Below, piece after piece: positions 1 to 64,000 of a DNA stretch of 64,000 nucleotides. The notes beneath the pieces are model-generated. The model worked only from the letters and a program-made list of their open reading frames with translations. It was not told the DNA's origin and searched no databases. Position numbers and translations under genes: made by a program. Origin of the DNA: Emticicia oligotrophica DSM 17448 (lineage in GTDB: Bacteria > Bacteroidota > Bacteroidia > Cytophagales > Spirosomataceae); contig NC_018748.1 of NCBI RefSeq assembly GCF_000263195.1, positions 1,984,001 to 2,048,000 on the forward strand, given 5' to 3'. How positions within the stretch are numbered: position 1 is the first letter of the stretch; each line of letters begins with the position of its first letter.

Positions 1-14
1 CTCTAAATGTATTT

Positions 15-2591
15 ATGCAAAAACTCATTTTTTGGCGAAATTGGCCTAAAAACGAACAAATTAGCTTTAGTATAATTCTTTCAATTCTTGCTGTTTGTAT
101 CTTATATCTTTCATTCACTTGGTTTCGAGGTTTAGAAAATGTCATTCATTGGGATATACTAAGTGAGCTCGATGAAATTCCCGCAGCGATTGATACCTTC
201 TCAGATGGCAAACTTCGATTTGTTGTCAATGGAAACGCATATATTGTTAAAGAAAGGTTTTTGGCCTCAACAATGGATGTCAATTATTGGGCCAATTATG
301 AAATGGCATTTGGCTTAGGCTTGGGTTTAGCTTTATTGCTCACAGCGTTTTCAACGATGAGTCGATATTGGTTTTTAGGAGGAATGGTTGCTTTGGCGGG
401 AATGTTAATAACCATTCATCTTGAAATTATTTTTCAAGCAACTAATCAGTGGCCATTTTTAGTGGCTTTTGCGTTATTGGCAGGTTTATCATTCTATTTT
501 AATAATTATGCTCCAAGTACAAACGCCCTCAAACGTTTTGGGAGTTTTTCGGCCTTAATTATATTAGTAGCAATCGGTATTGGTATAACAAGTAAGGTGC
601 AGCAGCCTGCATTGGCGATTGTTTCCTATGGTTTACTTTCCGCAATTGTATTTTCGGTTATTTTTATACTGTTTATTTCTCACGAAATCATAGCAGCTTT
701 AGTTTGGGTTGTATCTAATGCGGGCGTGAAAAATCGCAATCATTTACCTTCATTTTTAACTATCTCAAGTATCTACTTACTTAATGTATTGCTTATCTAT
801 CTCGAAAAATCTCAATATATAGATTGGAATATTATTTCGATAAGTCCATTGGTGTTGTATGGTATTTCCATGCTTTTGGCTATTTGGGGTTTTAGAGAAT
901 ATACCGAACAAGCTAATTGGTTTAATTTTCGCACCATTGCAGCATGGTTATATTTAGGTTTAGCTATTATCACCACACTTACGCTTACTTTTGCCTATGC
1001 AACAGCCAACGACCCACTCATCGAAGCATTTGAAGATTTTATCTCTTATGCACATTTATCAATGGGCATTTGCTTTGTTTTTTATATCCTTATAAATTTC
1101 ATCCAGCCACTACAAAAAGGTTTAGAAGTACATAAGGTTATCTACAAACCTAAGTTTTATGAACTGATGCTTTTTAGGTTGGCTGCTGCTATCGGTGTTT
1201 TCATGCTTATTTCATTTAAGAATTATAATAATTTCTTTCAAGCAAAAGCTGGTTATTATAATGCAATTGCTGATTATTATTTAGCTACTGATGATTTACA
1301 AGCTGCTGAAACATTTTACAAAGAAGCCTTACACTTCGATATTCGTAATCATAAATCAAATTATGCTTTAGCTTCATTAGCTCAAAAGAACAACGATAAA
1401 GAAAATACTGGTGTTTTTCTGAAAAATGCTTTGGAAAAAAATGCAAGTGCGTTTGCGTATGTAGGTTTGAGTAAGGTATTGCAGGAAAAAGATATGTTCT
1501 TTGACGCACTCTTTACTTTAAGAGAAGGGGTAAGTAAATTTCCAACAAATGAGGCTATTCTTACGAACTTAGCACAGTTGTATGAAAAAACAAAAGTGAT
1601 TGATTCGACCTTTTACTATTTGAACCTAGCTAAAGAGCACTGTGAAAATTGCGAATTGACAGAATCTAATTTACTGGCTTATCAGTTAAAATATAAAGCC
1701 AACACCACCGAAGATTTGAAAGTATTGAAATTTGAAAATAATACTACTACTTATACAAGTTTGAGAGCTAATCGTGCGGCATTTGATAAGCTCTCAAAGC
1801 GAGTAGCTGCTACGAATCTTAATCTAACAAAAGATTCATTGTTGAATGTGAGTCAGTTTGCTTTACTTTATAATCTTTCTACATTCAATAATTATCAGTT
1901 TAGTTATAGCACGAAAGAACTACAAAATATTCAAAAGAAAGAGTTGAATAATTCTTATTTTGAAGATTTAGAATTTGCTATTTCTTGTAGAAATTACTAT
2001 GCCGAAAACAAACTAGAAGGAATAAAGCAATTAGCAGTTCTGGCCAACGATTCAACCAAACACAAACCTCTTTATAATCAAGTAGTGGGAATGTGGTTTT
2101 TACAACAGGGTATTTATGATAAAGCCCTTTCGTACCTAAACCGTGCTGGTGATATATCTTCGGTACAGCTCCTACAACAGCAGGATTATCAAAAAACACT
2201 CGCCGAATTTCAAGAAGACCAAGGTAATGAATTAGTAAATTCGCTTAAGCAAAATACTCAAGCAACAAAAGAGAATTATGATAAAGTTTTAGCTCAAATG
2301 CCGCTCAATTCGATAGTCTTGAGAAATTATATAGAATTTTATAATGAAAAGCTAAAAAAGCCGAATGAAGCCTATCAGGCAATTTTCAGGGCAGTTGAAG
2401 TAAACGATAACTCCGTAGAACTGTGGAAGTTATACACGCTACAATCGTTGAAAATTGGTATGAAAGACTATGCCGGAGATGGCCTCAGTAAAGTTCAGCA
2501 ACTAAGTCCTCCTACCGATTACCAAGCATTTCTTTCCATCTATCAAGCCCAAAAAGCATTGATGGAAAAAACAAACGACGATTTTAAATGA
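15..2591 (+). CDS. Polytopic membrane protein with C-terminal TPR repeats
   Basis: I do not recognise a named family. The first ~400 of 858 residues contain roughly ten hydrophobic segments separated by short loops, so this half is an integral membrane domain. From about residue 410 the sequence becomes soluble and helical, with TPR-like units such as the one reading YYLATDDLQAAETFYKEAL, continuing to about residue 560. The rest is also helix-rich and may hold degenerate TPRs. The architecture (membrane anchor plus TPR scaffold) suggests a protein-interaction role at the inner membrane, but no catalytic motif is visible. The start is the first in-frame ATG; only 14 bases precede it here, so the upstream context is unknown. 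A hairpin follows the stop and may end transcription before the ABC ATPase gene. Confidence 0.75.
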   Translation: MQKLIFWRNWPKNEQISFSIILSILAVCILYLSFTWFRGLENVIHWDILSELDEIPAAIDTFSDGKLRFVVNGNAYIVKERFLASTMDVNYWANYEMAFGLGLGLALLLTAFSTMSRYWFLGGMVALAGMLITIHLEIIFQATNQWPFLVAFALLAGLSFYFNNYAPSTNALKRFGSFSALIILVAIGIGITSKVQQPALAIVSYGLLSAIVFSVIFILFISHEIIAALVWVVSNAGVKNRNHLPSFLTISSIYLLNVLLIYLEKSQYIDWNIISISPLVLYGISMLLAIWGFREYTEQANWFNFRTIAAWLYLGLAIITTLTLTFAYATANDPLIEAFEDFISYAHLSMGICFVFYILINFIQPLQKGLEVHKVIYKPKFYELMLFRLAAAIGVFMLISFKNYNNFFQAKAGYYNAIADYYLATDDLQAAETFYKEALHFDIRNHKSNYALASLAQKNNDKENTGVFLKNALEKNASAFAYVGLSKVLQEKDMFFDALFTLREGVSKFPTNEAILTNLAQLYEKTKVIDSTFYYLNLAKEHCENCELTESNLLAYQLKYKANTTEDLKVLKFENNTTTYTSLRANRAAFDKLSKRVAATNLNLTKDSLLNVSQFALLYNLSTFNNYQFSYSTKELQNIQKKELNNSYFEDLEFAISCRNYYAENKLEGIKQLAVLANDSTKHKPLYNQVVGMWFLQQGIYDKALSYLNRAGDISSVQLLQQQDYQKTLAEFQEDQGNELVNSLKQNTQATKENYDKVLAQMPLNSIVLRNYIEFYNEKLKKPNEAYQAIFRAVEVNDNSVELWKLYTLQSLKIGMKDYAGDGLSKVQQLSPPTDYQAFLSIYQAQKALMEKTNDDFK

Positions 2592-2602
2592 TTCTGTAAT
2601 TT

Positions 2603-2632
2603 AGCCCTCAATCCTCTTTGGGGGCTTTTTAT
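2603..2632 (+). terminator. Probable rho-independent terminator after the TPR membrane protein
   Basis: AGCCC at 2603-2607 pairs with GGGCT at 2622-2626 and is followed by a run of T. It lies 12 bases after the stop codon of the TPR gene. Confidence 0.6.
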
Positions 2633-2671
2633 TTAACGAAACAATCAATCTTTCATAAAAGGTAGGGCTTC

Positions 2672-3409
2672 ATGAAAATTATCGAAACCACCAATATTTC
2701 AAAACGCTACATCATGGGTAGCGAAATAATTGATGCCTTGAAATCGGTAACTATATCGGTTGATAAAGGCGAATATGTGGCATTTATGGGGCCATCAGGT
2801 TCTGGGAAATCAACACTCATGAATATTATTGGTTGCTTAGATTCGCCTACAGGAGGTAGATATATTCTGAACAATAATGATGTAAGCCGAATGTCAGAAA
2901 ACGAATTGGCGGAGGTTAGAAACAAGGAAATTGGCTTTGTATTCCAAACCTTTAACCTACTTCCACGCCAATCTGCTCTTGAAAATGTGGCATTACCACT
3001 CATTTATGCAGGTTATACCAAATCTCAGCGTACGGAAAAAGCCATGTTGGCATTAAAAAATGTAGGTTTAGATAATCGTGCACATCACCGACCCAACGAA
3101 CTTTCGGGTGGACAACGTCAACGCGTAGCCATTGCCCGTGCATTGGTAAACGACCCAAGTATTTTATTAGCCGATGAGCCAACGGGAAACTTAGATACCA
3201 AAACTTCGTACGAAATTATGGAGCTTTTCGACCAACTTTACTCAAAAGGAAACACCATCGTAATGGTAACTCACGAAGAAGATATTGCCAAATATTCTCA
3301 CCGTATTATTCGTTTAAGAGATGGATTAGTAGAATCGGATAAAATTAATCCTGAACCAACTAATCCACGAGAAATGGCTAAGATTTTTGCAGAGCGAGTA
3401 AAAGAATAA
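2672..3409 (+). CDS. ABC transporter ATP-binding protein, LolD/MacB (MJ0796) type
   Basis: Nucleotide-binding subunit of an ABC transporter, 245 residues. Visible motifs are Walker [10 protein letters not shown] (about 40-48), Q-loop glutamine 92 in [10 protein letters not shown], signature LSGGQ (144-148), Walker B ILLADEPT (164-171) and the switch histidine at 201. The FNLLP loop and the [10 protein letters not shown] stretch are typical of the LolD/FtsE/MacB subfamily, which works with mechanotransmission-type permeases to move lipoproteins or export substrates from the inner membrane. No permease gene is adjacent, so the partner must be encoded elsewhere and the substrate cannot be named. 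The gene follows a terminator-like hairpin and is probably transcribed on its own. Confidence 0.93.
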
Positions 3410-3504
3410 CCGCTTAATATAAATATTATAAACTATTCAAACTAAAAGACAAGTTTTCACGTTAATAGAAATAAATCAACTAATTTTCAATCTTAATAAC
3501 TTAT

Positions 3505-3993
3505 ATGAAAAAAGTATTATTCTTTTTCTCCTTAATGCTTACAATCAGCACTTTAGCAATTGGACAAGCTAGCCCAAGAGTTTCAGCTGAAAGTACTAAC
3601 GTAAAAGTGTCGTATGGTCAACCATCTAAAAAAGGTCGTGTAGTTTTTGGCGGTTTAGAGAAGTTCGGAACTGTATGGCGTACAGGTGCCAATGAAGCTA
3701 CCGAAATTACTTTTAAGAAAGATGTGAAGTTTGGAGGAAAATCAGTTAAAGCTGGTACGTATTCATTATTCTCGAAATTAGGTGAAAAAGAATGGACAAT
3801 CATTCTTAATAGCGAATTGAAACAGTGGGGTGCTTACGGTTACGAGAAAATCAAAGATAAAAATGTTGCAGAAGTAACTGTTCCTGTAAAGAAATTAAGT
3901 GATGTAGTGGAAAAATTAACAATCACTACTGATGATAAGACTTTAACCATTTCCTGGGATACGACGAGTGTGAGCGTACCTATGGAGTTTTAG
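3505..3993 (+). CDS. DUF2911 domain secreted protein
   Basis: A 162-residue protein with a clear signal peptide (MKKVLFFFSLMLTISTLAIG, then QASP), so it is exported to the periplasm or beyond. The mature part matches the DUF2911 family of Bacteroidota by the pattern VKVSYGQPSKKGR, FGTVWRTGANEATEI and KAGTYSLF. The function of this family is unknown; the fold is expected to be a beta sandwich. It stands alone between an ABC ATPase gene and a convergent peptidase gene and ends just before a strong hairpin. Confidence 0.85.
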   Translation: MKKVLFFFSLMLTISTLAIGQASPRVSAESTNVKVSYGQPSKKGRVVFGGLEKFGTVWRTGANEATEITFKKDVKFGGKSVKAGTYSLFSKLGEKEWTIILNSELKQWGAYGYEKIKDKNVAEVTVPVKKLSDVVEKLTITTDDKTLTISWDTTSVSVPMEF

Positions 3994-4018
3994 GGTTTAG
4001 GTAAGTGTAGTAATAAAA

Positions 4019-4046
4019 AGCCGAGGTCTTGCCTCGGCTTTTTTTG
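4019..4046 (+). terminator. Terminator between convergent DUF2911 and S9 peptidase genes
   Basis: AGCCGAGG (4019-4026) pairs exactly with CCTCGGCT (4032-4039), followed by seven T. It is preceded by an A run, so it could also act for the opposite strand. Confidence 0.85.
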
Positions 4047-4061
4047 TCTTTTTAGTCTCCG

Positions 4062-4085
4062 TTCCCTGAGCGAAGCCGAAGGGAA
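4062..4085. repeat. Small palindromic element with TTCGGCTTCGCTCAG core
   Basis: TTCCCT (4062-4067) pairs with AGGGAA (4080-4085) around a loop that reads CGGCTTCGCTC on the minus strand. A second element with nearly the same core lies at 38042-38065. The right arm abuts the 3' end of the S9 peptidase gene. Confidence 0.5.
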
Positions 4086-6218
4086 TTACTTCGTTCCAAC
4101 AAATCTTTCAAAAAACTCATAAATACGAAGCATACGGTCAATGCGTTGACGAACATTCCCCGAACGAGAAAGTTCATGGGTTCCACCCGGCATACGTACA
4201 TATTCTACTTGTTTGCCCATTATTTTCATTGATTTATACATCATTTCGCTTTGAATTACCCCTGTACGTAGGTCATTTTCTCCGTGCTTGATAAGCAATG
4301 GCGTACGAATTTTATCAACGAATGTATAAGGAGAATTACTTTCTAATACTTTTTCTTGCGTATCATTCCACGGATAATTAAAATAACTTGGAATCAAACG
4401 CCACGCATTACCTTCACCTAAGAATGTGGTGAGGTCATAAACACCACGTTGGGCAAATGCAGCTTTGAAACGATGGTCATGAGCAACAATCCAAGCAGTA
4501 AGATAACCAGCGTAAGAACCGCCAGTAATTACTTGGCGAGCAGTATCAACCCATGCTGCTTTAGCTGCATCGGTAGCAGCGGCCAATACATCTTCAGTTG
4601 GGCCAGTTCCCCAATCTTTAATATTAGCACGCATAAATTCTAAACCATAACCGCCTGAACCGCGTGGATTGGCGTAAACTACACCGTAGCCTTGTGAACA
4701 AAAATACTGATGCTCATGCCACATCGAAAACTCTCCAGGGCCCCACATCGCAGTTGGGCCTCCGTGCATATTTAATAAAAGTGGATATTTTTTTCCTGCC
4801 TCAAAATTGCTTGGTTTCATTATCCAATATTCAATTTTTTGCCCCTTTGAGTTGGTATAAGTACGTTTTTCTGGAAAACTAAGAGCTTTATTTTTTACCC
4901 AATCATTGATTGATGTAATTTTTACAGGGTTTTTCATCTGTAAATCTGCTACATAAAGTTCATTTGGATTGGCAACTTCAGTTTTTGAATAAATGATTTT
5001 ATCAGCAGAAAGGTCGAAGCCAAGAATACCAGAATCGAAATCAGTCAATTGTTCAACCTTTTTGCTATTTACATCAATTCTATAAATAGGTTGTCCACCA
5101 TTCGATTGAGCAGTAAAGTAAACATATTTCAAATCTTTCGACCAAGTAAGTCCACTAACCGAGCGGTCAAATTTAATAAGTTGTGAATTAGAACCATCAG
5201 CTTTCGCTAAAAAGAGTTCTCCAATATTCACACCTTGTGAATTCGATTTAGTATAAACCATACTTTGCCCATCGGGGGAAAAAGAAACACCGCCAAAAGA
5301 TTTGCCTTTTTCAGATAAAATCACTTTGCGGTTTGAGCCATTGGCATTCATTAACGATACTTTGTTGTCTTGTTCGCGGTCTGGGTGTTGTAGAGAATCA
5401 AGAGCTGTTACAAAAGCTAATCTGCCATCTGGAAGCCACGCACCACCGCCAAAACTATTAAAACCAGCGGTTACAGGCATTGGTTTTGCACCTTCACGAG
5501 CATCAATTACGTAGATATGTGAAAAATTGAGTTCGGGTTGAGTCGTAGCTTCTCCTTGGAAATTCAGACGATTGATTACTTTTGCTTTTTTATCTTCAAC
5601 ATCTTTCTCTAAATAAGCTCTAATTTCTTCAATAGTTCCATCAGGGTTTGGTTTTACACCTTTTGCGGGCTTTAAAAATTCATTTTTCGTAAATCCTGGC
5701 TTTTCTAAAGACCAAGCTGGAAGGCTTTTCGTAGGATTAAGAAGTGTATCTTTTACAAGTTCTGAAAGAGAAAGTCCAACGCTGAACGAGATTTTTGAAC
5801 CATCTTTCGACCAATTAGGGTTTGATGCACCGTATTTTACATCAGTAAGTTGGAATGCCTCGCCACCATCAAGAGGCATTATAAAAATCTGCGATTTGCC
5901 TTTTACATTTCTAGCAAAAGCAATTTGCTTACTATCTGGCGACCAAACAGCACTTCCTACACTTTCTGTACCACGAGTAATTTGTTTGGTAGTTTGAAAA
6001 TCGGTTAGGTAAAGATGCGAGCGGTAATCATATTCAAGCTTATTTTCTTCCGACTGTTCGGTAGTACGAACTGAGTAAATGGCTTTTTTACCATCAGGAG
6101 AAACATTGATTGCTCCAATTTGCTTGATTTTTGTAAGGTCAGTTACTAAAACTTTTTCTTTGCCAACCTGAGCAAATACAAAGTTTGAGATGAAGATAAG
6201 GGTTAGAATTATTCTCAT
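4086..6218 (-). CDS. S9 family (prolyl oligopeptidase-like) serine peptidase, exported
   Basis: A 710-residue exported peptidase of the dipeptidyl-aminopeptidase/acylaminoacyl-peptidase group. The N-terminus (MRIILTLIFISNFVFAQ) is a signal peptide. Residues ~35-440 form WD40/TolB-like beta-propeller blades with repeated SPDGK and WSPDSKQIAF patterns; the C-terminal ~250 residues form an alpha/beta hydrolase. Catalytic residues inferred from family motifs are Ser568 in GGSYAGY, Asp649 in HGENDLRTG and His681 in GGTHELSRSG. It probably trims oligopeptides in the periplasm. The motif reads GGSYAGY where many members have GGSYGG. The next gene upstream starts 43 bases away on the same strand and may be co-transcribed. 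Confidence 0.92.
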   Translation of the reverse strand: MRIILTLIFISNFVFAQVGKEKVLVTDLTKIKQIGAINVSPDGKKAIYSVRTTEQSEENKLEYDYRSHLYLTDFQTTKQITRGTESVGSAVWSPDSKQIAFARNVKGKSQIFIMPLDGGEAFQLTDVKYGASNPNWSKDGSKISFSVGLSLSELVKDTLLNPTKSLPAWSLEKPGFTKNEFLKPAKGVKPNPDGTIEEIRAYLEKDVEDKKAKVINRLNFQGEATTQPELNFSHIYVIDAREGAKPMPVTAGFNSFGGGAWLPDGRLAFVTALDSLQHPDREQDNKVSLMNANGSNRKVILSEKGKSFGGVSFSPDGQSMVYTKSNSQGVNIGELFLAKADGSNSQLIKFDRSVSGLTWSKDLKYVYFTAQSNGGQPIYRIDVNSKKVEQLTDFDSGILGFDLSADKIIYSKTEVANPNELYVADLQMKNPVKITSINDWVKNKALSFPEKRTYTNSKGQKIEYWIMKPSNFEAGKKYPLLLNMHGGPTAMWGPGEFSMWHEHQYFCSQGYGVVYANPRGSGGYGLEFMRANIKDWGTGPTEDVLAAATDAAKAAWVDTARQVITGGSYAGYLTAWIVAHDHRFKAAFAQRGVYDLTTFLGEGNAWRLIPSYFNYPWNDTQEKVLESNSPYTFVDKIRTPLLIKHGENDLRTGVIQSEMMYKSMKIMGKQVEYVRMPGGTHELSRSGNVRQRIDRMLRIYEFFERFVGTK

Positions 6219-6260
6219 GATTGATTGTTTTTGAAGTTTACACGAGTAAAATTACAAAAA

Positions 6261-7085
6261 TTACCTTTGTTGATACTCAAACTTCAAAATATACCCATTT
6301 TCGTTTTCTCCTTCCGAAGAAATATATAAATCTCCATTGGGTGTAAAGCAGATACCTTCGGGTTGAACAAATGTTTCGGGGTCAAGTTCGATTAGGCAAT
6401 TTTTATCCCCATTTGCTGAGAGTACTAATAGTTTTTTACCTTGGGAAGAAATGATAAAAATCTCGCCAGTTATCGGGTGAATGGCAATGCCTGAAGGGGC
6501 AAATGTTTTTTTACCATCGTTTCCGCGTACGAGGTCTTCATCAATACTCAAGAACTTACCAAAACGCTCCGTTTTTAAAGAATAGGCATAAATCGTTTTC
6601 TTGTCATTTTTATCCTTATCTTTTTCTTTGCTCACCAACAAAAGGCTTTGAGTTTGGGGATGATAGCTAAGGCCTTCATATTCTTTTACATCTTTATCTG
6701 TACAGTCTATTTTTCGTTCGGTGGCATCGCTTATTCTAAAACCTTTGATTTTTCCATTGCTTTTCATGATAAATATTTCTCCATCAACCACTTCAATGCC
6801 TTCGTAGTCGGCGTTATTACCGATATCAATTTTTTCAATGACAGCTTCTTGAGTTAAATCATAGATAAAGACGCTCCCATTTTCATCATTGACACAAGCG
6901 AGTTGATTCTCTTGATAAAACGAAAGCCCTGAAATTTCCTTTAAATTTTGGGGTAATTCCATTTTAGCACTGGGTGCTTTGATATTGTATTTGAAAACAT
7001 AATTTTCAGTTTTTTTCTTTGGTAGACAAGCGTAAACGACCAAAGTTAAAACCAGTAGGAGGATAATGCTCGAAACAAAATTCAT
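6261..7085 (-). CDS. SdiA-regulated/YjiK-type beta-propeller lipoprotein
   Basis: A 274-residue protein with a hydrophobic N-terminus ending in VVYAC, which fits a lipobox, so it is probably a lipoprotein. The body has the repeating pattern of the SdiA-regulated family: LKEISGLSFYQE near the start, NADYEGIEVVDGEIFI, YEGLSYHPQTQSLLLVSKE, FAPSGIAIHPITGEIFIISS and QPEGICFTPNGDLYISSEG. These are beta-propeller blades with acidic, calcium-binding-like turns. Related proteins are annotated as phytase-esterase-like, but no activity can be assigned here. It lies directly upstream of the S9 peptidase gene on the same strand and may share its transcript. Confidence 0.8.
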   Translation of the reverse strand: MNFVSSIILLLVLTLVVYACLPKKKTENYVFKYNIKAPSAKMELPQNLKEISGLSFYQENQLACVNDENGSVFIYDLTQEAVIEKIDIGNNADYEGIEVVDGEIFIMKSNGKIKGFRISDATERKIDCTDKDVKEYEGLSYHPQTQSLLLVSKEKDKDKNDKKTIYAYSLKTERFGKFLSIDEDLVRGNDGKKTFAPSGIAIHPITGEIFIISSQGKKLLVLSANGDKNCLIELDPETFVQPEGICFTPNGDLYISSEGENENGYILKFEYQQR

Positions 7086-7182
7086 GTTAGTGAGAAATAA
7101 AAAAGCAACAATTAGAGGTCTAACTGCTGCTTTATAGGTAATGTTTTTAAATCAGAATACGCTACTGAATCAGAAACTCTGC

Positions 7183-7404
7183 TTAATATTCATCTTCATT
7201 AAAGAAAAAGTCATCTTTGGTCGGATAATCTGGCCAAATCTCCTCAATGCTCTCGTAGGGTTGTCCGTCGTCCTCAAGTTCTTGTAGGTTTTCTATCACT
7301 TCAATGGGTGCTCCCGAACGAATCGAAAAATCTATCAACTCATCTTTTGTAGCGGGCCACGGGGCGTCCTCCAGATACGACGCAAGTTCGAGTGTCCAAT
7401 ACAT
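7183..7404 (-). CDS. DUF2795 small acidic protein
   Basis: A 73-residue, strongly acidic protein. The pattern WPATKDELIDFSIRSGAP followed by IEVIENLQELEDDGQPYESIEEIWPDYP resembles the short DUF2795 family of Bacteroidota, whose members share a helix-turn-helix-like core. No function is known. It has no signal peptide. The gene is divergent from the mutarotase-like gene; the ~210-base gap is very AT-rich and holds no feature I can name beyond weak A/T hairpins. Confidence 0.7.
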   Translation of the reverse strand: MYWTLELASYLEDAPWPATKDELIDFSIRSGAPIEVIENLQELEDDGQPYESIEEIWPDYPTKDDFFFNEDEY

Positions 7405-7615
7405 AGTATTTAATCCTTTTTAGTGTTACAAAAAATTTAAGGCTGCAAAAGTATAACAAAAATTTACTTCTCAAATGAAATAACGAAAAAATCTGTTTAA
7501 TTTCAAACGATTTTTACGAAAAATATTGTTGAAAACGGAAAAAACATTTTTGTTTTTCGATGAAAATGTTGACTATCAGTAATTTATAAATATAAAAATA
7601 TTCAAAAAATACCCT

Positions 7616-7954
7616 ATGAAACGCTACACACTTGCCCTTGATTTGGTAGATGACCCTCAATTAATAGCCGAATATGAGGCCTACCATAAGAAAATTTGGG
7701 ATGAAATAGCCAAGAGCATAACCGATGCAGGAATTACGGAAATGGAAATCTATCGGGTAGGAAATCGCTTGTTTATGATAATGGATACTACTGATGAGTT
7801 TTCGTTCGAGAAGAAGTCAGCCATGGATGCTGATAATCCTAAAGTACAAGAATGGGAGGCACTAATGTGGAAATATCAACAAGCCTTGCCCATGGCCAAA
7901 ACTGGAGAAAAGTGGATTTTAATGGAACGAATCTTTAAGCTTACTGACCAATAA
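7616..7954 (+). CDS. L-rhamnose mutarotase family protein (RhaM-like)
   Basis: A 112-residue protein matching the L-rhamnose/L-fucose mutarotase fold (formerly DUF718). It shows KRYTLALDLVDDPQLIAEYEAYH, a variable histidine region, then MEIYRVGNRLFMIMDT and KVQEWEALMWKYQ near the C-terminus. These enzymes interconvert alpha and beta anomers of 6-deoxy sugars in the cytoplasm. The usual neighbours (rhamnose or fucose catabolic genes, a sugar permease) are absent, so the actual sugar is uncertain. The gene is a single unit ending before a perfect palindrome in a convergent gap. Confidence 0.85.
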   Translation: MKRYTLALDLVDDPQLIAEYEAYHKKIWDEIAKSITDAGITEMEIYRVGNRLFMIMDTTDEFSFEKKSAMDADNPKVQEWEALMWKYQQALPMAKTGEKWILMERIFKLTDQ

Positions 7955-8028
7955 ATAAAATAATCATCCCAAACCTCTTCACACAAAAGGGTATTATCTA
8001 CTAAAAAAGCTTAGTGTAATTGATGTAT

Positions 8029-8054
8029 ATTGCCGTCAGTTAACTGACGGCAAT
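8029..8054. repeat. Perfect 26-base palindrome in a convergent gap
   Basis: The arm ATTGCCGTCAGTT (8029-8041) is followed immediately by its exact reverse complement (8042-8054), with no loop and no T run. It lies between convergent genes. A similar TTAA-centred palindrome occurs at 63505-63537. Confidence 0.8.
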
Positions 8055-8096
8055 GAGTAATATTTCTTTCAAAATTTAAGATGCCTCAAGTTTCTA

Positions 8097-10613
8097 CTAA
8101 TTATCTCTACTAACCTTACTTGCTCCACTGGTATTTGAGTCTAAATCTTCAAGTTTTCCGAAATCTACATGGCTTGCTCCGCTTGCCTCAACTTTGGCTT
8201 GTTTAATTTCCATTCGCGTGGCATTGATTTGGCAAGCTCCTGAAACATCAACATTGATTTTTTCAGCCGAGCCTCTTAAATCTGCTTTTGATGCACCCGA
8301 AGCATCGAATTCGATTTTACGAGCTTCTACATCAATAGCCGCTTTTGAAGCACCAGTTAGCTCGATGGCTAAGTCACGGTTTTTATCTTTGAATCCTAAT
8401 ACCTTGATTGTAGATGCACCCGAAACATCGAGTCTTTCTAAGGTTGGCAATGTGATATTGATTCTAATAGTGGAATTTCTGCGACCGAAAGAGAATTTAT
8501 CCTTATGGTCAATTTCGAGCGTATTTCCACGTAAATCAAAGTCTATATCATCTAAAACGTCTTGGTCGTCAGAATCGGCAATCACTTCAAATGAACTACC
8601 TTGACGAACGGTTACAACAAATGCACCCGCTACATTTAGTTTGTCAAAACCCTTCAAATCAGCGAATTTCTTTTGGTGTTGACCTTTTTGGTCGAAAACA
8701 TCGTAATCAAAAGCTGAATCTCCATCATCGTAATTACTCTCTCTGAGTGCTTCACGCTCTTCATCGCTTAATTTAGGACAATCACGACAAACCATACCAG
8801 AGTCACGCTTCATGACATACGTATATTTATCAACATCATCGCCATCAATATCAAAATCATGTTTGTTCCAATCTCTTCTATATACACTATGGTAGAAAGA
8901 CTTCGTGATTTTGAATGGTTTATCGAATGGAATGTAAAGAGTCATTTCAAGTTCTTGGCCACGGAAACGTGCATTTTCCGCAAGTTTAATTTTTTGGTCG
9001 AAAGTAAGCGTTGAATCTTTCTGTGAAAGATTATACACAATGTTCTTGGCATTATTTTCTGCTTCTGCACGAGTAGGGCCCGAGGATTCGAAACGTTGTT
9101 CTAATTTCAAATCTGTTCCATCATATCCTTCTAAATAAACTTCTACATCATCATTCACATGGAATTCGTCAAAATCATCTATTTGATTATTGTTAGCATC
9201 TAAAACCAAGGTTTTTCCTACCAAAGTAAAAGGATAATTTTTTACTTGTTCAACACGACCTTTCTTCTTGAAGTTAAGGGCATATTTAGTTGCTAAAATA
9301 CCCGTACCCATCAAACCCGCCAACCAAAGACCCAATAATGAAATCCAGAAATTACGGTTGCCGATTCGTCTGTTTGATAAAAGTGTAAGACCTGTCAATA
9401 AAAGTGCTAAAAATGGTGTGAACATTGCCAAGAAAGCGAAGAAACCAGCCATTGGGTGAATATCTTGCGAGAACATCTTGAATGGACTGTTATCAAAGAA
9501 TTCTGTTCCTTCAATACCTGAAGTTACCCCAAAGAAAGCCGCTACGGCTGCTACCACACCAACAATTGCCACTAATGAGAACAGCATTAACATTACACCA
9601 GCTAATACACGTGCAACTGGTCCGAGATGTTTCAAGATTTCACCTAAACCTTTGATAACCATACCCACCAATCTGAAAGGGAAAAGAAGCACTTTTGTTA
9701 AGCTATTTTCTGGAGCGTTTTTATCCACATTGATGCTTTCTTTGATATTTGTTTCTATATTCGATAAAGTTACAGGCTCACCTTTCATTTCCATTTTTTG
9801 GGTAAGTGTTTGTGCTTTTGGAGCCACAATCCAAAGAATGATATAAGCTAAGAATCCAGTACCAAATAAGAATACACCTAAAACAAATAATAAACGGATA
9901 ACGGTAGCATCTACGCCAAAGTATGCTCCTAAACCACTACATACGCCACCTAAAACCTTATCGTCATTATCGCGGTAAAACTTTTTGATTTTTTTGTCTT
10001 CATCGAGGTTATAGTTTGGTGGGAATACAATCCAACAAATAAAATAACCTAAAAATACAAATCCAGAGAACGGCCCAAAGTCTTCGCTGATTGGCGGAAG
10101 CCCCATGAATAGGAATAAGAAAATGATACGTACCCAAACCACATCAATATTGAAGTAGTGAGCCAATCCAGCTAAAACTCCACCTAAAGCTTTGCGTTTT
10201 ACATCGCGGTAGAGGCGTTTTGGTTGTGCGGACTGTGTGCTACCAGTTTGTGCTTGTGGATTTTCAGTGAATGTTTGGTTGTGTGTACCTGATTGCGAAC
10301 TGTTAGTTGCCGTTTGAGTACTATTTCTCAAGTCTTCTTCTTCTTCAATCGCCTCAAAATCAGCTACACTGCCCATTGATTTGATGAGGTCATTGACTGC
10401 CTCAGTTGTGATAACGGGTTGAACATCAGATTTTTGATTAGTCCAGAATTTTTCGGCAATACGTGCTTCAATATCTGAAACAATTTCTAGACTACCTTCG
10501 TAGCTCGAAAAATATTGTTTAATAGAAGCTAAGTAGTTGTTAAGCTTTTCGTAGGCATCTTCTTCAATATTGAAAACCATGCCGGCTATATTGATTTGAA
10601 TAGTCTTTTTCAT
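8097..10613 (-). CDS. PspC-domain membrane protein with C-terminal DUF2807 adhesin-like domain
   Basis: An 838-residue envelope protein. Residues 1-75 form a small soluble domain. Two PspC domains follow (about 130-195 and 205-265), each with the pattern LGGV.aGL..YF.vD..viR..f and a membrane helix ending in IvWIVaP or similar. A further block of about four membrane segments extends to ~440. The C-terminal ~180 residues are DUF2807, the 'head GIN' beta-helix, seen as repeating SGAS.v blocks such as VSGASTIKV, DASGASKADL and VSGACQINA. PspC proteins take part in envelope stress responses. The PadR regulator gene lies 106 bases upstream on the same strand and probably controls this gene. The gene order matches PadR-PspC pairs common in Bacteroidota. 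Confidence 0.88.
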   Translation of the reverse strand: MKKTIQINIAGMVFNIEEDAYEKLNNYLASIKQYFSSYEGSLEIVSDIEARIAEKFWTNQKSDVQPVITTEAVNDLIKSMGSVADFEAIEEEEDLRNSTQTATNSSQSGTHNQTFTENPQAQTGSTQSAQPKRLYRDVKRKALGGVLAGLAHYFNIDVVWVRIIFLFLFMGLPPISEDFGPFSGFVFLGYFICWIVFPPNYNLDEDKKIKKFYRDNDDKVLGGVCSGLGAYFGVDATVIRLLFVLGVFLFGTGFLAYIILWIVAPKAQTLTQKMEMKGEPVTLSNIETNIKESINVDKNAPENSLTKVLLFPFRLVGMVIKGLGEILKHLGPVARVLAGVMLMLFSLVAIVGVVAAVAAFFGVTSGIEGTEFFDNSPFKMFSQDIHPMAGFFAFLAMFTPFLALLLTGLTLLSNRRIGNRNFWISLLGLWLAGLMGTGILATKYALNFKKKGRVEQVKNYPFTLVGKTLVLDANNNQIDDFDEFHVNDDVEVYLEGYDGTDLKLEQRFESSGPTRAEAENNAKNIVYNLSQKDSTLTFDQKIKLAENARFRGQELEMTLYIPFDKPFKITKSFYHSVYRRDWNKHDFDIDGDDVDKYTYVMKRDSGMVCRDCPKLSDEEREALRESNYDDGDSAFDYDVFDQKGQHQKKFADLKGFDKLNVAGAFVVTVRQGSSFEVIADSDDQDVLDDIDFDLRGNTLEIDHKDKFSFGRRNSTIRINITLPTLERLDVSGASTIKVLGFKDKNRDLAIELTGASKAAIDVEARKIEFDASGASKADLRGSAEKINVDVSGACQINATRMEIKQAKVEASGASHVDFGKLEDLDSNTSGASKVSRDN

Positions 10614-10719
10614 TGTATTATGCTGAATGATTGAGCGATAGACTGAAGCAAAAATACTTCAGAGTACTTATCGGTTTATGTTCTGTTGTTAGAGATATTT
10701 TCAAATATTAGCAACCCCC

Positions 10720-11058
10720 TCAATCCTTTTGTTTTTTGCTGATAATTGTTGAAACCGATTCAGATAATTCGTTCCAAGTATTATTGAGGTTATCAAGGAA
10801 TACTTGGCCTGTATCGGTCAATACATAATATTTTCTTGGTGGCCCTGACGTCGATTCTACCCATTTATAATCTAATAAGCCTGCGTTTTTGAGGCGAGTT
10901 AGGAGCGGATAGAGCGTTCCCTCAACAACCATTATCTTAGCATTGATGAGCTCATATAAAATTTCGGAAGCGTAAATTTCGCCCCTCGAAATTATGTGCA
11001 GGATGCAGTACTCCAAAATACCCTTTCGCATCTGCACTTGTGCGTTTTCTAAATCCAT
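10720..11058 (-). CDS. PadR-family transcriptional regulator
   Basis: A 112-residue winged-helix regulator. The N-terminal part reads MRKGILEYCILHIISRGEIYASEI, then VVEGTLYPLLTRLKNAGLLDYKW, which is the PadR recognition-helix region and wing; SGPPRKYYVLTDTG completes the wing. The short C-terminal helix should mediate dimerisation. PadR proteins usually repress neighbouring or own genes and respond to stress or small molecules. It is followed on the same strand by the PspC/DUF2807 gene, its likely target, and is divergent from a histidine kinase gene across ~278 AT-rich bases that could hold shared operators. I could not identify a clear operator. Confidence 0.92.
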   Translation of the reverse strand: MDLENAQVQMRKGILEYCILHIISRGEIYASEILYELINAKIMVVEGTLYPLLTRLKNAGLLDYKWVESTSGPPRKYYVLTDTGQVFLDNLNNTWNELSESVSTIISKKQKD

Positions 11059-11336
11059 ATCTTTAATCCCTTATTTTTTCAAAAGGGGGAATTTAAAAAG
11101 TTTAAGTTTCCTTTATTTTCAGCAGCTTCTTTCCGAAGTTGACGATACAAAGATATAATAAGGTACTATGCAATGCAAGATACTTGGTGAAAGATTTTGT
11201 CTTTTTCTGATGAGTGGTAAAAAAGAATATATAAAAGACGTATTTTTGATGATAGAAAATTACATGATTTGTAGTAATATCATTTCCAAAAATCAATAAT
11301 TTAATAAAAGGCTATTACATTAAACATGAAGCAGTT

Positions 11337-12662
11337 ATGAAACATTTTTCGATAGGAGTATTGTGGCGGTTGGCCATGCTTACACTATTGTTGCTTACGG
11401 GAATAAACCTTGCAATGAGTAAACAGTGGTTGCCCGCTTCTTTATTAATTATATTGGCTGGAATCATGTTTTATATAACTTACAGCTACGTTGTTTCTGT
11501 AAACCGAAAGTTGGTTCGTTTTTTTGAATCAGTTCGTTATGCTGATTTTACAGTTAAGTTTAGGTCGGATAACAGTTTAGGCGAAAGTTTTCAGGAAATA
11601 AATCAACAACTAAATGCTGTACTAGATGCTTTTCGTCAAGCACGTGCCGAAAAAGAAGCCAATCTTCACTTTATTAATACCATTGTTCAGCATGTCAATG
11701 TGGGTTTACTGTCGTTTGATGCTTCTGGAAAGATTGAACTTATTAATAATGCAGCTTTCCGAACATTGGGTATTTATAGATTACGCAATATCAATGAATT
11801 AAATAATAATACGCACAATCGTTTATTTGAGATTCTGAAGGATTTACCTTCTGGCGGAAAGGCTCTTTATGAAACTTCTAAAGAGCAACAAATTACCATT
11901 AGCTCTACTACGGTAAGTTTACGCGGGAGAATCATTAAGCTAGTTTCCTTGCAAAATATTCAGTCAGAGTTGCAAGAAAAAGAATTAGATGCTTGGCAAA
12001 ATCTCACCAAGGTTTTACGCCACGAAATCATGAACTCCGTTACGCCAATCGTTTCATTAGCAAGCACGATGCGAGAAATTATCGAAATTGATTTATCCGA
12101 AAAAACGGAAATTAAAGAAACGGTCGATGATTTAAAAGAAGCTCTTCAAACTATCGAAAATCGAAGTAAAGGCATTATGAACTTTGTCAATGCTTATCGA
12201 GAATTTACAACAATTCCGAAACCAATTTTTGCAGAAACTACTGCTAAAACGCTGGTCGGCCAAGTGCTGAATCTGATTCAACCCCAATTAAAAAAGAAGC
12301 GAATTGTGTTAGAAACTGATTTAAAATATGATTTTTCTTTAGTTGTTGATGCTGAACATATTGAAATGGTCTTGATAAATCTGATGAAAAATGCCATTGA
12401 AGCAGTTGAAAATAAGCTAAATCCTGAAATTAGAATAAGATTGTATCAGGCCGATAATCAAAGGTTTATAGAAATCTCTGATAACGGAATCGGTATAGAG
12501 CCTGATGCTATCGAAAAGATTTTTATTCCATTTTTCACAACTAAAAAAACAGGTTCGGGCATTGGTTTGAGTCTTTCGCGGCAAATTATGCAAATGCATG
12601 GGGGAAATTTGAAGGTAGTTTCCAAATTGGGCGAAGGGACTAAATTTCTAGTTATCTTCTAA
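11337..12662 (+). CDS. Orphan membrane-bound sensor histidine kinase (NtrY-like)
   Basis: A 441-residue kinase. Two membrane helices lie at about 10-27 and 31-50, with almost no periplasmic loop, so it probably senses a membrane or cytoplasmic signal. A HAMP-like linker follows, then a PAS domain at about 107-190 (NVGLLSFDASGKIELINNA). The phosphoacceptor is His229 in LRHEIMNSVTPI, an H-box close to that of NtrY-type kinases. The ATPase domain shows the N box NLMKNAIEAV, G1 DNGIGI, F box FFTT and G2 GSGIGLSLS. No response regulator gene is adjacent. The start chosen is the ATG overlapping the end of a very short upstream reading frame; no strong ribosome site is visible. Confidence 0.9.
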   Translation: MKHFSIGVLWRLAMLTLLLLTGINLAMSKQWLPASLLIILAGIMFYITYSYVVSVNRKLVRFFESVRYADFTVKFRSDNSLGESFQEINQQLNAVLDAFRQARAEKEANLHFINTIVQHVNVGLLSFDASGKIELINNAAFRTLGIYRLRNINELNNNTHNRLFEILKDLPSGGKALYETSKEQQITISSTTVSLRGRIIKLVSLQNIQSELQEKELDAWQNLTKVLRHEIMNSVTPIVSLASTMREIIEIDLSEKTEIKETVDDLKEALQTIENRSKGIMNFVNAYREFTTIPKPIFAETTAKTLVGQVLNLIQPQLKKKRIVLETDLKYDFSLVVDAEHIEMVLINLMKNAIEAVENKLNPEIRIRLYQADNQRFIEISDNGIGIEPDAIEKIFIPFFTTKKTGSGIGLSLSRQIMQMHGGNLKVVSKLGEGTKFLVIF

Positions 12663-12716
12663 AATACATTTTCCATTAAATCAGAAGTTTAAATATATTT
12701 TCTAAAGAAAACCATG

Positions 12717-12724
12717 TATTTTTG
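12717..12724 (+). promoter_or_regulatory. Candidate Bacteroidota -7 element TATTTTTG
   Basis: Fits TAnnTTTG and lies 49 bases before the haloperoxidase-like gene start, immediately before a GC-rich hairpin that would be in the leader RNA. Confidence 0.4.
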
Positions 12725-12728
12725 TGAC

Positions 12729-12744
12729 GCCCCCAAGAGGGGGC
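12729..12744. repeat. GC-rich hairpin in the leader of the haloperoxidase-like gene
   Basis: GCCCCC (12729-12734) and GGGGGC (12739-12744) around AAGA. It stands out in an AT-rich gap. It resembles the CCCCCTT hairpins at 20403 and 20469. It has no T run. Confidence 0.55.
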
Positions 12745-12772
12745 AAACTAACCATTTACTTTAGTCTGAACA

Positions 12773-14098
12773 ATGAAACCTCTTAAAACCCTGCTAACAG
12801 TATTTGCGTTTGTGGCATTGACAAACGCCTGTAAGCAAAAAAGTGCTGCCGAGTATGCCGAGCAAGTAAACAATGCTGATTTTTATCATAGTTGTGTGAA
12901 TCAACTTACAGATGTAATCGTACATGATATTTTTACACCACCAGTTGCCAGTCGTATTTATTCTTACGCTACTTTGGCTGGCTATGAGGCCTTAGTTCAA
13001 GGAAATAAAGACTATCCTTCGATGGTTGGAAAAGTAAAAGACTTTAATGAAGCCCCAAAACCAGAAGCAGGAAAAGAGTATTGCTATCAGTTGGCTAGTA
13101 TTAAGGCTTTCATGACTGTTGCACGTGGTTTAACTTTTTCAGTTGATAGATATGATGCTTTCGAAAAAGATTTAGATAAGAAATTTGAAGCGGCTGGTGT
13201 GCCAAGCGAGGTAATTGAGCGTTCGGTTGCTTATGGAACAGAAATGGGAAAAGCTGTTTTGGCTTATGCTAAAAAAGATAATTACCCGCAGACACGTGGT
13301 TTACGCTATACTTTACAGAATAAACCAGGTACTTGGACACCAACACCTCCTTCGTATGCCGATGCCATTGAGCCGAACTGGGGAAAAATCAGACCAATGA
13401 TTATTGATTCTTCTTCTCAGTTTCTGCCACCTCCACCATTCAAGTATGATTTGGCTAAAACGAGCCCATTTATGAAAGAAGTTTTAGAAGTATATAATAT
13501 GGGTAATACCCTTTCAGAAGAACAAAAACGTATTGCTTGGTTCTGGGATGACAATGCTTTTGTGATGAACGTACAGGGGCACGTGATGTTTGCCGATAAA
13601 AAAATGACCCCTGGTGGGCACTGGTTAGCCATTGTACATACAGTATGTAAAGATAAGAAAGTAGATTTTGCGAAGTCGGCACAGGCCTATTTATTGGTTT
13701 CGATGGCATTACGTGATGCTTTTATTCAATGTTGGGAAACAAAATATCGTTTTCATAAAATTCGCCCAGAGACAATTATAAATGCAAGTGTAGATACGAA
13801 ATGGGTTCCATTTTTACAAACACCACCTTTCCCAGAATATACAAGCGGGCATAGTACAATTTCTGGAGCATCGGCTGAAGTACTTACAGAGTTATTCGGA
13901 GATAATGTAGCATTTACAGATTCTACAGAAGCTCGTTTTGGGCACGGTGTGGGTCAATTCAAATCATTTCAAGAAGCCGCAGATCAAGCATCAATTAGTC
14001 GTGTATATGGAGGTATTCACTTCCGTTCGGCTTGTGATGAAGGTTTGAAATCTGGTAAAGAAATTGGCAAGTTGGTTGTTCAGAAAGCACTGAAATAA
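12773..14098 (+). CDS. Vanadium-dependent haloperoxidase-like / PAP2-family lipoprotein
   Basis: A 441-residue protein with a lipoprotein-like N-terminus (cysteine at 20 after ALTNA). The acid-phosphatase/haloperoxidase signature is split as in the family: Lys324 and Arg331-Pro332 in KYRFHKIRPE, then SGH at 358-360 in EYTSGHST, then Ser409-Arg410 and His416 in SRVYGGIHFR. These residues bind vanadate in haloperoxidases or phosphate in PAP2 phosphatases. The length and long helical N-terminal half favour the haloperoxidase-like group. Sequence alone does not show which reaction is catalysed. It probably acts in the periplasm or at the surface. A monocistronic unit with its own promoter candidate and terminator. 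Confidence 0.85.
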   Translation: MKPLKTLLTVFAFVALTNACKQKSAAEYAEQVNNADFYHSCVNQLTDVIVHDIFTPPVASRIYSYATLAGYEALVQGNKDYPSMVGKVKDFNEAPKPEAGKEYCYQLASIKAFMTVARGLTFSVDRYDAFEKDLDKKFEAAGVPSEVIERSVAYGTEMGKAVLAYAKKDNYPQTRGLRYTLQNKPGTWTPTPPSYADAIEPNWGKIRPMIIDSSSQFLPPPPFKYDLAKTSPFMKEVLEVYNMGNTLSEEQKRIAWFWDDNAFVMNVQGHVMFADKKMTPGGHWLAIVHTVCKDKKVDFAKSAQAYLLVSMALRDAFIQCWETKYRFHKIRPETIINASVDTKWVPFLQTPPFPEYTSGHSTISGASAEVLTELFGDNVAFTDSTEARFGHGVGQFKSFQEAADQASISRVYGGIHFRSACDEGLKSGKEIGKLVVQKALK

Positions 14099-14121
14099 GA
14101 AAATATCTTTAGAATCTATAG

Positions 14122-14149
14122 AAAGGATTTGGCACTGGTCAAATCCTTT
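14122..14149 (+). terminator. Terminator after the haloperoxidase-like gene
   Basis: AAAGGATTTG (14122-14131) pairs with CAAATCCTTT (14140-14149) and runs into T-rich sequence. Confidence 0.85.
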
Positions 14150-14214
14150 TTTGTTGTTCAATAGATTTACACATGTCTAGAAGCTGACTTCTCGTCACAT
14201 ATAAAAAATAAATT

Positions 14215-14231
14215 CAAGACAATTTGTCATT
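14215..14231. promoter_or_regulatory. Operator-like inverted repeat, distal copy, upstream of hsp20
   Basis: CAAGACA-ATT-TGTCATT: the left arm and the TGTC of the right arm match the proximal copy at 14257-14273. The two copies start 42 bases apart, about four helical turns. It is not CIRCE-like. Confidence 0.5.
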
Positions 14232-14256
14232 TATTTTATTGTTGTATTTTTATTTT

Positions 14257-14273
14257 CAAGACAAAATGTCTTG
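14257..14273. promoter_or_regulatory. Operator-like inverted repeat, proximal copy, upstream of hsp20
   Basis: A perfect 7-base inverted repeat CAAGACA-AAA-TGTCTTG. It overlaps a weak -7-like TGTTTTTG (14272-14279), a position suited to a repressor. It lies about 90 bases before the hsp20 start. Confidence 0.55.
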
Positions 14274-14364
14274 TTTTTGTGAGTGGTACACAAATTGATG
14301 AATTGGAGTCATCGCTGCAATAAAGTGGCACCAATAAAGAAACAAACATTAAACAATAAAGATT

Positions 14365-14790
14365 ATGGCAACTTTAGTAAGAAATTTCGCACCAGTATTC
14401 CCAACAGTATTCGGAAACCTTTTGAACGATTTTGAACGTGTAGCTCCTGCTTATCAACAATCCTTCCCAGCTGTCAATGTTTTGGAAAACGAAAATGCTT
14501 TTAAGATTGAATTAGCAGCTCCGGGTTTGAAGAAAGAGGATTTCAAAGTAAATGTTCACGAAAACACATTGACTATCTCAACGGAGAAAAAAGAAGAAAC
14601 CGAAGAAACAGTAGGTAAATATACTCGCAAAGAATTTAACTTTAGCTCTTTCAAACGCTCATTCACATTACCAAAAACAGTGGATACTGATAAAATTGTA
14701 GCAACTTACATTGATGGTGTATTAGGCTTAGAATTACCTAAAAAAGAAGAAGCAAAGCCAAAAGAGCCTCGTTTAATTGAAATTGCTTAA
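14365..14790 (+). CDS. Hsp20/alpha-crystallin small heat-shock protein
   Basis: A 141-residue small heat-shock protein, a holdase that keeps unfolding proteins soluble in the cytoplasm. The alpha-crystallin domain spans roughly 33-125, beginning PAVNVLENENAFKIELAAPG and ending with the diagnostic IDGVLGLELPK. The C-terminal tail carries the I-x-I-like anchor LIEIA, which docks onto neighbouring subunits in the oligomer. It is a single gene with a strong terminator after it. Upstream are two copies of the inverted repeat CAAGACA-N3-TGTC, which probably control it. A chaperone/protease pairing with the downstream degQ-like gene is plausible in function, though the genes are separately promoted. 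Confidence 0.95.
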   Translation: MATLVRNFAPVFPTVFGNLLNDFERVAPAYQQSFPAVNVLENENAFKIELAAPGLKKEDFKVNVHENTLTISTEKKEETEETVGKYTRKEFNFSSFKRSFTLPKTVDTDKIVATYIDGVLGLELPKKEEAKPKEPRLIEIA

Positions 14791-14812
14791 TCAGCGTAGT
14801 TAATTTTAAAAG

Positions 14813-14843
14813 GCAAGGTATAGAAGCAAAATCTATACCTTGC
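14813..14843 (+). terminator. Terminator after hsp20
   Basis: GCAAGGTATAGA (14813-14824) pairs exactly with TCTATACCTTGC (14832-14843), followed by TTTTT. Confidence 0.9.
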
Positions 14844-14931
14844 TTTTTGCGTATCGAAGCGGGCTAAATATTAGTCGTTAAAATTTGTTAAAAATCGCAA
14901 AGAACACGAATTTTAGTCAATACTTTTACGT

Positions 14932-14939
14932 TAACTTTG
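14932..14939 (+). promoter_or_regulatory. Candidate Bacteroidota -7 element TAACTTTG for the degQ-like gene
   Basis: A perfect match to TAnnTTTG with a T-rich TTTTAG about 20 bases upstream. The start codon is 122 bases downstream, which would give a long leader. Confidence 0.55.
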
Positions 14940-15061
14940 CAATAAACAAAAGCAAACCTATTTCGTTATAAATACAAAGATTTGAATATACTTTACTAAT
15001 AATTGAATCAGAAAATCAGTTAGGTAAATAAGCATAAACTGTAAAATTAACGGTCAAGAAA

Positions 15062-16603
15062 ATGAATAGCAATTTAAAAACAGTCGGTATTGCAGTATTG
15101 AGCAGTATTGCAACAATTGGAGGCTTTCGTATGCTCGGCTTTGGTGGAAATGATGTAATTTTCAACGAAGCCTCAAAACCATCACTTGCACGCTTAGCAA
15201 ATTATGATGGTCCAGCGGGTGTTCCAGGCGATTTTACTTATGCGGCCGAACTCACAACTCCATCGGTAGTGCACATCAAAGCCAAATCAATTAGGGCAGT
15301 TTCTCAACAACGCTCAATTTTTGATGATTTCTTTGGCGGAGATAGCCCTTTTGGTCAATTTGGCCAGCCACGTAGTCAACAACAAGAATCATCAGGCTCG
15401 GGAGTAATCATCACAAACGATGGCTTTATCGCTACCAACAACCACGTAGTTGAAGGTGCAACAGAACTTGAAGTAGTAACAGCCGACCATAAATCATATA
15501 CTGCTAAGATTGTGGGTACTGACCCCTCTACTGATATTGCTGTTATCAAGGTTGAAGGTACAAAGCTACCTGCAATTACTTTCGCTAATTCAGATAATGT
15601 ACGTGTAGGTGAGTGGGTATTGGCGGTAGGAAATCCATTTAATTTAGAATCGACTGTTACGGCGGGTATCGTAAGTGCAAAAGGGCGTAGTATTGGTATT
15701 CTTTCAGAAAAGCAACAGCAACAAATGTATCGCCGTTATGGAGAAGATGGACGCCAGAGAACAAGCGATGCCATTGAATCATTTATTCAAACGGATGCTG
15801 CTGTAAACCCAGGTAATAGTGGTGGTGCATTGGTAAATTTGAAAGGTGAGTTAATTGGTATTAATACTGCCATTGCTAGTCCAAATGGTGCTTATGCTGG
15901 TTATGCTTTTGCAGTTCCTTCTGAAATCGTGAAAAAAGTAACAGCTGATATTGTGAAGTATGGAAATGTTCAGAGAGGATATTTGGGTATTAATTTAGTG
16001 GAACTAGATAGCAAGAAAGCAGAAGAGTTAAAGACCAAAACTGATGAAGGTATTTATGTAGCAGATGTTGTTGAAAATGGTGCAGCGAAAGCAGCAGGTA
16101 TCCAAAAAGGTGATGTAATTGTAAAAGTTGATGGAATTGAAACAAAAAGCGGTCCTAAATTGCAAGAAATGATAGGTCGTAAACGTCCGGGTGAGTCAAC
16201 AAAAGTAACAGTCAACCGTAATGGCTCATTGAAAGAATATGAGGTTACACTTCGTAATCGTGATGGTGGAAAAGATATTGTGAAAAATACGGTGGTTTCT
16301 GAAAATAAACTTTTCGAGCAACTTGGTATTGAATTATCAGAACTTTCTTCAAGCGAAAAACAACGCATGGGTATTCAAAATGGCGTAATTGTGAAGAAAA
16401 TTTATGAAGGAGACATTGCTGACTATACACAAATGCGTGAAGGTTTTGTGATTATGAAAGTAGGCGATAAACGCATTAATTCTGCCAATGATTTCAAAGC
16501 AGCTATTAAAGCAGCTAAAGAAAACGAAGAAGAGGGTGTAATGATTTGTGGTACTTATCAAAGCTCTTCTCGTACTACTTGCTACGGTATTAGCTTAGAA
16601 TAA
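15062..16603 (+). CDS. Do/DegQ (HtrA) family periplasmic serine endopeptidase
   Basis: A 513-residue HtrA-type protease-chaperone that degrades misfolded envelope proteins. The N-terminal hydrophobic segment (about 8-27) is a signal peptide or anchor. The trypsin-like domain has His128 (TNNHVVEG), Asp158 (PSTDIAV) and Ser253 (NPGNSGGAL) as catalytic triad. Two PDZ domains follow: the first around 300-395 (GYLGINLV, GIYVADVVENGAA) and a shorter second around 410-510 (GVIVKKIYEG, GFVIMKVGDKRI). The LA loop region contains the phenylalanine-rich stretch DDFFGGDSPFGQFG. It has its own promoter candidate and an unusual compound terminator. Confidence 0.95.
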   Translation: MNSNLKTVGIAVLSSIATIGGFRMLGFGGNDVIFNEASKPSLARLANYDGPAGVPGDFTYAAELTTPSVVHIKAKSIRAVSQQRSIFDDFFGGDSPFGQFGQPRSQQQESSGSGVIITNDGFIATNNHVVEGATELEVVTADHKSYTAKIVGTDPSTDIAVIKVEGTKLPAITFANSDNVRVGEWVLAVGNPFNLESTVTAGIVSAKGRSIGILSEKQQQQMYRRYGEDGRQRTSDAIESFIQTDAAVNPGNSGGALVNLKGELIGINTAIASPNGAYAGYAFAVPSEIVKKVTADIVKYGNVQRGYLGINLVELDSKKAEELKTKTDEGIYVADVVENGAAKAAGIQKGDVIVKVDGIETKSGPKLQEMIGRKRPGESTKVTVNRNGSLKEYEVTLRNRDGGKDIVKNTVVSENKLFEQLGIELSELSSSEKQRMGIQNGVIVKKIYEGDIADYTQMREGFVIMKVGDKRINSANDFKAAIKAAKENEEEGVMICGTYQSSSRTTCYGISLE

Positions 16604-16627
16604 GCATTTTCGGTTAAATAAACGCAT

Positions 16628-16672
16628 CGCACTTGTGTTTGATAAAACTTTTATCATCGCAAGTGCGTTTTT
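16628..16672 (+). terminator. Compound terminator after the degQ-like gene
   Basis: An outer stem CGCACTTG (16628-16635) / CAAGTGCG (16660-16667) encloses an inner stem TGATAAA (16640-16646) / TTTATCA (16650-16656), then TTTTT. A GTG here opens a longer frame for the next gene, but the hairpin makes that start unlikely. Confidence 0.85.
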
Positions 16673-16769
16673 CTATGCAAAGGCTAAGGTTTTTATCTTT
16701 TTAGCTATACATTTACACCTTAGTTGGCAATTAGACACTTTTTATACAGCATATTATTCAGATTTTTTG

Positions 16770-18050
16770 ATGATTTTAGACCGTACCATTGCTCCACCAT
16801 CGAGAAAAGTAGAAACCGTTCATATTCCGAAGGCAGATAAACATACATTAAATAACGGCGTTACAATATACAGTGTGCGTGCTGGCGAACAGCCAGTTGT
16901 GCGATTAGAGCTTATTTTCGATGCAGGAAGTAGATTTGATGTCATAGGTGGAGAATCGCTCTTTGTTTCCAAAATGCTCACGGAAGGAACCAAAAACTTT
17001 AAAGCAGTTGAGATTAGCGAGTTTTTCGACCAATATGGAGCATTTATTGAAATCAATCAAGCATTTGAGCGTCTGACAATCACTGTGCATGGTCTTACTA
17101 AGCATTTGACTAAATTATTGCCAATGCTGAAAGAATTAATCACAGAATCGGTCTTTCCGAGTGAAGAATTTGAAATGCAAAGAAATATTGCCTCACAGAC
17201 ACTCAAAGTCAATCTCGAAAAAACAGCTTTCGTGGCGAGTCAAGCTTTCAGAGAGCAAATTTTTGGTAAAAATCATCCTTACGGGAAATCGGTTACGCAA
17301 GCAACTATCGAAAATATTACACGCGAAGCAGTAACAGATTTTTACGGGAAGCAAATAAAAGGAAAGGTTTTTACTATATTTTTATCAGGAAGCTTCGAAG
17401 AAACAGAAATTTCGGCTTTGAATGAAGTATTAGGTCAAATGCCTTTGGTTACTCCAGAAAAAATAGGTGAACAATTCCCTGAAAGCCCAGTAGTTGGTGA
17501 AAACTTGTTAATTAATCGCCCAGAAAACCTTCAATCATCTATTCGCTTAGGAAGAAGACTTTTCAATCGCTCACACCCAGATTTCTTTAAATTTGTAGTA
17601 ACAAATACTATTTTTGGCGGATACTTTGGTAGCCGATTAATGAAAAATATACGTGAAGAAAAAGGATTTACCTATGGTATTTCTTCATCATTGATTCCGC
17701 AACGAGAGGGTGGGTATTTAATAATAGGTACTGATGTGAAAAAAGAGTTTACACAACAGACGATTGATGAGATACATAAAGAGATTGTGCGATTACAAAC
17801 CGAACCAATTTCAGCAAACGAACTCGAAACAGCTCAAAACTATATGATTGGTGCTTTTGTGGGGTCGCTTAATACACCTTTTGAAGTAGCCGACCGCCAA
17901 AAAATTGTCATACTCGAAGCTTTACCAATTGATTTCTATCAGAATTATATTCAGAAAGTAAGTGGAGTTTCAGCAGAAGATGTAATGCAAATTGCTCAAA
18001 AATATCTTCAAGCCGCTGAGCTTTGTGAAGTTGTGGTTGGTGGAAAGTAA
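16770..18050 (+). CDS. M16-family (insulinase-like) protein lacking the zinc-binding motif
   Basis: A 426-residue, two-domain M16-like protein. The chosen start is the ATG at 16770; an in-frame GTG at 16635 lies in the degQ terminator and is rejected. The N-terminal domain begins KHTLNNGVTIYSV and keeps the family pattern GGESLFVSKMLTEGT where an active enzyme would have HFLEHM. No HxxEH is present, so it should be catalytically inactive at zinc. The C-terminal domain keeps the R/Y region GSRLMKNIREEKGFTYGISSS. Many bacteria encode an M16 pair with one active and one inactive subunit; the active partner is not in this window. No signal peptide is obvious from this start. Confidence 0.85.
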   Translation: MILDRTIAPPSRKVETVHIPKADKHTLNNGVTIYSVRAGEQPVVRLELIFDAGSRFDVIGGESLFVSKMLTEGTKNFKAVEISEFFDQYGAFIEINQAFERLTITVHGLTKHLTKLLPMLKELITESVFPSEEFEMQRNIASQTLKVNLEKTAFVASQAFREQIFGKNHPYGKSVTQATIENITREAVTDFYGKQIKGKVFTIFLSGSFEETEISALNEVLGQMPLVTPEKIGEQFPESPVVGENLLINRPENLQSSIRLGRRLFNRSHPDFFKFVVTNTIFGGYFGSRLMKNIREEKGFTYGISSSLIPQREGGYLIIGTDVKKEFTQQTIDEIHKEIVRLQTEPISANELETAQNYMIGAFVGSLNTPFEVADRQKIVILEALPIDFYQNYIQKVSGVSAEDVMQIAQKYLQAAELCEVVVGGK

Positions 18051-18077
18051 AAGCCATAAGATAAAGTCAAAAGATTG

Positions 18078-18114
18078 CCACTGATTTATACGATGTATTA
18101 GTCAGTGGTTTTTT
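18078..18114 (+). terminator. Terminator between convergent M16-like and glycosyltransferase genes
   Basis: CCACTGA (18078-18084) pairs with TCAGTGG (18102-18108), followed by TTTTTTC. Confidence 0.75.
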
Positions 18115-18132
18115 CTTTAATAAGAAGCCAGC

Positions 18133-19620
18133 TTACGCAGTTCGATTTTGCAGGAAGGTATAATAAAGTATGCTTCCATAGCCAACAATGAGCATCAAAT
18201 GAAAAGGAACGAGCCCCCACTGCCCAAGAGATAATTCAATAATTAAAGCAGAAATAAAATAAAGCATTAAAAAAAGCTCTATCCATGTGCTTTTGTTGAT
18301 ACTTTGAACAATGTAAATATTGCCTCGCCAAGAGTCTTTTTGGGTATTTACATTAAACTTTGGTGTACGTACGAAAGGCGTTTTCTTCCCTAACCAGCCT
18401 TCAACAACCGCCACCGAATTATGAAACGATAAACCCATCATGAAAAGTAAAAACCAGACAAATCTTTTAATAAACTCAAAAATTCCTAAACCAGTTTTTT
18501 GGAACGAAATCCAATAAAAACAACCTAAAATTACCCAACTAACTTGAAATAAGGCCGAATAACGAAAAAATGAAGCATAAACACTTGAATCTTTCCCTAA
18601 AAACATCATCGGTACACTAAGAAGTGAAAGTAATAGTACGGCAACAAAGACCGCACTATTCATCAAATGATAAAACCCATGAAGTTTGGTGCCAAACCCT
18701 AAATGTTTATCAGTCAATAATTTTCGAAGATTTTTTACCACACATTCGGCCGCTCCTTTTGTCCAGCGGTATTGCTGCGACTTTACCGCACTCATCGTTA
18801 CGGGAAGTTCGGCAGGGCAGCCCACATTTTCTAAATACACAAATCGCCAGTCTTTCATTTGAGCTCGATAGCTTAGGTCTAAGTCTTCAGTAAGCGTATC
18901 TGCTTCCCAGCCTCCAGCATCTTCGATGGTAGATTTTCGCCAAACTCCCGCAGTTCCATTAAAATTGATAAAGTGTTTGTCGGCATTTCGGCCACCTTGT
19001 TCAATCGTAAAATGGGCATCTAAGCCAAAAGCTTGCAACTGCGTAAGTAAAGAATAATTTTCGTTGATATGTTTCCAGCGAGTTTGTACAACTCCCACAT
19101 CAGGCGAGGAAAAATGTCGTATAGTTTCTTGGAGAAAGTCTTTTGGTGGAACAAAATCAGCATCAAAAATGGCAATAAACTCTCCTTTGCACTTCTTTAA
19201 GCCAAAAGCAAGTGCACCTGCTTTAAAACCAGTCCGTTCTGCTCTACGAATGTGATTAATCTGAAAGCCTAGTTGTTGATACGCATTTACCTTCTGTGCG
19301 ATTATCTCAATTGTTTCGTCGGTTGAATCATCTAAAACTTGAATTTCAAACCTTTCTTTGGGATATTCAAATGCAGTAATGGCATCAATCAGACGCTCAA
19401 CTACATATCGTTCATTATAAATAGGAAGTTGAATAGTTACAAAAGGAAGATTACCATCCACCGTATGGGTGTATGAGCTTGATTGACTATTTCCAACCGA
19501 ATGTTTACTTCCTAAATAACTTATTATTAAACTAAGTTGAATTAGGCTATATGAAAAAATGAAAACCAGTGGAATGGCGTAAATTATCAAAAACAATAAT
19601 TCCATATATATAAAACCCAC
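18133..19620 (-). CDS. GT2 family processive-type glycosyltransferase, cellulose-synthase/CslA-like
   Basis: A 495-residue membrane glycosyltransferase. A membrane helix lies at about 6-30. The GT-A domain follows with VQLPIYNERYVVERLI, DDSTDET, the DxD motif in IFDADFVPP, TEDLDLSYRAQ and the acceptor motif QQYRWTKG (QxxRW type), the set seen in cellulose synthase-like and glucomannan synthase-like enzymes. At least four C-terminal membrane helices follow and may form a polymer channel. It probably builds a beta-linked surface polysaccharide from a nucleotide sugar; the product is unknown. The start is 22 bases after a second GT2 gene, so the two form an operon. An alternative start is Met6 (19605). 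Confidence 0.85.
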   Translation of the reverse strand: MGFIYMELLFLIIYAIPLVFIFSYSLIQLSLIISYLGSKHSVGNSQSSSYTHTVDGNLPFVTIQLPIYNERYVVERLIDAITAFEYPKERFEIQVLDDSTDETIEIIAQKVNAYQQLGFQINHIRRAERTGFKAGALAFGLKKCKGEFIAIFDADFVPPKDFLQETIRHFSSPDVGVVQTRWKHINENYSLLTQLQAFGLDAHFTIEQGGRNADKHFINFNGTAGVWRKSTIEDAGGWEADTLTEDLDLSYRAQMKDWRFVYLENVGCPAELPVTMSAVKSQQYRWTKGAAECVVKNLRKLLTDKHLGFGTKLHGFYHLMNSAVFVAVLLLSLLSVPMMFLGKDSSVYASFFRYSALFQVSWVILGCFYWISFQKTGLGIFEFIKRFVWFLLFMMGLSFHNSVAVVEGWLGKKTPFVRTPKFNVNTQKDSWRGNIYIVQSINKSTWIELFLMLYFISALIIELSLGQWGLVPFHLMLIVGYGSILYYTFLQNRTA

Positions 19621-19642
19621 CTCTGTAGGAGAGTTGAAAGAG

Positions 19643-20320
19643 CTACAAGTATTTAAAAATAGTAGTAATGATTTTATAGCCGGCTAAAACAGTGCCTTTT
19701 ACAGTACCCGAAATCTTTGATTTTCCAACTCTACGGCGGTAATTAACGGCCATTTCGGTGGTTCTCATTTTCATTTTGGCCGCTTTTAGTTGCATTTCTA
19801 CAGTCCAGCCATAAGTTGTATCTTGCATATTGAGTGCCAAAAGCGAATTAAATTTTATCGCTCTGAAAGGCCCTAAATCAGTATAATGTACGCCATAAAA
19901 CAACTTCAAGAGGTTAGTAGCCAACCAATTGCCAAAAATCTGCGGAATTGTCATTGAGCCAGCCTGACGCTCACCTAATGCCCGTGAGCCAATCACCATG
20001 TCGTAGTTTTGCTCAATAATAGGTTTTATCAATTCACGCATTTCTTCGGGGTAATCTGAGTAATCGGCATCTAAGAAAACCACAATATCGGGTTTTTGTT
20101 TTTTTGCGTACTCAATTCCCTTCAAACACGCAAAACCGTAGCCTTGCTGGAGTTCGTCTAAAACCGTTGCTCCAGCTCGTTTTGCTACTTTTGAGGTTTC
20201 ATCGCTCGAATTATTATTTACCACAACCACCTCATCGACAATATCTTGTGGAATCTCGGCAATGACTTTATCAATAGATTTTGCTTCGTTGAAAGCAGGA
20301 ATGATAACGATTATTTTCAT
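19643..20320 (-). CDS. GT2 family glycosyltransferase, dolichol/undecaprenyl-phosphate type
   Basis: A 225-residue soluble GT2 enzyme. The start chosen is the ATG giving MKIIVIIPAFNEAKSI, because it places the family's first beta strand at the N-terminus; a longer frame upstream adds 19 unlikely residues. Motifs are IPAFNEAKSIDKV, VVVNNNSSDETSK, the metal-binding VVFLDADYSDYPEE and the late GPFRAIK plus TYGWTVEMQLKA. No membrane domain is present. Such enzymes transfer sugars from nucleotide donors to polyprenyl phosphate or to lipid acceptors. It probably acts together with the CslA-like enzyme encoded immediately downstream. Confidence 0.85.
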   Translation of the reverse strand: MKIIVIIPAFNEAKSIDKVIAEIPQDIVDEVVVVNNNSSDETSKVAKRAGATVLDELQQGYGFACLKGIEYAKKQKPDIVVFLDADYSDYPEEMRELIKPIIEQNYDMVIGSRALGERQAGSMTIPQIFGNWLATNLLKLFYGVHYTDLGPFRAIKFNSLLALNMQDTTYGWTVEMQLKAAKMKMRTTEMAVNYRRRVGKSKISGTVKGTVLAGYKIITTIFKYL

Positions 20321-20375
20321 TAAAATTTTGGCGTTGTACGCTACTTTTCTGCTTATAATTATGTTCTCGCTCACC

Positions 20376-20496
20376 ACATCCCCCGCCGACTTCGTCAGGC
20401 TGCCCCCTTCAAAGGGGGAATTTTCCGTTTGTTAATATCTGTAAAGAAAAACTTTACCGATTTAAAGTCCCCCTTCGAAGGGGGTAGGAGGATGTC
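20376..20496. repeat. Inverted pair of CCCCCTT-hairpin elements in a gene-free gap
   Basis: The 338-base gap 20321-20658 holds no gene. Copy one has a hairpin at 20403-20418 (CCCCCTT-CA-AAGGGGG); copy two is a perfect palindrome at 20469-20484. Read on the minus strand, copy one gives TCCCCCTTTGAAGGGGG, CAG and later GGATGT; copy two on the plus strand gives TCCCCCTTCGAAGGGGG, TAG and GGATGT with about 20 bases missing between. They are thus two copies of one element facing each other. The rest of the gap is AT-rich. Confidence 0.7.
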
Positions 20497-20658
20497 AATA
20501 TTGTAATTATTTTATTTCGACTGCAATTTAGGCTTTTTCTACATACGCAAAGGTAAGGAAGCTGACAAAGTATATGAATTTGAGATTTTCCAGAAATAAA
20601 CAAAGTGATTATATTTACCAGAATTTTACTTTTTTCACACAAAATACCTGCTGATTTT

Positions 20659-21870
20659 ATGAATTATCTACGTTTTCTTGCTGCTTTCTTTATTTTAAGT
20701 GTTTGTTTTTCTTGTAAGACAAAAGAGGTTGTTAAACCTAATTCTCCACCAAGTCCTTTTACCGTTACGGCAACACTGGCTGATAATGGAAAAGACATCA
20801 TATTAAAGTGGACAAAGAGCAAAGACCCCGACGGCGATGCCGTAACTTATACAGTTGTTTATAAAGATACGCTTATCAGACACTTGAATGATACAACCTA
20901 CATAATAAAAAACGTGCCTTATGATACTGAAGTGAAAGGAAGTATTGTGGCTAAAGATTTAAAAGGCGGGGCAAATGTGGCACAATTTAGTAGCAAAACA
21001 CCCTCCTTATATATTAAAATACCAGACATTAATTTTGAAAATGCCTTAATTAGGTTAAAGATTGACGATATTCAAGACGGGCAGGTTTTAAGAAGCAATG
21101 CTGAGAAAGTTACGGATTTAAGGCTCAATAATTCCAAGAGTAATAATAAAATAAGTAGTTTAACTGGAATTGAAAGTTTTATAAATTTAACATATTTGGA
21201 CTGTACCTATAACCAATTAATTTCATTAGATGTAAGTAAAAACACAAACTTGGTTTACTTATTCTGTTATATCAACCAATTGGATAGTTTAGATATTAGT
21301 AAAAACACAAAACTTATTCAAATAGATTGCGGAGGGAATAATTTAATAAGTTTAGATGTAAGTAAAAATAAAGCTATGAGGTCTTTGGCGTTTGCTTCAA
21401 ATGAAGTAACAAATTTAGACATTAGTAATAACCTAAATTTAGAACGTTTAACTTGTAGTGGAAATCAATTAACACATTTAGATTTAAGCAAAAATATAGG
21501 TTTAAGGTATTTAGATTGTAGTTACAATTCGTTAGTAAATTTAGACATTAGTAACAATTCATTTTTAGACGAGTTCTATTGTAGTTATAATCAATTGACA
21601 CGTTTAGATTTAAGTAAAAATACAGTTTTGCGTAATTTTTCTTGCTTCGTTAATAATCTAACAAGTTTAGATGTTAGTAAAAACACAAAATTACGACTTC
21701 TATCTTGTTCGGAAAATCAATTATTAAATTTAGATATCAGTAAAAATACAATTTTGGAAAACCTATATTGCCAAAACAATAAAATCCAAACCATTTGTGT
21801 AAGCAACTTAAACCAACCCCAAATAAGGTGGCAAAAAGACCCAACCGCCACATATAAAGTCTGTAATTAA
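20659..21870 (+). CDS. Leucine-rich-repeat lipoprotein with Fn3-like domain
   Basis: A 403-residue protein from the ATG at 20659, chosen because it gives a proper lipoprotein signal (MNYLRFLAAFFILSVCFSC); the frame is open further upstream without a signal. After a proline-rich linker, about 85 residues resemble a fibronectin type III or cadherin-like sandwich (ADNGKDIILKW, then KDPDGDAVTYTVVY). From 21223, nine consecutive 21-residue repeats follow the pattern LD.S.N..L..L.C..N.L, preceded by one partial unit. This is a regular LRR horseshoe with an unusual cysteine in most units. It is a likely surface-exposed binding protein of unknown ligand. No neighbour is obviously linked. Confidence 0.85.
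   Translation: MNYLRFLAAFFILSVCFSCKTKEVVKPNSPPSPFTVTATLADNGKDIILKWTKSKDPDGDAVTYTVVYKDTLIRHLNDTTYIIKNVPYDTEVKGSIVAKDLKGGANVAQFSSKTPSLYIKIPDINFENALIRLKIDDIQDGQVLRSNAEKVTDLRLNNSKSNNKISSLTGIESFINLTYLDCTYNQLISLDVSKNTNLVYLFCYINQLDSLDISKNTKLIQIDCGGNNLISLDVSKNKAMRSLAFASNEVTNLDISNNLNLERLTCSGNQLTHLDLSKNIGLRYLDCSYNSLVNLDISNNSFLDEFYCSYNQLTRLDLSKNTVLRNFSCFVNNLTSLDVSKNTKLRLLSCSENQLLNLDISKNTILENLYCQNNKIQTICVSNLNQPQIRWQKDPTATYKVCN
21223..21789 (+). repeat. Nine in-frame 63-base tandem repeats encoding LRR units
   Basis: Each 63-base unit encodes 21 residues with consensus (S/N)LD(V/I/L)SKN..L..L.C..N.L. Units are diverged at the DNA level but keep exact length, so copy-number change would stay in frame. Confidence 0.85.
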
Positions 21871-21951
21871 ACTAAATTTCCTCTTTTACTCCAACAAATA
21901 GGGCTGAAAAAGAACTTTTCTCTAAAAAAAATACAAAAACTCTGCTACAAG

Positions 21952-21984
21952 TTTTGCTTTTCAGAACTTGTTTGTCTAATTTTG
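21952..21984 (+). promoter_or_regulatory. Promoter of atpD, Bacteroidota type
   Basis: TTTTG at 21952-21956, a 20-base spacer and TAATTTTG at 21977-21984. This is an excellent match to the -33/-7 consensus. The atpD start lies 63 bases downstream. Confidence 0.75.
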
Positions 21985-22047
21985 CACGCTGAAATAAGAG
22001 TACATCTTAAAAACTGTTTCTGATTTTAATTTAAAAGTTCTCAATAA

Positions 22048-23553
<1,506 letters not shown>

Positions 23554-23626
23554 ATTAAGAGTTAAGAATTAAGAATGTAGAATTTTCAAACCATTCTTAA
23601 TTCTACATTCTACATTCTTAATTACA
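23554..23626. repeat. Imperfect palindrome between atpD and atpC
   Basis: The left arm contains TTAAGAATTAAGAATGTAG and ends near 23584; the right arm (about 23592-23624) reads back as TTAAGAATGTAGAATG. It fills the 78-base gap inside the operon. This is an AT-rich repeat made of GAAT/TTAAG words. Confidence 0.65.
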
Positions 23627-23631
23627 AAGAA

Positions 23632-23874
23632 ATGAACTTAGAAATAATTACTCCTGATAAGAAAGTTTACGCTGGTGTAGTTGACGCGGTTACATTACCG
23701 GGGACAAACGGTGGATTTCAAATTTTGAAAGACCACGCACCAATTGTAAGTACACTTGCCAAAGGAAACTTGGTTATCGACATTAACGGTAAAAAAGAAA
23801 CATTCCTTGTTGATGGTGGTGTAGTTGAAGCAGCTAAGAATAAAGTTTTAGTTTTGGCTGAATCGGTTGCTTAA
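23632..23874 (+). CDS. atpC: F0F1 ATP synthase subunit epsilon (short form)
   Basis: An 80-residue epsilon subunit, which joins gamma in the central stalk. It has the complete N-terminal beta-sandwich: MNLEIITPDKKVYAGVVDAV, PGTNGGFQILKDHAPIVS, then FLVDGGVVEAAKNKVLVLAESV. The usual protein is about 130-140 residues; the C-terminal two-helix domain that can inhibit ATP hydrolysis is absent, and the stop follows the sandwich directly. Short epsilon subunits are known in Bacteroidota, so this is probably natural rather than truncated. It is co-transcribed with atpD across a palindromic spacer and is followed by a strong terminator. Confidence 0.93.
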   Translation: MNLEIITPDKKVYAGVVDAVTLPGTNGGFQILKDHAPIVSTLAKGNLVIDINGKKETFLVDGGVVEAAKNKVLVLAESVA

Positions 23875-23894
23875 AACCTTTTTTTATAGATACT

Positions 23895-23931
23895 CAAAAG
23901 AGGCATAGAGAAATCTGTGCCTCTTTTGGTT
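23895..23931 (+). terminator. Terminator after atpDC
   Basis: CAAAAGAGGCA (23895-23905) pairs exactly with TGCCTCTTTTG (23918-23928), followed by GTTTT. Confidence 0.85.
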
Positions 23932-24038
23932 TTATGGGCGAAAAGAGAGTATATTTACTCAGATAAAAGGCAATACCTTCATTAATTTTGAACCTCAAAG
24001 AATATTATTAGGTTATTAGAATATATTATATCGATTGA

Positions 24039-25025
24039 ATGCTCATAGATAATCACGGAAGACCTATTAATTACTTGCGATTGGCTATAACTGACCGCTG
24101 TAATTTGCGTTGCTTTTATTGTATGCCAGAAGAAGGAATACAATATTTGCCAAAGCCGCATTTATTGAGCTACGAAGAGATGCTTCGTCTTTGCCGAATT
24201 TTGGCTGAAATGGGCATTAGTAAAGTTAGAATTACAGGCGGAGAGCCGTTTGTTCGCCGTGATATTATTCCTTTTCTGTGGAAATTATCAGAAATTGAAG
24301 GTATTGAGAAGATAAATATTACGACCAATGGCGTACTTACAGCACCATTAGTGCCAGAGTTAAAGCAAATAGGCATTAGTTCGGTTAATCTTAGTCTTGA
24401 TTCGCTCGACCGCCAACGGTTCTTCGAAATTACTCGCCGTGATGAATTTCCGAAGGTTTGGGCTACTCTTGAAGCTCTTTTAGCACACGATATTCCCGTT
24501 AAAGTCAATACAGTAGTAATGGCTGGTAAAAATGATGCTGATATTTTATCAATGGTTGAGTTGGCTCGTAACCAAAATGTATCGGTGCGTTTTATTGAAG
24601 AAATGCCTTTTAACGGCGAAGGTCTTCGCCCCGAACAAATGGAGTTTTGGAGTTATCGACGAATCATTGATTTAATTCGCTCAGAACATCTTGAACTTTA
24701 CAAATTACAAGATGAACCTAATTCTACATCATATAATTATCATATTCCGAATTTTAAAGGTACAATTGGCGTAATCGCAGCATTTAGTCGAACCTTCTGT
24801 GGTACTTGTAATCGTATTCGTGTGACACCAACGGGTAGTTTCCGAACTTGTTTATATGATGATGGTGTTTTCAACGTAAGAGATTTCATGCGTCAGAAAT
24901 TATCAGATGAAGAAATCAAACAGCGAATTTATGATGCTTTACAAAATCGTGCAAAAGATGGTTTTGAGGCCGAAAATCGCAGGTCTGGTGCCATTTCAGA
25001 GTCGATGACTACGATTGGTGGTTAA
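24039..25025 (+). CDS. moaA: GTP 3',8-cyclase MoaA (molybdenum cofactor step 1)
   Basis: A 328-residue radical SAM enzyme that converts GTP to 3',8-cyclo-7,8-dihydro-GTP, the first step in molybdopterin synthesis. The SAM-cluster cysteines are Cys21, Cys25 and Cys28 in DRCNLRCFYC. The second cluster is held by Cys254, Cys257 and Cys271 in FCGTCNRIRVTPTGSFRTC. The C-terminus ends in GG, which is required in MoaA for activity. The gene is alone here; moaC, moaE and mobA are not adjacent. moeA is located about 27 kb further on. No molybdenum-cofactor riboswitch is visible upstream. Confidence 0.96.
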   Translation: MLIDNHGRPINYLRLAITDRCNLRCFYCMPEEGIQYLPKPHLLSYEEMLRLCRILAEMGISKVRITGGEPFVRRDIIPFLWKLSEIEGIEKINITTNGVLTAPLVPELKQIGISSVNLSLDSLDRQRFFEITRRDEFPKVWATLEALLAHDIPVKVNTVVMAGKNDADILSMVELARNQNVSVRFIEEMPFNGEGLRPEQMEFWSYRRIIDLIRSEHLELYKLQDEPNSTSYNYHIPNFKGTIGVIAAFSRTFCGTCNRIRVTPTGSFRTCLYDDGVFNVRDFMRQKLSDEEIKQRIYDALQNRAKDGFEAENRRSGAISESMTTIGG

Positions 25026-25102
25026 TATCAACGAAAGAAATTGATGATAGAATGCATATTAAATTTAGAATAAAACTTTACCAAATATCAAATTTATAGT
25101 TT

Positions 25103-25546
25103 ATGTTAAAAGCAGAAATGGTTACCGATAAAGGTACAATGACAATTGAGTTTTACGAACAAGACGCTCCAATTACAGTAAATAACTTTGTTACATTGGC
25201 AAAAAAAGGTTTTTATGATGGCCTAATTTTCCACCGTGTGATTCCAAACTTCATGATTCAAGGTGGTGACCCAACAGGTACAGGTGCTGGTGGCCCCGGT
25301 TATACAATTCCGTGTGAATTAACAGGTAATAATCAATACCATGATAAGGGAGTACTTTCAATGGCTCACCGTGGACGTAATACTGGTGGTTCGCAGTTTT
25401 TTATTTGTCATAATCGCTCAAATACTCAACATTTAGACCGTAATCATACTTGTTTCGGTAAAGTTGTTGAAGGATTGGAAGTGGTTGATGCAATTCGTCA
25501 AGGAGATAAGATTCAGAAAGTAACAATCATTGAAACTGAAGCGTAA
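25103..25546 (+). CDS. Peptidyl-prolyl cis-trans isomerase, cyclophilin type
   Basis: A 147-residue cytoplasmic cyclophilin that speeds proline isomerisation during folding. There is no signal peptide. Core residues are present: Arg in [19 protein letters not shown], then [19 protein letters not shown], and [19 protein letters not shown]. The tryptophan of eukaryotic cyclosporin-binding sites is replaced by histidine ([10 protein letters not shown]), as in most bacterial forms. It resembles PpiB in length. It is followed by a strong terminator and appears to be a single-gene unit. Confidence 0.93.
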
Positions 25547-25568
25547 TTCAGACTAATATTAGCAATAA

Positions 25569-25604
25569 AAGCTGCTCAGAAACTTGTTTTTGAGCAGCTT
25601 TTTC
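25569..25604 (+). terminator. Terminator after the cyclophilin gene
   Basis: GCTGCTCA (25571-25578) pairs with TGAGCAGC (25591-25598) with flanking AA/TT, followed by a T run. Confidence 0.85.
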
Positions 25605-25671
25605 TTTTTCCACCATCAAAAACAATTATTTCTTTCTATCTTCGCAAAAAATCAAACTTCATCGTTTTTAT

Positions 25672-28050
25672 ATGAAAAAACTATCCATCTTTACTATCCT
25701 AAGCCTAAGTTGTGCTTTGGTAGTTGAGGCACAAAGACCAGCCGCAACTACAGAGTATAACGCTAATACTCGATTTGAGCAAATGGGCACTGCTCTTCCA
25801 ACTCCTAATACATTCCGCACAGCAGCGGGTAGCCCCGGAAAAGACTACTGGCAACAAAAAGCAGATTACGACATTAAAGCAGAATTAGATGACACGAAAC
25901 AATCTATTTCAGCTACCGAAAAAATTACTTACACCAATAATGCCCCAGAAGAACTACGTTATTTGTGGCTTCAACTCGACCAAAATCTTTTTGCTAAAGG
26001 TTCGATGGGTTCAAATATTGGCCAATCGGCTATTAATCCTGCCAATGGAGCAAGTTTTAATACTTTATCGAATATGACAGGAGCTAATGCCAAAGATTAT
26101 GGTTTTAAAATTTCAGCTGTAAAAGATGCTCTTGGAAAAGATTTGAGATATACCATCAACGAAACCATGATGCGTGTAGATTTACCAACACCTTTAGCAA
26201 AAGGTATGGCTTTTACGCTACAAGTTGATTGGAAGTTTAATATCGTAGATTTGAAAGGAAGTGGTGCAAGAAGTGGTTACGAGCTTTTCCCGAAAGATGG
26301 AAATGTTTTATATGAAATTGCTCAGTGGTTTCCACGCATGGCCGTGTATGATGATGTAAATGGTTGGCAAAACAAGCAATTTTTAGGTCAAGGTGAGTTT
26401 ACACTTCCATTTGGTGATTATAAAGTAGCCTTGACAGTGCCAAACGATATGGTTGTTGGTGCAACTGGCGAACTTCAAAATGTGAAAGAAGTTCTAACTC
26501 CCACACAAATCAAGCGTTGGGAACAAGCCAAAAACACGAAAAATCCAATTGCAATCGTAACGCAAGAAGAAGCTGAAGCTGCTGAAAAAGGTAAGCCGAC
26601 TGGCAAGAAAACTTGGGTTTATGCCGCAAAAAATGTGCGTGACTTTGCTTTTGCAGCTTCTCGCAAATTTATCTGGGATGCCATGCAAGTTGATGTAGAA
26701 GGTAAAAAAGTTTGGGCGATGTCGCTTTATCCAAAAGAAGCGAATCCACTTTGGGGACAATATTCTACTCGTTTAGTGGCTCATACGCTTACAAGTTATT
26801 CGAAGCGTACGATTCCTTATCCGTACCCAGTTGCGTATTCGGTGCATGGCTCGGTTGGAGGTATGGAATACCCAATGATGAGTTTCAATGGGGCAAGACC
26901 TGAACCAGATGGAACTTACTCTGAAGCAACGAAAAACTTCTTGATTTTAGTTGTTATTCACGAAGTTGGACATAACTTTTTCCCGATGATTGTGAACTCT
27001 GACGAACGTCAATGGTCGTGGATGGATGAAGGTTTAAACTCATTCTTGGAAGGTTTAGCTTGTTTGGAATGGGACAGAAACTTCCCAGCAACTGGTATTG
27101 AGCCTCAATATATTACGGGCTATATGAAAACCGACCCAACTAAGCAGAACTCAATTATGAGTAGCTCAGATAATATTTTACCGGGAACATTTGGACCAAA
27201 TGCTTATTCGAAACCAGCAACGGGTTTAAATATCTTGCGAGAAACAGTGATGGGGCGTGAATTATTTGATTACGCATTTAAAGAATATGCACGTCGTTGG
27301 GCATTTAAGCATCCAACGCCAGCCGATTTCTTCCGTACAATGGAAGATGCATCGGGTGTTGACCTAGATTGGTTCTGGAAAGGATGGTTCTATGGTGTTG
27401 AACCCGCTGACCAAGCTATTGCTAATGTAGAATGGTATAGTATTGATAGTCAAGACCCTACTAAGGTAAAAGCAACAGCTAAAGCGGATGCAGATGCTAA
27501 AGCACAAACACTAAGTAATATCCGAAACAAAACTGATATCAAAGAAACAGTTGTGGAGGCTGACCCAACCATGAGAGATTTCTACAATAGTTATGATAAG
27601 TATGCAGTAAGTGATGCCGATAAGAAAAAGTATGAACAATATTTATCTACTTTAAGTGAAGAAGATAGAAAGCTTGTAGAAGAAGGTAAAAACTTCTATG
27701 TGGTAAGTTTGAAAAACAAAGGTGGGTTGGTAATGCCTGTAATTATCAGAATGGAATTTGAAGATGGTACACACGAAGATGTAAGAATCCCAGCGGAAGT
27801 TTGGCGTTTGAATGATAAAGATGTAAAGAAGACTCTCGTTACAACAAAAAAAGTTGCCAAATTCAAACTTGACCCTTATCACGAAATTCCAGATATTGAT
27901 ACTTCTGATAATGCGTTTCCGAAAGAACCTGAGCAACCAACAAAATTCCAAGCCTTTAAGCAAAGAAGTTTTGGTGGTGGTTCAAACCCAATGCAAGAAG
28001 CATTGAAAAACAAACCATCAGGAACCCAGACAAGTGGAGAGAAGAAGTAA
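25672..28050 (+). CDS. M1 family zinc metallopeptidase, secreted
   Basis: A 792-residue exported aminopeptidase-like enzyme. The signal peptide is MKKLSIFTILSLSCALVVEA. The N-terminal beta-saddle domain reaches about 280. The catalytic domain has the exopeptidase-type motif GGMEYP (396-401) and the zinc site HEVGH (430-434) with Glu453 exactly 18 residues later in MDEGLNSF. These are the residues of gluzincin M1 enzymes. The last ~30 residues are glutamine- and lysine-rich and low-complexity. It probably removes N-terminal residues from peptides in the periplasm. A -7-like TATCTTCG lies about 35 bases before the start; a strong terminator follows. Confidence 0.94.
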   Translation: MKKLSIFTILSLSCALVVEAQRPAATTEYNANTRFEQMGTALPTPNTFRTAAGSPGKDYWQQKADYDIKAELDDTKQSISATEKITYTNNAPEELRYLWLQLDQNLFAKGSMGSNIGQSAINPANGASFNTLSNMTGANAKDYGFKISAVKDALGKDLRYTINETMMRVDLPTPLAKGMAFTLQVDWKFNIVDLKGSGARSGYELFPKDGNVLYEIAQWFPRMAVYDDVNGWQNKQFLGQGEFTLPFGDYKVALTVPNDMVVGATGELQNVKEVLTPTQIKRWEQAKNTKNPIAIVTQEEAEAAEKGKPTGKKTWVYAAKNVRDFAFAASRKFIWDAMQVDVEGKKVWAMSLYPKEANPLWGQYSTRLVAHTLTSYSKRTIPYPYPVAYSVHGSVGGMEYPMMSFNGARPEPDGTYSEATKNFLILVVIHEVGHNFFPMIVNSDERQWSWMDEGLNSFLEGLACLEWDRNFPATGIEPQYITGYMKTDPTKQNSIMSSSDNILPGTFGPNAYSKPATGLNILRETVMGRELFDYAFKEYARRWAFKHPTPADFFRTMEDASGVDLDWFWKGWFYGVEPADQAIANVEWYSIDSQDPTKVKATAKADADAKAQTLSNIRNKTDIKETVVEADPTMRDFYNSYDKYAVSDADKKKYEQYLSTLSEEDRKLVEEGKNFYVVSLKNKGGLVMPVIIRMEFEDGTHEDVRIPAEVWRLNDKDVKKTLVTTKKVAKFKLDPYHEIPDIDTSDNAFPKEPEQPTKFQAFKQRSFGGGSNPMQEALKNKPSGTQTSGEKK

Positions 28051-28078
28051 GGAAAATAGATAAATTTTCTTAATTTTA

Positions 28079-28113
28079 ACGGTGAAGTCAATCAACTGGC
28101 TTCACCGTTTTTT
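28079..28113 (+). terminator. Terminator after the M1 peptidase gene
   Basis: ACGGTGAAG (28079-28087) pairs exactly with CTTCACCGT (28100-28108), followed by TTTTT. Confidence 0.9.
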
Positions 28114-28138
28114 ATTATCATTCAACAACAAAATCATC

Positions 28139-28945
28139 ATGCAGACGCTTCAACTAATCATAGAAAACAACATTGCTCGTGTAACTATCAATCGACCAGA
28201 AAAAGCCAACGCTCTCAACCAAACAGCATGGGACGAAATAAAAGGAGTTTTTGAAAGCCTTGACGAAAACCCTGAAGTAAGAGTAATTGTGCTTGATGGA
28301 GGAGAAAGCAAACACTTTTGTGCAGGGATAGATTTGAGTTTATTGATGTCGGTTTCTCAAACAAATATCGCTTGCGATGCCCGTCGGCGTGAGCGTGTAC
28401 GTAAAGATGTATTGCGTTTACAGGCACCGATTGATGCTATTGAAAATTGCTCAAAACCAGTTTTGGCGGCCATTCATGGTGGTTGTATTGGTGGAGGAAT
28501 AGATTTAATCTGTGCCTGTGATATGCGTTATTGTACAGATGATGCCTATTTTACTATCAAAGAGATAGATATGGGAATGGTGGCAGATTTGGGCACTTTA
28601 CAGCGTTTACCAAAGATTATTGGCGATGGTTTGGTGAGAGAAATGGCCTACACAGGCAGAAATGTTGAAGGAAAAGAGGCTGAGAAAATCGGTATAGTCA
28701 ATCGCTCGTTTACTGATAAAGAATCAATGATGACAGAAGTGATGAAAATAGCGGCAATGATTGCTTCTAAATCACCCTTATCTATTCGTGGGACTAAACA
28801 TATTTTACTTCACACTCGCGATCACTCTGTGGCGGATGGGCTGAATTATATGGCCACTTGGAATGCGGCTATGCTACTTTCAAATGATTTAAAAGAAGCT
28901 TTCTCTGCAAAGTTAGAAAAGCGTAATACAAATTTTGAAGATTGA
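28139..28945 (+). CDS. Crotonase family, delta(3,5)-delta(2,4)-dienoyl-CoA isomerase-like
   Basis: A 268-residue enzyme of the enoyl-CoA hydratase/isomerase family. The start at 28139 is chosen because an upstream in-frame ATG (28082) sits in the preceding terminator. The oxyanion-hole regions are KHFCAGIDLSLL and AIHGGCIGGGIDL. The catalytic acids typical of dienoyl-CoA isomerase are present: Asp in CDMRYC, Glu in IKEIDMG and Asp in VADLGTLQRLP, the last stretch being diagnostic for that subgroup rather than for hydratases. It probably reshuffles double bonds during oxidation of unsaturated fatty acids. An alkane hydroxylase gene lies 33 kb away but there is no direct link. Confidence 0.87.
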   Translation: MQTLQLIIENNIARVTINRPEKANALNQTAWDEIKGVFESLDENPEVRVIVLDGGESKHFCAGIDLSLLMSVSQTNIACDARRRERVRKDVLRLQAPIDAIENCSKPVLAAIHGGCIGGGIDLICACDMRYCTDDAYFTIKEIDMGMVADLGTLQRLPKIIGDGLVREMAYTGRNVEGKEAEKIGIVNRSFTDKESMMTEVMKIAAMIASKSPLSIRGTKHILLHTRDHSVADGLNYMATWNAAMLLSNDLKEAFSAKLEKRNTNFED

Positions 28946-29066
28946 GTAAAACTGCCTAATTTTAATATTATGGATACTTAGTTGTGCAATAGAATTGGAA
29001 AATTTCAATAAAACCGAAAGAAAATTAGCTTTTTTTTAAGGAAATAGCTCATTTATTCTAAAAAAG

Positions 29067-29098
29067 TTGGCTTTTCAATTGGAAAGGCTGTAATTTTG
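29067..29098 (+). promoter_or_regulatory. Promoter of the aminotransferase gene, Bacteroidota type
   Basis: TTG at 29067-29069, a 21-base spacer and TAATTTTG at 29091-29098, identical in the -7 to the atpD promoter. Confidence 0.7.
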
Positions 29099-29162
29099 CA
29101 CCCGAATTTGAGCAAATGCCTAATTCTTCAATTTTATTATCAAAATTTTACATCTAAGTATC

Positions 29163-30365
29163 ATGTCTGCATTAAATTTAGTTGCCGACAGAATCAATGC
29201 GTTGGAAGAATCAGCCACGCTTGGTATGTCGAAAAAGTCTCGTGAATTAGCGGCACAGGGACACAAAGTAATCAATCTCTCCGTTGGAGAACCTGATTTC
29301 AAAACCCCAAAACACATCTGCGAAGCTGCCAAAGCAGCTATCGACGCTGGTTTTCACCACTACACTCCTGTAGCAGGTATTCCTGAACTACGAAAGGCTA
29401 TTGCAGACAAGCTTAAACGTGAGAATAACATTGATTGGAAACCTGAAAACATCGTAATCTCTACTGGTGCAAAACATTCTTTGGCCAATGTGATTCAATG
29501 TTTGGTTAATCCAGGAGATGAAGTAGTAATTTTGGCTCCATACTGGGTAAGTTACTCAGAAATGGTGAAATTGGCAGACGGCAAATCGGTAATTGTTGAT
29601 GGTGCTTTTGAAAATGATTTCAAAGTAACTCCAGCACAATTAGAAGCAGCTATTACAGAGCGTACGAAAATTGTAATGTATGCTTCTCCAAACAACCCAA
29701 CGGGTTCGGTGTATAGCGAGGCAGAATTGAGAGCATTAGCGGCAGTAATCGAAAAACACGAAAATGTGTTTGTCTTAGCTGATGAAATCTACGAATATAT
29801 CAACTTTACAGATGAAGGCCATTTCAGCATGGGGTCTATTCCAGCATTGAAAGACCGTGTAATTACAGTAAATGGTTTTGCTAAAGGTTTTGCCATGACT
29901 GGCTGGCGTTTAGGATATATTGCCGCAGCAAAATGGATTGCTGATGCCGTAGAAAAACTTCAAGGACAAGTTACATCAGGTACCAACTCTATCGCTCAAC
30001 GTGCAGCAGTTGTGGCATGGGATGATACAGCGGCAGCTGAATCAATGAAATTGGCGTACTTACGTCGTCGTGATTTAGTGGTTGGTTTATTAAGAGAAAT
30101 TCCAGGTTTTAAAGTAAATATGCCAGATGGTGCATTTTATGCATTTCCTGATGTAAGTTATTATTTCGGAAAATCTGATGGAAACGTAACCATCAAAGAT
30201 GCTGACCAATTGTGTATGTGGTTGCTCGAAACAGCTCACGTAGCACTTGTTGGTGGTGGTTCGTTTGGTGCTCCAAATTGCTTACGTTTATCAACCGCTG
30301 CCTCTGATGAAGCTCTGACAGAAGCGGTGGCAAGAGTGAAAGCAGCTTTGGCAACATTGAAATAA
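29163..30365 (+). CDS. PLP-dependent aminotransferase, aspartate (class I) type
   Basis: A 400-residue cytoplasmic aminotransferase of the AspB/AAT-Ib type. It has NLSVGEPDFKTPKHI near the start, YTPVAGIPELRKAIA, the cofactor-contact region NPTGSVYSE, ADEIYEYI and the PLP lysine in NGFAKGFAMTGWRLGYIA; the C-terminal arginine for the substrate carboxylate is in NCLRLSTA. It most likely transfers amino groups between aspartate and 2-oxoglutarate, with possible activity on aromatic or prephenate-type substrates. A clean promoter precedes it and a very strong hairpin follows in the convergent gap. Confidence 0.93.
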   Translation: MSALNLVADRINALEESATLGMSKKSRELAAQGHKVINLSVGEPDFKTPKHICEAAKAAIDAGFHHYTPVAGIPELRKAIADKLKRENNIDWKPENIVISTGAKHSLANVIQCLVNPGDEVVILAPYWVSYSEMVKLADGKSVIVDGAFENDFKVTPAQLEAAITERTKIVMYASPNNPTGSVYSEAELRALAAVIEKHENVFVLADEIYEYINFTDEGHFSMGSIPALKDRVITVNGFAKGFAMTGWRLGYIAAAKWIADAVEKLQGQVTSGTNSIAQRAAVVAWDDTAAAESMKLAYLRRRDLVVGLLREIPGFKVNMPDGAFYAFPDVSYYFGKSDGNVTIKDADQLCMWLLETAHVALVGGGSFGAPNCLRLSTAASDEALTEAVARVKAALATLK

Positions 30366-30379
30366 GGAGATTTATGTTT

Positions 30380-30412
30380 AAGGAAGACTTCGCTCTAAGC
30401 GAAGTCTTCCTT
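30380..30412. terminator. Bidirectional terminator between the aminotransferase and GNAT genes
   Basis: A 15-base stem with no mismatch, AAGGAAGACTTCGCT (30380-30394) and AGCGAAGTCTTCCTT (30398-30412), around a three-base loop. Confidence 0.85.
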
Positions 30413-30418
30413 ATTATA

Positions 30419-30982
30419 TCAACCCCTCCAATCCCAAACCACAACTCTCCAAACTTCGCCTAAGGCTTCATCATGAAAATCTTTTACTGGGATAAAACCC
30501 ACACGGGCGTGAGCCTTCAATGAACGTGTATTATTCGTTGAAATATCGGTTACGCACATTTCAAATTTTGCAGCTAATTCTTCTCGGAGTTTCTGATACA
30601 TTCCATCAAAGAAGCCCATACTTCGGTAGCCCTCTCCCACACAAACTTGCCCCATAACTACATAATTAAAATCTTTTAGCTTTTGTTCGTCGTAATCGAT
30701 TTCATCAATAGCCTCGAATAAGGTCTTTAGTTCTGGAACACCGTTTTTAAATTCTGGCAACATAGCTAAGCAATAAGCCACAACTGTATCTCCATCTTTC
30801 ACGATAACACTTGGTTGGGCATCGTTCATAGCCTTCAATACGGCATATTCGTGCTCTACCGTTACAAATCCTTGACTTTGAATTTGTTCTGGTGTGAGGT
30901 TTTTCTTTAAGTTTTTTTGTTGGAGGGCTAAAATTCCCCTTACGTCCTCGTCACTGCTAACGGTTGTAATGATTGGATTCAT
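30419..30982 (-). CDS. GNAT family N-acetyltransferase
   Basis: A 187-residue protein with the GNAT pattern: ILALQQKNLKKNL near the start, VIVKDGDTVVAYCLAML as the beta2-beta3 strands, VVMGQVCVGEGYRSMGFFDGMYQKL as the acetyl-CoA binding region (the usual Q/RxxGxG/A is varied to GEGYRSMG), and NNTRSLKAHARVGFI at the end. The substrate is unknown. No neighbour hints at its role; it is convergent with the aminotransferase gene and divergent from the lactonase gene. Confidence 0.85.
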   Translation of the reverse strand: MNPIITTVSSDEDVRGILALQQKNLKKNLTPEQIQSQGFVTVEHEYAVLKAMNDAQPSVIVKDGDTVVAYCLAMLPEFKNGVPELKTLFEAIDEIDYDEQKLKDFNYVVMGQVCVGEGYRSMGFFDGMYQKLREELAAKFEMCVTDISTNNTRSLKAHARVGFIPVKDFHDEALGEVWRVVVWDWRG

Positions 30983-31144
30983 TGAAGTACTGACGTTTGA
31001 TTAAAGCTCGAAATTAAAGTTCTTTATCAATGAATTAAAGGATTTACTACATTGAATTTTATGCACCATAATTAAAGGAAAAAATTTCGCTTATTTACTC
31101 ATAATCATATTCGAGTATTCGTAGAAAACTTCCTATTATTCATC

Positions 31145-31152
31145 TATCTTTG
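31145..31152 (+). promoter_or_regulatory. Candidate -7 element TATCTTTG for the lactonase gene
   Basis: A perfect TAnnTTTG match, 30 bases before the ATG. The -33 region is only weakly T-rich. Confidence 0.45.
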
Positions 31153-31182
31153 GGCATTGTTTAACACTACGTCAATCAATTC

Positions 31183-32364
31183 ATGAACTTCAAAAATATT
31201 ATCTCAGGCTTACTTTGTAGCTTTTTTCTTTGCCCACAAATAGGTATCTCACAAAATACGACTGAACAATACCTCTTGGTTGGAACCTACACTCGCAAAA
31301 ATAGCGAAGGAATTTACGTCTATAAATTTAATTTAAATACGGGCGACTTCAGTCGTGTTAGTGTAGCTTCGGGCATTAAAAATCCATCTTTTTTAGCTGT
31401 TTCTCCTAATCAAAAATTTGTTTATGCAGTTTCAGAAATCAGCGATGGGATAGTCTATTCGTACAGTTTCGATAAAAATACGGGTATGCTCACAAACCTA
31501 AATACGCAGTCGGCTGGTGGGGCAGACCCTTGCCATATTAGTGTCGATAAAACAGGAAAATGGGTTTTAGTTGGTAATTATTCGGGAGGAAATTTATCTA
31601 TTTTACCAGTAGAGCCGAATGGTTCGCTTAGTGCTGCAAGTCAAACAATTAATCATTCTGGAAGTGGACCCAATAAAGGTAGACAAGAAAAACCACACGT
31701 TCATTCGGTGAATATTTCTCCGAATAATCGAGATGTTTTTGTGCCAGATTTAGGAATAGATAAAATCATGACCTATAGCCTAAACGCACAAAATGGTAAA
31801 TTAGTAGAAGGAAAACCAGCGTTTACGAAAGTGGCTGATGGTTCGGGGCCTCGCCATTTTACGATTCATCCCAACGGAAAATTTGCCTATGTGATTCAAG
31901 AACTAAGTAGCACGGTTACAGCCTTTAATTATGTTTCAGGAAAACTATCTCCTATTCAGACAATTACTACGCTTGCGAAGGATTTTAAATATAAAAACAA
32001 GAGTTTTTGTGCTGATATTCATATCTCGCCCGATGGGAAGTTTTTATATGGCTCAAATCGTTTTGTAGATGCAGGAAATAAAAACGGCATTTTTGCTCCT
32101 AATAATACTACTGATACAATAGTAATATATAGTATTGACCCCAAAACAGGTAAACTGACTTACATTGGAAATGAACCAGTTTTAGGAAAAATACCTCGTA
32201 ATTTTATGATTACACCCAACGGAAAATTTGTTTTGGTTGCCAATCAAGAAACAGACAATATCACGATTTTTAATAGAGATGTTAAAACAGGAAAATTATC
32301 GCCAACAGGTAAACAAATTGAAGTTCCTGTACCTGTTTGTTTGAAGATGATTGATGTGAAATAA
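31183..32364 (+). CDS. Secreted lactonase family beta-propeller (6-phosphogluconolactonase-like)
   Basis: A 393-residue protein with a signal peptide (MNFKNIISGLLCSFFLCPQI, then GISQN). The mature part is a seven-bladed propeller of the YbhE/lactonase family: LLVGTYTRKNSEGIYVYKF, NPSFLAVSPNQKFVYAVSE, DPCHISVDKTGKWVLVGNYSGG, HVHSVNISPNN, GPRHFTIHPNGKFAYVIQE and PRNFMITPNGKFVLVANQE. Cytoplasmic relatives hydrolyse 6-phosphogluconolactone. Because this one is exported, a phosphorylated sugar lactone is an unlikely substrate; a free sugar lactone is more probable (inference). It is a single gene. Confidence 0.88.
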   Translation: MNFKNIISGLLCSFFLCPQIGISQNTTEQYLLVGTYTRKNSEGIYVYKFNLNTGDFSRVSVASGIKNPSFLAVSPNQKFVYAVSEISDGIVYSYSFDKNTGMLTNLNTQSAGGADPCHISVDKTGKWVLVGNYSGGNLSILPVEPNGSLSAASQTINHSGSGPNKGRQEKPHVHSVNISPNNRDVFVPDLGIDKIMTYSLNAQNGKLVEGKPAFTKVADGSGPRHFTIHPNGKFAYVIQELSSTVTAFNYVSGKLSPIQTITTLAKDFKYKNKSFCADIHISPDGKFLYGSNRFVDAGNKNGIFAPNNTTDTIVIYSIDPKTGKLTYIGNEPVLGKIPRNFMITPNGKFVLVANQETDNITIFNRDVKTGKLSPTGKQIEVPVPVCLKMIDVK

Positions 32365-32368
32365 TTTA

Positions 32369-32528
32369 GTAGGACAAGTTTCTAAGTTGTTTTGATATTT
32401 GACAAGTTAAAAACTTGTCCTACAAGTAGGATTGCATGGAGCAGTTAATTTGAAAAAAAATCAGTTTTAGCTAAAACTAACTTGTAGCTAGCTAAAACCG
32501 ATTTTAAAATAACAAGTTGGAAACTTGT
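32369..32528. repeat. Three copies of ACAAGTT-N3-AACTTGT palindrome in a convergent gap
   Basis: 17-base copies start at 32374, 32402 and 32512 with arms ACAAGTT and A(A/G)(C/G)TTGT. The first two are joined into a larger hairpin by flanking GTAGG (from 32369) and CCTAC (to 32423). Between copies two and three, TTTTAGCT and AGCTAAAA words form another stem. The whole gap between the lactonase and TonB receptor genes is made of this material. Confidence 0.75.
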
Positions 32529-32537
32529 GCTACAACC

Positions 32538-34622
32538 TTACAAAAATAAACTTAAACTCGCACCAAATTGCCAATTTCTCGGCATGGCCGCATTAAAGAA
32601 ACGATTACCAACCGCATTGATGTCGTTTCCGAGGCTATATACTTCATTTAGTAGATTATCGCCAGCGGTATAAATATTCAAACCAACTCGTTTGAAACTC
32701 TTACGAAAACCAATTCTGGCATTTAATAGTTTATAGCTATTTGCATAAACGGTATTGGCATCATTGAGAGGCATTCTATCTGTAAAGTTAAAGGTAGAAT
32801 TTAGGTAAACGCCAATTTTTGTTTGTAAATCTAAGCCCGAAACCCATACTTGGCGTGGCACGCCCGTAAGTGCATTTCCCGATAAGTCGGTTTTGAGTTG
32901 TAAGTAATTCTTGAAGCTATAATCATTGAAAGTATAGCTCGTGAAAAGGCGTAATTCTTGAATAAATTCTTTATCAACATGCTTGATGATAAAGCAATTC
33001 AGTGATAATTCAAGTCCATTTTGAAGCGTGCTTCCTGCGTTTGTAAAAATCTCTCTTCCTGCATTATCAGTTCTTCGAACGATTGTATTTTTTAAGCGAA
33101 ACGAATACGCCGTAACATCAAAATTAATTCGCTTGTTAAATAAATTTCCCCGTGTACCGATTTCGTAGTTAATGCCCTTTTCGGGTGCGAGCGATGGGAC
33201 AAACGAACTAGTTTGGTAGCCACTGATATATTCTGTAACGGTTGGCGGTGAAAAACCACTGCTAACACTCGCAAAAATTGAGATTTTATCTTGTATATTC
33301 TTCAAAAGGGCAATTCTTGGTAAAAATGCCGCAGGTAATAACTCGGAAATCGGCTTGATTTTCGGAGCATCCGATAGACGAGTAAAATCATACTTGAAAC
33401 GATTATAGCTACCGCCAATTGTCAGAATAAAGTTTTGTGGCAAATCGGTTTCCAACTGGCCAAACAAGAAATAATTCCAAGCGGCTACGTTATCATTGGT
33501 TTGTAGGGTATCAATTACTCCTGCTTTATTCCCAAAATTGCGAATCACCCAAGCTGACTTTTGTAGTTCACCACCAACTGTAAAACGATTTTTGAGTTGC
33601 CCCAAATCAAAAACATAATTCATGCGTGTACGACCACCAAAAGTCTGTTCATTACGAATTTCATAATTAGTAATAAATGGATTACGTAGCTCCGAAATTG
33701 TTCCATAAACACTCGTTACGTTTGTCCAATGAGAATTAAGGTGGTATTCTTGCGAAACACCAATATTGAATAATTTCTGATAAATTCCTGCTTTTTGTTG
33801 AATCGGACTTGGTAAAGTAGCAGTGGCCAAACGAGCCTGACTTGGGTCTTTTTCGAACTGTGCTTGTGTAAGTCCACCGGGCGTTTGGTAATGAATATCA
33901 GAATAAAGTGTTGAAATATTTAAGGTTTTCTTATCTGACACGAAATAACTTGAACGCCAGCTAAGAACATCTCGCACCATTGCACTGTTTTGTCGATATC
34001 CATCAGATTGGGCGTGGGCATAGCTCAAAACACTATTGACTTTCGCCGAAGCCACATTCCAAGCAAGATTACGATTTTGTAAACCATAACTGCCATAAGC
34101 TATGCTAGAAGTGAGATAATTGGTGCTTTCTTTCTTGCCTTCTGCCTTGCTTCCGCCAAGCAGGATTACACCGCCAGTTCCTGCCCCATAAACACTTCCT
34201 GCGGGTCCTTTGATTACCTCAATATTACTGATAGTATTCATATCAATGGCATTTAAAAAGGTATTGCCATTACCATCAGTTAGCGGAATATCATTCCAGT
34301 AAACTTTTACATTACGCACCCCAAAAGGCGAACGTAGCGAACTTCCACGAATGGCTAAACGATAGCTTCCTGGCGAGCGTTCTTCCATGCGTACTCCCGC
34401 TAAGGTATTAAAAACGGGTACAAGTGTAGTATTTTCAAATCGTTGTATGTCTTTGATTGTCAGTAAATTAACTGAGGCAGCGGTTTCGCTTAACTTTCTT
34501 TCTGATTCAAAACCTCGAACAATAACTTCATTGAGTTGCTTTGTGGAATCTGCTTTTTGGGCAAAACTATTGAGAGCAATAAAACTGAAAATAAGAATAT
34601 TTGAAAAGTAGAATTTAAGCAT
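32538..34622 (-). CDS. TonB-dependent outer-membrane receptor
   Basis: A 694-residue receptor from the ATG at 34622, which begins the signal peptide MLKFYFSNILIFSFIALNSF; a start nine codons earlier would overlap comEC. After cleavage the TonB box region may be LNEVIVRG. The plug domain covers about 40-160 (SLRSPFGVRNVKVYWNDIPLT, IEVIKGPAGSVYGAGTGG). The rest is a beta barrel ending in an aromatic residue and leucine (SLSLFL). No carboxypeptidase-like N-terminal extension and no SusD partner gene is present, so it is closer to siderophore, vitamin or metal receptors than to SusC. The ligand is unknown. It lies last in a tight minus-strand run with comEC. Confidence 0.92.
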   Translation of the reverse strand: MLKFYFSNILIFSFIALNSFAQKADSTKQLNEVIVRGFESERKLSETAASVNLLTIKDIQRFENTTLVPVFNTLAGVRMEERSPGSYRLAIRGSSLRSPFGVRNVKVYWNDIPLTDGNGNTFLNAIDMNTISNIEVIKGPAGSVYGAGTGGVILLGGSKAEGKKESTNYLTSSIAYGSYGLQNRNLAWNVASAKVNSVLSYAHAQSDGYRQNSAMVRDVLSWRSSYFVSDKKTLNISTLYSDIHYQTPGGLTQAQFEKDPSQARLATATLPSPIQQKAGIYQKLFNIGVSQEYHLNSHWTNVTSVYGTISELRNPFITNYEIRNEQTFGGRTRMNYVFDLGQLKNRFTVGGELQKSAWVIRNFGNKAGVIDTLQTNDNVAAWNYFLFGQLETDLPQNFILTIGGSYNRFKYDFTRLSDAPKIKPISELLPAAFLPRIALLKNIQDKISIFASVSSGFSPPTVTEYISGYQTSSFVPSLAPEKGINYEIGTRGNLFNKRINFDVTAYSFRLKNTIVRRTDNAGREIFTNAGSTLQNGLELSLNCFIIKHVDKEFIQELRLFTSYTFNDYSFKNYLQLKTDLSGNALTGVPRQVWVSGLDLQTKIGVYLNSTFNFTDRMPLNDANTVYANSYKLLNARIGFRKSFKRVGLNIYTAGDNLLNEVYSLGNDINAVGNRFFNAAMPRNWQFGASLSLFL

Positions 34623-34641
34623 TTGTTTATTTAAAATGTAA

Positions 34642-36711
34642 TTATTCATTAATTGAAAAAGCTCCAGTATCGTAGAGCGAAATTAAGTTAAGGTGTAAAC
34701 TATCGGCTTGGTGCTTGAGGTTTTCAACCACATAACGTTTGTTGGAGTCATCAACAATAATTAAGCCTGTTTGAAAATTTGTAAAAGAAGGATTCAACTT
34801 TCGAATGGCATTGTTTGAAAGCAAAACATAATCAGCATTTCCTTGCAATTTTCCATTAAACTTCTGCTGTAACCATAAGATTTTCTTTCCTTCAAAATCT
34901 AAATAAGTGATACCTTGTTTATTTGTATACTGGTTTGAAGCCAATTTGTTTTCATTTACAACTCCAGATTTGTCATAATAGTTTTTCAAATGGAAATCAT
35001 GTGTTTTTTCGCTATTAAGTAAAGTTGTATCGGCAATGAATGTAGCTGATTTGCCATCAATAATACTAATACCCGATTTTTTAGGAATAAAATGAAAAGT
35101 GAGGCTTTTTTGTTTACTCTGTAAATAATCTTGACTGATGTTAAAACACGTTAGAACAAAGACGAGAGCTAAACTTATGCGTAGATATTTGAATTCTAAT
35201 CGAAGAAAGAAAAATACGATTAGTAAAATTATGGCATAAATGAGAATTACTTCGGTAAAGGAAATAGAAAAGCCTTTTAAAGTAGCAAAGGGTAGTTTTT
35301 CAAACAAAAAGATACTTTTATTAAGAAAAACCAACGAATGTTTTAGAATAAAGCCAAATACAGTACCTAAAAATGGTACTTTCGCCAAAATTAGCAATGC
35401 TAAACCCGCGGGTAAAACAGCAAACGAGAAAAATGCTACAAACGGATTGGCAATTAAAAAATAAGTCGGAAACTGATGAAAATAATAGACACTCAAAGGA
35501 AATGTAAATAATTGTGCTGCAAAACAGACACAAGTGCCTTCCCAAAGACTTCTAATAATTGGGTTATTGGGCGATAATAATTGATATAAATAAGGATGCA
35601 AGAAAACAATGCCAATAATAGCCAGGTATGAAAGCTGAAAACCTACATCTATCAACCAAAATGGGTTCCAACAAAGCAGTAAAAGAGCTGAAATAGCAAG
35701 TGTATTATAGATATTTTGTCGGCGGCCAATTGCTGTTCCGATTTGAATGAATGAAAACATGACCGTTGCTCGAAGAACAGTAGAAGAAAGCCCAGTGAAA
35801 ATAGCGTATCCCCAGAGAATACCAATGACAAGTACAGTGAAGATTTGTTTGCCGAACTTGCCACGCTTTTTTATCCAGCCTAGCATCCAACCAAGAAATA
35901 AAAACAAAATTCCCACGTGCATACCCGAAACTGATAAAACGTGGATGGCTCCAGAGGCTGAGTAAGCATCAAGAAGGTCGTTGTCAATATCATCTCGTAA
36001 ACCTGCCACCATTGCACTCGCAACGCCATATTCGTTCGGTGTTTCAATGCGTGCCTTGAAAACGCTATCGGCATATTGATTGGCTTTATACGAAAACTCC
36101 AAAAGTTTTGAAGGAGCCTGATGCCCAATTTTTTCATATTCTTGTCCCCACAAAAAATGGTGCGTATAAATACCTTTGTATTGTAGAAACTTTCGGTAGT
36201 CAAATTCTTCAGGGTTTTTTGGTGCTTCTACTTCACGAGGCATATTTTTTATTAGAAAAACATCGCCATATTGTGGTTTTTCAGACGCTTGTTTGTTGAA
36301 ATAAAGAAGTGTTTTCCCAGTTGCTTTTATCCATTGACCATTTACTTTGATGGCATTTATTTCAGCTTCTACCTTAAAAGTTTTAGGCTTAGTTTCAGAA
36401 TTACCAATAATAGTTGCTTGATAATGACTAAACTGAGGAAGATTTATGAAATGGTTTGGCTGATTGCTTGCTGTTTTGAAATGCGTAAGACTCCAACCAG
36501 CCAAAAAGATAATTGCCATTAATGCACTTCCGCGAACCACAGGCTGGCGGAAGCGTATCGAAAGACCAAAAATTAGCATCAAAAAGCCAATCAAGTAGTA
36601 GATAATTTCTGTTGGAAAAGAAATAGCATAGGAGTCGGTTTGGAGATAAACCGTAATTCCTAAAATGAAAAATAGTAAATATCTAACTACTGGAAAAGCG
36701 TTGAATTTCAT
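34642..36711 (-). CDS. ComEC/Rec2-family DNA-uptake membrane protein
   Basis: A 689-residue polytopic protein. The N-terminal DUF4131 region has membrane helices (about 10-85) around an OB-like soluble part, and the competence core spans about 210-510 with VLSVSGMHVGILFLFLGW, GLSSTVLRATVMFS and NPFWLIDVGFQLSYLAIIGI, all diagnostic for ComEC/Rec2. It would carry single-stranded DNA across the inner membrane. The C-terminal ~150 residues keep only a remnant of the metallo-beta-lactamase-like domain: IDGKSATFIAD is recognisable but no HxHxDH is present. The start codon overlaps the stop of the acetylxylan esterase gene as ATGA, indicating translational coupling. Confidence 0.9.
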   Translation of the reverse strand: MKFNAFPVVRYLLFFILGITVYLQTDSYAISFPTEIIYYLIGFLMLIFGLSIRFRQPVVRGSALMAIIFLAGWSLTHFKTASNQPNHFINLPQFSHYQATIIGNSETKPKTFKVEAEINAIKVNGQWIKATGKTLLYFNKQASEKPQYGDVFLIKNMPREVEAPKNPEEFDYRKFLQYKGIYTHHFLWGQEYEKIGHQAPSKLLEFSYKANQYADSVFKARIETPNEYGVASAMVAGLRDDIDNDLLDAYSASGAIHVLSVSGMHVGILFLFLGWMLGWIKKRGKFGKQIFTVLVIGILWGYAIFTGLSSTVLRATVMFSFIQIGTAIGRRQNIYNTLAISALLLLCWNPFWLIDVGFQLSYLAIIGIVFLHPYLYQLLSPNNPIIRSLWEGTCVCFAAQLFTFPLSVYYFHQFPTYFLIANPFVAFFSFAVLPAGLALLILAKVPFLGTVFGFILKHSLVFLNKSIFLFEKLPFATLKGFSISFTEVILIYAIILLIVFFFLRLEFKYLRISLALVFVLTCFNISQDYLQSKQKSLTFHFIPKKSGISIIDGKSATFIADTTLLNSEKTHDFHLKNYYDKSGVVNENKLASNQYTNKQGITYLDFEGKKILWLQQKFNGKLQGNADYVLLSNNAIRKLNPSFTNFQTGLIIVDDSNKRYVVENLKHQADSLHLNLISLYDTGAFSINE

Positions 36712-38000
36712 TTCTTGATTAATTTATCTAATAACCAATTATGGATAATCTCATTTTCTTCAGGGAAAGTCCAATGACCTGTTTCTTGGTATAATTTCAA
36801 TTCTTTGGGTGAGGAAATTGAATTATAGGCCGCCCACATCGAAGTTGGTGGACAAGTTTCATCATTGAATCCCATTGAATAAATGCACGGAACTTTAAGA
36901 TTTTTGGCAAAATTTACTACATCATAGTAAGCCGCAGTCTTAATTTTAGCTTCGGTATTGTGATGCGGATTATTTTTATCAAAAATATGCGGCCAACCAC
37001 CCGCACGACCTTTCAAATACCCAACCATGTCTGACATGGCAGGGTAAGTTGGAGCCGCCCACTTCACACGAGAATCGAGAGCCGCTGTAACAATTGATAA
37101 AGCTCCTCCTTGACTTCCACCCGTTACGGCCAAGTTTGTCCCATCAAATTGGGGTAAACTTACCAAAAAATCGTTGGCACGCACACAGCCTAAAAATACT
37201 TTTTTATAGTAATATTGGTCACGGTTATCTAAGTTATATGTCCAATAACCGCTAAGTGCCGCTGCTCCTAAGTCGGTATAAACACTGGCATCCAAAGTTA
37301 CAGGAACACCATGAATACCAATTTCTAAAGTAATAACTCCTTTTTCGGCAGTTCTCACATCTCCTGAATACGGACGCACACCCGCACCCGGTACACGCAA
37401 TAAGGCTGGATATTTTCCTTCCTTTTTCGGCATACACAAAATTCCGTATAAACGAGTAGTACCACCTTCTTTATAATTTTGAAGATTTAGGTGGTAAACA
37501 TTTACTGTTTCGGTGCATCGTTCGGGCAGCAAAGTCATTTTTGCGTCCATAGGTACTTTGGCGAGATTTGCTTTCGCCTTATTCCAAAACTCATTAAAAT
37601 CGCTTGGCATTTCAACGGCTGGTTGAATTTTTTCGGGCTCAAAGGCAGCTGTTGCTAAATTTCGGTATTCTTTTCCATCTACTTTGGCAATAACCGTACA
37701 GCGTAAAAAGCCCGAAGTTGTCATTGTTCCGCCATCAAGTTTTATTACGCCATCTTTCAAAACTGTACTATCTTTTTTGGTTTCAAACTTTTCTGGCCCA
37801 ATTTGATAGATAATTTTGGTGTTTTTTAGAGGATTTCCCCATTTCGATACCGTTACCGAAAACGTAACTTTTTCACCGATTTTATATGTCCAATCTTCAT
37901 GGTCTGGTGCAACCATAACTTTTATCATTTGGGTAGAAGGTTGTGCAAATGTTAGGCTACTTAGCAGCAGAAAAGATAGAATATAGAAGAGTTTTTTCAT
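36708..38000 (-). CDS. Acetylxylan esterase / cephalosporin-C deacetylase family, secreted
   Basis: A 430-residue exported carbohydrate esterase-like protein. The signal peptide is MKKLFYILSFLLLSSLTFAQ. An Ig-like domain covers about 25-120 (YKIGEKVTFSVTVSKWG). The AXE1 alpha/beta hydrolase domain follows with RPYSGDV, and catalytic residues inferred as Ser296 (GGSQGG), Asp380 (GFNDETCPP) and His409 (ETGHW). It would remove acetyl groups from plant polysaccharides or similar sugars. The stop overlaps the comEC start, which is an unexpected partnership. No xylanase gene is nearby. Confidence 0.9.
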   Translation of the reverse strand: MKKLFYILSFLLLSSLTFAQPSTQMIKVMVAPDHEDWTYKIGEKVTFSVTVSKWGNPLKNTKIIYQIGPEKFETKKDSTVLKDGVIKLDGGTMTTSGFLRCTVIAKVDGKEYRNLATAAFEPEKIQPAVEMPSDFNEFWNKAKANLAKVPMDAKMTLLPERCTETVNVYHLNLQNYKEGGTTRLYGILCMPKKEGKYPALLRVPGAGVRPYSGDVRTAEKGVITLEIGIHGVPVTLDASVYTDLGAAALSGYWTYNLDNRDQYYYKKVFLGCVRANDFLVSLPQFDGTNLAVTGGSQGGALSIVTAALDSRVKWAAPTYPAMSDMVGYLKGRAGGWPHIFDKNNPHHNTEAKIKTAAYYDVVNFAKNLKVPCIYSMGFNDETCPPTSMWAAYNSISSPKELKLYQETGHWTFPEENEIIHNWLLDKLIKK

Positions 38001-38041
38001 TTCAAATATGATTTTAGGGTTGAATATTTTTGTAAAATTGA

Positions 38042-38065
38042 GTGGCTTCGACTACGCTCAGCCAC
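38042..38065. repeat. Palindromic element with TTCGACTACGCTCAG core
   Basis: GTGGCT (38042-38047) pairs with AGCCAC (38060-38065). The core TTCGACTACGCTCAG resembles the element at 4062-4085, read on the other strand there. It lies between two same-strand genes and could end the transcript of the SGNH hydrolase gene. Confidence 0.5.
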
Positions 38066-38077
38066 CCATTTTCCACT

Positions 38078-38791
38078 TTATTTAATCAAATATGGTCTGA
38101 TAATTTTTGTCCATTCAGCATAGCCTGCGGGCTTCATGTGAAGGCTATCGCCCACGAAATAATCGCCATTGATGCTTCCATTCGGACGATACATGGCAGG
38201 ACGAATATCAATGTAAGTAAAGTTTTTATGTTTTTTGATATACTCTTCTATCATAGCATCAGCTTTAGCTACTTTCGGCCAATCAGCTTTTCTTGAAATG
38301 GATGGTTTCATAGAAATATAATAAATCTTGGCCTTTGGTAAACGATTTTGGATTAATGTAGCCAACTCAGCGAAGTTATCGAATACTTGCTCGGGGGTAC
38401 GTTGTGGTTTACCAATAAATAGGTCATTTTCGCAGTAAAGTACAATGTTTTTAGGTTTATACGGCACAAGCATTCGTTCGGCATAATAAGTCATTTCTGG
38501 AAAAGTAGAAGCACCAAAACCATGATTAATGACCGAAAGTGGAGTAAAATCTTCTTTTAGGGTTTTCCAAAGTCTAATACTTGAGCTTCCGTAGAAAACC
38601 GTTTGTCCTTGTAGTTTTTCAAGGCCAATTTCTGCATCTTTTTTCTCATAATTTACAATTTCATTTTCGAGTCGGTCGATTTTATAATCTACTTCATCGG
38701 GAGGGGCTATGGGTATGTGCGTAAGTGTTCGCTGACAAGCAACTGCAAGAGCTAATAACGCTGAAAAAAAGAATAAAGATTTTTTTGTCAT
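38078..38791 (-). CDS. SGNH/GDSL hydrolase family lipoprotein
   Basis: A 237-residue protein from the ATG at 38791, chosen because it yields a lipoprotein signal (MTKKSLFFFSALLALAVAC); the open frame continues upstream into the anmK promoter and start. SGNH blocks are visible: the nucleophile serine in VFYGSSSIRLW (block I), the glycine region INHGFGAST (block II), the asparagine in LYCENDL (block III) and the Asp-x-x-His of block V in VGDSLHMKPAGY. It is probably an esterase or acetylhydrolase at the envelope acting on sugars or lipids. It precedes the esterase-comEC-receptor run but is separated by ~77 bases and a palindrome. Confidence 0.85.
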   Translation of the reverse strand: MTKKSLFFFSALLALAVACQRTLTHIPIAPPDEVDYKIDRLENEIVNYEKKDAEIGLEKLQGQTVFYGSSSIRLWKTLKEDFTPLSVINHGFGASTFPEMTYYAERMLVPYKPKNIVLYCENDLFIGKPQRTPEQVFDNFAELATLIQNRLPKAKIYYISMKPSISRKADWPKVAKADAMIEEYIKKHKNFTYIDIRPAMYRPNGSINGDYFVGDSLHMKPAGYAEWTKIIRPYLIK

Positions 38792-38935
38792 TTTTTGAAT
38801 AGGGTTGAATAATTGATAACCAAAAATAGTAAAAACTCGTTTTAAAGATTTAATAACCTCTACAAAGTTATTAAATCGGGAATTTGTTAATTCTGTGTAA
38901 ATCTCGCAAATCTTTTTAATCAAGGCTAAAAACCT

Positions 38936-38943
38936 TAGCTTTG
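38936..38943 (+). promoter_or_regulatory. Candidate -7 element TAGCTTTG for anmK
   Basis: A perfect TAnnTTTG match 20 bases before the ATG, with a T run (CTTTTTAATC) about 20 bases upstream. Confidence 0.5.
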
Positions 38944-38962
38944 TGTTCAAAATATAGACATA

Positions 38963-40165
38963 ATGAACCAAAATATCGACAAACTTTATAGAATAGCACA
39001 AAAGAAAGAACGCCTAATAATTGGCTTAATGTCAGGCACTTCAATGGATGGGCTTGATGTAGCTTTATGTAAATTTCGAGGAAGTGGTGGCGATACTGAG
39101 GTAAGTGTGATTGGCTTTGAGACGATTGGTTTTGATGAGGAAGTAAAAGATGAAATTCGACAAGTTTTTGCCAAGCCAACCATAAGTTTTCTACAATTAT
39201 GTGTATTGAACCCTTGGATTGGCAACCTTCACGCCGATATTATTAATAAATGTTTGAAAAAATGGAATATTTCACCCAATGAGGTTGATTTAATCGCTAG
39301 TCACGGACAAACAGTTTTTCATGCACCAAGGATTCTTCATAAAATTGAGAAATTCCCTAACGCTACACTTCAAATTGGTGATGGAGACCACATTGCAGTA
39401 AAAACAGGTATCATTACATTTTCAGATTTTCGCCAAAAACATTGTGCAGCAGGTGGCGAAGGAGCTCCTTTAGCGGTTTATGGTGACTATCTTATTTTTT
39501 CTAAGCGAAATGAAAATCGTATTCTCCTGAATATGGGTGGGATTTCCAATTTTACTTATTTGGCAGGAAATCTTGATGCAAACGAGGTATTTGCTACTGA
39601 TACTGGGCCTGGAAATACCTTGATTGACGCTTACATGAAGAAACATTTGAACCTACCTTATGATAAAGATGCTAAGGTAGCCAGTAGAGGAACGATAAAT
39701 CGAATGTTGTTGGATGAATTAAAAAGAGATGATTTTTTTGCTAAGCCATTCCCTAAAACTACTGGCCCTGAGTTATTTAACCTCGAATATTTGAAAAATG
39801 CACAAGATAAAAGTAATACACTTGGGCTTTCGCACGAAGATATTTTGGCAACATTATGTAGGTTTTCGGCTGAAACAATTGCTGAGGCAATCTTACGAAT
39901 GATGGAGTCTAAAACTTTGAAAGATGTGAGTGTCTATGCAAGTGGTGGAGGGGTCCATAATCCACTAATTATGAGCAGTTTAAAAGGGTTATTGCCTAGT
40001 TTTGAATTCCTGAAAACAGACGATTTAGGTATTGCGGGCGATGCAAAAGAAGCGGTTCTATTTGCTACTTTGGCCAATGAGGCAGTTTCGGGGGGGAATA
40101 CCAATTTCGGTACTCGCAAGGGCGTTCCAAGCATAAACTTGGGTAAAGTTTCGTTTCCATACTAA
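38963..40165 (+). CDS. anmK: Anhydro-N-acetylmuramic acid kinase
   Basis: A 400-residue sugar kinase that opens and phosphorylates 1,6-anhydro-MurNAc to MurNAc-6-phosphate, recycling peptidoglycan fragments. The phosphate-binding start is LIIGLMSGTSMDGLDVALC. Further family motifs are DLIASHGQTVFHAP, QIGDGDHIAVKTG, the catalytic-aspartate region TVSDFR-like ITFSDFRQKHCAAGGEGAPL, LLNMGGISNFT and DTGPGNTLID, and SGGGVHNPLIM near the end. All are intact. murQ, the usual next enzyme, is not adjacent. The NamZ-type muramidase gene 15 kb away fits the same recycling theme. Confidence 0.95.
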   Translation: MNQNIDKLYRIAQKKERLIIGLMSGTSMDGLDVALCKFRGSGGDTEVSVIGFETIGFDEEVKDEIRQVFAKPTISFLQLCVLNPWIGNLHADIINKCLKKWNISPNEVDLIASHGQTVFHAPRILHKIEKFPNATLQIGDGDHIAVKTGIITFSDFRQKHCAAGGEGAPLAVYGDYLIFSKRNENRILLNMGGISNFTYLAGNLDANEVFATDTGPGNTLIDAYMKKHLNLPYDKDAKVASRGTINRMLLDELKRDDFFAKPFPKTTGPELFNLEYLKNAQDKSNTLGLSHEDILATLCRFSAETIAEAILRMMESKTLKDVSVYASGGGVHNPLIMSSLKGLLPSFEFLKTDDLGIAGDAKEAVLFATLANEAVSGGNTNFGTRKGVPSINLGKVSFPY

Positions 40166-40210
40166 ATATTATTTCACCAAATTTGTATGTTTTAGTATTA
40201 ATTAAGTTTT

Positions 40211-42106
40211 ATGAATTACAAATTACTATTATCCATTCTACTTTTTGTATTAGTTAAAAATGGATTTGCTCAAATCACCATCACTCATCCTTTTGAGCGA
40301 ATGGTTTATCAAAGAAATAATTCGAATCAAGCAAAAATTAACATCGCTGGAAATTATTACTCTGCTATTGACCGAGTCGATGCTCGTGTAGTGAGTATTA
40401 CAGGAGGTAACACAACTGCTTGGACAACCATACAATCGAACCCAAGTAATGGTTATTTTTATGGTACAATTACCGCTACGGGTGGGTGGTATAGATTAGA
40501 GGTTAACGCTTATCGAAATAATACCTTAGTTGATTCAAAAAGTATTCAAAAATTAGGTATTGGTGAAGTTTTTGCCATTGCGGGTCAATCAAATGCACAA
40601 GGTGGGGCTGGGGTAAGTACACCCGCTGAAGAAGATATGGTAAATACTGTAAATTATAGTAATAACCTTACAGATTATAATCGATTACCTATTGGATTTT
40701 CAAAAATGGAAGGCGATTCTTGTAAAATTGGTCCCTTTCATTATGTGCCATGGGCTTGGGGAAAATTAGGAGATTTATTGGTAAGGAAACTAGGCGTACC
40801 TGTTTTATTCTATGGGGCTGGGCATGGTGGAACTTCGAGCAATGATTGGAGTAAATCATCACAAGGCTTGCCTTATGATGGAGAAAGTTGGAAACGTCAA
40901 GATTTAGGAGCCCCTTATCGTGCTTTAGAAAATAGTGTGGCTTATTATGGGAGTTTAACAGGTTTAAGAGCAGTTTTGTGGCATCAAGGTGAGAGTGACC
41001 CCGAGACATTTTTTTTACCTTACTATGAAAATGTAAGAAATGTTATTAATAAAAGTCGAGAGAATGCCGAACATACAAGTTTAGCATGGGTAGTAGCAAG
41101 GGTTTCAAGAAATCCTGAGCCGCACGACGGGCCTATACTTGGTCAAAATACATTAATCTCAGGCTTTCAGGTTGGTGGAGGTGATTATTATCCACCCGTG
41201 CCCTACGTATTTGCTGGGCCAAATACCGATAATATCAACGGTTCTACTTATAGAACCGATGGTATTCACTTTGATACCTACGCAGGTCAGATAGAATTTG
41301 CCAATGCTTGGAATTCCACCCTCGATAATACCTTTTTTACGAGCTCAATACCAATGATGGCCTCAGCATTATTGCCAGTTTCTTTAACTTGCAATAATTC
41401 TACGCCAGCTACCCCAATTACTTTAAGTGTGACAGGTGGTTTTAATAAATATGCTTGGTCGAATAGACAAAATACTGTGCAAGAGTCAATAGGTTTTAAT
41501 TATAATGGTTGTTGTCAATATACGAACATTCCACCAGTTGGATATGAAAACCTTAATTGGCGTACTTTGGATAGTACATCCATAACAACGGGCACCGCTG
41601 CAAGATATGCCGCCAATGTTAGAAAAAGCTCTAAAAAAGTGTTCTTTAGCCCTGTAATTGATTTATCAGCATTTACTTTACCAACGAGCCCAGCCTTTAG
41701 TAGTTCGGCAACGCAAGTACGTCCAAACGATAGTTTAGTATTAACAGGCTCTAATTGTAATGGAACCTTTTTATGGTCAACAGGTGCAACCACTAATCCG
41801 CTCACCTTTGTTCCAAGCACTACTAATAGTTATACCGTTCAGTGTAAAACACTCTATTGTATTAGTGCTGCTACTTCACCGCAAACGATTACCGTATCAT
41901 CTTGTTTTCCAGATAACTTGAACTTAAACGGAACGGTCAGTAGTGCAGAATCGCCATACTCAAGCCAACAATCAATACAAAGTAATCAGATTATACAATT
42001 GAGTGGAAAAATAAACTATACTGCAGCCAAGAAAGTAGAACTACGGCCGGGTTTTGAGGCTAAATCTGGGACTGTATTTCAAGCAATGATTTCGGGGTGT
42101 AATTAA
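40211..42106 (+). CDS. Sialate O-acetylesterase-like SGNH protein with 3-coathanger stack domain
   Basis: A 631-residue secreted protein with signal peptide MNYKLLLSILLFVLVKNGFA. An Ig-like domain covers about 22-110. The SASA/DUF303 esterase domain follows: Ser127 in AIAGQSNAQGG, WHQGESDPETF as the glutamate/aspartate block, and YRTDGIHFD as the Asp-His block. From ~400 the sequence is threonine- and serine-rich with PKD-like parts (LTGSNCNGTFLWSTGATT). The last ~65 residues form the '3-coathanger stack' domain: LNLNGTVSSAES, QSIQSNQII, KKVELRPGFEAKSGTVFQA. Such domains occur at the ends of Bacteroidota surface proteins. It probably deacetylates an external glycan. No canonical type IX sorting domain is seen. 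Confidence 0.87.
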   Translation: MNYKLLLSILLFVLVKNGFAQITITHPFERMVYQRNNSNQAKINIAGNYYSAIDRVDARVVSITGGNTTAWTTIQSNPSNGYFYGTITATGGWYRLEVNAYRNNTLVDSKSIQKLGIGEVFAIAGQSNAQGGAGVSTPAEEDMVNTVNYSNNLTDYNRLPIGFSKMEGDSCKIGPFHYVPWAWGKLGDLLVRKLGVPVLFYGAGHGGTSSNDWSKSSQGLPYDGESWKRQDLGAPYRALENSVAYYGSLTGLRAVLWHQGESDPETFFLPYYENVRNVINKSRENAEHTSLAWVVARVSRNPEPHDGPILGQNTLISGFQVGGGDYYPPVPYVFAGPNTDNINGSTYRTDGIHFDTYAGQIEFANAWNSTLDNTFFTSSIPMMASALLPVSLTCNNSTPATPITLSVTGGFNKYAWSNRQNTVQESIGFNYNGCCQYTNIPPVGYENLNWRTLDSTSITTGTAARYAANVRKSSKKVFFSPVIDLSAFTLPTSPAFSSSATQVRPNDSLVLTGSNCNGTFLWSTGATTNPLTFVPSTTNSYTVQCKTLYCISAATSPQTITVSSCFPDNLNLNGTVSSAESPYSSQQSIQSNQIIQLSGKINYTAAKKVELRPGFEAKSGTVFQAMISGCN

Positions 42107-42123
42107 CTAGAAGGATTTAAAGC

Positions 42124-42158
42124 AAAAAAGCTCCTTTCAAATGGAAAGGAGCTTTTTT
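42124..42158. terminator. Bidirectional terminator between the SASA-like gene and ppc
   Basis: AAAAAAGCTCCTTTC (42124-42138) pairs with GAAAGGAGCTTTTTT (42144-42158) around a five-base loop; A and T runs on both sides serve both strands. Confidence 0.9.
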
Positions 42159-42174
42159 GTTTACGCAATATTTT

Positions 42175-44730
42175 TTATGCTGAGTTTCGACTCGCATTGA
42201 TATTACCAAATAGAGAGCGAGTAACCATTTTTTCGTAAACTAACTTTAGTTTCTCGTCTTTAGTCTCTTCTATTCTTTGCAAAGCATATTGCTGAATCGT
42301 TAGTAAAGGCAATACAATGTGCTCACGATAATTGATTGACATCTTACCTAAAGTTTCATTTGCCATCAATTCGCTTTGCCCCGAAACTAAAAGCATATTC
42401 TTTACAGAAAGTAAATATTCTTCATACAAGATATTCCAAAACGCACCATATTCTGGGTCGTTTTTCATGTATTTGGTCAATGGGAAATAGGTTTTAGTTA
42501 AAGCCATCATACTATTTTCCATCAATGTCTTGAAATATAGCGAGCTTTGATAGAGCGATTTCAAATCTTCTAAACGACCTTCCTCGATAACTTTTTGCAT
42601 AGCAGAGCCAAATCCAAAATATCCTGGAACATTCTGCTTTAATTGACTCCACGAACCAACAAACGGAATGGCTCGGAGGTCAGAAAGCATAAGTTTCTTT
42701 CCAGAACTTCGTTTACTTGGACGGCTACCAATATTGGTTAAACCATAATATTTAAGTGGACTTTTGTTTTCGAGGTAAGAAACAAAAAGTGGGTGTTCTT
42801 TAAGTTCGAAATATTTTCTTACACCCTCTTCTGCTAATTCATCAATTAATACACGCTCTTTTTTGTCTAAAATTGACCTATCATCGTGGAATACATCATT
42901 GATGATACCTGCGGAAATCAACTGTTCGAAATTATACATCGCTTGTGGGCGAGAGCCGTACATTGAAGTAATGGTTTGGCCTTGAATTGTCACCTGTATT
43001 TCATTATTGGCGATAGTTGGCCCTTGCGAAGCATAAAATTGGTGAGTTTTTCCACCGCCACGAGCTGGAGGCCCACCACGACCATCGAAGAACATTACTT
43101 CTATTTGATTTTTCTTCGATACTCTCGAAAGCTTTTCTTTCGCTTGGTAGATTTCCCAGTTTGCTTTTACGTATCCTCCATCTTTCGTGCCATCAGAGAA
43201 ACCAAGCATAATCGTTTGATGATTTTTGCGGTGTTCTAAATGAGCCTTGTAGAATGGTAATTGATATAAAGCCGACATGGTTGATTGGGCATTATCTAAA
43301 CCTTCGATGGTCTCGAAAAGAGGCATTACATCAACATTAACCTCTGAAGGTGTGATACCGCAGAATCTGAAAAGAGCCAAAACTTCTAACACCGAGAACA
43401 TTGAAGTAGAGTTACTGATGATATATCGGTGACAAGCTTTCTCGCCATTGAGGGTTTGAATTTCTTTGATTGCTTTTACTGTTTTGAAGGTATCCTTAGT
43501 AAGCGGGTCTTCAAAATCATCTTCATTGATTAGTAACTCATGCTCTGTCAAGAAATGAAGTTTTTCTGCGTGAGTCCATTCAGAATAAGGCTTTGGAGAA
43601 ATGGCATATTTTTGGTTGATTTCATCCATTACTTTTTCATGAATACTACTATCTTGACGAATATCTAAGCTCGCAAAATGTAGTCCGAATAGCTTTACTT
43701 GTTGGATAAATCTATCAAAAAGGTCTAAGAAAATAGAATTATGCTTCGTAATGAGCAAATCACGAACTTCATATAGCGATGCAAGGAGTTCTTCGAGCGT
43801 GAGGTCATTTTTCAGGCCATTCATATTCGTGTGAATACGATTACTGATTTGTGTCAGTAGTGGCATGATACCTTTGAGTGTCAGGCGGCGACAAACAATC
43901 TTGAAATCGTTGTAATAACACTTCAAAATGCTTGAACGCAATTCTTGAGCTACTTTCTTAGAAATGTCGGCCGTCACAAATGGATTGCCGTCGCGGTCGC
44001 CACCGGGCCAAAAACCTAATTCAAGTACAGGGCTAAATTCTGATTCTTCAGTTTGTAAATAATTATTGATTTTCTGATGAATCTCACCAATGACTTGATA
44101 ATAAACGTGACGAAGATAAAAAATGATACTTTGGGCTTCTTCAAGCGGTGTAGGCTTTTGCTCGTTGATAAAAGGTGTTTTACCAAGCTGTTGCAGCAAA
44201 GCATCAATACCATTGATATCATTTTTAGGTATCAACTCTTCCAAATCTTGAATAATACGCAACACACTATTTGGGTAAAATTGCGTAGGGTGAGCCGTAA
44301 ATACTACACGAACCTTGAAGTTTTTGAGTTTTTGCTTTACTTCTTCAATTTTATTTTGCTGAATCGCCAATTCGAAGGTGCTTTGGAGCGTTCCCTTTCC
44401 ATTAATCGGCGTAAGTTTCTCAAAAGCAGAATCTTCAATACTATCAAATAATACAACCTGACGCTCAATGTAAGTAATGAAGCGGAAAAGAAGGTCTATT
44501 CTTTCCTTTTCGTCTTTGATAGTGGTGTATTGATTGAAGAATAAATTGATGATTTCTTTAGGGTCTTTACCCTGTTCAAAACCAGTTTCCGATAAATCAT
44601 GAAGGAATGGCATTAATTGACCAATCTTTGCCATCTTATCGTAAGGGAGCCTCGAAAAAAGCGTGTTGAATACAAGATATTTGTTGTGAATCTCTTGTGT
44701 AAAAACCGATTCGATTGAATTTTTAGGCAT
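42175..44730 (-). CDS. ppc: Phosphoenolpyruvate carboxylase
   Basis: An 851-residue enzyme, from the ATG at 44730 that gives MPKNSIESVF, which adds bicarbonate to PEP to make oxaloacetate and refill the TCA cycle. Catalytic motifs are intact: FTAHPTQFYP (active-site His), LGFWPGGDRDGNPFVT, LGFSDGTKDGGYVKANW, the bicarbonate/PEP loop FFDGRGGPPARGGGKT and NIGSRPSKRSSGKK followed by LRAIPFVGSWSQ. The C-terminus ends ASRNSA where most family members end QNTG or RNTG. The enzyme should still be functional as all catalytic stretches are present. It is a single gene with a terminator shared with its convergent neighbour. Confidence 0.95.
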   Translation of the reverse strand: MPKNSIESVFTQEIHNKYLVFNTLFSRLPYDKMAKIGQLMPFLHDLSETGFEQGKDPKEIINLFFNQYTTIKDEKERIDLLFRFITYIERQVVLFDSIEDSAFEKLTPINGKGTLQSTFELAIQQNKIEEVKQKLKNFKVRVVFTAHPTQFYPNSVLRIIQDLEELIPKNDINGIDALLQQLGKTPFINEQKPTPLEEAQSIIFYLRHVYYQVIGEIHQKINNYLQTEESEFSPVLELGFWPGGDRDGNPFVTADISKKVAQELRSSILKCYYNDFKIVCRRLTLKGIMPLLTQISNRIHTNMNGLKNDLTLEELLASLYEVRDLLITKHNSIFLDLFDRFIQQVKLFGLHFASLDIRQDSSIHEKVMDEINQKYAISPKPYSEWTHAEKLHFLTEHELLINEDDFEDPLTKDTFKTVKAIKEIQTLNGEKACHRYIISNSTSMFSVLEVLALFRFCGITPSEVNVDVMPLFETIEGLDNAQSTMSALYQLPFYKAHLEHRKNHQTIMLGFSDGTKDGGYVKANWEIYQAKEKLSRVSKKNQIEVMFFDGRGGPPARGGGKTHQFYASQGPTIANNEIQVTIQGQTITSMYGSRPQAMYNFEQLISAGIINDVFHDDRSILDKKERVLIDELAEEGVRKYFELKEHPLFVSYLENKSPLKYYGLTNIGSRPSKRSSGKKLMLSDLRAIPFVGSWSQLKQNVPGYFGFGSAMQKVIEEGRLEDLKSLYQSSLYFKTLMENSMMALTKTYFPLTKYMKNDPEYGAFWNILYEEYLLSVKNMLLVSGQSELMANETLGKMSINYREHIVLPLLTIQQYALQRIEETKDEKLKLVYEKMVTRSLFGNINASRNSA

Positions 44731-44886
44731 TCTTGTGCAAGTATTAAGGTTTTGTGTAGCAAAATACGCAAAAACATACTGCATTTTGATGAATTAGCCG
44801 AATAAACTTTGGATTTTCTTGGAAAAATTAAAATTTTTCAAAACAAATAACAAATAATGAAAAAACGTATTCGAGATTCCGCTAGC

Positions 44887-45866
44887 TTAGAAGATGTTGC
44901 TGTTTAATACATAGCCAGTGGGTAGGTTTTTATGACTATTACCAACCATATTATTTAGGAAGTTTTTCCTATAATTTGCGGGTGTCGTTTGAGTATATTT
45001 CTTGAAGGTCTTAATGAAGTGATTATGGTTATTGAAGTCGCAAGAAAAACAATGTCAGCAATATTTGTTTCGATACATTGGAGAAGTTTTTTTTGCCAAG
45101 TCAATTCGTTTTTGGTTGACATACTCAACTGGCGAAATACCGAATTGTTGTTTGAAACATCTGTAAAAGTTAGGTTCGCTCATACAAGCTTTTTCGCTTA
45201 GTTCCTTGACAGATAGTGTGCGATGTAGGTTTTCGTGTATGTATTTTACTGCGTAAGCAAGGCGATTAGTATTGATATTTTGTTGAAAATTTTCAAGTAA
45301 AATAGTTCTTGCTTTGGTTTGCATGAGCCTGATTATCAGTTCTTTCAAAACCAAATCGGCAAATACATCTTTTGCTTTATTATTTTCAGTAAAAATATAA
45401 ATTAGATGAGAAATGAGGTGATTAATAACAATATCGTTAGTTAAAAAGAAATTCGATTCCGAAAATGACCAACCATTTTTATCATCAATCAATGGAAATT
45501 GCTCGTTTAGTTCATCAGTAACTCTTTTAATTTGTGGTTGAGAAATGGCTAAGGCTAGGCACTGAGTAGGATTATCTTCTTGGGCTTCTGGAAAATCTAT
45601 TTCCATGAGTTAGTGGCTTGGTACAATCACCGATTCGCCCGGAAAAAATCAAAAGAGGGTAAATCAGTAAGGTGCATAACTTTTTTCCCTCGAATCATAC
45701 TAGCTAAAACAGGATTCTAAAATTGTAATGCAACTTTTTCGGCCGATTTGTGGGTTTCATAGATATTTAATCCAGCATTATTCAATGTGTAAGCAGTACG
45801 ATTCTCAACTAAATCGACTAATTTGCGATTTTGTTGATGATAGCTGATATTAAAATATGGTTCCAT
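44887..45866 (-). pseudogene. Decayed AraC-family transcriptional regulator
   Basis: Conceptual reading from ATG 45866 begins MEPYFNISYHQQNRKLVDLV, typical of an AraC-type N-terminal domain, and ends in the HTH domain (LSVKELSEKACMSEPNFYRCF, then FNNHNHFIKTFKKYTQTTP). The frame is broken by TAG at 45717-45719, a frameshift at the A run 45642-45647 (D-F-F/P-G-E-S), TAA at 45610-45612, an extra base in the T8 run 45087-45094 and a missing base near 45045-45050 that together bring TGA at 45055-45057. Only a 183-codon piece (45055-45606) stays open. At least five separate lesions make sequencing error unlikely. There is no mobile element beside it. Confidence 0.88.
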
Positions 45867-46046
45867 TGACTAATTGATAGAATAGTTCTCTTTATTTATA
45901 CAATTATTTAAACCGAAAACCCGTCTAATGTGTTTTTTATATAAATTTTTAAATAATTGTATTGTACAATTTTGATAAAAAATAGAAGACAAGATTAATT
46001 ATCTATTAATTCTTTGAAGTAAAGTAAGATTTACCATTAGTTAGCG

Positions 46047-47183
46047 ATGAAATACCCAATATATATGGACTACAATGCTACAACACCCCTTGATAAAAGG
46101 GTGCTTGAAGCAATGATTCCATACCTAACAGAGCATTTTGGAAACGCTGCTAGTCGCTCCCATGCCTACGGTTGGAAAGCGGCTGAGGCGGTAGATGCAG
46201 CACGTCTGCAAGTGGCCGATTTGTTGGGTTGTACATCAAAAGAAATTGTTTTTACCAGCGGGGCTACTGAGGCTGTCAATTTGGCGATAAAGGGTGTGTA
46301 TGAAGCTTTTAGTTCGAAAGGAAATCACATTATTACAATCAAAACAGAGCACAAAGCTGTATTAGATACTTGTCAACATTTAGAAAAATTGGGTGCTGAG
46401 ATTACCTACTTAGACGTTGATAACGAAGGAAATATTGACTTAGAAAATCTTAAAAATGCTATAAAAAAGCAAACAATTCTGATTTCTGTAATGGTGGCCA
46501 ATAACGAAATTGGCGTAATTTACCCTATTCAAGAAATTGCTCGAATTGCACATGAAAATGGTATTTTGTTTCATACCGATGCTACCCAAGCGGTTGGTAA
46601 AATACCAGTTAATGTAATAGCAGATGAAATAGACTTACTCAACCTTTCGGCCCATAAACTATATGGCCCCAAGGGAGTAGGTGCCTTGTATGTGAGAAAA
46701 AAACTAAATATCATTGCTCAACAAGATGGAGGCAAGCATGAGCGTGGCCTTCGTTCGGGTACATTAAATGTTGCAGGAATTGTAGGATTAGGGCAAGCCG
46801 CCGAAATAGCCCATCGTGAAGGCCTACAAGAAGCAGAAAAATTACGTTATTTGAGAGATAAACTCGAAGAAGGAATACTTACCCAACTACCACATGCCAA
46901 ACGAAATGGTAGTAAATTGAAAAGATTATCTAATACAATTAATATTAGTTTTGGGAAATTAGACGGCGAACAATTACTCATGAACCTCAATGAAATCGCA
47001 GTATCAAATGGTTCAGCTTGTAATTCGGCCTCAACCGAGCCAAGTTATGTACTCAAAGCTATGGGTCTTGATGATGAGTCGGCTTATAGTTCGGTTAGAT
47101 TCAGTTTAGGAAGAATGACCCAAGAACAGGATATTGACGTGGCCATTGAGCACGTAGTGAAGGTGGTTAATAAAATGTACTAA
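46047..47183 (+). CDS. Cysteine desulfurase (IscS/NifS family)
   Basis: A 378-residue PLP enzyme that removes sulfur from cysteine as an enzyme-bound persulfide. The start reads MKYPIYMDYNATTPLDKRV, the PLP lysine is Lys204 in SAHKLYGPKG, and the active-site cysteine is Cys325 in SNGSACNSASTEPSYVLKAMG, the extended loop of group I (IscS/NifS) rather than the SufS type. No iscU, iscA, hscA or fdx is adjacent. xdhC follows within about 32 bases, so a role in sulfurating molybdenum cofactor, as shown for a NifS-like protein with XdhC in Rhodobacter capsulatus, is the best inference. General Fe-S assembly remains an alternative. Confidence 0.93.
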   Translation: MKYPIYMDYNATTPLDKRVLEAMIPYLTEHFGNAASRSHAYGWKAAEAVDAARLQVADLLGCTSKEIVFTSGATEAVNLAIKGVYEAFSSKGNHIITIKTEHKAVLDTCQHLEKLGAEITYLDVDNEGNIDLENLKNAIKKQTILISVMVANNEIGVIYPIQEIARIAHENGILFHTDATQAVGKIPVNVIADEIDLLNLSAHKLYGPKGVGALYVRKKLNIIAQQDGGKHERGLRSGTLNVAGIVGLGQAAEIAHREGLQEAEKLRYLRDKLEEGILTQLPHAKRNGSKLKRLSNTINISFGKLDGEQLLMNLNEIAVSNGSACNSASTEPSYVLKAMGLDDESAYSSVRFSLGRMTQEQDIDVAIEHVVKVVNKMY

Positions 47184-47215
47184 TATTTCAAGAAATGCCT
47201 TTTTATAGAATATAC

Positions 47216-48328
47216 ATGAAAGAAATAAAGCAAATAACCGAGGCTTATCAAAATATAGATTTCAGTAAAACTCAAGCCGCACTGGCCACTGTAGTACGTG
47301 TGGAAGGCTCTTCTTACCGACGTACAGGAGCAAGAATGTTAGTTTTAGAATCGGGTGAGTGGATTGGCGGTATAAGTGGAGGGTGTTTAGAAGGGGATGC
47401 CTTGAAAAAAGCTCGTTTAGCTATGTCACAGAACAAGGCTACGTTGATAACTTACGATACTACTGATGACGACCCCTATCAAATTGGTGTTGGTCTTGGC
47501 TGCAATGGAATTATTGATGTTTTGATTACACCTCTAGACCCTCAAAACCCCAATAATGCAGTTAGACAACTACAAAGTTGTATCGACCAACGAACGCCTA
47601 ATTTGATAGTAACGGTTACACAAATAAGTAAATCAAGAAGTGATATTGTTTTGGGTGATGTTTTTCGATTTGATAATGAAGCTCATTTTACTAAAGTTTT
47701 TCCTTTAAAAGAATTGAATGAAGAGCTCGTATCTAGCATTGTAGAAGCACTTGAAACAACCAAATCGGTTTCAAAAGAATATATTCTAGAAGAAGGTACG
47801 AAAATTACACTTTTCTTGGAAGTAATTCCACCAGCCATTCAACTCTACGTTTTTGGAAGTAATTATGATGTTTACCCAATGGTTCGGGTAGCGAAAGAAT
47901 TAGGTTGGAGAGTTATTGCGGTGTGTAATCCAGCTAAAATGCATCCATCACTTTCACAAATGGCTGATGCGGTCGTGCCGAAAGATTACCAACCCGAAAT
48001 AGATAAGTTTACGGCAGCAATTTCGATGTGTCATGATTATGAAACTGATTATCGCAATCTTCAAATGCTATTAAATACTGATATTCGTTATATTGGACTT
48101 TTGGGGCCGAAGAAACGAACTATCAAAATGTATGACCGTATGGCTGAAGAAAAAATAGAGCTTTTACCAGAACAAGAACAGCGAATTTTTAGCCCTGTAG
48201 GCTTGGATATTGGAGCAGCTACTCCCGAAGAAATTGCCCTTTCGGTTTGTGCAGAGGTCAGAGCTTTCTTCTCTAGTAGAGATGGAAGTAGTCTTAAGCT
48301 TCGCCCGAAACCCATATACGAAAATTAA
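47216..48328 (+). CDS. XdhC/CoxI family molybdenum-cofactor chaperone
   Basis: A 370-residue protein from the ATG at 47216; a start seven codons earlier (47195) is also possible. The N-terminal XdhC/CoxI domain has ALATVVRVEGSSYRRTGARM, WIGGISGGCLEGD and LGCNGIIDVLI, including the conserved cysteine in GGCLEGD. The C-terminal Rossmann-like domain has LYVFGSNYDVYPMVRVA, then HDYETDYRNL and IGLLGPKKR. XdhC binds molybdenum cofactor, helps its sulfuration and inserts it into xanthine dehydrogenase-type hydroxylases. The upstream cysteine desulfurase is the probable sulfur donor. The client enzyme is not in this window. Confidence 0.9.
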   Translation: MKEIKQITEAYQNIDFSKTQAALATVVRVEGSSYRRTGARMLVLESGEWIGGISGGCLEGDALKKARLAMSQNKATLITYDTTDDDPYQIGVGLGCNGIIDVLITPLDPQNPNNAVRQLQSCIDQRTPNLIVTVTQISKSRSDIVLGDVFRFDNEAHFTKVFPLKELNEELVSSIVEALETTKSVSKEYILEEGTKITLFLEVIPPAIQLYVFGSNYDVYPMVRVAKELGWRVIAVCNPAKMHPSLSQMADAVVPKDYQPEIDKFTAAISMCHDYETDYRNLQMLLNTDIRYIGLLGPKKRTIKMYDRMAEEKIELLPEQEQRIFSPVGLDIGAATPEEIALSVCAEVRAFFSSRDGSSLKLRPKPIYEN

Positions 48329-48388
48329 TTTTGTTCTTAGCGGTAATGATAATACTTTTGCTATTTCCAAAATAGCTAAGACCTTCAC

Positions 48389-49138
48389 ATGTCAGCAAAC
48401 TTTGTCACTTTTTACCTAATAATAGTACTTATCACGGGTCCTTTTTTTCAATATCTCCCAGTGTTTACTTATTTAAGATGGGAAGAAGTTTTATTGGCAA
48501 AAGTTCTTAATCAAGCACCAACTATTTTTCTACTCGGTTATTTACTTTTTCCACTAAAGAAAAAAAAGAACTCGAATAAACCCCCATTAATTCTATTCTT
48601 ACTAAGTAGTATCTTCACGGAGATACATCATTATATCGTACCCCCCGACTATGAATTAATGAGTATCGTTGGAAACAATATCGTTTCTTATAGCATACTT
48701 GCATATCTACTTTTCAGCCTTCGAGCTCCTTATAAAGAAATTACTCAGGCTGTTTGGATTTATGCTGCTGGGGTTTCGCTACTAATTTTTGCTTTATTTG
48801 GGTTTTCTGTTATTGAGATATTCAAATCCTATATTCCCGATAGACCTTTGCCTTTTTTTATTTTTATCACTTTTATTCTTGTATCAACTTTTATGGTTTT
48901 TCTAAGCTTTTTGTTGGCAAAACCATTCAAGAGAACTTGGTTTGAAATTGTCTTAGGAATTATCGCAATGGTTTGCGTCGATATCTATATCTATACTTCT
49001 TTTTTTGTATTAAATTCAACCCCAGACCTTGTCTATACTTTTGGAAAGATATTGTCATCAGTAGGTATTCTGCTTGTTGTAGATGGGATTTCCAATCAGA
49101 AGCCACAAAATTCTCTTCCTAATTATTTGTTTTCTTAA
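48389..49138 (+). CDS. Unrecognised polytopic membrane protein
   Basis: A 249-residue hydrophobic protein that I cannot assign. About seven or eight membrane segments are predicted by eye: roughly 5-25, 40-55, 65-80, 92-110, 118-142, 152-178, 184-208 and 215-235. Short basic loops such as PLKKKKNSNK and AKPFKRTW follow the positive-inside rule. There is no signature of transporters or sensors, although the size and regular helix pattern resemble small signalling-kinase membrane halves. It lies 60 bases after xdhC on the same strand and could be read through, but the content gives no link to molybdenum. A degraded coding remnant lies directly downstream. Confidence 0.65.
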   Translation: MSANFVTFYLIIVLITGPFFQYLPVFTYLRWEEVLLAKVLNQAPTIFLLGYLLFPLKKKKNSNKPPLILFLLSSIFTEIHHYIVPPDYELMSIVGNNIVSYSILAYLLFSLRAPYKEITQAVWIYAAGVSLLIFALFGFSVIEIFKSYIPDRPLPFFIFITFILVSTFMVFLSFLLAKPFKRTWFEIVLGIIAMVCVDIYIYTSFFVLNSTPDLVYTFGKILSSVGILLVVDGISNQKPQNSLPNYLFS

Positions 49139-49142
49139 TTAT

Positions 49143-49552
49143 CTAGCTACTCTACTCGAACAGGAATCTGGCGATTTATAGAAAGCCATTGTTGAAATAA
49201 AAATTGCCCCTGTTGTATACGGAAAGTTTGAAGGCTTTGCCGAACTAATTGATAAGGTTGAGCACGAAAGTTTTGTATTAAAAGTTACCCCAAACAGAAA
49301 ATTGGTAATGTAGAGGCTTATGTCAAAATTATGTTGAGTCTTATTGCAAATAATCAAATAGAATTATCATTTAAGGGTGTAGCTAATACACTTACTAATC
49401 ATTTTTCTACAATTTCGAGAAAGATGTTCAAACTTAATAATCATCTATATTTAGAACGAAGTTTAAATCCTAATAAACAAACGATTAGTTTTCGAGTTTT
49501 TTATCTCGAAAACTACCTAAATAGTATTGTTTTCAAGCGAAATTTATCTTAA
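49143..49552 (+). pseudogene. Probable degraded coding remnant, identity unknown
   Basis: This gap of more than 400 bases has no intact gene. One frame reads YLATLLEQESGDL, stop (49079-type TAG at 49079 is not meant; the stop is at 49179-49181), then KAIVEIKIAPVVYGKFEGF and FVLKVTPNR. A shift near 49290-49300 leads into another frame reading QKIGNVEAYVKIMLSLIANN and continuing to a stop at 49552. The amino-acid composition is protein-like across both parts. A gene of ~135 codons with one stop and one frameshift is the simplest reading. I cannot name the family, and it may be random open sequence. Confidence 0.35.
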
Positions 49553-49562
49553 GACTCAAGGT

Positions 49563-52292
49563 TTAGTCAGTCACACATCGGAATCCAACCGTTGCATTGC
49601 GTTCAAAACCTTCTGAAACTCGTAACAAATGTTGACGATGGGTGAGTTTTTGAGGTCCGCCTTGCACATACCACCAACTTGAGGTAGGTTTAAAAAACGA
49701 GCCACCTTTAAGCATGATATACTGATAAGAACCATTCTGATAAACATCGTTCGTGAGTTGCCAAACGCTACCAACCATATCGTTTATTTTTAGTTCACTT
49801 GCACCAGTAGGGTGTTGTCCAACTTTGCTAATTTGTCCGTTTCCGTTATTAGTTTTGGTTGAATCAAACGCATTTCCCCAAGGATAAGCTCGTGAGTCGG
49901 GATATTGGGCGGCATATTGCCATTCTTTTTCAGTAGGAAGGCGTTTGCCTTTTGATTGGCAATAGCTTTGGGCATCTTGATAGCTTACATAAACAGCAGG
50001 ATATTTTCCTAAAGTATCAGGTTGTTTGCTCATTTGCCAGTGCTTCAAAAAATTGAGCTTATCAGTTGGTAGGTATTTAGTTTCCGATAAAAACTTCTTA
50101 AAATCGGCATTACTTACTAGGTTTTGGTCAATCCAGAAGCTTTTCATGAATTGCGTAGTATTATTTTGTTCGTCAGGATAGAATACAAAATCATCACCCC
50201 TTGTAAATGTAAACTTGAAGTTTTGTGCGGGGATTTTTATCATTTTGCTGTAATCAGCCTTGTTTTTTACTTCTGAAATGGCACTAATTAGGCGTGGCGT
50301 CCCAGGTTTTACTTCAAAAATTCGTTCATCAATTAAGCGTGCATTATCAAATAATTGAACCACAAATTTCCCTTCGTAGCTACCAAAATAATCTATCAGT
50401 TTAAGGCTAAAATTTGTTTTTTTGAAAGATTGATAGCTTTGTTCATAGCTTGGTTTGCCTGCCCATATTCTTACTTCTGTTCCACGTGGTGCATTGATTT
50501 TTAGAGAATCTTCGTATAACTGATGGTGAATTTGTAGGAGACTTGGAAATTTCCTGATACAGCCAACTTCTCCTTCATTGTTTGTGCCGAGCCAAGATGC
50601 ATTAAAGGCCTCGGTTTCAACCTCTATATAGAATTTGCCATCGTTTTGTTTGTTTGGCGAAATTTCTTTATGCTGCCAGAGGTCGATGTAATGAAAATCT
50701 TTTGTAGAATCGACGGCAAATAAAGGGCCTTTAAAACCTTCTGGTATTAGGCTGAAAATGGTATAAATGGCTTCATCGTTATTTTTATGCTTCCATTCGT
50801 TTACATAAATCTTGTCTTTAAGCGTAGAAATGAGCGGAACATAGTTTTTTGATTGAAAAAATGCAGAATTTTCACGTAAAATTCTTGATGTTCGACCCAA
50901 ATAGCGGTACTGTTCATCAAGCCACTCAAGCGGTTTCCCATTTTTAAAAATATTGAGTTCTGTACCATAACCATTAAAAAATGAAGTGGCGAATTCTCTT
51001 TTGATAGGTTCGAGGTAAATTTCAGCTACTCGAAAAATAGCGAAGTCTGGGCGTATAAATTTATTGAGGTTCAACAAAGGTGGGTAGTAAAGGGCATTAT
51101 GAACCCTTCCCGAAATAATTCCCGACATATTCTTCGGCACAGCCATTCCTTCCGAATACATGACTACTCCTTTTCTTACACTATCGGCGGCATTTTGTAG
51201 TGCTTTGCTAGATTCGCCTTTTGTATCTAATACCACGCCATCTGCTGAAACAGCCCTTACCAACTCCGCCATGCCATCAAGGTGGCCTTTTTCGCCTTCT
51301 TTGGCCGATATTTTGTAGCTTGTACTTTCATCCCAAGGATTATAGCAGATAAAAAACTTCGTATTTTGTTGACGTGAGTATTCGGCCAATGATTTAATTT
51401 TAGGCAAACCTCCCGGTAAATCACGAAACATGTCCCATTGATTACGTTGGTCGAGGCCGAGCGTTGGCCAAGTTGGCCAAATACCTACGGCATCATTGCC
51501 ACCATAAAGTTTTTTGCCATTTTCTAAGAAATTTTTATAGGCTCCGTAGCCTTCTTTGGGTGTATAAAACCATTTATCCCAGACCATTATTAGGTGCATC
51601 ACGTAGGCATCTCGAATCCATTGCAAATCTTTCCTCTGGTACATCGAGTCATCGAATTTTTCAATATCATATAAATAATTTTCTTGAAAAACCTTTCTGA
51701 TACCTTCTTGCCAATCACCTTGATAAAAATCAACGTAAAGTTCATAAGTCACAGTTCCTTGCGGAGCAATGATGGTTTCAAACCTTTTGCGAGTTGCTTT
51801 TTCCCATGTTTTCCTACGAGTCAGAGCATAAACTTTCTGTTGATTGGTCAGTTCGATGGTAGCATACCCAAGTTCCCAAGCGTTATCGGGTACAATAACA
51901 TTGACAGGCGTTTTATTAGGTTGAAATAAATGCGTTCTTGAAAGCCAATGGTCGCCCAAACCAGTGATGTACACATGTTTATCCGAAACGCCAAATGGAA
52001 CGATGTTTCGGAGGTTTAGGGTGTCATTTGAGATGTTTTTGAAAACAATTTTAGCTTTATAGGCATTTCTGAAGCTTCCTTCGCTTATAAAACTAATTTC
52101 AAACTTTGTTTGCCAATCTTGGTTTAAGGTATTGGTTAGTTGTTTATTTATCTCGAAAGAAAGTAGAGGAGTTATAGCAGTTGGTGCGTGTTCTGAAATT
52201 CTTTTTATTTCGTAATTTTCTAATTTTAATTGTGCCACTTGGCCATGAGTCGCAGCGTATGTGAATAAAATTAAGAGGAAGATTTTTTTCAT
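49563..52292 (-). CDS. Secreted TIM-barrel glycosidase-like protein fused to an FGE-sulfatase (SUMF1-like) domain
   Basis: A 909-residue exported protein (signal MKKIFLLILFTYAATHGQVA). Residues ~20-200 form a beta-sandwich. About 210-520 look like a (beta/alpha)8 glycoside-hydrolase barrel: AVGIWPTWPTLGLDQRNQWD, TKFFICYNPWDES, SADGVVLDTKGES (a candidate nucleophile aspartate at a strand end) and VVMYSEGMA. A second beta domain follows. The last ~220 residues are an FGE-sulfatase fold: SFWIDQNLVSNADFKKFL, AVYVSYQDAQSYCQSKGKRL, PTEKEWQYAAQ, YPWGNAF, NDMVGSVWQLTND and VGFRCV. The Cys pair used by true formylglycine-generating enzymes is missing, so this domain more likely binds a ligand. Substrate unknown. 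Confidence 0.8.
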   Translation of the reverse strand: MKKIFLLILFTYAATHGQVAQLKLENYEIKRISEHAPTAITPLLSFEINKQLTNTLNQDWQTKFEISFISEGSFRNAYKAKIVFKNISNDTLNLRNIVPFGVSDKHVYITGLGDHWLSRTHLFQPNKTPVNVIVPDNAWELGYATIELTNQQKVYALTRRKTWEKATRKRFETIIAPQGTVTYELYVDFYQGDWQEGIRKVFQENYLYDIEKFDDSMYQRKDLQWIRDAYVMHLIMVWDKWFYTPKEGYGAYKNFLENGKKLYGGNDAVGIWPTWPTLGLDQRNQWDMFRDLPGGLPKIKSLAEYSRQQNTKFFICYNPWDESTSYKISAKEGEKGHLDGMAELVRAVSADGVVLDTKGESSKALQNAADSVRKGVVMYSEGMAVPKNMSGIISGRVHNALYYPPLLNLNKFIRPDFAIFRVAEIYLEPIKREFATSFFNGYGTELNIFKNGKPLEWLDEQYRYLGRTSRILRENSAFFQSKNYVPLISTLKDKIYVNEWKHKNNDEAIYTIFSLIPEGFKGPLFAVDSTKDFHYIDLWQHKEISPNKQNDGKFYIEVETEAFNASWLGTNNEGEVGCIRKFPSLLQIHHQLYEDSLKINAPRGTEVRIWAGKPSYEQSYQSFKKTNFSLKLIDYFGSYEGKFVVQLFDNARLIDERIFEVKPGTPRLISAISEVKNKADYSKMIKIPAQNFKFTFTRGDDFVFYPDEQNNTTQFMKSFWIDQNLVSNADFKKFLSETKYLPTDKLNFLKHWQMSKQPDTLGKYPAVYVSYQDAQSYCQSKGKRLPTEKEWQYAAQYPDSRAYPWGNAFDSTKTNNGNGQISKVGQHPTGASELKINDMVGSVWQLTNDVYQNGSYQYIMLKGGSFFKPTSSWWYVQGGPQKLTHRQHLLRVSEGFERNATVGFRCVTD

Positions 52293-52420
52293 AGCTTGAA
52301 GATTAGGTCACGAATGAAATGAATTTAGTGTTGTTTTACCAAATATTTTCCGAAAAATATGGTAATTTGTTGACTATAAAAAATGTAGATAAAGCCGAAA
52401 AGAAAGTTTTATATGAATAT

Positions 52421-53614
52421 ATGATAACAGTAGAACAAGCAGAACAGATAATTTTAGAAAATACTATTCAAATTCCCGCCGAAAAAGTAGGCATTAATGA
52501 TGCTTTGGGAAGAATTTTAGCGGAAGACCTTTGTGCTGACCGAGATTTTCCGCCATTTAATCGAGTGACAATGGATGGAATTGCCATCAGATTCGAGCAA
52601 TGGCGTAGTGGACAAACTGCGTTTTCCATCGAAGCAACGGCGGCAGCGGGGAACCCTGAAAAAACTTTAGGAAATAATCAAAATTGTATAGAAGTAATGA
52701 CTGGTGCGATGTTGCCAGTGAATACTGATACCGTAATTCGTTACGAAGATTTGTCAATCAAAGACAAGGTGGCTACGATTACAGTCGATAATTTATTGGT
52801 TGGGCAAAATATTCACCTACAAGGCTCTGACCGAAAAAACGGTGATATAATTGTACCTAAAGGAAGAAAAATATCAGCAGCTGAAATCGGTGTGGCGGCA
52901 ACCATAGGGAAGGCTGAAATTTTGGTTCAAAGAAAACTACGTGCGGTGGTAATTTCAACTGGGGAAGAGATTGTGTCCATCACCGAAACGCCGCTTCCAC
53001 ACCAAATTCGTACATCGAATGGTTATGCTTTACAAGCTTGTTTGAAAAACTGGGGACTTGAAACGGAAAATGTGTTATTGCCAGATGACCAAGCTATTAT
53101 TGAATCGAAGATAGCTGAGTTTATGGAAACATTCGATGTGTTGATTTTGAGCGGCGGTGTTTCGGCAGGGAAATTTGACTTTGTGCCGCAAGCTCTTGAA
53201 AATCAAGGTGTTAAAAAGCTGTTTCATAAAGTTTCGCAAAGACCAGGAAAACCTTTTTGGTTTGGAAAATCTGCTAAAGGATCATCCATTTTTGCTTTGC
53301 CGGGTAATCCAGTTTCTACCTTCATGTGTTTAAATCGGTATTTCAAAAAATGGCTTGATGCCTCACAAGGCATTGAAAATGAGCAGTTAATGGCCGAATT
53401 AGCTGAGGATTTTACATTCAAACCCGAGCTAACCTTTTTCTTGCAAGTAAAATTGTCATATTCGCTAACCGGCAAAATTTTAGCAAGCCCTGTTGAGGGT
53501 CACGGCTCAGGCGATTTAGCAAATTTAGTTGAAGCTGATGCTTTTCTAGAATTGCCGCTTGAACGTAGTTTCTTTAATAAAGGAGAAGTTTTTAAGGTGT
53601 TTATGTATCGTTAA
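52421..53614 (+). CDS. moeA: Molybdopterin molybdotransferase MoeA
   Basis: A 397-residue enzyme that inserts molybdate into adenylated molybdopterin. The start at 52421 (MITVEQAEQIILENT) is chosen to match family N-termini; the open frame runs 34 codons further upstream, toward the divergent fusion gene. Motifs are PPFNRVTMDGIAI, EVMTGAMLPVNTDTVIRYE, GRKISAAEIGVAATIGK, VVISTGEEIV, the MoCF-biosynthesis loop LSGGVSAGKFDFVPQAL and FALPGNPVSTFMCLNRYF. The GGVSAGKFD stretch replaces the usual GGVSVGDYD with conserved shape. It functions after MoaA in the same pathway. It ends inside the left arm of a very long terminator. Confidence 0.93.
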   Translation: MITVEQAEQIILENTIQIPAEKVGINDALGRILAEDLCADRDFPPFNRVTMDGIAIRFEQWRSGQTAFSIEATAAAGNPEKTLGNNQNCIEVMTGAMLPVNTDTVIRYEDLSIKDKVATITVDNLLVGQNIHLQGSDRKNGDIIVPKGRKISAAEIGVAATIGKAEILVQRKLRAVVISTGEEIVSITETPLPHQIRTSNGYALQACLKNWGLETENVLLPDDQAIIESKIAEFMETFDVLILSGGVSAGKFDFVPQALENQGVKKLFHKVSQRPGKPFWFGKSAKGSSIFALPGNPVSTFMCLNRYFKKWLDASQGIENEQLMAELAEDFTFKPELTFFLQVKLSYSLTGKILASPVEGHGSGDLANLVEADAFLELPLERSFFNKGEVFKVFMYR

Positions 53615-53653
53615 AATAGTTGAGGCACACACAAGGTGTGCCTCAACTATTTT
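53613..53653. terminator. Bidirectional terminator between moeA and the NamZ gene
   Basis: An 18-base perfect stem: AAAATAGTTGAGGCACAC (53613-53630) and its reverse complement (53636-53653) around ACAAG. The left arm includes the last two bases of the moeA stop codon. Confidence 0.9.
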
Positions 53654-53657
53654 AAGT

Positions 53658-54902
53658 TTAAGGGTAAATCAAATATTTCTTTCTTTTAACTTTAAATTCA
53701 CTCAGACCGGGCTCCCAACTTTTTCTGATTTCTGCTTCCGAGAAGCCATCAATAATTTGTTGTTTGAATTTCTCGGTTCCTGCCAGTTTATTAATATCGC
53801 CCATTTGTTTGCTTTGAGTTCGGTCGAAAAACTTGTCTTTATATGGGTAGGCTTTATAAAGTTCCATCATCCATGATAGATTAAGTTGCTTGCTTTTTCG
53901 TAGGGTATTTATATCATATTTTCTCAAATCAAGTCCAAAACATTCTTCATTTTGGTGAAGTGGGGTTTCGCTCATGCCTTGAATACTTACGGGTTTAAAG
54001 CTGAAATCGTATTTACCTTTTAGGGCTGGAGCTCCCAAAACAGTAAACGGAATGTAGGTTCCACGCCCTTGGCTAATAATGGTTCCCTCAAACAAACAAA
54101 CACTCGGATAAAGCATAATAGATTGTTGAGAATTGAGGTTTGGCGATGGAAAAACTGGTAAATCGTAAGGCATTTCGTGGTTGTAGTTGGCCATTTTAAT
54201 AACACGAATTTTGCATTGACGCTTATTCGGAATCCAACCTTCACCATTAATCATTTGAGCAAATTCTCCCATTGTAAGACCATGAGCAATCGGAATTGGG
54301 AAAATACCGATACCTGAATATAAATGCTCTTCTAAAATGGGGCCATCAACCAAATACCCATTTGGGTTCGGGCGGTCTAAAACGATAAGTTCCTTATTAA
54401 ATTCCGCACAAGATTCCATCACGTGGGCAAGTGTGTTGATATAAGTATAGAATCTGGCTCCTACATCTTGTATGTCAAAAATCATCACATCAACATCTTC
54501 TAAATGTTCTTTGGTTGGGCGTTTAATTTTGCCATAAAGTGAAATAATCGGAATACCCGTTTTGGCATCAACTTCATTATTTACCTTCGCACCATTACTG
54601 GCATTGCCACGGAAACCATGTTCGGGTCCAAAAACCTTCACAATATTCACACCCAAACTTAGTAAACTATCTACGCTTGGCTTTTTACCAATAATTGAAG
54701 TTTGATTGACGACCATGGCCACTCGTTTGCCCTTAAGAAGTGGCAAATAGGCCGAAATTTGGTCGGCACCAGTTATGATTTCTTTTTTAGCTACACTAAC
54801 TGAAGATGAGTTATCGGCTAATAATTGCATTTTATTACAAGCAAATAAAAGTACAACGGCTAATTGTAGGGCAAGAAAAATGTTTAAAAGAGGGTTTTTC
54901 AT
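53658..54902 (-). CDS. Exo-beta-N-acetylmuramidase NamZ-type lipoprotein (DUF1343, GH171)
   Basis: A 414-residue probable lipoprotein (hydrophobic N-terminus then LLFAC). The DUF1343 family includes NamZ, which releases MurNAc from the non-reducing ends of peptidoglycan fragments. Visible motifs are VAMVVNQTSI, VKVFGPEHGFRGNA, PIISLYGKIKRPT, MIFDIQDVGARFYTYI, VLDRPNPNGYLVDGP, PIPIAHGLTMGEFA and LFEGTIISQGRGTYIPF; the glutamates and aspartates conserved in the family are in place. It starts 25 bases after a class D beta-lactamase-like gene on the same strand, so the two are likely co-transcribed and work in the periplasm on cell-wall material. Confidence 0.9.
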   Translation of the reverse strand: MKNPLLNIFLALQLAVVLLFACNKMQLLADNSSSVSVAKKEIITGADQISAYLPLLKGKRVAMVVNQTSIIGKKPSVDSLLSLGVNIVKVFGPEHGFRGNASNGAKVNNEVDAKTGIPIISLYGKIKRPTKEHLEDVDVMIFDIQDVGARFYTYINTLAHVMESCAEFNKELIVLDRPNPNGYLVDGPILEEHLYSGIGIFPIPIAHGLTMGEFAQMINGEGWIPNKRQCKIRVIKMANYNHEMPYDLPVFPSPNLNSQQSIMLYPSVCLFEGTIISQGRGTYIPFTVLGAPALKGKYDFSFKPVSIQGMSETPLHQNEECFGLDLRKYDINTLRKSKQLNLSWMMELYKAYPYKDKFFDRTQSKQMGDINKLAGTEKFKQQIIDGFSEAEIRKSWEPGLSEFKVKRKKYLIYP

Positions 54903-54927
54903 AGAGTTTAATGGAAATTGTTGATAT

Positions 54928-55734
54928 CTAATTAATCGCGTTTATTTGTTTCAGAATCTTTCGTGTGATAGTCTTGCGGCATTGGCCAAAATCTGGGTTT
55001 ACTTCACTACGTTTTTTTGCTATTCGAGTGGCGAAAAAGTAAGTGTTGTTGTTTTTTTCGAGGTATCCAACCCACCAACCAGAGTCAATACCGCCGTCAC
55101 GTGTCCAACCAGTTTTTGAACGAATCGTATAGTCAGGTGTTTGCTCAGTAATCATTACTTTTTTCAAAATCTCATAGTTTCGCTTAGAAAAAGGCAGTTT
55201 TTCTTCATAAACATCTCTTAGAAATGTTATTTGGTTTTTAGGCGAAATAACAAATTTGCCAAAATTCCAAAAGTCAACACCTTTTTCTGATAAATCAGCA
55301 TTTCCATAATGACAGGCTTTTAGGTATTTTAGATAATTTTTTCTACCTATCTTCTTGGCCAATTCAATAAAAACCCAGCCTGCTGATACTTCGAAAGCTT
55401 CTTTCACACTCATATCATGGTAGATTTCTGGTCGATAGCCATAAAGCGTAGTGTCAGTTTTTCCAACCCATTTAATTACTTGATTCTCGTCTGAAATTAC
55501 TTTTGTTTCTAAGGCAATCAATAAATTAATAATTTTGAATGTGGAAGCAGGTAAAGTTTCTTTTTGTGCATCAAGCGAATCAGAATAAATCCAACGTTTA
55601 TTTTGATAATCATAAATGGTAGTACTTCCTTTGATTTGACATTCTTCAAAAGCGTGTTGAAAGTTGCTCTGAGCTGTCAAATGGAAACTAAGGCTTAAGC
55701 AATAAAGAAAAATAAGTAGGCGGATGATTTTCAT
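54928..55734 (-). CDS. Class D beta-lactamase-like serine penicillin-recognising protein
   Basis: A 268-residue exported protein (signal MKIIRLLIFLYCLSLSFHLT, then AQ). Class D (OXA) motifs are STFK at 64-67 with the acylated serine and carboxylated-lysine candidate, YGN at 143-145 and KTGW at 207-210. The second motif, normally S-x-V, reads SAG at 117-119. The length and the GWTRDGGIDSGWWVGYL C-terminal region fit OXA enzymes or the related BlaR/MecR sensor domains; with no membrane sensor part this is an enzyme-like stand-alone form. Whether it hydrolyses beta-lactams cannot be told from sequence. The NamZ gene follows 25 bases downstream. Confidence 0.88.
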   Translation of the reverse strand: MKIIRLLIFLYCLSLSFHLTAQSNFQHAFEECQIKGSTTIYDYQNKRWIYSDSLDAQKETLPASTFKIINLLIALETKVISDENQVIKWVGKTDTTLYGYRPEIYHDMSVKEAFEVSAGWVFIELAKKIGRKNYLKYLKACHYGNADLSEKGVDFWNFGKFVISPKNQITFLRDVYEEKLPFSKRNYEILKKVMITEQTPDYTIRSKTGWTRDGGIDSGWWVGYLEKNNNTYFFATRIAKKRSEVNPDFGQCRKTITRKILKQINAIN

Positions 55735-55886
55735 TTGAAAGATTTAAGCATGCTGTCAAAACGAAACCAAAACTACCATTTTATCATTAATTATTGGTGT
55801 TTTTCTAAGTATAAGTTCATAAAACCTAATAACGCTTTTCATTTTTGGGCATTTTTCAATACTTTTGAATAAAAATTTCGTCTAAC

Positions 55887-56297
55887 TTGAAAACATCAAA
55901 AGAAGGCATTATTGAAGTTCCAGTGGTTCCACCCAAAGGTGCAAGCCGTGAAGAACGTAAGGAGTTTTTGCAGGAATCGGCCAATAAATATCTAGAGGCT
56001 ATCGAAACGCAATTGGGGGATTTGAAAAAAGTAGGAAAAAATGCTTTAATCATTGGTGGTGTAATTGTAGCTGCCTATGCGATTACTGAGCTTCTACTTC
56101 CTTCGAATAAGGTAAAGGCTTTACCCACTCCAAAGCCAATTGCTGAAGAAGACGATGAAAATGAAGATTCGTTTGTTTGGGATGCCCTTAAAGGCGTCGC
56201 AACCTCGGTCTTATTGACTATTGCTAAAAATAAGCTCCTCGAAATAATTGATTCTTATACTACCGAATCCACAGAAAATGTCGAGACCAATTCTTGA
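55887..56297 (+). CDS. Small single-pass membrane protein, unrecognised
   Basis: A 136-residue protein starting at TTG 55887 (no in-frame ATG gives a better start). Residues ~15-50 form a charged helix (REERKEFLQESANKYLEAIE), followed by one membrane helix at about 52-70 (ALIIGGVIVAAYAITELLL), an acidic linker (EEDDENED) and an amphipathic C-terminal helix (TSVLLTIAKNKLLEIID). I know no family. The 3' end overlaps the GGGP synthase gene by 20 bases, so translation of the two is probably coupled and the protein may help anchor that lipid enzyme (inference). Confidence 0.7.
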   Translation: MKTSKEGIIEVPVVPPKGASREERKEFLQESANKYLEAIETQLGDLKKVGKNALIIGGVIVAAYAITELLLPSNKVKALPTPKPIAEEDDENEDSFVWDALKGVATSVLLTIAKNKLLEIIDSYTTESTENVETNS

Positions 56298-57036
56298 TAA
56301 AATATATCTCAACAAACAACTACACAAAAAATCATTGGCTGTTTTACTCGACCCAGATAAAGTTGAGTTGGAAACTTTCGATGTATTCTTGTTAGACTGT
56401 GTGGAAAACCATGTGGATTATTTTTTAATAGGGGGAAGCCTAATTACAAATAACATTATGGGCGAGATGATTGCTATTATTCGTCAGAAGACAAATATTC
56501 CAGTAATTATTTTTCCGGGAAATAGCCTTCATGTTGAGCCCAATGCCGATGGAATTTTACTTCTATCTTTAATTTCTGGTAGAAATCCCGAGTATTTAAT
56601 TGGTCAGCACGTAATTGCTGCACCATCTCTTCGTAAAAGCGGTTTAGAAATTCTCTCAACGGGTTATATTTTGGTTGATAGCGGCCGCCAAACTACGGTT
56701 TCTTATATTAGTAATACGACACCCATTCCGCACGATAAGCCCGATGTGGCAGCTTGTACGGCGATGGCGGGCGAAATGCTAGGTCAGAAACTTATGTATT
56801 TAGATGGTGGAAGTGGGGCATTATATCCTGTTTCTGCTAAAATGATTAAGAAAGTGAGAACTTCTATTGATTTACCACTCATTGTTGGTGGAGGAATCAA
56901 TTCTACTGAAAAGGCCTCTGCTGCCCTCGAAGCAGGAGCTGATATTATTGTCATTGGTAATGCTTTTGAGAAAAACCCTGCTTTATTGACTGAAATTGCC
57001 GAGGTCGTTCAAAACTTTAATTTATCTGTTGCTTGA
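56278..57036 (+). CDS. Geranylgeranylglyceryl/heptaprenylglyceryl phosphate synthase family
   Basis: A 252-residue TIM-barrel enzyme of the GGGPS/PcrB family, which joins glycerol-1-phosphate to a polyprenyl diphosphate by an ether link, the first step of archaeal-type lipids. The ATG at 56278 (MSRPILDKIYLN) is chosen; the open frame reaches further upstream inside the preceding gene. Motifs are AVLLDPDKVE, DYFLIGGSLITNN, IIFPGNSLHVEPNADGILLLSLISGRNPEYLIG, LYLDGGSGALYPV-like (MYLDGGSGALYPV) and VGGGINSTEKASAALEAGADIIVIGN for phosphate binding. Bacteroidota members are known; chain length of the prenyl donor is not predictable here. Its stop overlaps the folK start. Confidence 0.92.
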   Translation: MSRPILDKIYLNKQLHKKSLAVLLDPDKVELETFDVFLLDCVENHVDYFLIGGSLITNNIMGEMIAIIRQKTNIPVIIFPGNSLHVEPNADGILLLSLISGRNPEYLIGQHVIAAPSLRKSGLEILSTGYILVDSGRQTTVSYISNTTPIPHDKPDVAACTAMAGEMLGQKLMYLDGGSGALYPVSAKMIKKVRTSIDLPLIVGGGINSTEKASAALEAGADIIVIGNAFEKNPALLTEIAEVVQNFNLSVA

Positions 57037-57524
57037 AACCACACAAAGTTTTTCTTGGATTAGGCTCAAATTTAGGTAATCGTGAAGAAAATTTACGAAA
57101 TGCCATTATTCGTATCAGAGATATAATCGGAGCTATTACGCAAGAATCGGGCATTTACGAAACTGTTGCTTGGGGCTTAACCGACCAAAATGCTTTCTTG
57201 AATCAAGTAATTGCCATTGAGACCAGCTATTCACCCATCGCAGTATTACATCTCATTCTTCGTATTGAGCGTGAAATGGGTCGAATTAGAGAGGTAAAAT
57301 GGGGGGCTCGTATCATTGATATTGATATTCTTTACTACGATGACGAGATGATTTTAACCGAAAATCTTAGTATTCCCCACCCATTTATTCAAGAACGTAA
57401 GTTTGTGTTAGTTCCTTTGTGTGAAATCTCTCCCGAAAATATCCACCCTATACTCAAGCAAACTAATCATCAATTATTATTGGCGTGCCAAGATTCGGGT
57501 GAAGTGAATAAGGTTATTAATTGA
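57033..57524 (+). CDS. folK: 6-hydroxymethyl-7,8-dihydropterin pyrophosphokinase
   Basis: A 163-residue cytoplasmic enzyme that transfers pyrophosphate from ATP to hydroxymethyldihydropterin in folate synthesis. Motifs are KVFLGLGSNLGNREENL at the N-terminus, YETVAWGLTDQNAFLNQVIAIET, LRIEREMGRIREVKWGARIIDIDILYYDD and IPHPFIQERKFVLVPLCEI. All nucleotide- and pterin-binding positions are recognisable. The start is TTG, overlapping the stop of the preceding gene as TTGA, so it belongs to the three-gene unit with the small membrane protein and GGGP synthase. The 3' end overlaps the convergent methyltransferase gene by eight bases. Confidence 0.94.
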   Translation: MKPHKVFLGLGSNLGNREENLRNAIIRIRDIIGAITQESGIYETVAWGLTDQNAFLNQVIAIETSYSPIAVLHLILRIEREMGRIREVKWGARIIDIDILYYDDEMILTENLSIPHPFIQERKFVLVPLCEISPENIHPILKQTNHQLLLACQDSGEVNKVIN

Positions 57525-58260
57525 GGCAAATATCTAGCTTTTCGGCAATAAATATCATTCTATCAGAGTTTTGCTCATCAAAAGTTTCGAGGTGATAATT
57601 TCCCAAAACTTCTTTACAAATCAATCCTGCTTTTTTAAAATAAGCTTTAAAATCTTCTTGCGTGAGAATTTTCACCCGTTCTTGAAACTGATGATGCGAA
57701 CCCTCAAAGTCGAAATCAATATTTTTTACGATAAACCCCGCTTCAATTTGTTTTGTAATGATAAACTTGATTCCTTCCACCTCTTTTTCATAATGTTTTG
57801 AGAGATTATTGATAGCTTTTGTACAATTGATATAATCAAGTACAAGTTTACCTCCTGATTTTAAATTATCGGCTACTGCATTTATGGCTCGAAAATTGTC
57901 TTGGTCATCATCGAAATACCCAAAGCTTGTGAATAAATTCAGTACAAAATCGAAAGTGTTTGGGCGAAAACACGTACGCATATCATGTACAAAAAAATGC
58001 AGATGTTTGTTAGCAGATTGATTAGCCGATTCGATATTATTGCGAGATAAATCAAGCCCAATTACATGATAGTCTTTTGAATTGAGGTAAATGGCGTGCC
58101 GGCCTTTACCACAAGCAAGGTCGAGAAATGATTGAGTCTTTTGAAAATTGAGCTTTTTTTCGAGATTATCAATAAGCATTTTTGCCTCGTCTTGGCAACG
58201 GCTTTTGTAGAGTTGATGATAAAAAGAAGTATCGAACCATTCTGTAAACCACTCTTTCAT
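57517..58260 (-). CDS. Class I SAM-dependent methyltransferase
   Basis: A 247-residue methyltransferase with the Rossmann SAM site SFLDLACGKGRHAIYL (motif I, about 45-60), VIGLDLSRNNIESA (acidic loop) and FDFVLNLFTSFGYF (motif IV region). The N-terminus, MKEWFTEWFDTSFYHQLYKSR, is common to a group of Bacteroidota methyltransferases of unknown substrate. There is no membrane or secretion signal. It is transcribed alone from a promoter in the gap to the next divergent gene. The eight-base overlap with folK leaves no room for a shared terminator, unlike other convergent pairs here. Confidence 0.88.
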   Translation of the reverse strand: MKEWFTEWFDTSFYHQLYKSRCQDEAKMLIDNLEKKLNFQKTQSFLDLACGKGRHAIYLNSKDYHVIGLDLSRNNIESANQSANKHLHFFVHDMRTCFRPNTFDFVLNLFTSFGYFDDDQDNFRAINAVADNLKSGGKLVLDYINCTKAINNLSKHYEKEVEGIKFIITKQIEAGFIVKNIDFDFEGSHHQFQERVKILTQEDFKAYFKKAGLICKEVLGNYHLETFDEQNSDRMIFIAEKLDICLN

Positions 58261-58377
58261 TATCTTTATATCAATTTATGAATGGGGGAGTAAGAGGAAA
58301 TAAATCCCACATTTCAATTTTTAATTAGATTTATCGTTATAAATAGAATAGCAAAATTACTGCCATTATCACCGAAA

Positions 58378-59373
58378 ATGAAACTTTACTATAAAATATA
58401 CCGCTTAACTTTTATTTCGTGCCTATTTTTCACTTCAACATCGTTGATTTTCGCACAATCAACCGATGCAGTTCCAAAAGCGAAACGCAAGGGCGAAAAA
58501 GGTTATGAAAAAGAGACAATTCAAGAAAAGCTTGATAGGCTTCCGGTTGGGGTAACAACTCCAAGGGCTTCGGCATCTTTACCCGGGGGAACGAATATTT
58601 CAAACATAGATGATGCGAAAAAATTTGCTACTGAAACTTTACCAGATTTAGGCTTAAAACTCAAAAAGACCATTAAAGATGTTCAGAAAGAGATAAAAAC
58701 TATGAAGCATGAGTTTAATGGTAAAGATTACGAGGGAATAAAGGTAACTAAACAACTGATTAGACAAGGTACGGGTAATAACCTAACGTTCTTAGAATTT
58801 TATACGTTGAAAGACTTTTCCCAGCCGAATCCATACAATAGACATTTATATTGGTATGACCGCAAAGCCAATAAAATTGTAGAGGGACTCGGCCGTGACC
58901 GTGCTACGAATGATTTAATGCATGGCCCTTATAAAAGATACCTAGGCGATTTAGTTGTTGAAGAAGGCTGGTACTATCTCGGGGCAAAAGATGGGCGTTG
59001 GGAGCTCTATGATAAGAATTATAACTTACTCAACAAAGAGTATTATGAGCGTGGTTTTTATCAAGATTCAGAAATTTCATATTTCGATGAAAGAAAAACA
59101 AAAATAAAGGAGGTGATTCCCAAACTATATGGAAAGGTTACGGGTGAGTATCTATTATTTAATGAAAGTGGTACTTTGGCCGAGCAGGGTATGATGGATG
59201 ATAGCGTGAAAGTAGGCCGCTGGGTAGAGTATTATCCGACAGGAAATCGTAGAAGAAAAGAAGTACAATACGGTAAAGACTGCTACGATACTACTTTCGA
59301 ATCGTATGTGGTTTATGAATATGATGAGAGAGGTAGAATTACTTTTGAATCGCCAAAAATTAAAAAGAACTGA
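58378..59373 (+). CDS. Secreted protein with MORN-like (YwqK-type) repeats
   Basis: A 331-residue exported protein (signal MKLYYKIYRLTFISCLFFTS, then TSLIFAQ). The N-terminal third is lysine-rich and low in hydrophobics. From about residue 180 there are MORN-like repeats: HGPYKRYLGDLVVEEGWYYLG, KDGRWELYDKNYNLLNKEYY, TGEYLLFNESGTLAEQGMM and VGRWVEYYPTGNRRRKEV. Such repeats form extended beta-sheets and resemble YwqK-type proteins. The role is unknown. It is a single gene and the following aat gene has its own promoter. Confidence 0.75.
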   Translation: MKLYYKIYRLTFISCLFFTSTSLIFAQSTDAVPKAKRKGEKGYEKETIQEKLDRLPVGVTTPRASASLPGGTNISNIDDAKKFATETLPDLGLKLKKTIKDVQKEIKTMKHEFNGKDYEGIKVTKQLIRQGTGNNLTFLEFYTLKDFSQPNPYNRHLYWYDRKANKIVEGLGRDRATNDLMHGPYKRYLGDLVVEEGWYYLGAKDGRWELYDKNYNLLNKEYYERGFYQDSEISYFDERKTKIKEVIPKLYGKVTGEYLLFNESGTLAEQGMMDDSVKVGRWVEYYPTGNRRRKEVQYGKDCYDTTFESYVVYEYDERGRITFESPKIKKN

Positions 59374-59452
59374 TAATAAGAGAGTTATTATTTTAGCGAC
59401 GATTAGATTCAAAACCTTAACAACGTTAATTTTTATGTCTCAAATTTTTCAT

Positions 59453-59460
59453 TAACTTTG
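59453..59460 (+). promoter_or_regulatory. Candidate -7 element TAACTTTG for aat
   Basis: A perfect TAnnTTTG match 24 bases before the ATG, with a T-rich stretch (AATTTTTATG) about 25 bases upstream. Confidence 0.55.
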
Positions 59461-59484
59461 CTTACATACAGCTTAGTTTTTTGA

Positions 59485-60105
59485 ATGGCCAAACTTTCGC
59501 CCGACGACTTAATTTATGGATATATTAATGGCATTTTTCCGATGGCCGATACCGATGGTACATTATACTGGTACTCTCCCGACCCCCGTGCCATTATTCC
59601 CCTTGATACTTACAAGCCAGCGAAATCTCTTCGCCCAATATTGAACAAAAACTATTTCGAAATACGCTTTAATCATGATTTCGAAGGAGTGATGCGTGGT
59701 TGTGCAGATGCCAGAAGCGACTCAGATGAGACTTGGATTTCTGATGAAATTATTGAAGCATATTCTGGTTTAAATGCTATGGGGCTTGCTCATAGTGTGG
59801 AAGCTTACTTAGATAATGAGTTGGTGGGTGGCTTATATGGGGTTGCTATTGGTGCTGTCTTTTTTGGCGAATCAATGTTTTATCGAGTGCCTAATGCCTC
59901 AAAAGTTGCTTTTCATTATTTAATCGAAACTCTTCGTCAGCAGGGTTTCGAATTACTTGATACCCAGTTTATTAATGATAATGTAAAGCGTTTTGGTGCA
60001 ATTGAAATACCGAAAGCCAAATATTTGAATTTACTAAGAAATGCCGTTACTAAAAAGGCTCGATTTACAGAAGTTGAAGTTGAGCATTTATTTGGAAGAA
60101 AATAA
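59485..60105 (+). CDS. aat: Leucyl/phenylalanyl-tRNA--protein transferase
   Basis: A 206-residue cytoplasmic enzyme that adds Leu or Phe to proteins with N-terminal Arg or Lys, marking them for ClpAP/ClpS degradation by the N-end rule. Family motifs are DDLIYGYINGIFPMAD, LYWYSPDPRAIIPLD, FEIRFNHDFEGVMRGCAD, ETWISDEIIEAYSGLNAMGLAHSVEAY, LVGGLYGVAIGAVFFGESMFYRVPNASKVA and LLDTQFINDNVKRFGAIEIPK. It is complete at family length. Its own promoter candidate and a hairpin after the stop indicate a single-gene transcript. Confidence 0.95.
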   Translation: MAKLSPDDLIYGYINGIFPMADTDGTLYWYSPDPRAIIPLDTYKPAKSLRPILNKNYFEIRFNHDFEGVMRGCADARSDSDETWISDEIIEAYSGLNAMGLAHSVEAYLDNELVGGLYGVAIGAVFFGESMFYRVPNASKVAFHYLIETLRQQGFELLDTQFINDNVKRFGAIEIPKAKYLNLLRNAVTKKARFTEVEVEHLFGRK

Positions 60106-60137
60106 AAAGAGCCTCTCCGTTAATGAGAGGCCTTTTG
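60104..60137 (+). terminator. Terminator between convergent aat and DsbD-like genes
   Basis: GCCTCTC (60111-60117) pairs with GAGAGGC (60125-60131), followed by CTTTTG. The preceding A-rich side suggests weak function on the other strand. Confidence 0.75.
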
Positions 60138-60138
60138 T

Positions 60139-61527
60139 TTATTTTTTTTTTTCGAAATTACTTATACCTTCATTCAGAAACTTCAAAAAGTTTTCTTTTG
60201 ATGAATAGCCAATGGGCTGTTTTACAATCAACTTGCCATTAGAGTCTTCAATTACATAATACGGTTGGGCATTATTATTATATTTCACAATCTCTAAATC
60301 CATATTTTTATCGCCCACAGTTACTTTCAATTCATCATCATATTTCGAAGTAAATTGTTTCTCTTTGGGGAGCTCTTTTTTATCATCAACATATAAGGAG
60401 GCAATCACAAAATCGTTTTTTAATTTCTCCAAAACCTCTGGTTGTGGCCAAACGTTTTCTTCCATTTTTCGACAATTGGCACAAGCATAACCCGTAAAGT
60501 CAATAAACAATGGTTTTCCAACTTCTTTTGAATAGGCCAAGGCATCATCATAATCATAAAACCCTTTTAAATCATGGGGTAAATTTCTGAGTTTAGAGCC
60601 ATCAGCAACGGTTGTTGCAATAGTTTTAGGCGGTAAAAGACCCGACAAAAGACTTAATTCTTTACCATGGGTTACGCCCGGAACCATGTAGCCTGCAAAA
60701 GCCAAAAATAATAAACCAAAAAATATGCGTTGCGGAGCGTATTTCTGCACTTTGCTATCTTTAGGCAAACGAATAATTCCGAAAATATACAGTCCAATGG
60801 CGGCAAAAATGATAATCCAGATAACTAAAAATAGATTTCTTGAGATGTAATTAAAATGGTAAGTAAGGTCGATATTACTCAAAAATTTAAGTGCCAAGGC
60901 AAATTCCAAAATACCAAAAACGGCTTTCATTTCATTCATCCAACCACCTGATTTCGGTAAACTCTTCAACCATTGTGGAAACATAGCTAAAGAAGTAAAA
61001 ATTACTCCAAATGGTAGGCCAAATGCCAACATTCCCCAAAGCGGACGCCATACTTCGCCTTTCGCTGCCATAATAAGCAATGAACCTACAAATGGAGCTG
61101 TACAAGAGAAAGAAACAACCACTAAAGTAAGAGCCATAAAGAAAATTCCAACCAAACCACCACGCTCCGACATACGGTCGATGTTATTAACCACGTTGTG
61201 TGGCAATACAATTTCAAATGCCCCTAAAAGCGATACCCCAAAAATGATGAAGATAACAAAAAATATAAGATTAGGAACCCAGTGTGTACTGATAAAGTTT
61301 AAAAATGGTGCTCCAAAAACAGTAGCTACTAAACCAATAATCCCAAATACAAACATAATTGAAAGTCCATAAAACATGGCTTTTCGAGTGCCTTGCGATT
61401 GTTTGGTGAAGAAACTTACCGTCATGGGCATAATTGGGTAAATACACGGCATAAAGATGGCGGCAAAGCCCGCAAAGAACGCCGTCAGGAGAAAACCAAT
61501 AAGAGATGTACTTTCTTGCATTAACAA
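60139..61527 (-). CDS. DsbD-like thiol:disulfide interchange protein (TM plus thioredoxin domains)
   Basis: A 462-residue inner-membrane reductant carrier. About eight membrane helices hold the two conserved cysteines Cys28 (FMPCIYP) and Cys142 (SFSCTAPF) that shuttle electrons through the membrane. The C-terminal thioredoxin-like domain has Cys349 and Cys352 in GYACANCRKME. The N-terminal DsbD-alpha domain is absent, so another periplasmic acceptor is needed. It passes reducing power from cytoplasmic thioredoxin to the periplasm, for disulfide repair or cytochrome c assembly. The upstream gene is HupE/UreJ-like on the same strand, about 128 bases away. Confidence 0.92.
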   Translation of the reverse strand: MLMQESTSLIGFLLTAFFAGFAAIFMPCIYPIMPMTVSFFTKQSQGTRKAMFYGLSIMFVFGIIGLVATVFGAPFLNFISTHWVPNLIFFVIFIIFGVSLLGAFEIVLPHNVVNNIDRMSERGGLVGIFFMALTLVVVSFSCTAPFVGSLLIMAAKGEVWRPLWGMLAFGLPFGVIFTSLAMFPQWLKSLPKSGGWMNEMKAVFGILEFALALKFLSNIDLTYHFNYISRNLFLVIWIIIFAAIGLYIFGIIRLPKDSKVQKYAPQRIFFGLLFLAFAGYMVPGVTHGKELSLLSGLLPPKTIATTVADGSKLRNLPHDLKGFYDYDDALAYSKEVGKPLFIDFTGYACANCRKMEENVWPQPEVLEKLKNDFVIASLYVDDKKELPKEKQFTSKYDDELKVTVGDKNMDLEIVKYNNNAQPYYVIEDSNGKLIVKQPIGYSSKENFLKFLNEGISNFEKKK

Positions 61528-61655
61528 AATTAGATTTGATGATGACTATTTTTTTAGATAACACAAATTTGATGCAAAAGTGCCTGCATTATCTAACGAA
61601 TTAAGTTTTTTTGAAAAAATAAGTCAAATAGAAGTGTTATTTACCGAAAAAACCT

Positions 61656-62249
61656 TTAAAAATACCATTTTTCGGTCATAAGTTTGAAGGCTACCCCAGC
61701 CACAAAAGCTGATAAAAGAAGATTCCAAGTATGTTTGCGAATCTTAAAACCATCTAAAACTAAAAAGGAAGTGGCCATCGTAATGCCTACGATGATTAAT
61801 TGGCCAAATTCAAGCCCGATATTAAAAGCTAATAGTTGGAGAATAATACTTTGGTCTTTGCCTAAAAGACTTTTTAGATAACTTGAAAAGCCCATTCCGT
61901 GAATAAGCCCAAACATCATAGCAATGAAATATCTTATACGAGAAAACTCCTCAGGATTGAGCACGCTATCAGAACTTTTATGAAATAAATTTGAGAAGCA
62001 CGTGATAATAATTGTTACTGGAATTAGAAATTCAATAAGCCTAGAATCAAACTCTATCACATTGAGTGCCGCCAAGGCGAGTGTGACAGAATGCCCAACT
62101 GTAAAGGCTGTAACGAGATATAATACTCTTTTCCAGTCAGTAATTCGATATATAGCACAAAGAGCTACAACAAATAAGATGTGGTCATAGCCATTCAAAT
62201 CTGTAATGTGTTGATAGCCAAGTTGTAAGTAAACCAAAAACTCGCTCAT
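61656..62249 (-). CDS. HupE/UreJ family membrane protein
   Basis: A 197-residue membrane protein with about six helices. Motifs of the HupE/UreJ-2 group are GYDHILFVVALCAIYRI, VTAFTVGHSVTLALAALNVI, FGLIHGMGFSSYL and LAFNIGLEFGQL, with conserved histidines and acidic residues that suggest metal transport. Relatives carry nickel or cobalt to hydrogenase or urease, but neither is encoded in this window. It is divergent from alkB across about 119 bases. The function should be treated as putative. Confidence 0.85.
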   Translation of the reverse strand: MSEFLVYLQLGYQHITDLNGYDHILFVVALCAIYRITDWKRVLYLVTAFTVGHSVTLALAALNVIEFDSRLIEFLIPVTIIITCFSNLFHKSSDSVLNPEEFSRIRYFIAMMFGLIHGMGFSSYLKSLLGKDQSIILQLLAFNIGLEFGQLIIVGITMATSFLVLDGFKIRKHTWNLLLSAFVAGVAFKLMTEKWYF

Positions 62250-62368
62250 GATTAGGGATTCCGCATTTTTATCCTATCTAAATATTAATGTTTATGGTAG
62301 GATTATTCCAACAAAATGATAAGATTTGTATTGTTTGTTTTAAAGTTACAACGAAAAATTAGTAAACC

Positions 62369-63484
62369 ATGGGTATCAGAAAAAAAATCGGTTTTGCATG
62401 GGGCTATTCTTTCATTGCCTTCTACATCTTAGGTTATTATTTTATTACACCAAATTGGACATATTTTGTATTCATTTATGCCTATGGTTTAATACCCATT
62501 CTTGATGAAATTGTGAGTAGAGATTCGCAAAATGCGAGTGCTGATGAGTTTGAAAAACTAATCAAAGACCGCTATTTCGATTTTCTAGTTTATTCACATG
62601 TTTATATTCAATACTTTATCCTTGCGTGGGGTTGTTATATTCTTACTCACGATAAGCTTACTTGGTATCAGATTTTAGGGCTAATGCTTAGCCAAGGAGT
62701 TTATGCATCGACTATCATTAATGTGGCACATGAACTAGGGCATCGGGTAAGTCCAATTGCACAGTTTCACGCTCGTGCAGCTTTGATTTCAGTTTGCTAT
62801 ATGCATTTCTTTGTAGAGCATAATCGTGGGCATCATGTGCACGTCGCTACTCCTCTTGACCCTGCGACTGCTCGTAAAAATCAAACAGTTTTTAGTTTTT
62901 GGCGGCAAAGTGTGATAGGAGGCTTTAAAAGTGCATGGAAAATCGAGAAAAAACTGCTTCAGAAAAACAATAAGAGTATTTGGAGTATTAGTAATGAAAT
63001 GATTTGGGCGGTAGTATTGCCAATTCTTCTTTGTGCTTTGTTTACAGCCCTTTTCAGTGAGTCTATGCATAAAATTGCTTGGATTGTCTTACTGTTTTTT
63101 GTTGTACAAAGCATCATAGCAATTTTATCCTTAGAATGTGTCAATTACATCGAACATTATGGAATTTTGCGAAAACAGCTCGAAAATGGGCGTTATGAAA
63201 AAGTAAACCCACTTCACTCGTGGAATGCTAATCATTATTATAGTAATGTATTGCTTTTTAATTTACAACGACACTCTGACCACCATGCTTATGCTGCTCG
63301 ACCTTATCAAGTATTGAGGCATTTTGATGAAAGCCCACAATTGCCATTTGGTTATACGATGATGATTCTGATGTCGCTTGTGCCACCTATTTGGTTTAAA
63401 ATAATGAATAGACGTTTAGAAGAGTGGCAGCAAAATAGTGTAGATACAGAACATATTATTAAAGTAGTCAAGCAGTTTGCTTGA
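62369..63484 (+). CDS. Alkane 1-monooxygenase (AlkB-type non-heme di-iron hydroxylase)
   Basis: A 371-residue membrane enzyme of the AlkB group, which hydroxylates terminal carbons of alkanes using O2 and rubredoxin. The histidine clusters are all present: HELGH (121-125), EHNRGHH (150-156) followed by VATPLDPA, NYIEHYG (259-265) and LQRHSDHH (299-306) followed by AYAARPYQ. Several membrane helices are present in the N-terminal part and around 210-255. It matches AlkB more than the XylM or fatty-acid desaturase groups because of the EHNxGHHxxVATP and NYIEHYG stretches. No rubredoxin or rubredoxin reductase gene is adjacent. The natural chain length is not known. Confidence 0.92.
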   Translation: MGIRKKIGFAWGYSFIAFYILGYYFITPNWTYFVFIYAYGLIPILDEIVSRDSQNASADEFEKLIKDRYFDFLVYSHVYIQYFILAWGCYILTHDKLTWYQILGLMLSQGVYASTIINVAHELGHRVSPIAQFHARAALISVCYMHFFVEHNRGHHVHVATPLDPATARKNQTVFSFWRQSVIGGFKSAWKIEKKLLQKNNKSIWSISNEMIWAVVLPILLCALFTALFSESMHKIAWIVLLFFVVQSIIAILSLECVNYIEHYGILRKQLENGRYEKVNPLHSWNANHYYSNVLLFNLQRHSDHHAYAARPYQVLRHFDESPQLPFGYTMMILMSLVPPIWFKIMNRRLEEWQQNSVDTEHIIKVVKQFA

Positions 63485-63504
63485 AAAAAGAAGGATATCA
63501 TTTG

Positions 63505-63537
63505 AACGTCGGCAGGGTTTTAAACCCTGCCGACGTT
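63505..63537. repeat. Perfect 33-base palindrome between convergent alkB and prfB
   Basis: The arm AACGTCGGCAGGGTTT (63505-63520), a single T, then the exact reverse complement (63522-63537). It is much more GC-rich than its surroundings and has no T run, so it may be a repeat element rather than a simple terminator. Confidence 0.85.
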
Positions 63538-63556
63538 GGCAGAAATCACCATATTA

Positions 63557-64000
63557 TTAATTTGCCATTAAATAGCCTTTGATAAAATCATCAATGTCGC
63601 CATTTAATACAGCTTCAGTATTTGAAGTTTGAATATTGGTTCGGTGGTCTTTCACACGGCGGTCATCTAATACATAACTACGAATTTGTGAGCCCCACTC
63701 AATTTTCATTTTTCCAGCTTCAGTTTCCGCTTTCAAAGCATTGCGTTTATCTACTTCTAATTGGTAAAGTTTCGAGCGTAACATCTGCATCGCACGTTCT
63801 TTATTACCCAACTGACTTCGCTCTACCTGACATACAACCACAATTCCCGTAGGTTTGTGAGTCAATTGTACTTTGGTTTCAACTTTGTTTACGTTCTGTC
63901 CACCAGCACCACCTGAGCGTGAAGTTTGAATTTCAATATCAGCGTCACGGATTTCTATATTAATCGTATCATCAACTAATGGAGAAACAAAAACTGATGA
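63557..64000 (-). CDS. prfB: Peptide chain release factor 2, 3' part (5' end beyond the window)
   Basis: The last 147 codons of the gene; the start is outside. The catalytic GGQ loop reads [18 protein letters not shown], and the following [24 protein letters not shown], then [20 protein letters not shown] and [14 protein letters not shown] are typical of RF2 rather than RF1 (YVLDDxRxKD). It releases completed proteins at UGA and UAA codons. The programmed frameshift site known from many prfB genes would be near the 5' end and cannot be examined here. Confidence 0.95.

Follow-up and report, generated by a model that had tools for sequence, protein, structure and literature searches.

In the glycoside hydrolase (GH) families GH13, GH101, and GH129, strand 4 of the (β/α)8 barrel ends in an Asp and strand 5 in a Glu. 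In GH13, a third Asp sits at strand 7, and in the GH-D clan (GH36 and GH27), the acid/base Asp ends strand 6. The GH13 fold also occurs in a non-enzyme, the CD98 heavy chain. Among the proteins that adopt the fold of the formylglycine-generating enzyme (FGE), SUMF2 (1y4j) and PorK/GldK are non-catalytic. A review describes the GH101 barrel as resembling that of GH13 and the catalytic domains of GH129 and GH101 as alike (PMC8106489). Here, we describe a protein of 909 residues from Emticicia oligotrophica DSM 17448, encoded in the window (the whole stretch of DNA that was analysed, 64,000 nucleotides of contig NC_018748.1). Since it joins a barrel of the sugar-cleaving type, which is unmatched by sequence searches, to an FGE domain devoid of the catalytic cysteines, and since the two parts are kept together in distant bacteria, the protein is probably an uncharacterised sugar-cutting enzyme. 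We consider it rather likely that this fusion is a secreted enzyme, a retaining glycosidase whose family none of the Pfam, NCBIfam, or PDB sequence models searched was found to cover, and that its FGE domain has been repurposed for a non-oxidase role. Computation supports the conservation of the acid pair, the loss of the oxidase cysteines, and the pairing of the domains; we infer hydrolysis, the substrate, export, and the role of the FGE domain.

The coding sequence spans positions 49563..52292 of the window on the minus strand (909 amino acids, stop codon included), and the coordinates of its parts given below are likewise on the minus strand. The opposite (plus) strand of this interval is riddled with stops in the same register, and a chance ORF is ruled out by relatives at 47 loci. 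The host genome contains 1 full-length copy of the fusion gene and 6 PF03781 matches in total. AlphaFold modelled the whole protein with a mean pLDDT of 85.6 and a pTM of 0.85, and residues 190–600 alone with values of 86.2 and 0.88. The protein begins with a probable Sec signal peptide (residues 1–18; 52239..52292), read by eye from the sequence MKKIFLLILFTYAATHGQ; residues 1–30 have low confidence in the AlphaFold model. An N-terminal β-strand domain (residues 44–190; 51723..52163), which is mostly missing from a shorter subtype of 704–729 residues, is followed by the (β/α)8 barrel (residues 214–479; 50856..51653), which was delimited by the 2 AlphaFold models and fold matches. A β-strand region (residues 495–660; 50313..50810) links the barrel to the Cys-less FGE-sulfatase-fold domain (residues 683–907; 49572..50246), which was delimited by PF03781 and fold matches. 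The strands of the N-terminal domain and of the linking region are those of the AlphaFold model. The signal-peptide-like start suggests that the 909-residue protein is probably exported.

The relatives come from a scan in which each species was represented by one genome; it returned 47 loci with best-segment identities of 36–78% to the 909-residue protein. The record titles of these loci name Bacteroidota or groups inside it. The alignment of 46 rows omits L040, L044, and L045, which are incomplete. Seven barrel residues (D281, R283, Q285, W320, D321, D356, and E381) are identical in 46 of 46 rows and are kept in all 22 compared barrels, including those of divergent subtypes; S872, W874, and Y875 of the FGE domain are likewise identical in all 46 rows. 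The mean column identity is 63% over residues 190–600 (46 rows) and 61% over the FGE domain (33 rows). A further alignment (A3) consisted of 32 of the 46 rows and L071, and trees were built from chosen representatives.

In both AlphaFold models, the confident barrel core (residues 231–448) is composed of 8 strands (residues 231–236, 268–272, 312–317, 352–355, 377–380, 394–397, 418–424, and 443–448) that alternate with helices. A Foldseek search with the whole model placed α-galactosidases (several titled GH36), ZgGH129, α-amylases, GH97, and GH101 enzymes at the top, the α-galactosidases being the best hits. Structural alignment of the barrel alone with VIA-align gave Z scores of 23.1 to an α-amylase and to a maltogenic amylase (both GH13), 20.2 to the blood-group galactosaminidase 9ayu, 19.6–19.9 to GH129 enzymes, 19.6 to GH27, and 19.5–19.6 to the CD98 heavy chain. 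Sequence searches returned no profile of a known GH family for the barrel: the best Pfam match in the 46 members apart from PF03781 had an E-value of 0.027, the best NCBIfam match of the barrel had an E-value of 0.11, and a PDB profile search with the barrel gave chance-level matches alone, the best of them (E 0.2) to kinases. The NCBIfam matches of the whole protein were all far under the cut-offs and were to families that share the FGE fold.

By the strand order of the AlphaFold model, Asp356 (51225..51227), the proposed nucleophile, closes strand 4, and Glu381 (51150..51152), the proposed acid/base, closes strand 5; both are invariant in the 46 rows and the 22 barrels. Structure titles among the Foldseek hits mention GH101 mutants at D764 and E796. 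An invariant acid at barrel strand 7 was not noticed. Strand 6 (394–397) contains R396 and is followed by H398, neither of which is acidic, so that an acid/base of the GH36 type was ruled out there. Because the non-enzyme CD98 heavy chain also matches the barrel, activity is not proven by the fold alone. This match, and the presence of the non-catalytic SUMF2 (1y4j) and PorK/GldK among the solved FGE-fold relatives of the C-terminal domain, would suit a glycan-binding protein whose barrel has lost hydrolysis and acts with the FGE domain as a lectin. We judge such a protein unlikely, given that all 22 barrels retain the Asp and the Glu at the positions expected for a retaining glycosidase, despite identities of 22–30% between subtypes, and we retain the reading of the barrel as a retaining glycosidase.

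The C-terminal domain contains the sole Pfam domain found in the protein, PF03781 (residues 683–907, E 6.3e-32, 111.7 bits against a cut-off of 23.3), and its fold matches CalU17, EgtB, SUMF2, and FGE at Z scores of 20–21. Its best PDB sequence match is SUMF2, and EgtB and PvdO are among its sequence and fold matches. As the C-terminal 75 residues could not be aligned through the Cys loop of the solved FGEs, an FGE-like paralogue from the same genome (L080) was used instead. L080 has the motif GGSFLCEPGWC, the 2 cysteines of which align with K868 and W873 of the fusion. Among 46 relatives, none has a Cys at position 868, 1 (L028) has a Cys at position 873, and no row has both; the CxxxxC pair is likewise found in none of the 46 relatives and none of the 22 barrel-linked FGE domains. 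The retooled active-site loop, GGSFFKPTSSWWYV (residues 863–876; 49665..49706), includes the invariant S872, W874, and Y875, and this S-x-W-Y motif is present in 22 of 22 barrel-linked FGE domains versus 0 of 8 others (30 compared). Two of the 8 FGE domains without a barrel link carry the Cys pair.

With both catalytic cysteines replaced, the FGE domain of the fusion should not act as a formylglycine-generating oxidase. The PF03781 match and the FGE fold are what one would see if a genuine, sulfatase-activating FGE were joined to a glycosidase, but such an identity is extremely improbable for a domain whose Cys pair is missing from 46 of 46 relatives and 22 of 22 barrel-linked domains, in a genome that keeps a separate Cys-bearing FGE-type protein; the missing pair led us to reject it for the fusion. 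These results substantiate the earlier note, which had read from the sequence a central glycosidase-like TIM barrel with a candidate nucleophile Asp and a C-terminal FGE-sulfatase domain with a replaced Cys pair. The barrel recurs in 2 AlphaFold models (pLDDT 85.6 and 86.2) and resembles solved glycosidase barrels with Z scores up to 23, the Asp, left unnumbered in the note, corresponds to the conserved D356 that closes strand 4, and a conserved Glu accompanies it. The binding role that the note had proposed for the FGE domain is putative; the domain is conserved, and its former active-site loop is retooled.

A tree of the 30 compared FGE domains and 7 further FGE proteins (2 with the Cys pair) placed all 21 sampled fused domains in one clade (support 98/93), which the FGE protein of the split genes described below joins weakly (66/95). 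Four Cys-bearing proteins and the Cys-less L115 form a separate group (99/99).

The pairing of the 2 domains was surveyed with a barrel profile against 395 Bacteroidota genomes, 15 of which had a match at an E-value of 1e-10. All 15 genomes have an FGE domain of the barrel-linked kind in the same or the adjacent gene. Ten have the arrangement of the 909-residue window protein, 1 (G253) has a shorter fused form of 704 residues without the N-terminal domain, 1 (G326) has the barrel and FGE halves at contig ends, and 3 (G313, G352, and G376) have a 280-residue FGE gene adjoining a barrel gene of 748–770 residues. The 280-residue split FGE protein has a signal-peptide-like start of its own. In G269 (L051, minus strand), which is one of these ten, an in-frame TAG in the FGE domain separates an ORF of 792 residues from a following ORF of 144 residues in the same frame, representing either a pseudogene or a sequencing error. 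In another locus (L042, 7842–12632), an uninterrupted ORF of 1,597 residues combines the barrel, a Cys-less FGE domain, and a GH127-type domain.

The fusion is patchily distributed, being present in 12 of 120 genomes in the family of E. oligotrophica. Beyond the 395 genomes, the searches covered the species-genome scan, which returned close relatives, and collections of plasmids and phages. A short fused form was found on a Sphingopyxis plasmid (Alphaproteobacteria) and on a Spirosoma plasmid, and both plasmid records label the fusion “SUMF1/EgtB/PvdO family nonheme iron enzyme”. The phage collection gave partial matches only, to the FGE region, in 4 records. Two candidates per genome were scored in one scan and up to 5 in the barrel-profile scan, so that weak or extra copies may be missed in these counts. 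The search for the same domain order that the earlier note had suggested found an FGE partner in every barrel-bearing genome among the 395. Its claim of a new domain arrangement stands in part: no characterised member was found by title and abstract in the open-access literature, but the same combination recurs across Bacteroidota and on a Sphingopyxis plasmid. The glycan processing that it had envisaged agrees with the carbohydrate-related neighbours of many relatives, which are described below.

Comparison of the main family with the short subtype revealed identities of 36–49% (mean 43%) for the FGE domain and 22–30% (mean 26%) for the barrel, with the FGE domain higher in 80 of 80 pairs. 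Inside the main family, both domains average 54%, and the FGE domain is higher in 54 of 120 pairs. Identity in the barrel rises with identity in the FGE domain (r 0.80 over 210 non-independent pairs), and the barrel and FGE trees agree in their main groupings, which indicates that the 2 domains have probably travelled together. The higher FGE identity between subtypes, the S-x-W-Y loop kept in 22 of 22 domains, and the matches to EgtB and PvdO could also be explained if the FGE domain were an enzyme of another chemistry (compare PvdO and EgtB) that modifies the sugar before or after cleavage. This seems doubtful to us, as conservation is equal inside the main family, no metal or redox site was identified in the FGE domain, and no EgtB-like DinB partner domain was found (no Pfam match in any of 46 members). 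The lack of a DinB domain also rules out an EgtB-type enzyme. We therefore keep to a glycosidase with a repurposed FGE domain as the preferred reading.

The gene neighbourhoods provide leads to the substrate. One of the tested GH or Sus genes lies within about 8 kb in 25 of 47 relatives and in none of the other 22, some of which are on short contigs. Across 66 stretches near the fusion, GH127 occurs in 19, a GH-G-clan-like protein in 12, GH172 (DUF2961) in 9, and a ribokinase-type kinase in 6, 3 of the last being from near-identical genomes. In a control over 12 of the 15 barrel-bearing genomes, from which the 3 split-gene genomes were left out, 4 of the 23 GH127 copies, in 4 of the 12 genomes, lie within 8.5 kb of the barrel gene versus 0.096 expected (Poisson p 3e-6), and 2 of the 8 DUF2961 genes lie within 10 kb of it versus 0.045 expected (p 0.001); both distance limits were chosen post hoc, with the neighbours already seen. 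GH127 includes a β-L-arabinofuranosidase, and GH172 includes α-D-arabino- and fructofuranosidases (PMC8106489, PMC10115798, and PMC8605356). The Sphingopyxis gene order is TonB receptor, ribokinase, fusion protein, and β-L-arabinofuranosidase-domain protein, and GH28 genes lie near 2 short-type members. These differing neighbours (GH127, GH172, ribokinase-type, and GH28) suggest that the substrate probably varies between subtypes, and furanosides are no more than a lead.

Several individual neighbourhoods deserve description. In L071, L072, and L073, genes for a RhaT-type transporter and a PfkB kinase immediately precede the split FGE and barrel genes. Two distant relatives, L075 (10364–11923) and L029, have genes for an ADP-ribosylglycohydrolase-family protein, a ribokinase-type kinase, and a transporter close to the fusion. 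In Flavobacterium granuli (L024, 5859–19013), 2 tandem fusion paralogues are followed by 2 tandem copies of a GH-G-type gene, and in a Flavihumibacter MAG (L034, 10646–14265), the GH-G-type neighbour is split into 2 ORFs of 364 and 796 residues, perhaps by a frameshift.

GH127, GH172, and Sus genes are absent within about 8.5 kb of the window gene, the neighbours of which are a moeA gene, a NamZ-type muramidase, and a transpeptidase-domain protein. The window also encodes 2 proteins of peptidoglycan recycling, the NamZ exo-muramidase (53658–54902) and the AnmK kinase (38963–40165). A NamZ gene lies near the fusion in 4 of the 66 stretches (the window and 3 other loci), all of the Emticicia kind; this proximity fits the ordinary gene order of one genus and was not taken as a functional link.

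In the mechanism that we propose for the glycosidase, D356 on strand 4 would attack the anomeric carbon and E381 on strand 5 would serve as the acid/base, following the scheme of GH13, GH101, and GH129. A reused pocket around S872-x-W874-Y875 would let the FGE domain bind part of the glycan or cap the barrel active site, making the barrel and the FGE domain one working unit. The gene lies in glycan-degradation clusters in many relatives, perhaps for furanose-containing glycans, and stands alone in this genome. A more speculative extension, which we offer tentatively, is that the fusion belongs to an unclassified GH family whose sugar-binding active site has come to include a domain that was once an oxidase (the FGE domain), the barrel having diversified for different substrates and the FGE domain being more conserved between subtypes; the recurrent GH127 and GH172 neighbours, with ribokinase-type kinases in some lineages, would then suggest furanoside substrates, which may be glycans containing ribose or arabinose. 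Should the barrel prove active, the fusion would add an unclassified glycosidase family and a further reuse of the FGE fold without its cysteines. The public annotation of the plasmid records, which names the FGE half alone as a nonheme iron enzyme, probably misleads researchers, and the split gene pair of 3 genomes is a simple system for testing the need for the FGE part.

No characterised member of the fusion was found in the open-access literature, judged by title and abstract. The closest known systems share one of its halves. With the nonheme iron proteins EgtB, OvoA, and SenA, after which 2 public records name it, the fusion has the FGE-fold half in common, but a DinB domain was found in none of the 46 fusion members. 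The GH36/GH27/GH97 group provides, with its α-galactosidases, the top Foldseek matches of the whole fusion model; unlike this group, the fusion has its invariant Glu on strand 5, and R396 and H398 at strand 6. With GH13, GH101, and GH129, the fusion shares the (β/α)8 barrel, the strand-4 Asp, and the strand-5 Glu (Z 19.6–23 to α-amylases and GH129). It differs from these families in its identity of 7–13% among the matches listed, in having no Pfam or PDB sequence match to them and no noticed strand-7 acid, and in carrying an FGE domain. Residues 683–907 share both the fold and the PF03781 sequence profile with SUMF1 (FGE) and SUMF2. In contrast to catalytic FGE, however, the fusion has exchanged the Cys pair for a loop with the S-x-W-Y motif, and its FGE domain is linked to a glycosidase-type barrel.
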